A stretch of DNA of 32,298 nucleotides, from NCBI GenBank assembly GCA_020346845.1, contig CP070792.1:2640807-2673104 (forward strand), given 5' to 3'. Under the pieces are notes generated by a model, which was not told the origin of the DNA, ran no database searches, and worked only from the letters and a program-made list of their open reading frames with translations. The position numbers and the translations under genes were made by a program. Shown here piece after piece: positions 1 to 32,298 of the stretch. The stretch's first letter is position 1. The number at the start of each line of letters is the position of its first letter. The DNA comes from Gemmatimonadota bacterium. Lineage in GTDB: Bacteria > Gemmatimonadota > Gemmatimonadetes > Gemmatimonadales > GWC2-71-9.

Positions 1-1455
1 CCGATAGATGGATCGGTGATCTCCACGGTGCAGCAGGTGACCGAAGACGAATACGACCAAATAGTGGCCCGAGCGCATGAGGCCTTCTTGGGTTGGCGCA
101 AGGTACCGGCACCCAAGCGGGGGGAGATCGTGCGCCAGCTGGGGAACCGACTTCGCGAGTACAAGAAGGAACTGGGTGCGCTGGTGACGCTGGAGATGGG
201 CAAGATCCTGGCTGAGGGTGAAGGTGAAGTTCAGGAGATGATAGATATTTGTGATTTCGCAGTTGGTCTTTCCCGGCAGCTATATGGGCTTACAATGCAA
301 TCGGAGAGGCCGGATCACCGTATGTTCGAGCAGTGGCACCCACTCGGTGTGGTTGGAGTCATAAGTGCGTTCAACTTCCCTGTGGCGGTCTGGAGCTGGA
401 ATACGGCGCTTGCGTCAGTCTGCGGCGACAGCGTGTTGTGGAAGCCCTCCAGCCAGACTCCTCTTACCGCGATTGCCTGCACCAAGATCGCGGAACAAGT
501 GTGTAAGGAGAACGACGTCGATCCGGCGATCTTCTCACTGACTGTCGGCAAGGGATCAACGGTCGGTGACCGCCTGCTCCATGATCGACGGATTCCGCTG
601 GTTTCGGCCACGGGCAGCTGCACCATGGGGTACCGGGTTGGTGCAGTGGTGGGAGAGCGACTGGGTCGGACGATTCTCGAATTGGGTGGCAACAACGCCA
701 TTATCGTAACACCACATGGCAACATGGATATGGTGCTGCCAGCCATTCTGTTTGGAGCTGTGGGTACTGCCGGTCAGCGCTGCACCAGCACTCGAAGGAT
801 CATCGTTCATGAATCGGTACGTGAGGAGCTGGTTCGGAGGCTGTGCTCGGCGTATGGCGATATCAGAATCGGCGATCCGCGCGAGCCTGATACACTGATG
901 GGGCCACTGGTAACCAAGGACGCAGTAGCCGACCTGCAGAACGCGATCAAGCGAGTGCAGGAAGAGGGTGGTGAGATCCTGTACGGTGGCGAGCCGCTGG
1001 ACGGCCCGGACTACCCCGGTGGTCATTACGTGAAGCCCTGCATCGCGGCGGCGAAGAACGAATTCGATATTGTCCAGGAAGAGACGTTTGCTCCAATCCT
1101 CTACATAATTGGGTACGGCACGGCGTCGGCGTCACCAAAGCAGGCTGTGGACGAGATCGAGGAAGCGTTGGCCCTCCACAATGGAGTACCACAAGGACTC
1201 TCGTCAGCGATCTTCACGGAGAACGTACGTGAGGCCGAGTACTTCCTGTCGCATCGTGGTAGCGACTGCGGTATTGCCAATGTGAACATCGGCACCAGCG
1301 GCGCCGAGATTGGCGGAGCCTTCGGCGGTGAGAAGGAGACCGGCGGAGGTCGTGAGTCGGGCTCCGATGCGTGGAAGGCCTATATGAGGCGGCAGACGAA
1401 CACGGTCAATTGGAGCACTGAGCTACCGTTGGCTCAAGGGATCGAGTTCGGGTAG
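1..1455 (+). CDS. Aldehyde dehydrogenase, ALDH7 type (5' end outside window)
   Basis: NAD(P)+-dependent oxidation of a semialdehyde to an acid. The best match is the ALDH7A1/AmaB group (alpha-aminoadipic semialdehyde / piperideine-6-carboxylate dehydrogenase of lysine catabolism). The frame is open to base 1 and reads PIDGSVIS before the GTG at 16; that stretch looks like family sequence, so the gene very probably starts upstream and only about 20-30 residues are missing. Seen in 484 codons: the general base Glu in ELGGNNA (E227 counting from base 1), the catalytic Cys in GQRCTSTRR (C261), the FNFPVAVW cofactor-site segment and the ALDH7-like ending GSDAWKAYMRRQTNT. It converges on copD and has no visible lysine-pathway partner here. 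The family call is strong; the exact substrate is inference. Confidence 0.9.
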   Translation, partial: PIDGSVISTVQQVTEDEYDQIVARAHEAFLGWRKVPAPKRGEIVRQLGNRLREYKKELGALVTLEMGKILAEGEGEVQEMIDICDFAVGLSRQLYGLTMQSERPDHRMFEQWHPLGVVGVISAFNFPVAVWSWNTALASVCGDSVLWKPSSQTPLTAIACTKIAEQVCKENDVDPAIFSLTVGKGSTVGDRLLHDRRIPLVSATGSCTMGYRVGAVVGERLGRTILELGGNNAIIVTPHGNMDMVLPAILFGAVGTAGQRCTSTRRIIVHESVREELVRRLCSAYGDIRIGDPREPDTLMGPLVTKDAVADLQNAIKRVQEEGGEILYGGEPLDGPDYPGGHYVKPCIAAAKNEFDIVQEETFAPILYIIGYGTASASPKQAVDEIEEALALHNGVPQGLSSAIFTENVREAEYFLSHRGSDCGIANVNIGTSGAEIGGAFGGEKETGGGRESGSDAWKAYMRRQTNTVNWSTELPLAQGIEFG

Positions 1456-1490
1456 GGCCGTAGCCACGGTGGAGATGGCCCGTACGGAAT

Positions 1491-1518
1491 GGGCTGGTGG
1501 CTTTACTGTCGCCAGCCC
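1491..1518. terminator. Hairpin between convergent ALDH and copD
   Basis: GGGCTGG (1491-1497) pairs perfectly with CCAGCCC (1512-1518) around a 14-nt loop, in the 107-bp gap between two genes that face each other. There is no T-tract on either side, so intrinsic termination is doubtful. It could be a processing or Rho-stalling structure. The rest of the gap shows nothing recognisable. Confidence 0.3.
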
Positions 1519-1562
1519 CTCGCGTCAGCAGGAAAGCATATCTGCATCTCGCTTAATACCAC

Positions 1563-2462
1563 TTAGTTGTGTGACAACGCCAGCGCCACCAGTATGGCGG
1601 TCACAGCAAGCGCCAAACCGGCAATCAGCAGTTCACCTCCGACTGTCAATTTGAGTTCTAGTGGATTTCGGTTCGAGATCTTCTGCAACAGTCGAGAGTT
1701 GTATGCGCCCAGTGTACCAACAGCGGTGAACAGGGTGAGCTTGAGTAGTAGCGTTCTTCCGTATAACGTGGTCCACAGCATGCTGGGGGAATCCAAGTAT
1801 ATGATTGCCGTGATCGAGCCTGACACGGCTACGATTGCCACTGCTGCAACTGCAAGAGGAGTGAAGGCCTTTAGGGCTGCGAGGGCCAATGGTCCTCTCA
1901 CAGACCTAAGCGTTGCCACAACCACGAACAGTGTGCCGATCCAAAGTCCTACTCCGACCACATGCATCGCCTGCACTGAGACAGTCAGCCAGGGTGTAGA
2001 CGTGGCAGACAAGGCGTGGCCGGTCAGTGGGACTGTAACTGCAGCGGCAATAGCCGCTACAGTGATGAAGATTGCGCGCTTCCGTCTCATGACCGTAGCA
2101 AGTGCCAGAAGGACCACAGCAAACCCGGCGGCTGCCGCCTGGCCGAGCCACCCTGTGCCCCATGTGGTCTCGAGAGTCACGATGCGCAGATGTTCCCACG
2201 TCACTGTCTCATCGATGCCGAAAACTGAATAAGCCTGTGCGTAGAGTTGCCATCCCGTCGAGCAGAGCAAAGCAAGTGCAGCAATTAGTGCGATGCCAGT
2301 GACTCTGTCTGAAGTCTCCGTCTTCCGGTAGCCTTTCTCGAGTGCCAGTGCAGGCTTGATGAACACGAGGTACCCAGCTGCGCCCAATGTCGTCACAATG
2401 GCCAGATAGCTCAGCCATCGTCCGATGGCGCCGTACGCAAATGCTAGGGTTTCTTGGTTCAT
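1563..2462 (-). CDS. copD: CopD family copper resistance membrane protein
   Basis: Integral inner-membrane protein of the CopD/PcoD family, thought to pass copper across the membrane in partnership with periplasmic CopC. The 299 residues contain about eight hydrophobic segments (roughly 12-35, 55-75, 105-125, 130-150, 160-185, 195-220, 235-255, 275-297). The core TGHALSA...VQAMHVVGVGLWIGTLF, with its conserved His residues and the GxWxGxL motif, is the family hallmark. It is the last gene of the leftward copper operon and starts 22 bp after the copC stop. A long antisense frame at 1567-2232 is a shadow. Function is by family; transport direction (import or efflux) cannot be told from sequence. 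Confidence 0.88.
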   Translation of the reverse strand: MNQETLAFAYGAIGRWLSYLAIVTTLGAAGYLVFIKPALALEKGYRKTETSDRVTGIALIAALALLCSTGWQLYAQAYSVFGIDETVTWEHLRIVTLETTWGTGWLGQAAAAGFAVVLLALATVMRRKRAIFITVAAIAAAVTVPLTGHALSATSTPWLTVSVQAMHVVGVGLWIGTLFVVVATLRSVRGPLALAALKAFTPLAVAAVAIVAVSGSITAIIYLDSPSMLWTTLYGRTLLLKLTLFTAVGTLGAYNSRLLQKISNRNPLELKLTVGGELLIAGLALAVTAILVALALSHN

Positions 2463-2484
2463 GAGGTGTCAGTCCAATACGGCA

Positions 2485-2892
2485 TTACAGCCCTGCTGTG
2501 TTGTTCGGTGCAGTAGGCTGCAATTGGAAGGTGAACCGGCCGCGAATCACGTGACCGTCACTGCCGGCAGCCCGCCAAACGACGGTATAGGTTCCAGACT
2601 CCAGCTTCTCCAGCACCTCTACCTTGAATGACTTCGGATCGTCAGTCTCTTGTGCCTTACCCATCTTTATCCGACCTGACGGGCCATCGATACTGGCGCC
2701 CGCTAGCGGGATGTCTGGTTCTTGGTTGAACCAAAACCGCACCGTATCGGGCGACTCGGTGAGCACTTGGTCGGCTTTGGGGTAACTATCCAGTAGGTCG
2801 AGGTGCCACGCGGATGCTGCCATGCCGAGCATCGCAAAACATGACAGGGCTGCCGTGATCGATGTGACTCGACCTAAGATCGATGTGTTCAT
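2485..2892 (-). CDS. copC: CopC domain periplasmic copper-binding protein
   Basis: Small periplasmic copper carrier with a cupredoxin-like beta fold, working with CopD. It has 135 residues: a signal peptide (about 1-28, ending SCFAMLGMAASA), then WHLDLLDSYPKAD, which is the family's usual N-terminal HAxLxxSxP motif, and near the end YTVVWRAAGSDGHVIRGRFTFQL, the standard CopC finish with the Asp-Gly-His copper ligands. In most CopC proteins the copper-binding His is the first mature residue. Here it is H30, preceded by Trp, so the N-terminal Cu(II) site may differ unless cleavage falls directly before it. It lies between the Big_5 lipoprotein and copD in one operon. Confidence 0.88.
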   Translation of the reverse strand: MNTSILGRVTSITAALSCFAMLGMAASAWHLDLLDSYPKADQVLTESPDTVRFWFNQEPDIPLAGASIDGPSGRIKMGKAQETDDPKSFKVEVLEKLESGTYTVVWRAAGSDGHVIRGRFTFQLQPTAPNNTAGL

Positions 2893-2945
2893 GCTGACCG
2901 CTCCTCATCTGAGACGTGAATTCAATGTTGAAGGCCGCAGTGTTC

Positions 2946-3470
2946 CTATTCGGTGGTGAACGTAAAGCTCATACCGAAACTGCCGTTAGAATGCTGCCAT
3001 CCCGGCCCCATCATGGTTCCGCATATGCTCATCATGCAGCCCTGCATCATGTTCTGCATGATCCACTGACCGCCCATATCGTGACCATGCTGCTCGAGGT
3101 CGACTAGATTGCCGTCGGCATCACGCATTCCACCACCGACGTGGACGGTGTACTCGTTCCGTGAGTCGAGCGATGCTGCAGGCGTGAACGTGAGTTGCCG
3201 TCTGTCTTGGGACCAACGCCAATCCCCATCCACTATAGGGCCGAATAGTCCGAACATATCCGCTTTGTGTAGCGCGACGAACACGTCCATGTGCATCTGA
3301 TGGCTGAACTCAATCAGAACTTGCGTAGCTCGATTCACCTGTGTGGCGCCACCACTGGGGATAATTGAGAGTAGAGTTGTTGCAACTGCTGGCTCGACAG
3401 CGTCATCGCTGCAGGCCGTGATTCCCAGAGTCACCGCCACAGCCAGGCAGGTAACAGAGGCACGCTTCAT
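2946..3470 (-). CDS. Met/His-rich lipoprotein with SbsA-type Ig-like (Big_5) domain
   Basis: Probable envelope-anchored metal-binding lipoprotein, 174 residues. Residues 1-20 form a lipoprotein signal ending ITAC (lipidated C20). Residues about 30-110 read like a Big_5/SbsA Ig-like domain: LSIIPSGGATQVNRATQVLIEFSHQM, then RRQLTFTPAASLDSRNEYTVHVGGGMRDADGN. Unusually, the strand that normally follows is interrupted by a Met/His/Cys-rich insertion (residues about 130-160: HGHDMGGQWIMQNMMQG, CMMSICGTMMG), after which the domain closes with SFTFTTE. Met-rich loops commonly bind Cu(I)/Ag(I). It sits between cusA and copC on the same strand, with 51-bp and 53-bp gaps, so a role as periplasmic copper scavenger is a reasonable inference. 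I know of no named homologue. Confidence 0.8.
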   Translation of the reverse strand: MKRASVTCLAVAVTLGITACSDDAVEPAVATTLLSIIPSGGATQVNRATQVLIEFSHQMHMDVFVALHKADMFGLFGPIVDGDWRWSQDRRQLTFTPAASLDSRNEYTVHVGGGMRDADGNLVDLEQHGHDMGGQWIMQNMMQGCMMSICGTMMGPGWQHSNGSFGMSFTFTTE

Positions 3471-3521
3471 GTTGTGTCTCTCCTTCTGTTGATCTGTTCT
3501 GTGTCATTTAGCATCCGTCGC

Positions 3522-6500
3522 CTACGGAGTATCCGGCAATGGTGAAGCCTGAATCGGTAGAGTACGTCTGCGAACCTGCCAGCGACGCCAAATGAGATAG
3601 ACGGCTGGAATCAGTACCAAAGTCAGTACAGTGGCACTCACCATCCCGCCAACCATCGGAGCGGCGATACGCTTCATTACGTCGGCACCGGTGCCTCGGC
3701 TCCACAGGATAGGTGCGAGGCCGGCCATGATCGCAAGGACCGTCATCATCTTGGGTCGTAACCGTTCCAACGCACCTTCGCGAACCGCGGCAGCTACATC
3801 ATTGGCGGAGTTCATCTGCCCCTTGGCCGATCGGCCGTGGAATGCTTCGTCCAGGTATATCAGCATGACAACGCCGGTCTCCGCGGCCACACCGGCCAAC
3901 GCTATGAACCCAACCCATACTGCTACACTAGTGTTGTAGTTCAGCAACCATAGGAACCAGATCCCACCAACTAGTGAGAACGGCAACAGCAGCATCACGA
4001 TCAAGGACTCAGCTACACCGCGGAAGGTGAAGTAGAGCAGCAGGAATATGATTCCGAGAGTCACGGGCACCACGACGCGAAGTCGATCCGCCACCCGTTG
4101 CATGAACTCGTACTGACCGCTCCAAATCAGAGTGTAACCCGGCGGCAACGTGAGCTGGCTGTTCACAGCTTCCCGCGCTTGCTCCACATATCCACCTATG
4201 TCACGGCTAAATATGTCCACAAACACAGTGGTGATCGGAAAAGCGTTCTCGGTCTTAACCGACATAGGGCCACGAACCACGGTTACATTGGCAACTTGCC
4301 CCAGCGGAATCTGGGTTCCGCTCGGAACTGGCACGAGTACATCGCGCAGCTTGTCTACGTCGTCACGCAGCTCGCGGGGGTATCTCACGTTGACTGCGTA
4401 GCGCTCGCGCCCTTGAACCGTGGTTGCGGCATTCACACCTCCTACCGTTCCCATGATTGCCGCATGAACGTCACCCACGTTGAGACCATACCGGGCTGCT
4501 TCGGCTCGATCGATGTCGATGTCGATGTAGTATCCCGATACACCTCGCTCGGCGAATGCGCTGCGCGTCCCTGGTACCTGTTGGACGATACGTTCAACTT
4601 CCTCGCCCAGTGCCTGCAATGTGTCGAGGTTGGGGCCGAAGATCTTCACCCCGACAGGCGTTCTGATGCCGGTGGCGAGCATGTCGATCCGGCCCTTGAT
4701 GGGCATGGTCCAGGAGTTCGTGATGCCTGGTAGCTGAGTGGCGCGATCCATCTCGCCGATCAGCCGATCGTAGGTCATGCCTTCACGCCACTGATGTCGA
4801 GGCTTGAGCGTGATCGTGGTTTCCCACATCGACAAAGGTGCTGGATCGGTGGCGGTGTTAGCCCGACCTACCTTGCCCAGAACCTTCTCGACCTCCGGAA
4901 AGGAGATCAGGATGCTATCCTGCACCCGCATTACCTCCCGCGCCTGGGCAATCGAGATCCCGGGTATAGTAGTGGGCATGTACAGAATGGAGCCCTCTTG
5001 CAGCGGTGGCATGAATTCACTGCCGAGTTGACGCCAGGGAACAACCGTGACGCCAAGGATGATTGTGGCAAGGGCAACGACAACCCAGGGGAAGCCGGTC
5101 GCAAAATCTATTACGGGTCTGTACAGCCACTGGAGAAATCGATTCACGGGATTTCGTGTTTCGGTCAGAATCTTTCCTCGAACGAGGTACCCCATCAACA
5201 CCGGCACTAGTGTGATGGAAAGCAACGCTGCGCTCGCCATGGCAAATGTCTTTGTGAAGGCCAGTGGCTTGAATAGACGGCCTTCTTGCTGCTCGAGCGC
5301 AAACACAGGAAGGAAGCTGAAGGTGATGATCAAGAGTGAGAAGAAGAGCGGCGGACCGACCTGCTTCGCACTCTCCAGGACGATTGACCACCTGTCCACA
5401 TCACGGTCAGCCCGTTCCAGGTGCTTGTGCATGTTCTCGATCATCACGATGGCGGCATCGACCATGGCACCTATGGCTATCGCTATCCCACCCAGGCTCA
5501 TGATGTTCGCATTCACCCCGATCCAGTTCATCACGATGAAAGACATCAAGATGCCGAGCGGCAGAGTGACAATCGCGACCAGTGAAGAACGTGCATGCAG
5601 CAGGAATAGGACTGTCACAGCCGCGACAATCAACGACTCTTCAACGAGCTTTTCTCGTAGAGTGTGGATTGCCCGGTGAATCAAGTCGCTACGATCATAC
5701 GCGGTGACCAGGCGTACACCCTCTGGAAGTCCGGCCTCGATATCCGCGATCCGCTGCTTCACCGCCTCGATGGTTTGCAGTGCATCCGATCCAAACCGCA
5801 TGACCACTATGCCGGCTACAGCCTCACCCCTGCCGTCTAGATCGGCAGCGCCGCGGCGTGGGGCGGGTCCGATTTGCACTCTGGCAACGTCGCCAACTCT
5901 GACGGGAGTACCCGCTGGAGTAACTCCAACCGATACGTTCTCGATGTCTGCAACATCGCCGAGGTAGCCGAGCCCACGAATCATGTACTCGCGGCCACCC
6001 AACTCCAGTACTCGAGCACCAATGTCGACATTGCGGGCTCCGATTGCCTGGGCGACCCGTGTTACGGGAATGTTGAACGCACGCAACCGTTCTGGGATCA
6101 CTTCTACTTGGTACTGCATGACAAATCCGCCAACGGTTGCTACCTCGGAGACGCCAGGTACCGAGGTGAGTTGGTACCGCACGTACCAATCTTGGATCGA
6201 CCGGAGTTCGGCTAGATCGTGGCTATCGGACTCGAGTACGTACTCGAAGACCCAGCCAACGCCGGTCGCGTCTGGACCGAGAGCCGGCTCGGCTCCCGCC
6301 GGCAGGTTTTGTGCTATGCCATTCAGGTACTCGAGTACGCGCGAGCGCGCCCAATAGATGTCGGTGCCATCCTCGAAGATGACATATACGAGACTCAGCC
6401 CGAAGAACGAGAAGCCGCGCACCACTGTGGCGCCCGGCACCTTCAACATCTCCGAAGCGATGGGATAGGTAACCTGGTCTTCGACTATCTGAGGCGCCTG

Positions 6501-6665
6501 CTCCCGGAAGTCCGTTTGGATGATCACCTGGACGTCAGAAAGATCGGGTATCGCGTCGAGCGGCGTCGCGCGCATCGAGAGCGTGCCCCAGATAACTAGG
6601 GCAGCGGCTCCCAGCAATACCAGGAACCGATTGCGGAGCGACCACGCTATGATGGCGTTAATCAT
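3522..6665 (-). CDS. cusA: CusA-type heavy-metal efflux RND pump
   Basis: Inner-membrane proton-driven pump of the HME-RND family, exporting Cu(I)/Ag(I) through a tripartite complex. At 1047 residues it is the same length as E. coli CusA. The N-terminus (DAIPDLSDVQVIIQTDF, VEDQVTYPI, VYVIFEDGTDIYWARSR) and the transmembrane proton-relay segment GAMVDAAIVMIEN are canonical. The three methionines that bind Cu(I) in CusA (M573, M623, M672 of E. coli) are all present as M563 (LYMPTTIPG), M613 (PLSMWETT) and M662 (RIDMLATG), with identical spacing. That favours copper/silver over the zinc/cobalt CzcA type. The start overlaps the adaptor gene stop by 8 bp, indicating translational coupling. Confidence 0.96.
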   Translation of the reverse strand: MINAIIAWSLRNRFLVLLGAAALVIWGTLSMRATPLDAIPDLSDVQVIIQTDFREQAPQIVEDQVTYPIASEMLKVPGATVVRGFSFFGLSLVYVIFEDGTDIYWARSRVLEYLNGIAQNLPAGAEPALGPDATGVGWVFEYVLESDSHDLAELRSIQDWYVRYQLTSVPGVSEVATVGGFVMQYQVEVIPERLRAFNIPVTRVAQAIGARNVDIGARVLELGGREYMIRGLGYLGDVADIENVSVGVTPAGTPVRVGDVARVQIGPAPRRGAADLDGRGEAVAGIVVMRFGSDALQTIEAVKQRIADIEAGLPEGVRLVTAYDRSDLIHRAIHTLREKLVEESLIVAAVTVLFLLHARSSLVAIVTLPLGILMSFIVMNWIGVNANIMSLGGIAIAIGAMVDAAIVMIENMHKHLERADRDVDRWSIVLESAKQVGPPLFFSLLIITFSFLPVFALEQQEGRLFKPLAFTKTFAMASAALLSITLVPVLMGYLVRGKILTETRNPVNRFLQWLYRPVIDFATGFPWVVVALATIILGVTVVPWRQLGSEFMPPLQEGSILYMPTTIPGISIAQAREVMRVQDSILISFPEVEKVLGKVGRANTATDPAPLSMWETTITLKPRHQWREGMTYDRLIGEMDRATQLPGITNSWTMPIKGRIDMLATGIRTPVGVKIFGPNLDTLQALGEEVERIVQQVPGTRSAFAERGVSGYYIDIDIDRAEAARYGLNVGDVHAAIMGTVGGVNAATTVQGRERYAVNVRYPRELRDDVDKLRDVLVPVPSGTQIPLGQVANVTVVRGPMSVKTENAFPITTVFVDIFSRDIGGYVEQAREAVNSQLTLPPGYTLIWSGQYEFMQRVADRLRVVVPVTLGIIFLLLYFTFRGVAESLIVMLLLPFSLVGGIWFLWLLNYNTSVAVWVGFIALAGVAAETGVVMLIYLDEAFHGRSAKGQMNSANDVAAAVREGALERLRPKMMTVLAIMAGLAPILWSRGTGADVMKRIAAPMVGGMVSATVLTLVLIPAVYLIWRRWQVRRRTLPIQASPLPDTP

Positions 6666-7896
6666 GGTGCTCGTGCTCCGCTGCCGCGCTGTCGGGCGGA
6701 GGTGTCATTTGATGATCGCCGTGATCCATGCCAGCCATGGTGCCGCCGGTGCCTCCAATGCGTGACTCGGCGTCAACCAGGAAGTTCGCGGAAGCAACCA
6801 CGGTAAGACCTTCTGACACACCGCTCAGGATCTGAACACGGTCACCGGCGCGACTGCCGAGCGTTACGTCGTGAGCCATCAGTGTTCCATCGTCGTGTCG
6901 TACGAATACGATGTTCCGTTCGCCCGTGAACAAGACGGCATCCAGAGGTACGCTCAGCAGGTCGTCTCCCAGTGACACGTCGAAGTACACGGTCACAAAC
7001 ATGCCTGGCTTGAGTTGTAGATCAGAGTTGTCAACGGATACTCTGACCCTATTTGTTCGGGCGGCCGGGTCTACGGTGGGGTGTACGAAACTCACGCGGC
7101 CCATTACGTGCTTGCCTGGGTAGGCAGCCACTTCCATGTGCGCCATCGATCCTACAGCGACGTGTTGCATGTCCTGCTCAAAGATCTCCGCGTCGATCCA
7201 CATCTCTGTGAGATCCGCCAGTTGGTACAGCCGCATGCCGGCCATTACTCGCTGACCTTCCACGACTGACTTATCCAGCACGACTCCGTCAACTGGTGAG
7301 ACTAGGGTGAGTGTCTTGGTCACCTCCCCGGTTTCCTCCAGTAGTTGGATCTGTTCCGGAGTTATGTCCCAATACTCGAGGCGCCGTCGGGCTGCATCGA
7401 GCATCTGACTGGCTCTGGCGCGGGCGTCTTCCGCTGATGGATCGATACTCGAATAGAGCCTTCTTGCAGTGAGGAGCTCATCCTGCGCAGACACCAATAG
7501 CGGGCTGTACAAGCGCAGCAACGGTTGCCCTCGGGTGACGGGTTGTCCGGTTGATGCGACATGAAGTTCCTCGATGAACCCATCGATCTTGGGGGCAACG
7601 TCGACCACGTTAGGTTCCGGTGCGGCCAGGCTGCCCACTGTGCGGATCCGGCGTGTAAGGGCCCCGCGAGTCACTGGTGCATAGACAACACCGAGCGCCC
7701 TTTGCTGATCTGTGGTGAGTGCGACCATCGAACGCACAGTTGCACCGGAGCTGTCCGTTGTACCGCCGCCACCACCCATATGCATTGCGTGTTCTTCCGC
7801 AGACATACCGGCCATTGGCGAGTCGGCCGGTTCCTCGGTACCACATGCGGCCAACAATAGCGCCATGGCCGCGCAAGAAGTTGCAAGCTTATTCAT
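6658..7896 (-). CDS. cusB: CusB-like periplasmic adaptor lipoprotein
   Basis: Membrane-fusion (HlyD/CusB) protein linking the CusA pump to the outer-membrane channel, 412 residues. Residues 1-18 form a lipoprotein signal (LLLAAC, C18). Residues about 28-45 (MAGMSAEEHAMHMGGGGG) and the last 35 residues (GTMAGMDHGDHQM ... EHEHHD) are Met/His-rich and could capture metal before handing it to CusA, as the N-terminal methionines of CusB do. Between them are the beta-barrel/lipoyl/coiled-coil parts: VDVAPKIDGFIEELHVASTGQPVTRGQPLLRLYSP, the helical hairpin around 130-180, and TLVSPVDGVVLDKSVVEGQRV. It overlaps cusA by 8 bp and the channel gene by 8 bp. Confidence 0.93.
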   Translation of the reverse strand: MNKLATSCAAMALLLAACGTEEPADSPMAGMSAEEHAMHMGGGGGTTDSSGATVRSMVALTTDQQRALGVVYAPVTRGALTRRIRTVGSLAAPEPNVVDVAPKIDGFIEELHVASTGQPVTRGQPLLRLYSPLLVSAQDELLTARRLYSSIDPSAEDARARASQMLDAARRRLEYWDITPEQIQLLEETGEVTKTLTLVSPVDGVVLDKSVVEGQRVMAGMRLYQLADLTEMWIDAEIFEQDMQHVAVGSMAHMEVAAYPGKHVMGRVSFVHPTVDPAARTNRVRVSVDNSDLQLKPGMFVTVYFDVSLGDDLLSVPLDAVLFTGERNIVFVRHDDGTLMAHDVTLGSRAGDRVQILSGVSEGLTVVASANFLVDAESRIGGTGGTMAGMDHGDHQMTPPPDSAAAEHEHHD

Positions 7897-9175
7897 TCTC
7901 TACCTCCAGGTCACCACCAGTCAATGCATTTATCTCCGCTACCGCTCGGTGGTACTCGGCTGCGAGCTGCACCATTTGTATTTCGTATCGATTTACAGTC
8001 ATCTGGTTCTGCACCAACGTGGCATATTCCACTGCACCAACGCGATATGCCGATAACGCCGACTCAACAGCAGCTCGAGCCTGGGGCAACACGGAGGTGG
8101 AGTAGAGCTCGGAAAGGTTGCGCGCGCGAGCTGCTTGAGCGCTCAGCTCTGCAAGACGAGCGTACGTCTCGTTGTACAACTCAGTCGCCTTGGCATCGGC
8201 CGATGATTCCAGGGCCTCCATTTCACGCCGCAATGCGAGTTGGCTTGACCCCGCCCATAACGGAATGGAAAAGCCCACCGCAACCGTGAACAGGTCTTCG
8301 AAATCAGGCCTGTGCCCGTAGCCCAAAGTCAGAGTCAGATCCGGATAGAGAGTCCGCCTAGCAGCCCGGTAACCGGCATTTGCTGCTCGGGTTCGCATGT
8401 GCGCCGCGGCGAGAGCGGGGCGGCTAGCTACCGCCAGTGCGACCAGAGAATCGACGGGTTGGAGGCCGTCCAATGTCGCTGGTAGCTCAACCGGGCCAAT
8501 GGGAATGGTGGCCGCTCTACCAAGCAACGCATTGAGTCGGGCACCCATGGCGCGGCGATTCTCTCGCATCACCGTGATGTCCTCGGTCATCTGTGCTACA
8601 GCTACTTGTGCTTGTAGCACGTCCTGCTGAATCGCAGTTCCAACTGCGTACTTGGTCGAGGCTATATCCAGAAAGTCGCGCAGCAACTCTCGAGTGTCCT
8701 CCATTATGGCTATCGACCGGTCCACAGAAGCAACTTGGAAGTAGACCTGCTTGACGCGTGCTACGAGCTGTAGTTCTGCCTCTGCCACATCGAGCCGTTG
8801 GGCGCTTGCAAGGTGCTCAAACCGCTCCTCACTGAAGCCGAGCTTGCCCGGCCAGGGAAATCGTTGCGACAGCTGTATCGCGTTCATCGACATCGGCTCG
8901 CTAGGGCTGAAATCGCTGATCGACCAGTTCATAAGGCCGAACATTACCATTGGATCAGGCAGGGCTCCGACCCTGGACACCCGTTCTGAAGCCGCATCGG
9001 CGCTCAAGATGTTGGCCCGCAGAGCCGGATTGACCTCTTGTGCCATCGTAATGGCTGACTCGAGCCTGAGCGTATCGTGCTCGACCTGAGCGATGAGCGG
9101 CCGGGGACCTGCAATGGCGGCCAGTCCAATGACCGCAAGGCAGGGTGCCCAACGCACGCCCCTTGGAATCTTCAT
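7889..9175 (-). CDS. TolC-family outer-membrane channel (CusC-like)
   Basis: Outer-membrane efflux protein that completes the tripartite Cu/Ag exporter. The chosen ATG at 9175 gives 428 residues and is preceded by GGGAGAGG about 4 bp upstream; an in-frame TTG at 9190 would add five residues but has poorer signals. Residues 1-30 are a signal peptide (APCLAVIGLAAIAGPRPLIAQ). The rest shows the duplicated OEP pattern: ITMAQEVNPALRANILSADAASERV early, then the long alpha-helical stretches rich in Ala/Gln/Glu, and a second repeat beginning VASRPALAAAHMRTRAANAGYRAARRTLYPDLTLTLGYG. No N-terminal Cys is seen, so unlike E. coli CusC it is probably not lipidated. The 3' end overlaps the adaptor start by 8 bp. 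Confidence 0.92.
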   Translation of the reverse strand: MKIPRGVRWAPCLAVIGLAAIAGPRPLIAQVEHDTLRLESAITMAQEVNPALRANILSADAASERVSRVGALPDPMVMFGLMNWSISDFSPSEPMSMNAIQLSQRFPWPGKLGFSEERFEHLASAQRLDVAEAELQLVARVKQVYFQVASVDRSIAIMEDTRELLRDFLDIASTKYAVGTAIQQDVLQAQVAVAQMTEDITVMRENRRAMGARLNALLGRAATIPIGPVELPATLDGLQPVDSLVALAVASRPALAAAHMRTRAANAGYRAARRTLYPDLTLTLGYGHRPDFEDLFTVAVGFSIPLWAGSSQLALRREMEALESSADAKATELYNETYARLAELSAQAARARNLSELYSTSVLPQARAAVESALSAYRVGAVEYATLVQNQMTVNRYEIQMVQLAAEYHRAVAEINALTGGDLEVENE

Positions 9176-9211
9176 TGACCTCTCCCACAACTTGACTAAG
9201 TGGATACGAAA

Positions 9212-9247
9212 GCGCCCGCCCGGCGTCTAGCCGAGGCGAATGGGCGC
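9212..9247 (-). other. Nested stem-loop between small His/Cys-rich gene and the channel gene
   Basis: GCGCCC (9212-9217) pairs with GGGCGC (9242-9247), and inside it CGGC (9221-9224) pairs with GCCG (9230-9233). It lies in the roughly 90-bp gap after the first gene of the copper operon, just upstream of the channel's ribosome site. It could stabilise or attenuate the downstream message and so set the ratio of the small protein to the pump. There is no T-tract on the transcribed strand. Confidence 0.35.
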
Positions 9248-9264
9248 ACTACTCCTGGGAAAGG

Positions 9265-9600
9265 CTAGGCTTGGGGAGGTGGGGTCGTGGAATGAGGCTG
9301 ATGGGTGTGCAATGACGGAAGGTGCCCGCCGCCCGCCCAAATGTGTGTCGGCATGTCAGGTGACTGCGTTCTCCCGATCGTTGCGGGCGTCAAACTCGCA
9401 GCGCAGCAGTCCATCGAGTCGCTGCACTCATCACAGTGACCGTGGTCTGCTGAAGTAGCGAGATCGTGCTCGACGAGGTGCCCCATCTCCATTGGATGGG
9501 ACATCATACGACACGTGGCCGGCACCACATAAGGCAGGGCGACCGCGAGCAGCATGAATGCCGCCAGCAACTGGATCGGAAACCGATTGCGAGTCATCAT
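9265..9600 (-). CDS. Small exported His/Cys/Met-rich protein, head of copper operon
   Basis: A 111-residue protein not recognised as a named family. Residues about 5-28 are a signal peptide or membrane segment (FPIQLLAAFMLLAVALPYVVPA). The mature part is packed with soft-metal ligands: CRMMSHPMEMGHLVEHD, then DHGHCDECSDSMDCC (C-x2-C-x4-CC), and a His/Pro-rich tail (HLPSLHTHQPHSTTPPPQA). It is first in the leftward copper operon, about 90 bp before the channel gene, so it could be a periplasmic copper sponge or sensor. Translation probably begins at one of two adjacent ATGs (9600 or 9597). It may be a real short gene or a fast-evolving leader; composition, signal peptide and position argue for a gene. 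Confidence 0.68.
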   Translation of the reverse strand: MMTRNRFPIQLLAAFMLLAVALPYVVPATCRMMSHPMEMGHLVEHDLATSADHGHCDECSDSMDCCAASLTPATIGRTQSPDMPTHIWAGGGHLPSLHTHQPHSTTPPPQA

Positions 9601-9608
9601 ACGTAGTC

Positions 9609-9625
9609 TACTGCGAGGCAGTATA
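9609..9625 (-). promoter_or_regulatory. Putative copper operon promoter with overlapping palindrome
   Basis: On the minus strand TATACT (9620-9625) is a good -10 box about 20 bp before the first ATG. A perfect palindrome, TACTGC-GAG-GCAGTA (9609-9623), overlaps it and spans the likely transcription start, as expected of a repressor operator. The -35 position (9643-9648, TTTAAT) is weak. The 84-bp space also serves the divergent serine hydrolase gene. The regulator is not in the window. Confidence 0.45.
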
Positions 9626-9684
9626 GCTGTTTGTAGCGATTTATTAAAGGTTCTTCAGGTTTGAGATGCCACGAGAGGTGACCG

Positions 9685-11196
9685 ATGCTTCGTACGGTTA
9701 TTCGTCAACTCGGTTGTTGGAAAATGCGCCTGGCTGTTCCCTTCGTTATGACAGCGGCGTTCTCGCCAATCCTGCCAGCTCAACAGCCCGGTGAGATTTC
9801 GTACCGCGATGAGTCGATCATGCCAGACGGGATATTGGGAGACCGAATTCGGTCTGTGATTGAGACGCTCAATGCCAACAGGCCAGAGGCAGTTGAGCAC
9901 TTTCTCCAGCAGGATTGCACCGAGCAGCTTCGCAACTTTGCTCCCCTGGAAGAACACTTGGACGTGTTCCTCGGCCTCCATCGCCAGTGGGGCTCCGTTC
10001 GGTTCCACGGCATTCGCTCGTATGAGCCACCCAGACCTAACCAGACCATTGTGATTCTGAAGGACAGCAACTTCGACGCCTGGCGGGCATTTGTGATTCA
10101 GCTCGACGCAGCTGACGACAATAGGATCGCATCCCTCTCACTCACGGATGCGCGAGTCCCGACCAACGTCACCGAGCCGGATCTGTCTCAGGCAGATCTG
10201 GTGCAGCAGACGTCGGATCTCATTGAACGCGTGTGCGAGCGAGATGTGTTCTCGGGAACTGTGCTGGTTGCCAGACAAGATGAGGTGTTGTACTCGCATG
10301 CCTGCGGCGAGGCCAGCAAGCGGTTCCACGTGGCCAACAAAATCGACACCAAATTCAATCTGGGATCGATGAACAAGATGTTCACCGCTACAGCAATCAA
10401 TCAACTCGTAGAGCGAGGAGTCCTGGGATACGATGAGACGATCGATGCATTCGTGGACGAGTCTTGGCTACCGCCGGCTATCACTAGCAGAGTGACAGTT
10501 CATCACCTACTCACTCATACCTCCGGCCTCGGAAGCTACTTCAACGAGACCTACTGGAACGGATCTCGGGAGCTGTACCGGTCCGTAGATGACTTCAAGC
10601 CTTTGGTACAGGGAGAGCGGTTGGCATTTGAGCCCGGTGCCCGCTTCCGCTACAGCAACACCGGCATGCTGATATTGGGCGTAGTGATCGAAAGTGCGAC
10701 TGGTGAGAGCTACTTCGATTATGTAACGGAGAACATCTACGAGCCCGCTGGCATGGTGAACTCGGACAGCTACGAGATGGACTTCCCCGTGGAGAATCTC
10801 GCCATTGGCTACATACCCGCTCGTGAAAGCGAGTACGGCTGGGAGAACAACATCTACAAGCATGTCATCAAAGGTGGCCCTGCAGGTGGCGGTTTCTCTA
10901 CAGTGAACGATATGTACCGCTTTGCCCGCGCTCTGCAGACAGGGAAGCTCGTATCACCCGAAACACTGGAGTTGATGTGGACCGATCACTCGGGAGATGG
11001 CTACGGATACGGCTTTAACATCGATGATGGGCCGGCGGGAAAAGTGGTGGGCCATGGCGGCGGGTTCCCCGGATTGAACAGTAACCTCGACATCTTCGTC
11101 GACACCGGATACGTCGTCGTGGTGATGTCCAATTATGATCAAGCGGCAAGTTCCGTAGCACGGCAGATCAACCAGTTGATTGGGAGAATGAACTAG
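9685..11196 (+). CDS. Secreted beta-lactamase-fold serine hydrolase with N-terminal NTF2-like domain
   Basis: Class C beta-lactamase / D-Ala-D-Ala-carboxypeptidase-like serine hydrolase, 503 residues; substrate unknown (peptidoglycan peptide, ester or D-peptide). An ATG behind GAGAGGTGACC starts it. Residues 1-33 look like a signal peptide (VPFVMTAAFSPILPAQ). Residues about 45-165 form a separate domain (SVIETLNANRPEAVEHFLQQDCTEQ ... SLTDARVP) resembling the NTF2-like DUF3887 module. The catalytic domain follows with all three motifs: S228-M-N-K231, Y323-S-N325 and H457-G-G. The family is broad, and members with a second domain are seldom true beta-lactamases, so antibiotic resistance should not be assumed. 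It is transcribed divergently from the copper operon. Confidence 0.88.
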   Translation: MLRTVIRQLGCWKMRLAVPFVMTAAFSPILPAQQPGEISYRDESIMPDGILGDRIRSVIETLNANRPEAVEHFLQQDCTEQLRNFAPLEEHLDVFLGLHRQWGSVRFHGIRSYEPPRPNQTIVILKDSNFDAWRAFVIQLDAADDNRIASLSLTDARVPTNVTEPDLSQADLVQQTSDLIERVCERDVFSGTVLVARQDEVLYSHACGEASKRFHVANKIDTKFNLGSMNKMFTATAINQLVERGVLGYDETIDAFVDESWLPPAITSRVTVHHLLTHTSGLGSYFNETYWNGSRELYRSVDDFKPLVQGERLAFEPGARFRYSNTGMLILGVVIESATGESYFDYVTENIYEPAGMVNSDSYEMDFPVENLAIGYIPARESEYGWENNIYKHVIKGGPAGGGFSTVNDMYRFARALQTGKLVSPETLELMWTDHSGDGYGYGFNIDDGPAGKVVGHGGGFPGLNSNLDIFVDTGYVVVVMSNYDQAASSVARQINQLIGRMN

Positions 11197-11202
11197 CCGC
11201 AG

Positions 11203-11439
11203 TCAAGATCCGGCAGCTTCCCCGTCCTTTGATTGGTGAGGGCGATACTCCAACAAATCACCAGGTTGGCAATCGAGTTCGCGGCACAAGGCATCCAACG
11301 TAGAGAACCTCACCGCCCTTGCCTTGTTGGTCTTCAGGATAGAGAGGTTGGCGAGAGTGATGCCAACGCGTTCAGCCAACTCGGTGAGTTGCATCTTTCG
11401 CTTTACCAGCATCAGGTCCAAGTTGACGTAGATGGACAC
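11203..11439 (-). CDS. YozG-like HTH (Xre/Cro) regulator
   Basis: Compact DNA-binding protein of 78 residues in the Cro/CI-like family typified by Bacillus YozG. It begins at a GTG, preferred because the family N-terminus aligns (SIYVNLDLMLVKRKM). The helix-turn-helix spans about residues 17-40 (QLTELAERVGITLANLSILKTNKARAVRF), followed by STLDALCRELDCQPGDLLEY, which is the signature ending. It lies 72 bp after the DUF2975 gene on the same strand; this gene pair is a recurring two-gene module in bacteria. It may autoregulate through the inverted repeat at 12241-12261. The 3' end is 7 bp from the convergent serine hydrolase stop. Confidence 0.9.
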   Translation of the reverse strand: MSIYVNLDLMLVKRKMQLTELAERVGITLANLSILKTNKARAVRFSTLDALCRELDCQPGDLLEYRPHQSKDGEAAGS

Positions 11440-11511
11440 GGCTTCAGCAGCCTTTCCACCAGTGCGATAGCAGCAACAGACATGTACGCACTCTCATAGA
11501 CGCAGTGCTCC

Positions 11512-12159
11512 TCAGATCGTCAGTGACTTGTCTGCCTCGAGGTGACTACCGTACCCGAAGATCGTGGCCAGCACGAATACCAGGAGTCCGGCCAACACTG
11601 TGTCCTGGCGGATGTCAAACGGAGCCTGGACAGCGATTCCCTGCAGGCTGATCTGCGCCAGCACCGCTCGTGCTACTAAGTACTCGATGATGGGCACCAG
11701 GAACCCAAGGGCTATTAGCGCCGACCCTATAATGCGGATCCGTCCCACATTGGCAGCCGCAAACGGACGCCCTTCGAGCACGGTTGCAAGGATGGCCCGC
11801 ATGAGGTACACGAGATAGAGCACGACCGCGATGCCGAACAACAACACCATATTCGGGAAGAACTGCATCGCCCAGCTGGGAGTTTCAAACCTTAGTTCAC
11901 CGCGGCCGTCGACTATCCGCGGATTGGTGATCCCTCCCGAACTAGGACCGGCTTCATCCAGTGCCATCACGGGCCGCAGCGATCCAGTGCCAATCGCAAC
12001 GGGAATGGCAACGTCTGCCGGGGATTCGTCGCTCGACATGACCAGTGGGGAAACGGCGAGCCAGAGGGTTATGAGACAGGCCGCGACCACCCCGATCACG
12101 AAGACGATGTCCAACCACGTCTTGACCAAACGCGCAGATGTGAGCTTCTGGCCGGGCAT
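11512..12159 (-). CDS. DUF2975 four-helix membrane protein
   Basis: Uncharacterised membrane protein of 215 residues. Four predicted transmembrane segments lie at about 14-37, 97-120, 143-165 and 185-205. The pattern of a first helix, a roughly 60-residue outside loop, a FGIAVVLYLVYLMRAILATVLEGRPFAAANVGRIRIIGSALIALGF-like core and a C-terminal helix matches DUF2975. The RPFAAANVGRIR motif between helices 2 and 3 is the best mark of the family. It almost always precedes a YozG-type HTH gene, as here, suggesting a membrane component that modulates the regulator; this is association, not proven function. A strong promoter lies 69 bp upstream. Confidence 0.85.
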   Translation of the reverse strand: MPGQKLTSARLVKTWLDIVFVIGVVAACLITLWLAVSPLVMSSDESPADVAIPVAIGTGSLRPVMALDEAGPSSGGITNPRIVDGRGELRFETPSWAMQFFPNMVLLFGIAVVLYLVYLMRAILATVLEGRPFAAANVGRIRIIGSALIALGFLVPIIEYLVARAVLAQISLQGIAVQAPFDIRQDTVLAGLLVFVLATIFGYGSHLEADKSLTI

Positions 12160-12227
12160 GATACACCCCCGTTTCGTTGCTGGGCCCTAAAACCACGGAA
12201 TACCGCGGTAGATAGACTCACACCGTG

Positions 12228-12261
12228 AACATACTGCTATATTTATTGTTTGTCAATAAAT
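12228..12261 (-). promoter_or_regulatory. Promoter and operator of the DUF2975-HTH operon
   Basis: On the minus strand a perfect -35 box TTGACA (12251-12256) is separated by exactly 17 bp from TATGTT (12228-12233, 4 of 6 -10 matches). A perfect inverted repeat ATTTATTG-N5-CAATAAAT (12241-12261) covers the -35 and half the spacer. It is AT-rich, so not a terminator for the upstream antiporter gene. The likely ligand is the HTH protein encoded by this same operon. Confidence 0.65.
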
Positions 12262-12277
12262 TATTATCGATTTACGG

Positions 12278-13984
12278 CTATTGATAGCTGGGTTCCCCGA
12301 GGCCGGACTCGCCGATCCGGCGTCTTTCGGTGGGACGGGATTGGAGGCGCTCCCGCACCTCGGCAGCTATGCTGACACCGACTCTATCCTCCTCGTCGAC
12401 CACGGCGTTGGCTCCGGCCACGTTCAGCTGCCAGCGGTGCACATGATAGCGGGCTCGTACTATCACATAGGTCTCAGGTGCCAGGGCTCGAACGCGCTGC
12501 ACCACCTGGCGAGCGGTTCTTGGATCTGGCAGCGTCACGACAACGGCGGCAGCGGTCCGTACGTGCAGTTTCTCCAGGACCTCCTCCCTGGTTGCATCGC
12601 CGATATAGGTCTTGAGATCATAAGCCAGCGCCTGTTCCGCGGTGTTGGGATTCAACTCGGCGACCAGGATCGTTAGATCGGGTTCTCCCATCATGACTTC
12701 TGCAACCCGTTGGCCGGCGGGGCCGAAACCGATGATCACCAGATGTCGCGCGATACTCTCCGCCGGGGTCTGTTCCTCGCCGGCTGGGCCAGCGGCGACA
12801 CGCCGTTGCGTGGATAGCCTTCCCACCGCCCTAGCGCAGCGTGGCGCGAGTGCGACCAGATAGGGAGTGAGGAACAGTGTTACCACCAACGTGGCTACTA
12901 TGAGGTTGAACAGATGAGTATCGATGAGAAGCCCATCCTGGGCTGTCGACGCCACCACCAGTGAGAACTCGCCGACCTGAGCCAGAACGAAGCCGGTAGC
13001 CAGGGATTGAGTAACAGGCGTGCGGAACAGCCGGGTCACTCCCGACGTAATCAAGGTCTTACCCAGTACGACCGCCGCCACGACAGCCGTGAGCAGCAAC
13101 CAATTGGCGGCTACCCATTCGGGATTGCTCAACATACCTATCGAGCTGAAGAAGAGCGTGACGAACAGCGTTCTCAGCGGGACAATGTCGGCGCGGATCT
13201 GGGTAGCGTAGGGCGATTCTGCGAGCATCATCCCAGCCAAGAAGGCCCCCAGTATCGGGGAGAAGCCCATTGCGTGTGAGATCCACGCGGCTCCCACCGC
13301 GATCGAGATGGCCAGGAGAATCGGTAGATCGCGATTCTGGATGGCCTCGCTGGTACTCAGGAGGAATGGCAGTACGTAGTTGAGCAGCAAGAAGAGACCG
13401 GTGACCAGCACCAGGGCCATGCCAACGGCACGTCCTAGCGCCAGCGCAACATCAGCGGTAGAGCCGCCACCGCTCATGGCCGCGATTACCAACATGATCG
13501 GCACTACTGCAACGTCCTGCAGTAACAGTATCCCGACGGCGTTACGTCCGTGTACCGAGTCGACCTCCGCACGCCTGGCCAGCAGGCGCAGTACGGCTGC
13601 GGTGCTGCTCAAGGCGATCATGGCGCCGACCGCCACAGAGGCCTGCGGGCTCAACCCCAGCAGCAGGCACACTATGGCCGTGAGAATTCCGGTCAGCGCC
13701 ACCTGGAGAGATCCTCCGCCGGCCGCTATCGGCCCGATCGACCGCAGCGTTCGCCACGAGAACTCCAGCCCGATGGTAAAGAGCAACAACGCCACGCCGA
13801 GTTCGGAGATAGCGCCGACCGCGTCATGGCTCGGAAGCAGATCCAGTGCGTTCGGGCCTAGGAGAGTACCCGCCAGCAGGTAACCCAACAGCGGGCTCTG
13901 CTTGAACCGCTCAAACAGCCCACCCAGGACAGTAGCTGCCGCTAGGAGGATCAGTATGTCCAACAGTGCGGGCCAAAGATCCAT
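12278..13984 (-). CDS. KefB-type monovalent cation:proton antiporter (CPA2)
   Basis: Potassium/proton antiporter with 568 residues. Residues 1 to about 385 form the Na_H_exchanger domain with 12-13 hydrophobic helices (LLLAAATVLGGLFERFKQSPLLGYLLAGTLLGP; ELGVALLLFTIGLEFS; GAFLAGMMLAESPYATQIRADI). Residues about 412-535 form a TrkA-N/RCK nucleotide-binding domain with the Rossmann loop G419-FGPAG and the acidic strand end VAELN. A full RCK-C domain is missing; instead there is a short tail ending in Arg/Glu-rich sequence. Kef-type systems acidify the cytoplasm under electrophile stress and CPA2 relatives serve pH/K+ homeostasis; which applies here is not decidable. It stands alone between the DUF2975 operon and the arsenic operon, all leftward. 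Confidence 0.9.
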   Translation of the reverse strand: MDLWPALLDILILLAAATVLGGLFERFKQSPLLGYLLAGTLLGPNALDLLPSHDAVGAISELGVALLLFTIGLEFSWRTLRSIGPIAAGGGSLQVALTGILTAIVCLLLGLSPQASVAVGAMIALSSTAAVLRLLARRAEVDSVHGRNAVGILLLQDVAVVPIMLVIAAMSGGGSTADVALALGRAVGMALVLVTGLFLLLNYVLPFLLSTSEAIQNRDLPILLAISIAVGAAWISHAMGFSPILGAFLAGMMLAESPYATQIRADIVPLRTLFVTLFFSSIGMLSNPEWVAANWLLLTAVVAAVVLGKTLITSGVTRLFRTPVTQSLATGFVLAQVGEFSLVVASTAQDGLLIDTHLFNLIVATLVVTLFLTPYLVALAPRCARAVGRLSTQRRVAAGPAGEEQTPAESIARHLVIIGFGPAGQRVAEVMMGEPDLTILVAELNPNTAEQALAYDLKTYIGDATREEVLEKLHVRTAAAVVVTLPDPRTARQVVQRVRALAPETYVIVRARYHVHRWQLNVAGANAVVDEEDRVGVSIAAEVRERLQSRPTERRRIGESGLGEPSYQ

Positions 13985-14050
13985 TGACGTTACCGCGTAA
14001 CTGGTTCAGACACCGCTAATCTGCACGTCGGGAGCGCTTGACTCTAGGGC

Positions 14051-15250
14051 TCAGCCGGTGGAATCGGCGGCCGGAAACCAATACTGTGTGCGGAGACAAA
14101 TCTTGACCAGCATTAGCATGACCGGCACCTCGATGAGAACACCCACTACGGTTGCAAGTGCAGCCCCCGACGAGAGTCCGAACAGCATGACTGCCGTTGC
14201 GATTGCCACTTCGAAGTGATTAGAGGCTCCGATCATGGCGGTCGGTGCCGCATCTCTGTATGACAACCGCAACAGACGGGCCATCCCGTAGGTAAGAGCG
14301 AAGATGAGTACTGTCTGAAGAAATAGTGGTATTGCGATCCATACTATTGTCAGCGGGTTGGACAGAATCACGTCGCCTTTGAACGAGAACAATAGGATCA
14401 GTGTGATCAGCAAGGCCGTTATGGTCACAGGCGTGAGGAGATGGAGGAACTTCTCGCGGAACCACTGCTCGCCCTTGGTCGCGATGATCCACTTGCGTGA
14501 CAGATAGCCAGCCGCCAATGGTAGGGCAACGTAGATAGAGATAGAGAGCAGCAGTGCCTGCCACGGAACCGGTAGGCGGCCGACGCCCAGCAGGAACCCA
14601 CCCAGAAGGCCGTACAAGACCAGCATCGTCAGTGAATTGATCGCAACCATGACGAGTGTGTGGCCGTCGTTTCCTTTGGCCAAGAAGCCCCAAACCAGTA
14701 CCATCGCAGTACACGGGGCTATCCCCAGGAGGATGCAGCCCGCGAGATAGCTGCGCCACAGCGGTACCTCGAGGACCTTCACCCCATCCTGCATGACAAC
14801 AGTACCGTCACCGTGCGTAGCCCCGACCGGCAAGTCGAGGCCGAGGGGCGCCTTCACGTAGTCGACAGCGTCTGGACCGATGAATGTGAGAAAGACGGCA
14901 CCCAGAAAGAAGACACTGATAGCGTACATGGTGAACGGCTTGACCGCCCAGTTCACGAACAGCGTGAGACTAACTGGCTTGAGGTTCCGACCGGCCTTGA
15001 CCACCTCCGCGAAGTCGATCTTCACCATGATAGGATACATCATGAAGAACAGGCACACGGCGATAGGAATCGAAACGACCGGTGCATCGTTCACGAATAT
15101 CGCCATACCGTCGAGGAACTCGGCCACCCCGGGCGCGGCGGAGCCCAACGCGATACCGGCACCGATACACAGTAGGATCCAGACGGTCAGGTACCGCTCG
15201 AAGAAGCCCAGTCCTTGAGGTTCTTTGGTGATGCATGCCTTGGTTGTCAT
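14051..15250 (-). CDS. acr3: Acr3-type arsenite efflux transporter
   Basis: Exports As(III) (and perhaps Sb(III)) from the cytoplasm using the proton motive force; BART superfamily, 10 transmembrane helices. Length 399 fits, being slightly longer than the usual 350-370 because of a loop at about 130-160 ([21 protein letters not shown]). Key sequence: [26 protein letters not shown], then [24 protein letters not shown], in which C180 is the conserved arsenite-binding cysteine of helix 4. The helix-9 motif [12 protein letters not shown] holds the conserved Glu. It starts 36 bp after arsR on the same strand. No arsenate reductase gene is adjacent, so arsenate would need a reductase from elsewhere. 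Confidence 0.96.
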
Positions 15251-15286
15251 GGTGACTCACTTGGTTTCATGAGAGTGTTGCTGCGG

Positions 15287-15688
15287 TCAGGATCTGCCAG
15301 GGTCGACTGTGAGCTTTGCGATGTCCAGACTGGCTCGGCAGAGTTCCTCCACCGGAACGGACCGAAGTCGTTTGACCACAACCGAGTCTTCTCGGATCTG
15401 GGGATCGCGTCGAATGCGCCGCCACAGTCCTGCGACCATCTCATGGGCGGTATCTGTAGCGGCAAGGCTATAGTAGATCCACCGGCCATCTTTCCGCTCA
15501 ACCACCAGCCCGACGCCACGCAACTCCGCCAGGTGCGCCGACACCGTCGATGGCGCCAGGTGAAGGACCGCAGTGATCTGGCAAGCACAGAGCTCACCGG
15601 CCCGCAGCATCGTGAGGATGCGGATTCGGGCGGGGTGGCCCAGCGCCTTGTGGGCCCGCACGGTGTCAGAGAGCACTGTGCTAGTCAT
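15287..15688 (-). CDS. arsR: ArsR/SmtB-family arsenite-responsive repressor
   Basis: Winged-helix metalloregulator of 133 residues that releases DNA on binding As(III). The site ELCACQI (C34 and C36) matches the ELCVC arsenite site of classical ArsR, in the start of the DNA-binding helix region. The recognition helix lies in LAPSTVSAHLAELRGVGLVVERKDGRWIYYSLA (about 45-75). The C-terminal 30 residues are an extension of unclear role. It is the first gene of the arsR-acr3 operon and is probably autoregulated through the inverted repeat over its own start codon. The divergent methyltransferase gene shares the 185-bp upstream space. Confidence 0.93.
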   Translation of the reverse strand: MTSTVLSDTVRAHKALGHPARIRILTMLRAGELCACQITAVLHLAPSTVSAHLAELRGVGLVVERKDGRWIYYSLAATDTAHEMVAGLWRRIRRDPQIREDSVVVKRLRSVPVEELCRASLDIAKLTVDPGRS

Positions 15689-15712
15689 TTCGTCGGTTCG
15701 CGAAATATAGTA
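15687..15712 (-). promoter_or_regulatory. Candidate ars operator and -10 box
   Basis: ATTTCG-N8-CGAAAT (15687-15706) is a perfect 6-bp-arm inverted repeat, enclosing the palindrome TTCGCGAA (15697-15704), and it runs into the arsR ATG. On the minus strand TACTAT (15707-15712) abuts it as a possible -10 box. A convincing -35 is not seen. This arrangement is typical of an autoregulated ArsR promoter. Confidence 0.4.
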
Positions 15713-15873
15713 CTGTCCGCTGGTGAGGCGAAACCGTGACGAACAGGTCTGCGGAGACGCGGCTGCACACGTGCCTGTCTCCTAGCTATCTTCTGTGCGA
15801 TCTTCAAAATCACTCGCCTACTCTGTGTGAAGCATCGACGAGCGATCTGGACTCTTCTTGCTAGGCAATAGCC

Positions 15874-16494
15874 ATGACCGAGCAACGTCGGTCCCACTGG
15901 GACAATGTCTACAGCAGCAAGTCCTCTACCCAAGTGAGCTGGTATCAGCCTCGTCCGGAACTCTCACTCCAACTCATCAAGTCCTGTAACCTTGGTCCCA
16001 CAGCTGGGATCATCGATGTCGGTGGAGGTACTTCGAATCTCGTAGACGAGCTTCTGGTGGCTGGTGGGTGCAACCTTGCGGTACTGGACATCTCGAGCAT
16101 CGCGATTGAGCATACTCGATATCGGCTCAAATCAGATTCCGCCCGAGTTGAATGGTACACCACCGACGTAACCGAGTTTGCTCCGCCTCACGAATACGCC
16201 CTTTGGCACGATAGGGCGGTATTTCACTTTCTTACTGAAGCTAGTGACAGAGAGCTCTACCGACAGGCAATGTTGAGGGCTGTGAGTCGGGGGGGATACG
16301 TAGTCATCGCTACCTTCGCGCTCGATGGGCCAAAGCGATGCAGCGGATTGGATGCGGTGCGCTACAGTCCGGAATCGTTGAGTTCAGAGCTGGGTCAGGC
16401 GTTGGACCTGGTGGAGTCACGCGACGAAATCCACCGCACGCCGAGTGGCGGCGAACAGAAGTTCGTATACTGTCGCTTCCGTAGAGTTGCTTGA
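15874..16494 (+). CDS. Class I SAM-dependent methyltransferase
   Basis: Rossmann-fold methyltransferase, 206 residues. It opens with HWDNVYSSKSSTQVSWYQPRPELSLQLI, a segment shared by a group of small COG0500 enzymes. SAM-binding motif I is IIDVGGGTSNLVDELL (D48), the acidic strand end is VLDISSIAIEHTR, and motif IV is LWHDRAVFHFL. It lacks the paired cysteines expected of an ArsM arsenite methyltransferase, so despite its position divergent from arsR the substrate is unknown. Candidates include small thiols, metabolites or proteins. A weak AGG lies about 10 bp before the ATG. The stop is followed at 4 bp by the octamer array at 16498. Confidence 0.82.
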   Translation: MTEQRRSHWDNVYSSKSSTQVSWYQPRPELSLQLIKSCNLGPTAGIIDVGGGTSNLVDELLVAGGCNLAVLDISSIAIEHTRYRLKSDSARVEWYTTDVTEFAPPHEYALWHDRAVFHFLTEASDRELYRQAMLRAVSRGGYVVIATFALDGPKRCSGLDAVRYSPESLSSELGQALDLVESRDEIHRTPSGGEQKFVYCRFRRVA

Positions 16495-16497
16495 ATC

Positions 16498-16569
16498 CCC
16501 GGTGTCCCGGCCGCCCGAATTCCTCAACCGGGCAACCGCGAATTCGGGCCACCGGGTAACCGGGTCAGA
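16498..16569. repeat. Palindromic array of 8-bp words (CCCGGTNN type)
   Basis: Nine successive 8-bp blocks fill the space between two convergent genes. The left arm reads CCCGGTGT, CCCGGCCG, CCCGAATT. The right arm read on the other strand gives CCCGGTTA, CCCGGTGG and CGCGAATT. The core is a perfect 10-bp inverted repeat GCCCGAATTC (16513-16522) / GAATTCGGGC (16540-16549), extended after a 2-bp mismatch by CCCGG/CCGGG. It may act as a bidirectional terminator or mRNA 3'-end structure. The same octamer family recurs at 21674. Confidence 0.7.
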
Positions 16570-17011
16570 AAGTCACAACCTTCCAATCCTGCTTCAACAT
16601 GTCGCTGAGTTCCACGCCCATGTATTTCACTTCTACTCCCAGCGCTTCGAGTTCTTCTGAGATGCCATAGCTGTCAGAGCACGCCTTGCAGGCAACGAGT
16701 TCAACACCGGCTTCTTTCATCCTTGCGACCTCCTCCTGCAACTCCTCGTCCACCGACAACAACTTGGCCGATGGCCCCCATACCACGAGCCGCACGTCGT
16801 CGAACCAGCTACGTCTCTTTGCGTTTAGCGTGTACATGAACACCATCTTGAGAGCGACATCCCGGTCACCGCTGGTCCAGACCACTCCAAGCTTGGAGGT
16901 TTCCATCGAGCTCTCCTGTTGGGCCGGCGTGGCCGATGTCTGGGCAAGCCATCCTGCTGCAACCGCGATGATGCAGAGCAGACCCGCTGCGCCGAGTGTC
17001 ATCTTCTTCAT
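16565..17011 (-). CDS. Exported DsrE-like sulfur-carrier-fold protein
   Basis: DsrE/DsrF-like family protein (148 residues from the ATG at 17011, which has GGGAG 7 bp upstream; an upstream ATG at 17035 lacks a ribosome site). Residues about 5-22 form a signal peptide or membrane anchor (LGAAGLLCIIAVAAGWLA), so the domain faces the periplasm. The body shows the DsrE pattern: KLGVVWTSGDRDVALKMVFMYTLNAK, VRLVVWGPSAKLL, and VELVACKACSDSYGISEELEALGVEVKYMGVELSDMLKQDWKVVTF. C108 and C111 (CKAC) could bind sulfur or a soft metal. DsrE relatives move persulfide sulfur; an exported version next to arsenic and copper functions hints at thiol or metal handling, which is inference. Confidence 0.82.
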   Translation of the reverse strand: MKKMTLGAAGLLCIIAVAAGWLAQTSATPAQQESSMETSKLGVVWTSGDRDVALKMVFMYTLNAKRRSWFDDVRLVVWGPSAKLLSVDEELQEEVARMKEAGVELVACKACSDSYGISEELEALGVEVKYMGVELSDMLKQDWKVVTF

Positions 17012-17142
17012 TTCTTGCTCCCGAGATTGATCCATGTATGTGGCTCAGTGAATCTAGCACAGCAGGCGCACCTGCCGGAGATGCGCGTAATCTCGCAGAG
17101 ATGTGAATTGCAGATCGGCAACTACCTCGTACCTTTCGTGCC

Positions 17143-18921
17143 ATGAATGGTGTCCCCGAGGAGCTGAAGCTAGCGCTCGCAGCTAGCTACGAGATCGAGC
17201 GTCCCATTGGACAGGGCGGTATGGCTACTGTGTACCTTGCTCGCGACATCAAGCACCGACGGAACGTTGCAGTCAAGATCATGCGTCCAGATTTAGCGGC
17301 CTCGCTCGGGACAGACCGGTTTCTCAAAGAGATTGAGATCGCCGCTCAGCTCACTCATGCGCACATAGTGCCACTCTATGACTCGGGCGAAGCTGGAGGC
17401 CTGCTCTACTATGTGATGCCCTATGTCAACGGCGAGTCCCTGCGCGGGCTCCTGAATCGTGAGAACCAACCCGAGGTACCTTTCACTGTTTCGGTCGCCG
17501 AGCAGGTAGCCGATGCCCTTGACTACGCTCACCGCATGGGCGTGTTGCACCGCGACATCAAGCCTGAGAACATCCTGCTGTCTGAAGGCCATGCTTTCGT
17601 AACGGACTTCGGAATCGCAAAGGCCGTCAGCACTGCCGGCGGCGAGACGATAACCCGCACGGGTTTCGGGTTAGGAACACCCGGGTATATGAGCCCCGAA
17701 CAAGCCGCTGGAGTACGTAACATAGACCAGAGAACAGATGTTTACGGTCTGGCGTGTGTCATCTACGAGATGATGGTGGGGGACACTCCCGGTCTATGGC
17801 CAACCGAAGAGGCTACGCGTGTTGGTCGGTTCCTGGACGCCACTGCCGAGCACAGAGAGCGACTAGACGAGCTGCCGGGGCGGGTGGAACAAGTGCTTTC
17901 CAAAGCGCTTGCAATGCGGCCACCTGATCGGTTTGCCTCGCCGGTCGAATTCGTCGATGCACTGGCCGCCGCTTGCGATAGCAGCCGTGCGCGATACAGC
18001 GACATTCGAGCACACGAGATCATCAATCTCGCAGTGGAACTTCAAGCCGCTCGAGCCACCGTAACCGATGGCTTGCCAACGCGCGTGCTCGAAGAGGTTG
18101 CCGTTGAAGTGGGTATACCGCCGGAGAGAGTGCACCAAGTCCTGGAGGAACTGGGTCGTCCTACATCGTACCAAGTCGGCAACTACAGCGATGCGGAGAT
18201 CAGAAAGATCTTTCAACGCGCCGTTGAACTCGAAGAGCGGCACTCGATCGAGCAGGGCAAACTATCGATTGGCGGTATCGAACAGATCGGAGCGCAGGTT
18301 GGTCTCAGTCCCGAGCAGGTTGGTCGTGCTGTCGATGAGCTGGACTCGCCTGTGGCTGTGCCTGCGGACGCTGCTGTTCCCCTTAAGCCGGCCGAGGCGG
18401 CTAGAGCTCCGGCTCTTGGAGGTGAGTTTCGGAGGTCTCCTGTCAAACTCGTCGTGGATCGGACTGTGGCTGGGGAGGAGGCGGTAGCGCTGTATGCGAC
18501 GATGGTCGACGAAATCCAGCGGGTTATCGGCACACCGGGGCAAGCGACAACACTTGGTCGCACTCTGAGCTGGAGTACCATGGGGCTGGGAAGTGTAGTT
18601 CGGTACATACAAGTCACGGTCTCCCCTGAGGCGGGACAGACGGAGATAAACATCGAGGAGCAGGTCGAGGTCTACGGACGCCGATTGCTCGGGGGATTGG
18701 CGGGAGGAGGCATAGGTGCCCTGATCGGGCTCACATTGGGTCTCGGATTGGGCGCGGCCGATACTGGGTTGCCAGTGCTCTTTTCCAGCGTGTTGGCGAT
18801 GGGTGGTGCAGTCGCTACCATGCGTTCGGTACTGGTTACCGCCACCAGGCAGCGCAAGGAACAGCTCGAGCATCTGGCGGACCGCCTGGCAGCAATCGCG
18901 GCCGGCAAATCCGTCGACTAA
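17143..18921 (+). CDS. Membrane-attached serine/threonine protein kinase
   Basis: Hanks-type kinase, 592 residues. Residues about 16-280 are the catalytic domain: glycine loop GQGGMATVYLA, ATP-anchoring K45 (VAVKIM), catalytic loop HRD138IKPENILL, D155FG, GTPGYMSPEQAAG and DVYGLACVIYEM, so it should be active. Two related helical modules follow, starting YSD at 285 and 348, each with AVEL and VG(I/L)(P/S)PE(R/Q)V. After a Pro/Ala linker comes a basic/beta segment and a two-helix membrane part (about 510-575, GGLAGGGIGALIGLTLGLGLG). The ATG has no obvious Shine-Dalgarno and may be weakly translated or leaderless. The stop codon overlaps that of the convergent exporter. Style strongly resembles Gemmatimonadota kinases; targets are unknown. 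Confidence 0.93.
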   Translation: MNGVPEELKLALAASYEIERPIGQGGMATVYLARDIKHRRNVAVKIMRPDLAASLGTDRFLKEIEIAAQLTHAHIVPLYDSGEAGGLLYYVMPYVNGESLRGLLNRENQPEVPFTVSVAEQVADALDYAHRMGVLHRDIKPENILLSEGHAFVTDFGIAKAVSTAGGETITRTGFGLGTPGYMSPEQAAGVRNIDQRTDVYGLACVIYEMMVGDTPGLWPTEEATRVGRFLDATAEHRERLDELPGRVEQVLSKALAMRPPDRFASPVEFVDALAAACDSSRARYSDIRAHEIINLAVELQAARATVTDGLPTRVLEEVAVEVGIPPERVHQVLEELGRPTSYQVGNYSDAEIRKIFQRAVELEERHSIEQGKLSIGGIEQIGAQVGLSPEQVGRAVDELDSPVAVPADAAVPLKPAEAARAPALGGEFRRSPVKLVVDRTVAGEEAVALYATMVDEIQRVIGTPGQATTLGRTLSWSTMGLGSVVRYIQVTVSPEAGQTEINIEEQVEVYGRRLLGGLAGGGIGALIGLTLGLGLGAADTGLPVLFSSVLAMGGAVATMRSVLVTATRQRKEQLEHLADRLAAIAAGKSVD

Positions 18922-21068
18922 GATTGCTGCAACGCCGGTTCTGGCTTGACCTGCCGTCTCCCTATCATCGCAGCGAATGGCAAAGCCACCAGTGCCATAG
19001 ACGCTGCGGTCAGCGTGCCGAGTATAACGGCAAACCCGAAACGTTGTGTTGGTGGAAAGGACGATAGGCTGAAGATCCCGAACCCGGCACAGATTATCAG
19101 ACTTGCCCCAAGGATCGGTCGCCACAGTTGAGCACGTGCATCAAGCCAGGCTTGCCAATCGTTGCTCGACTGTAACCTGAGTCGGCGCATTCGCATCACC
19201 AAGTGGATCATCGAGTCGACACCCATGGCTAGAGCGACATTGGCTGCCGGTGACGTGATGATGTCGATGGGCATTCCGATGTGACCGGCGGTGCCGAGTA
19301 CGATGATTGGTATTCCGCACAAGCATGCGACCATGGCAGCGGTTCTCTTGTATGTGCGCGACACTATCCATGCTACTCCGACAAACAGCAGCAGCAAACC
19401 GCCCAATCCGATGCGGAGGCTGGACGCAATGAGTTGTCCCAACTGGCCTTGCAATTCGTAGTGTCCCGCCATGAGGGCCACGTCCAGCTCACTATCACTC
19501 GCGTGGTTGACGACGCGGGCCACAACTTGGTCCCGAGCTTCGATGCGCCCCGATTCTCTCATACGAAGGAAGAACCGACCCTGAGTTCGGTCCGGTGTGA
19601 CAAAGGACAAGCCTACCTCGTCAAGCAGAGGGCTCTCGAGGATGTCCAGTAATTGACTCCAACTCATGAAGTTTCCAAATGGAGCCAGTCGTGCCTCCGC
19701 CAGCAACAACGCTGGAGAAATAATCACTCCCACTGAGGAATCACTCTCCAGAGCCCGCTGCAGAGCCCACATCTTGGAGTTCACGGTGTCGGTGTCGAGC
19801 CGGTCACCGGCTGGATCGGTCACCGCCATATGAAGTGGGCTACTACCTCCATCTCGATCGATTGCCTCGAGCCCGCTTCTCAGATCCCCACCCGGGGCGA
19901 AGTAAGACAATAGGCTTGGGTCCGTACTCAAGCTCCTGAAGCCGAACGCCGCGATGACAACCACGGCCCCGATGGACGCAAGCCACCGGGCGCCATTGGT
20001 CCCAGGCAGCAGCATCCCAAGCGACGTGCCGCCATAAGCGGTCGATGATGTGCTCTTCGAGGTGCCGATAGAACGTAGGAAGATCGGGTAAATCGCGTAT
20101 GCTACCGAGATTGCGGTGACGGTGCCTATGGCGCCGGCCATACCCAACTCGCGCAACGGCTTGGCCGACGCTACAAGCAAACTCAAGAACCCTAGCAGTG
20201 TCGTTGTCATGCACCAGAAGGAAGCAGGGAACGTGATCGCCACCGCCGCTTTAACTGGCGAGCGATCATCGGACCGCTCCTCGCCACTGACTCGCTTCCA
20301 GTTGGCGGTTAGAAATACGATATGGGATAGGGTCAGCACAAACACGATGACCGCGATATTCGCGGTCAGGAGGCCGATCGAGATGCCCAAAACCTGTGTC
20401 AGCGAGAGTGTGGCAGAACAGGCGGTCAGGCAAACTGATAGAGTGCCAATTACAACGTGAATGTTGCGATAGACGATCCCCACCAACACTCCAAAAACGA
20501 TGAACGCGGCCGAACTGAACACCAGTAGATCACGAAACAGATTCCTCCTGATGAGCTCGATTATGTAGGGAACTCCTGATACTTCGAGCAGGAACTCTGG
20601 TGTCTCGAAGTCGGCTACAACGGCCTCGAGCTGTGGAACGAGTGCGGCTGGATCGGGATCGGGTACTTGTACTATCAGGTTGGTCGTGGATTGTCCGGGG
20701 TTGAGCAGTAATCTCTGCCAGAGTGGGCTGTTGGCTGCGTCCTCATTGGTGATGCTATTGACGCTCGTTACGCCGCGTATTTCCGCCAGCGCGGATGTCA
20801 GATCTCGTATGCTTGATATGTAGTTGGGTGCTGCTATGTCCGGAGCCTCTGCGCGGACAATCAGCTGTTCGGGTGATGGAAAGCGACGCTCCATTTCCTG
20901 CAGCGCTTGCAGCTGCGGATCTTCCCGCGAGAAGAAGAACTCGCTTTCCACGCGAGGTGATAGATCGATCCACTTCAACACCCCAAGCACCGAGGCGAGC
21001 GCGATGCCCACACAGGCGATTTCTAGGAGTCTTACTCGTTTGCCGGGATGTGAGAAACCGCTTGTCAA
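18918..21068 (-). CDS. MMPL-domain RND superfamily exporter
   Basis: Predicted lipid or hydrophobe exporter, 716 residues, with the duplicated RND/MMPL plan: helix at about 16-33, a periplasmic domain to about 178, five helices to about 332, a second first helix at about 358-375, a periplasmic domain, then five helices to the end. Relay-type sequence GMPIDIITSPAANVALAMGVDSMIHLVMRMRRL is conserved MMPL style (HpnN/mycobacterial MmpL relatives). The start is a TTG with GAGGA about 10 bp upstream; no nearby ATG fits the first helix, so the exact start is uncertain. Its TAG stop is interleaved with the kinase's TAA across 18918-18921. No partner adaptor is adjacent. Confidence 0.85.
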   Translation of the reverse strand: MTSGFSHPGKRVRLLEIACVGIALASVLGVLKWIDLSPRVESEFFFSREDPQLQALQEMERRFPSPEQLIVRAEAPDIAAPNYISSIRDLTSALAEIRGVTSVNSITNEDAANSPLWQRLLLNPGQSTTNLIVQVPDPDPAALVPQLEAVVADFETPEFLLEVSGVPYIIELIRRNLFRDLLVFSSAAFIVFGVLVGIVYRNIHVVIGTLSVCLTACSATLSLTQVLGISIGLLTANIAVIVFVLTLSHIVFLTANWKRVSGEERSDDRSPVKAAVAITFPASFWCMTTTLLGFLSLLVASAKPLRELGMAGAIGTVTAISVAYAIYPIFLRSIGTSKSTSSTAYGGTSLGMLLPGTNGARWLASIGAVVVIAAFGFRSLSTDPSLLSYFAPGGDLRSGLEAIDRDGGSSPLHMAVTDPAGDRLDTDTVNSKMWALQRALESDSSVGVIISPALLLAEARLAPFGNFMSWSQLLDILESPLLDEVGLSFVTPDRTQGRFFLRMRESGRIEARDQVVARVVNHASDSELDVALMAGHYELQGQLGQLIASSLRIGLGGLLLLFVGVAWIVSRTYKRTAAMVACLCGIPIIVLGTAGHIGMPIDIITSPAANVALAMGVDSMIHLVMRMRRLRLQSSNDWQAWLDARAQLWRPILGASLIICAGFGIFSLSSFPPTQRFGFAVILGTLTAASMALVALPFAAMIGRRQVKPEPALQQS

Positions 21069-21196
21069 GAGACACCGTCCTCAAAGCTCGTTAGGCATAT
21101 GGTGGTTTTGCTGCAACGGTTCCTGTTGGCGCGCGAGCGAACCATCTTTGTACGGAGGTGTAGACTCGCTATCAAGATAACGCTCGTGAGGACCCG

Positions 21197-21673
21197 ATGA
21201 ACACCATCATACGTTCGCTCCGAACACTGTCAGTTGTCCTCTGCATCAGCAGTCTTGTGCAGCCTTCTGTCCAAGCACAGGTAGAGGATGCGGTGAAAGC
21301 ATCGATGCTGGAGACGTTGGCTGCGTGGAACGCAGGTGATGTAGAAGGATTCGGGGCATTTTTCGCGCCGGATACACGAGGCTTCAACTTGGACGGCGGC
21401 CTGTTGATTCGGGGGTTTAACGCGGCTGCCCTTCAGGCGGCAATCTCAGCTGGCTTTGGGATCAACGTGGAACCGCGTGACATTGACGTCAAGGTCTATG
21501 GCAACGCTGCGGTTGGCGTGGCATACCTCGATGGCTCGATCACGCTACCCGGTGGTGCAGTGCGTGAGGGAACATGGCGCTATTCAGAGACACGCGTGAA
21601 CGACGGCAGTACTTGGAAGGTCGTGCAGTATCACATTTCGCAAATGACCGTAGCGGTGCCGGGGGGAAGGTAG
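21197..21673 (+). CDS. Secreted NTF2-like (SnoaL/DUF4440-type) protein
   Basis: A 158-residue exported protein with a signal peptide (about 1-28, RTLSVVLCISSLVQPSVQAQ) and one NTF2-like cone domain: LETLAAWNAGDVEGFGAFFAPDTRGFNLDGGLLIRGF, IDVKVYGNAAVGVAYLDGSITLP, and GTWRYSETRVNDGSTWKVVQYHISQM. In this fold the final strand carries the W-K-V-V-x-x-H pattern. Such domains bind small ligands or serve as scaffolds; none of the residues predicts a reaction. GAGGA sits 4 bp before the ATG. The octamer array at 21674 begins immediately after its stop. Confidence 0.8.
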   Translation: MNTIIRSLRTLSVVLCISSLVQPSVQAQVEDAVKASMLETLAAWNAGDVEGFGAFFAPDTRGFNLDGGLLIRGFNAAALQAAISAGFGINVEPRDIDVKVYGNAAVGVAYLDGSITLPGGAVREGTWRYSETRVNDGSTWKVVQYHISQMTVAVPGGR

Positions 21674-21725
21674 CCCGGGATCCCGCCATTCCGGTTTCAC
21701 GGTGTCCCGGTTGACCGGTCTCCGG
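21674..21725. repeat. Array of 8-bp words (YCCGGTNT type)
   Basis: Six and a half successive octamers in one orientation follow the stop codon directly: CCCGGGAT, CCCGCCAT, TCCGGTTT, CACGGTGT, CCCGGTTG, ACCGGTCT, CCGGAG. The words match those of the palindromic array at 16498 (CCCGGTGT, CCCGGTTA). It lies between two convergent genes, the NTF2-like gene and the symporter. Unlike the 16498 copy it does not fold into a long stem. Confidence 0.6.
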
Positions 21726-21757
21726 AGCACGCACCGAACGCGACTGAAAAGGGACCG

Positions 21758-23530
21758 TCATTCGGATGAGGCGACGTGGTGTGACGGTGACTGCAAGATG
21801 GAACGGTAGACTATCACACCGGCCAATGCTGCAATCGTCAGATACACCAATCCGGTGCCCAAGCCCTCGAGGATCAGCTTGCCGACCCCGAACATGCCGG
21901 TGTAGATGAACACCAGTCCGGCCAGCCAGTTGGTGATGTCGGACCAACCCATACCTTTGATTGACACTCCACTCTCTTGTGCGATCGGCCCCCACCAAGG
22001 AGAAGCGGGCCTCACTTTCTCGTAGAACGCGACAAGAGTCCGGCGGTCAGTTGGAGAAGTCATCGCTGCTACAGTCACCCAGCAGACCGTCGAGATACCG
22101 GCAGTAACGATCAAATGCCAGCCAAACCCTATGTCAGGATTCAGAAGATGCAGTCCAACATAGACCACTGCGGTGGAAATCCAGGCTGCGATCTCACTCC
22201 ACGCGTTGACCCGCCACCACCACCATCGCATCACGTACACCCCGCCAATCCCCACCGTCATTCCGAAGAACAGCTCCCACGCACCTCGAATCGACTGCAT
22301 CATGTACGCGGTGACACCTCCCAGGATCATGAGGGCCACCACCAGCCAGCGGGAGACTCGAACATAATGCCGCTCGCTCTCGTGTCTTCGAATGAACGGT
22401 CTGTAACAGTCGTTTACCAGCAGAGATACTCCCCAGTTTAGCAGCGTGTCGATAGTGCTCATGAATGCCGCCAGGATGCTGGCTAGCATGAGCCCCAGCA
22501 GTCCCACAGGCATATACTCCACAATCATCATGGGGTAGCCGAGCTCCGGGTCTTCGAGATTGGGAAATACGACGAGAGAGATGAGGCCAACGATGATCCA
22601 GGGCCAAGGACGGATAACGTAGTGCAGGAAGCAGAACCACAGGACACCAAGGAAACTATGGCTCTCGTCCTTGGCGGCGAGCATGCGCTGCACCATATAG
22701 CTGGTACCACCAGCATCGCGTGTGGCCCACCAGTTGACACCCATGAGCGCCACGAAAGTGATCAAAGGCAAGGATGCACCACTCAGGTCTGGTAGGAACT
22801 TGAGATAGCTCGCCGCCAGGTCACCGTATTGCGTTGCTAGTTGTTCCTTCAACTCACCGACTCCGCCGATGTCGATGAGGGCGATCACCGCCAACGCGAT
22901 TGCACCTACCATAGCCAGCAGGAACTGAACGAAGTCGGTCATGACGACGCCCCAGAATCCCGATAGGACAGTGTAGAGCACGGCGACGACTAGGCACACC
23001 AGTATGCCAAACCACCTTCCGTCGACGAACTGATCGATCCCCAGGCGTGCAGTCACGGCGTCGAGGTCGATCAGGACTCCCATGATTTTCACCATCGCGA
23101 GGATGACCCATCCCATGATGATGCAATTGAGCACAACCCCTTCCCACACGCTGCGGAAACCTCTTAACGCCACCGCCGGGCGTCCGGAATACCTGATATC
23201 GACCAACTCCACATCGGTCAAAACCCCGGCACGACGCCATAGGCGCGCGAAGAAGAAAGCCACCAGGAGATGTGCAGCTGCGAAGTTCCACATGAACCAG
23301 AGCCCAGAGATCCCGTCGTTGGCCACCAGTCCGGTCACCGCCAGCGGTGTATCGGCTGCAAACATGGTGGCAACGATCGAAGTGCCAACTATCCACCAGG
23401 GGAGGTTGCGCCCGGAGAGGAAGTACTGCGTCATGTTCTTGCCCGCGCGGCGGCGGAAGAAGAGGCCGACAGCTAGGGCGAACAGCAAGTAGCCTGCGAT
23501 GATCAGCCAATCCAGGAGCGCCATGGACAC
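21758..23530 (-). CDS. Sodium:solute symporter (SSS family)
   Basis: Na+-coupled uptake transporter of 590 residues with about 13-14 membrane helices in the SLC5/LeuT fold. The start is GTG at 23530 (GAGG 6 bp upstream) or ATG at 23524. Family marks: LLFALAVGLFFRRRAGKNMTQYFLSGRNLPWWIVGTSIVATMFAADTPLAVTGL at the front, GFWGVVMTDFVQFLLAMVGAIALAVIAL in the middle, and ASILAAFMSTIDTLLNWGVSLLVNDCYRPFI, the conserved helix-8 Na2-site segment with S-T. Substrate cannot be told; it is divergent from the ammonia-lyase gene, which raises the possibility of an amino acid or its product, but SSS members also take sugars and carboxylates. Confidence 0.92.
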   Translation of the reverse strand: MSMALLDWLIIAGYLLFALAVGLFFRRRAGKNMTQYFLSGRNLPWWIVGTSIVATMFAADTPLAVTGLVANDGISGLWFMWNFAAAHLLVAFFFARLWRRAGVLTDVELVDIRYSGRPAVALRGFRSVWEGVVLNCIIMGWVILAMVKIMGVLIDLDAVTARLGIDQFVDGRWFGILVCLVVAVLYTVLSGFWGVVMTDFVQFLLAMVGAIALAVIALIDIGGVGELKEQLATQYGDLAASYLKFLPDLSGASLPLITFVALMGVNWWATRDAGGTSYMVQRMLAAKDESHSFLGVLWFCFLHYVIRPWPWIIVGLISLVVFPNLEDPELGYPMMIVEYMPVGLLGLMLASILAAFMSTIDTLLNWGVSLLVNDCYRPFIRRHESERHYVRVSRWLVVALMILGGVTAYMMQSIRGAWELFFGMTVGIGGVYVMRWWWWRVNAWSEIAAWISTAVVYVGLHLLNPDIGFGWHLIVTAGISTVCWVTVAAMTSPTDRRTLVAFYEKVRPASPWWGPIAQESGVSIKGMGWSDITNWLAGLVFIYTGMFGVGKLILEGLGTGLVYLTIAALAGVIVYRSILQSPSHHVASSE

Positions 23531-23610
23531 ACGTTACCTCGACTAGTGGACCGGCGCCATGGTGGGACAAACGCTGCAGCTGGGGATGCCCGACGGCGTA
23601 TCCCCCATTG

Positions 23611-23616
23611 TATAAT
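23611..23616 (+). promoter_or_regulatory. Consensus -10 box upstream of the ammonia-lyase gene
   Basis: TATAAT (23611-23616) is a perfect -10 match 71 bp before the chosen ATG. The position for a -35 with a 17-bp spacer (23588-23593) is a poor match, so an activator or a non-standard sigma factor may be involved. It lies in the 156-bp space shared with the divergent symporter. Confidence 0.4.
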
Positions 23617-23686
23617 GAAAGCACCCGGGTCTGGCATTCCTCCGCTCAGCACCAGGCCGCTCATTGGGGTCTACAATGAGGACACT

Positions 23687-25207
23687 ATGACGCTTGTCTT
23701 GGATGGTGCCGACCTGACGGTCGGGAAGGTCGTGTGCGTTGCACGTGAAGGTGGTGAAGTCGCAATACACCCGGATGCCGCCACACGAATACGTGATTGC
23801 CGGGCCATGCTGGAGCTCAAGTTGGACGCTGGCGAGGTCATATACGGTATCAACACGGGCATCGGAGAGTTCTCGGAGACGATGCTCGACGATGAGCAAG
23901 TCAAGCAGTTTCAGCGCTACCTGGTCTACAACCATGCCGCGGGTATCGGAGAGCCAGCGCCGGCAGAGTATGTGAGAGCCGCGATTCTATCACGTATCAA
24001 CGTGCATGCGAAGGGGCGCTCGGGCATGCGTCTGGACATCACCCAGCAACTCGTTGACATGCTCAACAAAGGAGTGACTCCGTACGTGTGCCAGAAGGGA
24101 TCGGTCGGTGCCTCTGGCGATCTTGCCCCGATGGCGCAGATCGCATTGGTTGCGATCGGAGAGGGCCGCGCCTGGTTCGAGGGCGAGCTCGTGTCAGGAG
24201 GTGAAGCTCTGCAGCGAGCTGGACTCGAACCGATGGTGCTGCAGGCGCGCGACGGTCTTGCCATGATCAACGGTTCAAACTTCATGAATGGCATGAACGC
24301 GCTTCATGTGCACGACATCGACCGTTGGCTCAAGCAGTGTGAGATCGCTGCGGCAATGACGCTCGAAGCGCTGCGCGCAAACATGAAACCATACGATACG
24401 CGTATCCACCAAGAGCGTGGGTTCGGAGGCGCGGTGCGTAGCTCGCGTGCGATGATGCGCTGCATTGAAGGAAGCGATCTACTGAAAGGGGGTAAGACCA
24501 AGGTTCAGGACGCCTATTCCATGCGGAGCACCCCTCAGGTAGTCGGTGCTGCTCATGATGCGCTTGCCTACGCGAGGAGCCAGGTTGAAACGGAGCTGAA
24601 TGGAGTGGGTGACAACCCCATCTTTCTCGCAGAGGATGACACGGTACTCACCGGCGCCAACTTTCAGGGAACCCCGGTATCACTCCCCATGGAGATGGTA
24701 GGTACCGCGGTGACGATGGTGTCGGTCTTATCGGAGCGACGTTTGAACCGGCTACTCAATCCAGCTCTATCGGTGGGCCTGCCACCCTTCCTTGCGGAAG
24801 ACCCGGGCTTGTACAGTGGGATGATGCTCAGTCAGTATACAGCCGGTACGCTGATTGTGGAGCAGCGGGCGCTTGCAGCTCCGGCGGCGTGTGCGTCTAT
24901 ACCGGCCGCGGCCGACCAGGAGGACTTCGTCAGTATGGGTATGAACACGGCGATCAAGAACCGGCAGATACTCGAGAATGCATGGGGGGTTCTTGGGATC
25001 GAGTTCATGGCGGCCGCTCAAGCACTCGATATAAGGGGCCACACGACTGGCCGGGGCGTGGCCAAGGCCTGCGAGGTCATCCGGCGGCACGTCAGCCACC
25101 TAGGAGAAGACCGGCCGCTATACGACGATCATACCAAGATGGCAGAGTTGGTCGCATCGTGTGAGATACTGGAGGCGGTTGAGGCTGAAGTGGGCGTACT
25201 GAATTGA
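23687..25207 (+). CDS. hutH: Histidine ammonia-lyase-type aromatic amino acid lyase
   Basis: MIO-cofactor enzyme that removes ammonia from an aromatic amino acid, most likely histidine to urocanate. The ATG at 23687 (GAGG 5 bp upstream) gives 506 residues, the usual HutH length; an open frame back to 23546 is not coding. The MIO tripeptide is A142-S143-G144. Y53 (YGINTG), H83 (YNHAAGIG), Asn in AMINGSN, the Q-D-x-Y-S-x-R segment (QDAYSMRS) and E412 (DQEDFVSMG) match the P. putida HutH active-site set, the first three items at identical numbers. Odd points: N82 where HutH has Ser, and QEDF where HutH has QEDH. No other hut gene is in view, so another aromatic substrate is possible. It overlaps the next gene. 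Confidence 0.85.
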   Translation: MTLVLDGADLTVGKVVCVAREGGEVAIHPDAATRIRDCRAMLELKLDAGEVIYGINTGIGEFSETMLDDEQVKQFQRYLVYNHAAGIGEPAPAEYVRAAILSRINVHAKGRSGMRLDITQQLVDMLNKGVTPYVCQKGSVGASGDLAPMAQIALVAIGEGRAWFEGELVSGGEALQRAGLEPMVLQARDGLAMINGSNFMNGMNALHVHDIDRWLKQCEIAAAMTLEALRANMKPYDTRIHQERGFGGAVRSSRAMMRCIEGSDLLKGGKTKVQDAYSMRSTPQVVGAAHDALAYARSQVETELNGVGDNPIFLAEDDTVLTGANFQGTPVSLPMEMVGTAVTMVSVLSERRLNRLLNPALSVGLPPFLAEDPGLYSGMMLSQYTAGTLIVEQRALAAPAACASIPAAADQEDFVSMGMNTAIKNRQILENAWGVLGIEFMAAAQALDIRGHTTGRGVAKACEVIRRHVSHLGEDRPLYDDHTKMAELVASCEILEAVEAEVGVLN

Positions 25208-26511
25208 GCCGACCAAACGGCGCATGGTCGCGAGCTTCGCAGCTCGCCGCAGCTACACCGGACTCGCGCAATCGCTACGTTGATTTCTTGCGGGCACTTT
25301 CGATTTGCATGGTCGTCGTCGGGCATTGGCTGGTAGCTGCGCCCTACCTTGTCGATGGTCACCTCAACCTGACCGGAAACATGCTGGAGTCCCGACCTTG
25401 GACTCAGTGGCTGACCTGGCTGTTTCAGGTGATGCCGGTGTTCTTCATGGTGGGTGGGTATTCGAATGGCGTCTCCTGGAGGTCGGCAGTACGGGATGGA
25501 CGTGGCTATAGCGAGTGGCTGAGTGGTCGTCTCCAACGGCTAGTGGGGCCCATTCTACCACTGTTGACTGTTTGGGCCCTGCTGGCGCTGGCAGGCAGAC
25601 AAGTAGGGATAGACGCCGATTTGGTGAAGACCGGGTCTCAGATGGCGCTGGTCCCCGTTTGGTTTCTCGCTGTTTATGTCGGTGTGGTAGTCGTGGTGCC
25701 TTTGACGCATGCGGCGTGGCGACGATTTGGGCTGTCATCGTTCTGGTTTCTCCTTGCAGCTGTAGTGTTGGACGACGTGCTCTTCTTCAACGATGTCCGT
25801 GCACTCGGTTGGTTCAACTATGCCTTCATTTGGCTTGCGGTACACCAGTTGGGATACGCATGGCTTGACGGCAAGCTCGGTGGGTCGGGCAAGACACTGT
25901 TGTGGGGTGCGAGTGCACTAGTGCTGCTACTCGTGCTGGTGCAGTTCGGGCCCTATCCGTTGAGTATGGTGAGCGTTCCTGGTGAGGAAATCAGTAACTC
26001 GCTACCTCCCAAGCTCCCGATGTTGCTCCTCGGGATCGCTCAGTGTGGTCTGCTGCTTGCATTGGAGCAACCGGCGCGGCGTTGGCTGTCGCAACTGAGG
26101 CCATGGACCGCGGCGGTCCTGATAAACGGCATGATCATGACCGTGTTCTTATGGCATCTCACTGCCGCGATGCTCGTGATCAGTGTCGCTATCGTGTTGG
26201 ACGGCGTCGGGCTTGAGGTGGATCCAGGAAGTGGACTTTGGTGGATGCTGCGGCCGGTGTGGCTGTCGGTCTATGTTGTTGTGCTACTCGGACTCATCGT
26301 CGTATTCCTCCGGTTTGAACGTGCCGGCAAAGCCCGCACGGTGGCCGCGTGGCGTCAGCTCATAGGAGCCGCACTGGTCTGCGCCGGCCTTTCGTTGTTG
26401 GCGCTGATGGGGATCGGTGGCGAGGGAGGGATGACGCCTAGTATCTGGATTGTGTTGCTGCCGTTCGTTGGTGCGGCGGTAACGGGTGTGAATCCGCTGC
26501 GGAGAATGTAG
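25204..26511 (+). CDS. Acyltransferase-3 family membrane protein
   Basis: Multi-pass membrane O-acyltransferase (OatA/NodX/WecH superfamily), 435 residues, about ten helices. The first helix carries the family's R-x10-H motif: R30 in YVDFLRAL and H41 in VVVGHWLV. The segment FQVMPVFFMVGGYSNG follows as expected. Members move acetyl or other short acyl groups onto sugars, peptidoglycan or lipids on the outer face; the acceptor here is unknown. The start is a TTG overlapping the lyase stop (TTGA, 25204-25207), so the two are translationally coupled and probably co-regulated. A possible alternative is a later start near M38, but that would cut R30. The stop codon lies inside the heptamer palindrome at 26504. 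Confidence 0.85.
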   Translation: MSRPNGAWSRASQLAAATPDSRNRYVDFLRALSICMVVVGHWLVAAPYLVDGHLNLTGNMLESRPWTQWLTWLFQVMPVFFMVGGYSNGVSWRSAVRDGRGYSEWLSGRLQRLVGPILPLLTVWALLALAGRQVGIDADLVKTGSQMALVPVWFLAVYVGVVVVVPLTHAAWRRFGLSSFWFLLAAVVLDDVLFFNDVRALGWFNYAFIWLAVHQLGYAWLDGKLGGSGKTLLWGASALVLLLVLVQFGPYPLSMVSVPGEEISNSLPPKLPMLLLGIAQCGLLLALEQPARRWLSQLRPWTAAVLINGMIMTVFLWHLTAAMLVISVAIVLDGVGLEVDPGSGLWWMLRPVWLSVYVVVLLGLIVVFLRFERAGKARTVAAWRQLIGAALVCAGLSLLALMGIGGEGGMTPSIWIVLLPFVGAAVTGVNPLRRM

Positions 26512-26588
26512 AATGTAGAATGATGGGTGATGACTACGACCATCGTCTCGGCTCCCGTTCTACATTCTACATTCACCATTCTACATTG
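26504..26588. repeat. Palindromic array of 7-bp words (GAATGTA / TTCTACA)
   Basis: A perfect 17-bp inverted repeat (26504-26520 and 26558-26574) made of tandem 7-bp words: GAATGTA, GAATGTA, GAATGAT on the left and TTCTACA, TTCTACA, TTCACCA, TTCTACA on the right, around a 37-bp loop. The left arm contains the acyltransferase stop codon, so the array has supplied or replaced the gene's end. The right half resembles the unpaired copy at 31975. Confidence 0.8.
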
Positions 26589-26618
26589 AGCCTGATCTCA
26601 CAACGCAACTAGGGACGG

Positions 26619-26864
26619 GTGCAAATGGGTTATCGCAGATTCGATGACAAAGCCGGCAACACCTGGGAGGTGCGCGACCGGTCGAGCAGCCAGTGGGACT
26701 TCGAGCCGGTAGGTGGCAATCCGGCACGCCCGAAGAGCGTATCCGCTCCTGGGTACCAAGCTGATCCTTTTGAGCTGAGTATCGAAGAATTGCAGCAGCT
26801 GCTCGGTGACGTTTCAGGAGAGCAAGCTCGACGCAAGCCGAAGAAGTCTCCGTTCATCGACTGA
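26619..26864 (+). CDS. Small soluble protein of unknown function
   Basis: An 81-residue (GTG at 26619) or 79-residue (ATG at 26625) acidic-basic protein; AGGGACGGG sits just upstream. Sequence features: MGYRRFDDKAGNTWEVRDRSSSQWDFEP, a GNPARPKSVSAPGYQADPFELS middle, an amphipathic helix (SIEELQQLLGDV) and a Lys-rich end (RRKPKKSPFID). It has no membrane segment, signal or metal motif. I do not recognise a named family, though its balanced composition, start signals and clean stop before the next repeat argue that it is real. The TWEVRDRS and W-x-FEP pattern suggests a short beta domain. It sits alone between two repeat arrays. Confidence 0.65.
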   Translation: MQMGYRRFDDKAGNTWEVRDRSSSQWDFEPVGGNPARPKSVSAPGYQADPFELSIEELQQLLGDVSGEQARRKPKKSPFID

Positions 26865-26867
26865 GAT

Positions 26868-26948
26868 ACTTCAGGCTTCGGACTTCAGACTTCGACATTC
26901 GGCCTTCTGAAGGCTGAATATCGAAGACTGAAGGCTGAAGTCCGAAGT
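26868..26948. repeat. 81-bp near-palindrome of 7-bp words (ACTTCRG)
   Basis: A left arm of 40 bp (26868-26907) and a right arm of 40 bp (26909-26948) are separated by one base, matching at about 33 of 40 positions; the tip is GCCTTC-T-GAAGGC. Each arm is built of 7-bp words such as ACTTCAG, GCTTCGG, ACTTCAG, ACTTCGA, CATTCGG. It begins 4 bp after the stop of the small gene and ends 5 bp before the stop of the convergent zinc-ribbon gene. A near-identical pattern lies at 27479-27581. Confidence 0.8.
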
Positions 26949-26952
26949 GTGC

Positions 26953-27402
26953 CTAACCCGCCGGCGGAAATTCTCCGTGCTCCACCACCACCGGAACCAG
27001 CTCACGCGATCCGCAGGCGGCACACACCGGCCGCTTCTTGAATTGACGCCAAAGCGAGAAGGCGATCGGCAGTGGTAGAACCCACCAAGCGGTGCGCAGG
27101 AAATCGAGCAACACCCCCCTTGCCCAGGTGACGAACTCCATACGCAAGCTCGATGCGTTGGGGTTGGTGGCTGCGGAAGACTCAAGCGGTTGATCCACCG
27201 ACTCTACGGTTGACAGCGTGATGGTCTGCATCGCGCGGCTCAATGTCGGACTCGATGACGATGTGGCGGCCGACCAGACGCCGGCTATCAAACCAATCAT
27301 GATCGCCACGGCCCAAACGGACACTTCAACGCGGAAGCTCGAGGGGTGCCTGAGGTTGGGATGAGTCTCGACACCGCACTCAACACAGTGCTTCGATACC
27401 AT
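26953..27402 (-). CDS. Two-helix membrane protein with split zinc-ribbon cysteines
   Basis: A 149-residue protein of unknown function. The N-terminus has CVECG (C6, C9), then a helix at about 29-46, an outside Ser/Thr-rich loop (47-95), a second helix at about 97-118, and KKRPVCAACGSRELVPV (C127, C130). Both Cys pairs should face the cytoplasm, so the two halves could form one zinc-ribbon-like site or two zinc knuckles. Similar short zinc-ribbon membrane proteins are common but uncharacterised. It is flanked on both sides by ACTTCRG palindromes (26868-26948 and 27479-27581). The ATG at 27402 was chosen because it keeps the first Cys pair. Confidence 0.65.
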   Translation of the reverse strand: MVSKHCVECGVETHPNLRHPSSFRVEVSVWAVAIMIGLIAGVWSAATSSSSPTLSRAMQTITLSTVESVDQPLESSAATNPNASSLRMEFVTWARGVLLDFLRTAWWVLPLPIAFSLWRQFKKRPVCAACGSRELVPVVVEHGEFPPAG

Positions 27403-27478
27403 GGCGTACGCTCCGGGAGGGGGGAGGCTACTTCTAAGATACGGTCTGCCGGGCTTGTCTGCTAGGCTGTGGAAGGTC

Positions 27479-27581
27479 CACTTCAGACTTCAAACTTCAG
27501 ACTTCGAGATTCAGCCTTCATTGGCCGCTCCGCCAAGCGTGTAAGGCCGAATATCGAAGGCCGAAGTCCGAAGTCTGAAGT
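27479..27581. repeat. Long palindrome of 7-bp words (ACTTCRG), second copy
   Basis: Left arm 27479-27520 and right arm 27541-27581 match over about 34 of 42 positions, with the outer 13 bp (CACTTCAGACTTC) identical. The words are ACTTCAG, ACTTCAA, ACTTCAG, ACTTCGA, GATTCAG. The loop carries its own stem TTGGC (27521-27525) / GCCAA (27532-27536), so a cruciform or branched RNA could form. It occupies the divergent space between the zinc-ribbon gene and the TonB receptor gene. Confidence 0.8.
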
Positions 27582-27704
27582 GAAACCAGGTTCCTGGCCG
27601 AAGTGTAACAAGTCCATTGCGGACGCCGTATAGCGGGTATTGGCACCCGCCATCATGCTAGATTTCGGACTCTGCAGTAGTTGGTTCATGAACGGGAAGG
27701 GGTG
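27582..27704 (+). promoter_or_regulatory. Structured leader upstream of the TonB receptor gene
   Basis: Three short perfect hairpins follow one another: CCAGG-TT-CCTGG (27586-27597), GTCC-N5-GGAC (27612-27624) and GCGGGT-N6-ACCCGC (27633-27650). They precede the receptor's ribosome site by about 50 bp. I find no match to known riboswitch cores such as the cobalamin B12 box. It could be an untranslated regulatory leader or a set of operator sites. With the palindrome at 27479 it accounts for most of the 302-bp gene-free space; 27403-27478 shows nothing recognisable. Confidence 0.3.
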
Positions 27705-29963
27705 ATGCAGAGGCAGTCCTACGTGGTCGCAGTACTTGGTTTTCTCGCGGTCCTGCCGGCGTCCGGAATCGTGGCGCAGCAGACCCGCGATGTTCGTGGC
27801 CAGGTGTACACCTTGCAGGATAGCACGCCCATAAGCGGAGTCACGGTTAGAATCCCGGCACTCGGCGTCGGCACGACGACCAATGCTGATGGCCGGTTTG
27901 TGCTGCTTCGCATACCGAGAGATCGACATTCCGTGACCTTCCAGCGTATTGGCATGGCGCCAGATACCGTTTGGCTGGAGTCGGATCAGGATTCGCTCGC
28001 GGTCTATCTCGAATCAGCTGCTGTAGTGTTGCCGGCAATTGAGGCCCAGGCGCAGCTCCAAGCGCGTGAGCGGTTCGAGGAGATCGTCCAGCCAAGTGTC
28101 GTGAACATCGACAGGAACACGATACGGACTCTGCCTTCACTCGCCGAAGCGGATGTCGTGAAGGTGGTGCAGCTGCTGCCGGGTACCATCGCGACCAACG
28201 ACTACTCGGTCGGGTTCAACGTCCGAGGAGGTGAGCCGGATCAGAATCTGATCCAGATGGACGGTGTCACGGTCTTCAATCCTACACACTTGGGTGGCCT
28301 GTTCAGCACCTTCGACGCCAACGCAGTGGAGAACGTGAGCTTCTTCATGGGTGCGTTTCCGGCAGAATACGGTGGTCGTCTGAGTAGCGTGATGGATGTG
28401 GACCTCCGCGCCGGTCGCGGTGATCGAGTGAGCGTTCGAGGTCTCGTGTCTCTGATATCCAGCAAGTTGCTGGTAGAGGGCCCCATCGGTGGCACAGGCA
28501 TGACTTTCTTGGTGGGGGGGCGTCGCACCTATGCCGATGTACTGATAGGGCTGCTCACCAGTGAGACAATGCCCTACTACTTCTACGATGCGGTAGGCAA
28601 GATAGCGGCCCCCGTCGGTGCCGGTTCCCTGTCGCTCACCGGATATCTCGGTCGCGATGTGGTCGATTGGCCGTGGATCGAAGATCAGCCGGGTCGCCAG
28701 GGCGTCACTCTCGACGCGAGTTTCGGCAACAAGCTGGTGGGGCTACGGTTCAATCATCCCCTGGGACGCGGTGATATTACGGTTGACGCCAGTTACACGA
28801 AGTCAGATCCCACGTTCGGCTTGGAACCGGGGCTGTTCCGTGCCGACAACAATGTCGATCTCTTGGCCACGAAGTTCGTCTGGGCTCTCTCGCCGGGAGC
28901 GACCCACGACGTGAGATTCGGCGCTGGCGTCGAGAACTACGAGATGACCTACGATGCCGGGAGCGAGAGTCTCAGCGCGGAGTTCTACAGAGCGCTGTTC
29001 TCGCCGCGAGTCTGGTCTGCTTTCGTTGACGACCAGTGGCGTGTGTTTCCCTGGTTGCTGCTGCGTCCGGGGGTAAGGGTCGAGGCAGTCGAGGGCCCTG
29101 ACGTAGTGAATTGGGCACCGCGGCTCGGAGTGAAGGCGTTCCTCACGCGAGATCTCGCAGTCACTGGATCCATTGGCCGGTACTACCAGGCGATTCACTC
29201 GTTGCGCGATCAAAACATCCCCTGGAACATGATCGATTTCTGGATCGGTGCTGACGCAAACACCCCTGTCGGTCGCTCTGACCACTTGGTTCTCGGGTTC
29301 GAGCGTTGGTTCAGCCTCGAAATGTCACTCTCGATTGAGGGGTACTACAAAACGTTTGACGATATCGTGGATTACAATCTAGATGAAGATCCAAGCGTTT
29401 CGGGTGACGAGACAATACCAATGGAAGGGGAAGCCTGGGGTATAGACTTCTTGCTGCGCAAGCACCTCGGCAGGTTCACCGGATGGGTTGCTTATAGCCT
29501 GACAAAAGTAGATCGGCGTTCCCGCGGCAACGAGTTCCCAGCCGTACATGATAGACGTCACACGGTGAATTTGATTCTGCAGTCGCCGGGACCGCTCGGT
29601 AGTGACATGAGTGTGAGATTCGGATATGGCTCTCCATTGCCTTTCACTCCGTTTGTGGGCGAATGGAACCATCGATACTACTACGCCGCCGACCATTCGT
29701 TGAATGACTTCGATCGCGAGCCGATCGCAAGTCCGACCCTCAATTCCAGTCGCTACCCGTACTATGGTCGCATCGACATCAGCTTTTGGTGGGAGACACG
29801 CAAATGGGGCGGCATATTGCGGCCCTATGTGCAGTTGGTGAACATGCTCAATCGCAAGAACGTGTTCCTCTATACCTATGACTATACGACTGCACCCGCA
29901 ACGCGCAGCGCGATCTCCCAGCTGCCGTTGCTACCCACGGTCGGCGTGGAGTTCATCTTTTGA
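27705..29963 (+). CDS. TonB-dependent outer-membrane receptor with CarboxypepD_reg-like domain
   Basis: Energy-coupled outer-membrane uptake protein of 752 residues from the ATG at 27705 (AAGGGG just upstream; the open frame reaches a TTG at 27681). Signal peptide about 1-25 (VVAVLGFLAVLPASGIVAQQ). Residues about 30-95 are the carboxypeptidase-regulatory-like domain (DVRGQVYTLQDSTPISGVTVRIPALGVGTTTNADGRFVLLRIP). The plug follows (RTLPSLAEADVVKVVQLLPGTIATNDYSVGFNVRGGEPDQNLIQMDGV) and then the barrel, ending in aromatic IF as barrel proteins do. It resembles SusC-like importers in build but lacks a SusD gene; the next gene, a DUF4249 lipoprotein, may fill that place. Cargo unknown. Confidence 0.92.
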   Translation: MQRQSYVVAVLGFLAVLPASGIVAQQTRDVRGQVYTLQDSTPISGVTVRIPALGVGTTTNADGRFVLLRIPRDRHSVTFQRIGMAPDTVWLESDQDSLAVYLESAAVVLPAIEAQAQLQARERFEEIVQPSVVNIDRNTIRTLPSLAEADVVKVVQLLPGTIATNDYSVGFNVRGGEPDQNLIQMDGVTVFNPTHLGGLFSTFDANAVENVSFFMGAFPAEYGGRLSSVMDVDLRAGRGDRVSVRGLVSLISSKLLVEGPIGGTGMTFLVGGRRTYADVLIGLLTSETMPYYFYDAVGKIAAPVGAGSLSLTGYLGRDVVDWPWIEDQPGRQGVTLDASFGNKLVGLRFNHPLGRGDITVDASYTKSDPTFGLEPGLFRADNNVDLLATKFVWALSPGATHDVRFGAGVENYEMTYDAGSESLSAEFYRALFSPRVWSAFVDDQWRVFPWLLLRPGVRVEAVEGPDVVNWAPRLGVKAFLTRDLAVTGSIGRYYQAIHSLRDQNIPWNMIDFWIGADANTPVGRSDHLVLGFERWFSLEMSLSIEGYYKTFDDIVDYNLDEDPSVSGDETIPMEGEAWGIDFLLRKHLGRFTGWVAYSLTKVDRRSRGNEFPAVHDRRHTVNLILQSPGPLGSDMSVRFGYGSPLPFTPFVGEWNHRYYYAADHSLNDFDREPIASPTLNSSRYPYYGRIDISFWWETRKWGGILRPYVQLVNMLNRKNVFLYTYDYTTAPATRSAISQLPLLPTVGVEFIF

Positions 29964-31234
29964 GACGCTGTGCGCTTTCAGTTCTTGCGGTTGTCGCATT
30001 GTGCGGCGCCTGCGAGTTCGGTGAGACGACGATCCCGGACGGGGATCCGATCATCGTGGTTCATGCGATCATGCGGCCAGATGTGAGCCAGCAGTGGATT
30101 GTTGTAGAACAGACCTTTACGGGAGTGGGGTCTGACTCGTCCAGTGGCTCAATCCCGGGCAATCAGCCGCAGATTCCGATTAGCGGGGCCACCGTGACTG
30201 TGGCCAACACGAGCTTGCCATCCGATCCCTGTGGCTTGACGCAGTTCACGGAGTCGCCTGCGGACCCTGACCTGCCGGTCTCACTGGGGCTCTATTGGGG
30301 ACCGCCCGACTGCCCCACCATGCGCACCGGCGACACGCTCGAGTTGATGATCGAAACGGTGGGTGGTCATGTAGTTACCGGACGCATGGAGGTGCCCGGT
30401 GCCAACGGGATGGTGCTGCGTGTTGAGGGCGACTCGGCTATTGTGCCTGGACCGACGCTACTATTCAACCGCGATATAGACACGCTCGATGCGGAGGTGC
30501 TTCCTGAAGCGGGACGTGCACTGCAGCTCGAGGTCCACCGGCCTGACAGCATGGGTTTTCCCCTCGCTGTTACACGACTGTTCGTCGACTCGACGAGAAT
30601 GACGGTACCCGGCAATCTGACCGACATCTTCGCCGTCATCTTGGGTGAGGAAGACTCCACTGATGCGGACGATGCCGAGTCCGTATTCCGGGCCGGCCGC
30701 TACTATGCCGTGACGTTGGCTTTGATGGACGACCGCTACTTCGACTTTGCACGCTCGGGCAACGTGCCGATATCTGGTCGAGGATTCGTCAACAATCTCA
30801 CGGGAGGCATGGGCGTATTCGGTGGCATGGTAGCTGAGTCGAATGAGCTCAAGGTAGTTGGCGAGGTAGATGACTCACGCGAGGGCAGCTATAACATGCG
30901 TGGAACCGTCGACGGCCGCGCGGTCGACATCGACGTGGAACTTTACGTTGTCGCAACCGACCAGGATACGACGGCAACATCGGCCTTTGTAAGCGGCCAG
31001 TGGTTCTACGGTGATATCGACACGAGTGCCGATGGCCTGTTCATTGGCGACGATTTCGAGCTGACCGTCTACCAAAGTGATCCCAATGATGCCACTAGGC
31101 TGTCGGCGTATGTGCTCAGCGGCTCCACGGGTGTCGGTGATCCCTTCACAGTCGACGTCTACGATCGCAACCAGGACCTTGCCGGCCAACTGACTGCAAC
31201 GAGGGTACTAGCAGCGGCCGGATTCAGGAAGTGA
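29960..31234 (+). CDS. DUF4249-like lipoprotein partner of the TonB receptor
   Basis: A 424-residue lipoprotein with signal LSVLAVVALCGAC (lipidated C18). The body is beta-rich and acidic: an early PIIVVHAIMRPDVSQQWIVVEQTF, then PISGATVTVANT, GDTLELMIETVGGHVVTGRMEVPG, and a second half with FVNNLTGGMGVFGGMVAESNELKV. This order (a carrier-like first strand, an Ig-like GATV segment, then a GGMGVFG motif) is that of DUF4249 proteins, which sit beside TonB receptors in Bacteroidota and relatives. It starts at a TTG overlapping the receptor's stop (TTGA, 29960-29963) with GGAG 8 bp upstream, so synthesis is coupled. A role in cargo capture at the cell surface is inference. Confidence 0.78.
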   Translation: MRRCALSVLAVVALCGACEFGETTIPDGDPIIVVHAIMRPDVSQQWIVVEQTFTGVGSDSSSGSIPGNQPQIPISGATVTVANTSLPSDPCGLTQFTESPADPDLPVSLGLYWGPPDCPTMRTGDTLELMIETVGGHVVTGRMEVPGANGMVLRVEGDSAIVPGPTLLFNRDIDTLDAEVLPEAGRALQLEVHRPDSMGFPLAVTRLFVDSTRMTVPGNLTDIFAVILGEEDSTDADDAESVFRAGRYYAVTLALMDDRYFDFARSGNVPISGRGFVNNLTGGMGVFGGMVAESNELKVVGEVDDSREGSYNMRGTVDGRAVDIDVELYVVATDQDTTATSAFVSGQWFYGDIDTSADGLFIGDDFELTVYQSDPNDATRLSAYVLSGSTGVGDPFTVDVYDRNQDLAGQLTATRVLAAAGFRK

Positions 31235-31237
31235 TAG

Positions 31238-31945
31238 TTGAAGCAGACGGCCCGACCGAGCGGTCGCATCTCGTTTGCCGCGGTGCCATTTGAAGAACCT
31301 CCATGGCACAAAGTGCTGCTTGCTCCGTTGGTCGTCCTCTCCAACGCGCTGCTGGTGTTGTGGATATATCCTTGCTGGAGGACAACGCGTATCCGCTGGA
31401 GCCCTGCGCTCGATGGTCTCACAGCTCTGACACAAGACACAGGCCGGTCACTCATTTTCTACTCGTGGCACAAGTACGAACCGTTGGTCTTGTGCGGGAT
31501 GCGGGACGTTCCTGCTGAGCTACGGCCTACCGGCATCGGCCACGACGGACTCTTGTCACGCATGCTGCAACGGGCAACCGCTTGGTTCGGGTTTCGGGTC
31601 TGGGTATATCGCAGGAGGTCGCCGGTCCCGCCTCGACAGCAGATCGCTGAGATGGTCAAGGAACGACGCTGCAACGTAGGTTTGTTTGCCGATGCGGGAG
31701 GACCCTACGGCAGGGTCAAACCTGGGCTCGCCGAGATCGCTCGGGCGACGGGGGCCTGGCTGGTTCCCGTGGTTGTGCGCGGCCGGCCCACGCTGCGGTT
31801 CAGATGGCCGCGGCGCTATGCATTTCCGCTGCCGTTTTGCACACTGCTCGCGCACTACGGCGAGCCGATCGACGGTAGCGATGCGACGGTGGAACAGTGC
31901 CAACAGGCCCTCGAAGCAACTGAAGCCCGCGCCAACAGCCGGTAG
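31238..31945 (+). CDS. DUF374-like lysophospholipid acyltransferase
   Basis: Membrane-associated acyltransferase of the LPLAT/DUF374 type, 235 residues. A hydrophobic segment at about 27-45 anchors it (VLLAPLVVLSNALLVLWIYP). The family's catalytic pair lies in FYSWHKYEPLVL (H78, E81), and the later motif GLFADAGGPYGRVKPGLAEIARATGAWLVPVVVRG is the DUF374 mark (the usual DGPRGP is DAGGPYG here). The likely role is acylation of a glycolipid or lipid A precursor. The TTG at 31238 directly follows an in-frame TAG and has AGGAAG 8 bp upstream; a GTG at 31283 is the alternative. It is third in the receptor/DUF4249 operon. Confidence 0.82.
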   Translation: MKQTARPSGRISFAAVPFEEPPWHKVLLAPLVVLSNALLVLWIYPCWRTTRIRWSPALDGLTALTQDTGRSLIFYSWHKYEPLVLCGMRDVPAELRPTGIGHDGLLSRMLQRATAWFGFRVWVYRRRSPVPPRQQIAEMVKERRCNVGLFADAGGPYGRVKPGLAEIARATGAWLVPVVVRGRPTLRFRWPRRYAFPLPFCTLLAHYGEPIDGSDATVEQCQQALEATEARANSR

Positions 31946-31956
31946 TCAGCGCGGGC
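31925..31956. terminator. GC-rich hairpin over the acyltransferase stop
   Basis: GCCCGCGC (31925-31932) and GCGCGGGC (31949-31956) form a perfect 8-bp stem with a 16-nt loop that holds the stop codon. It lies between two convergent genes. There is no T-tract, so it is a stable RNA end or weak terminator at best. Confidence 0.4.
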
Positions 31957-31974
31957 TCCGAGCCCACAGTCAAC

Positions 31975-32006
31975 ATTCTACATTCATCATTCTAAATTCA
32001 TCATTC
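31975..32006. repeat. Unpaired array of 7-bp words (ATTCTAC / ATTCATC)
   Basis: Four full words, ATTCTAC, ATTCATC, ATTCTAA, ATTCATC, then a partial ATTC, run in tandem in the convergent gap before the RND gene stop. The words match the right arm of the palindrome at 26558-26588, but here no inverted partner is present, so this looks like a half copy or a decayed one. Confidence 0.65.
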
Positions 32007-32011
32007 GCAGT

Positions 32012-32298
32012 TCACGGCGATTTCACCCGATAGAACAACGCGTACAGCGTCGGCACCACGATCATCGTGAGGGCAGTCGCGAACAACAGACCAAAGATGA
32101 TCGTCACCGCCATTGCGATGAAGAACGGGTCCTGCAGTAGCGGTATCATCCCGAGTGCCGTGGTAGCCGCTGCCATTGCGACCGGCCGCAATCGGCTGAC
32201 ACCGGAGTTCATGATTGCATCGTAGGTAGCCTTGCCCTCCGATAGCTGGACGTTGATCTCATCGACCAGAACGATGGCGTTCTTGATCAGCATTCCGA
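32012..32298 (-). CDS. AcrB/HAE1-type RND efflux pump, C-terminal end only
   Basis: The last 95 codons of a multidrug or metabolite RND pump whose 5' end lies beyond the right edge. Seen: GMLIKNAIVLVDEINVQLSEGKATYDAIMNSGVSRLRPVAMAAATTALGMIPLL, the classical end-of-TM10 to TM11 segment of AcrB-like proteins, then PFFIAMAVTIIFGLLFATALTMIVVPTLYALFYR. It differs from the copper pump at 3522-6665, whose equivalent reads GVVMLIYLDEA. The NAIVLVDEIN and MAAATTALGMIPL motifs place it in the HAE rather than HME branch. Confidence 0.9.
   Translation of the reverse strand, partial: GMLIKNAIVLVDEINVQLSEGKATYDAIMNSGVSRLRPVAMAAATTALGMIPLLQDPFFIAMAVTIIFGLLFATALTMIVVPTLYALFYRVKSP

Follow-up and report, generated by a model that had tools for sequence, protein, structure and literature searches.

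A DUF2975 membrane protein encoded beside a small YozG-like regulator of the XRE family forms a widespread gene pair. One described counterpart involves YoaS, a DUF2975 protein. In Table 2 of their survey, Makarova et al. (2009; PMC2701414) counted 32 cases in which a YoaS-like membrane protein is paired with an Xre regulator, and set them aside as non-type II toxin-antitoxin. VanUG, the XRE regulator of the vanG operon, protects positions −70 to −20 over the −35 element, where two imperfect palindromes adjoin each other, and its negative autoregulation was demonstrated by footprinting, RT-qPCR and reporters (PMC4405338). The anti-CRISPR protein AcrIIA1 is tabulated as an HTH_26 protein in PMC9410906; one paper places the regulator of a restriction-modification system in a YozG branch, and another uses the name YozG as an annotation. 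The literature searched, which covered few subscription papers, yielded no function, operator or binding site for the DUF2975-YozG pair; the TTATYG half-site described below has one match in PMC8457756, in a primer.

Genes and Promoter at the Locus

The window analysed here is a stretch of 32,298 nucleotides from a Gemmatimonadota bacterium. On its minus strand, a KefC-like gene (12278–13984) is followed after 118 bp by the gene for a DUF2975 membrane protein of 215 aa (11512–12159; PF11188, 34.5 bits against a cut-off of 27) and by that for the YozG-like XRE regulator, a 78-residue protein with a GTG start (11203–11439). A plus-strand gene for a serine beta-lactamase-like protein (PF00144; 9685–11196) converges on the regulator gene, their ends lying 6 bp apart. 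The regulator matches PF13443 (HTH_26) above the gathering score over residues 6–67 (78 bits, cut-off 22). It is 57–84% identical to 37 chosen relatives of a kind that mostly adjoins DUF2975, and its kinship to YozG, a name taken from the first-pass annotation, was measured against these sequences. Its assignment as VanU (NF000090) was rejected at 29.7 bits against a cut-off of 150, and PADLOC matched it only weakly, by an HTH model, and returned nothing for the DUF2975 protein.

PF11188 is matched (E 0.01) by all 36 proteins of an alignment chosen from profile matches and the window's own order. The AlphaFold model of the DUF2975 protein (pLDDT 88.5) has four long helices, with a beta segment (residues 48–93) between helices 1 and 2, a layout that could permit sensing outside and acting inside. 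Foldseek gave this model no firm PDB match, the best being an AMPA receptor-TARP gamma-2 entry (four-helix, claudin-like; E 0.055), and VIA-align returned helical rows only, which are unspecific. In the alignment (window 11515–12159), DUF2975 proteins share a conserved short C-terminal tail with an LxxExxLTI-like consensus, which may be where the regulator makes contact.

Between the KefC-like gene, which ends at 12278, and the DUF2975 start (12159), the 118-bp gap holds the inverted repeat that the first-pass annotation had described as perfect and as lying over a consensus −35 box with a 17-bp spacer to the −10. All of this is borne out. The repeat, the predicted YozG operator O1, reads ATTTATTG-TTTGT-CAATAAAT at 12241–12261 with mismatch-free arms and scores 29.5 bits with the motif model described below; on the minus strand its core is TTATTG-ACAAA-CAATAA, which fits the operator definition TTATYG-N5-CRATAA upstream of the regulator's operon. 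The −35 hexamer TTGACA (12251–12256, minus strand) lies inside it, 17 bp from the −10 hexamer TATGTT (12228–12233, minus strand), which agrees with the consensus at four of six positions. The span of 12228–12261 originally given thus encloses everything from the −10 through the repeat, while the repeat itself occupies 12241–12261 only. A second, degenerate inverted repeat, O2 (12260–12284, minus strand; 10.7 bits), had been overlooked. Its centre lies 21 bp upstream of that of O1; its right half, CGATAA, is intact, whereas its left half is weak and shares bases with the KefC-like stop codon.

By itself the repeat is weak evidence; its conservation is strong evidence. If up to three mismatches are allowed, the window should contain the exact pattern 0.02 times, and the full repeat occurs perfectly once in the 3.17-Mb single-contig assembly, rated 69% complete. 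Yet perfect inverted repeats of similar size (8-bp arms, loop 0–20) number 15 in the window, where 20 shuffles gave 12.6 (sd 4.6), and one arises in 73 of 2000 shuffles of the gap, with a loop of 5 in 3 of 2000. Because such repeats are not rare in shuffled sequence, the repeat was treated as a mere lead and its conservation was tested.

Conservation of the Repeat Upstream of Related Gene Pairs

Relatives of the DUF2975 protein were found in 11 of 288 genomes of the order. When nine regulator proteins were used to scan genome contigs, at least 580 relatives were confirmed, and the best 80 of them were taken forward. At 78 of these 80 best regulator loci an ORF of at least 90 aa ends near the regulator start (L019 and L083 have none listed), and most of these upstream ORFs are matched, some of them weakly, by a home-made profile of DUF2975. 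The motif set comprised 90 regions, each spanning at most 420 bp about the start of the upstream ORF, from the 80 best regulator loci and 10 of the 11 loci of the order; L007, a DUF2975 fragment near a contig end, was left out. With no prior, the spaced palindromes TTTAT-N9-ATAAA, TATTG-N5-CAATA and TATCG-N5-CGATA were present in 25, 14 and 11 of the 90 regions, against a maximum count of 4 over 20 dinucleotide shuffles. Expectation-maximisation with no palindrome imposed returned WTTATYG-WWWAW-CRATAAR from about 70% of the regions, in the register of the window repeat. The TTATYG-N5-CRATAA core of the proposed target is therefore conserved; the full 8-bp arms are not.

The model trained on all, these loci included, placed a site of at least 18 bits 250–1300 bp upstream of the regulator at 63 of the 80 best regulator loci. 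With this in-sample model and threshold, 80 sites fell in 81 kb of upstream zones and 5 in the other 315 kb, and the reversed model gave none in the same 396 kb against 85 for the forward one. At 14 bits, likewise in-sample, 68 of 80 loci had a site, 7 further sites fell elsewhere and the reversed model gave 2. Two of the five outlying sites (L016 and L043) lie ahead of a choloylglycine-hydrolase-like gene, after which come DUF2975 and then the regulator; these two loci belong to two different candidate phyla. Another two (L019 and L064) precede a regulator that has no upstream DUF2975 match, and the last (L076), just after the regulator, is unexplained.

Models from which the scored group had been held out, with groups assigned from record titles, recovered at 18 bits 14 of 15 Bacillota, 14 of 18 Bacteroidota, 15 of 29 Alphaproteobacteria, 12 of 18 other loci and 5 of 10 of the window's own order; at 14 bits the first two counts were unchanged and the rest rose to 22 of 29, 14 of 18 and 9 of 10. 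Sites elsewhere in the loci appeared only in the group of others (5 at 18 bits), the own order being scanned in upstream regions only. With these held-out models and the reversed-motif controls, the check set by the first-pass annotation, that the repeat should be sought upstream of related pairs, shows it recurring in several phyla. The operator is not universal: 9 of the 80 best regulator loci have no site of at least 14 bits anywhere in the locus.

Among 21 annotated plasmid loci, hand-picked from the 60 listed of 188 records, a site stands at the operon head in 15 (8 of 12 and 7 of 9), 12 of the 21 reach at least 14 bits there, and 6 have none. Sites at L178, L198 and L201 were counted as positive below 14 bits, and the repeat of L203 is imperfect. 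At plasmid loci rich in A+T, the model also gives scores elsewhere (22.2 bits away from the gene in L177; up to 17.8 bits for the reversed model).

Genome-Wide Association with the Regulator

In 395 genomes of the phylum, not selected for the gene, the exact core TTATYGN5CRATAA occurs at 31 places in 25 genomes and its reversed form at 14 places. The regulator is present in 29 of the 395 (E 1e-12), and core and regulator occur together in 12 genomes against 1.8 expected (Fisher p = 6e-9). In 11 of these 12 the site lies 82–807 bp upstream of the regulator, with 12 such sites in total; the 19 core places that are not beside a regulator come near the reversed background of 14. The exact core is lacking in 17 of the 29 regulator-bearing genomes. 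When graded by the model, 23 of 30 regulator loci of the phylum have a site of at least 10 bits, those without being L158 and L169–L174 (L169 and L171 are cut by a contig end; L172–L174 are weak regulator matches).

The strict form WTTATYGW5CRATAAW occurs 26 times in 18 of 30 regulator-holding genomes, its reverse once. Nineteen of these 26 sites adjoin a YozG-like gene, two of these genes being divergent copies, and seven lie at other genes. The divergent regulators (L100 and L114; 77.7 and 79.0 bits versus about 130–145 for the others) have the same operator upstream. Strict copies also precede a DUF6175 gene (L103) and a radical-SAM/B12 gene (L113), the regulator lying elsewhere in the genome, and are unexplained.

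In Hellea, strict sites precede genes for an outer-membrane efflux protein (OEP), an HlyD-type fusion protein and a DUF547 protein in one genome (G313) and a DUF2807 gene in another (G312). Four of these extra sites are 43–57 bp ahead of the genes (L110, L111, L115 and L116), and the fifth, L117, lies close to the end of a contig. Their positions suggest that in Hellea the YozG-like protein governs an envelope or efflux regulon.

In the window's own assembly, with its completeness rating of 69%, the exact core occurs once. The one other place that differs from the full repeat by at most three mismatches is located within a 365-aa ORF, at its 5′ end, and bears no sign of regulation. A regulon in this genome was rejected on these grounds and, since the exact core is single and the only other near-match is within an ORF, the window operator is probably a dedicated local switch there, as far as this assembly extends.

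Predicted Specificity for YozG-Type Regulators

At L019, L064 and L166 the site precedes the YozG gene with no ORF of at least 60 aa between them; the site tracks the YozG-like gene even when no DUF2975 gene intervenes. Ten VanU-like HTH_26 genes, all scoring below the NF000090 cut-off and having another helix sequence, carry no TTATYG repeat within 1300 bp upstream or up to the locus end (best 10.8 bits). Across 38 chosen sequences, residues T28, A30, N31, S33 and K36, where the HTH pattern leads one to expect the recognition helix, are either invariant or conserved to at least 90%. Three Streptomyces proteins (L178, L179 and L201) have ANLA in place of ANLS in this presumed helix, and their operators are perfect CTATCG-N5-CGATAG repeats, not TTATCG; a fourth, with ANVA, has no site. 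The ANLA/CTATCG pairing is suggestive of protein-DNA co-variation within a single clade, and so of one event.

The first-pass annotation had offered the repeat as a DNA target for YozG-like regulators, and the motif's tracking of YozG-like genes across phyla supports it as their predicted site. The operator recurs with the same spacing before the same gene pair in many phyla and is very probably the binding site of the regulator.

Tandem Geometry and Overlap with the −35 Element

A set of 101 sites was assembled, with 71 contributed by the 80 best regulator loci (threshold 14 bits), 22 by the 30 phylum regulator loci (10 bits) and 8 by the first 12 plasmid loci (10 bits). From the phylum part L164 was excluded because it coincides with L063, L158 because it scored too low, and L169–L174 because they show no site. 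In the plasmid part L182 fell below threshold; L177, L183 and L186 were removed by hand, though possibly above it, as their matches are not at the operon head; and L176 was entered with a weaker site (21.9 bits), its operon-head site (29.4 bits) lying beyond 1300 bp. A second inverted repeat stands exactly 21 or 22 bp away at 61 of the 101 sites, and any other spacing between 13 and 40 bp occurs at no more than 4; the remaining 40 have no second repeat at 21 or 22 bp. Five actinobacterial plasmid loci (L184, L198, L199, L200 and L202) have a spacing of 16 bp instead. By its sequence the predicted operator is thus mostly a tandem of two inverted repeats with centres 21–22 bp apart, about two helical turns, and the window operator has this spacing, at 21 bp, with one side weak.

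The overlap with the −35 element, claimed for the window, holds in part elsewhere. In Bacillota the proximal repeat contains a perfect TTGACA at 8 of 17 sites and in Gemmatimonadota at 5 of 22; none of the 26 sites in Alphaproteobacteria and none of the 14 in Bacteroidota does so. Over the 17 Bacillota sites, a TATAAT-like sequence is best placed at a 17-bp spacer.

Proposed Mechanism and Alternatives

We regard it as highly likely that the repeat is the core of the predicted operator of the DUF2975-YozG operon, bound cooperatively by dimers of the regulator, which would repress its own synthesis. Dimers of the 78-residue protein would bind each repeat, and two of them, lined up along the same face of the helix, would do so cooperatively, covering the −35 element and excluding RNA polymerase from the operon. 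Such cooperative repression agrees with a pair of repeats over the −35 that are separated by two helical turns. With lower confidence, the co-transcribed four-helix DUF2975 protein may sense an envelope cue and relieve the repression, for example by holding the regulator at the membrane, a role proposed from gene linkage and topology.

YozG could instead be an activator which, from the tandem repeats, helps RNA polymerase at a weak promoter. The site lies near the −35 and sometimes upstream of it, the window −10 matches at only four positions, and the loci of Alphaproteobacteria and Bacteroidota, where no proximal repeat holds a perfect TTGACA, would allow activation from upstream. But the window and nearly half of the Bacillota sites have a consensus TTGACA under the proximal repeat, in the window at a 17-bp spacer, which would need no activator and would be covered, and VanUG, a characterised XRE relative, is a repressor; we therefore consider activation unlikely. 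That another regulator common to these loci binds the repeat is more doubtful still. The seven strict sites at other genes in regulator-holding genomes would suit it, but the other 19 adjoin a YozG-like gene, and the site follows genes of this type across phyla and is kept where no DUF2975 gene intervenes.

The repeat begins 17 bp past the end of the KefC-like gene (12278), where a terminator or RNA hairpin might be looked for. The stem, however, is A+T-rich and has no U tract, no terminator was found at the locus, the predicted RNA folding is unremarkable against shuffles (z −0.98) with a best fold that leaves this stem unused, and the repeat recurs at many other loci; this reading, rejected on the fold and the terminator search, has next to nothing to recommend it. 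Chance is just as implausible, for although A+T-rich repeats of this size are common in the window and its shuffles, the comparisons refute an accidental origin for one conserved with fixed geometry.

On the preferred reading, self-repression by YozG dimers, a specific operator with fixed geometry makes the pair directly testable and the genome-wide prediction of targets feasible. The near-fixed code across phyla may help studies of protein-DNA co-evolution, as in the ANLA/CTATCG case. Tentatively, YozG-DUF2975 might be a self-contained, horizontally mobile membrane-sensing switch that keeps this code across phyla and that certain lineages have connected to an envelope-defence regulon; the connection is proposed because strict operator copies precede the OEP, HlyD, DUF547 and DUF2807 genes of Hellea.

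Comparison with Known Systems

The proposed logic resembles that of the SdpRI-type switch, in which an autorepressor is paired with a membrane antirepressor, in that one operon encodes both a membrane protein and a small repressor that binds DNA. The protein families differ, SdpR being of the ArsR type and SdpI coming from another membrane family. The N-terminal domain of AcrIIA1 mediates self-repression; AcrIIA1 differs in being a phage anti-CRISPR protein of 149 aa, and we know of no DUF2975 partner for it. The YoaS-like and Xre pairs are alike as gene pairs, the available part of that survey giving no operator or mechanism (PMC2701414). VanUG differs in its partner, vanU being co-transcribed with a two-component system and the window regulator with DUF2975. 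The likeness to VanUG is one of geometry: in both cases a small XRE regulator is associated with paired, adjacent inverted repeats over the −35 element (PMC4405338).
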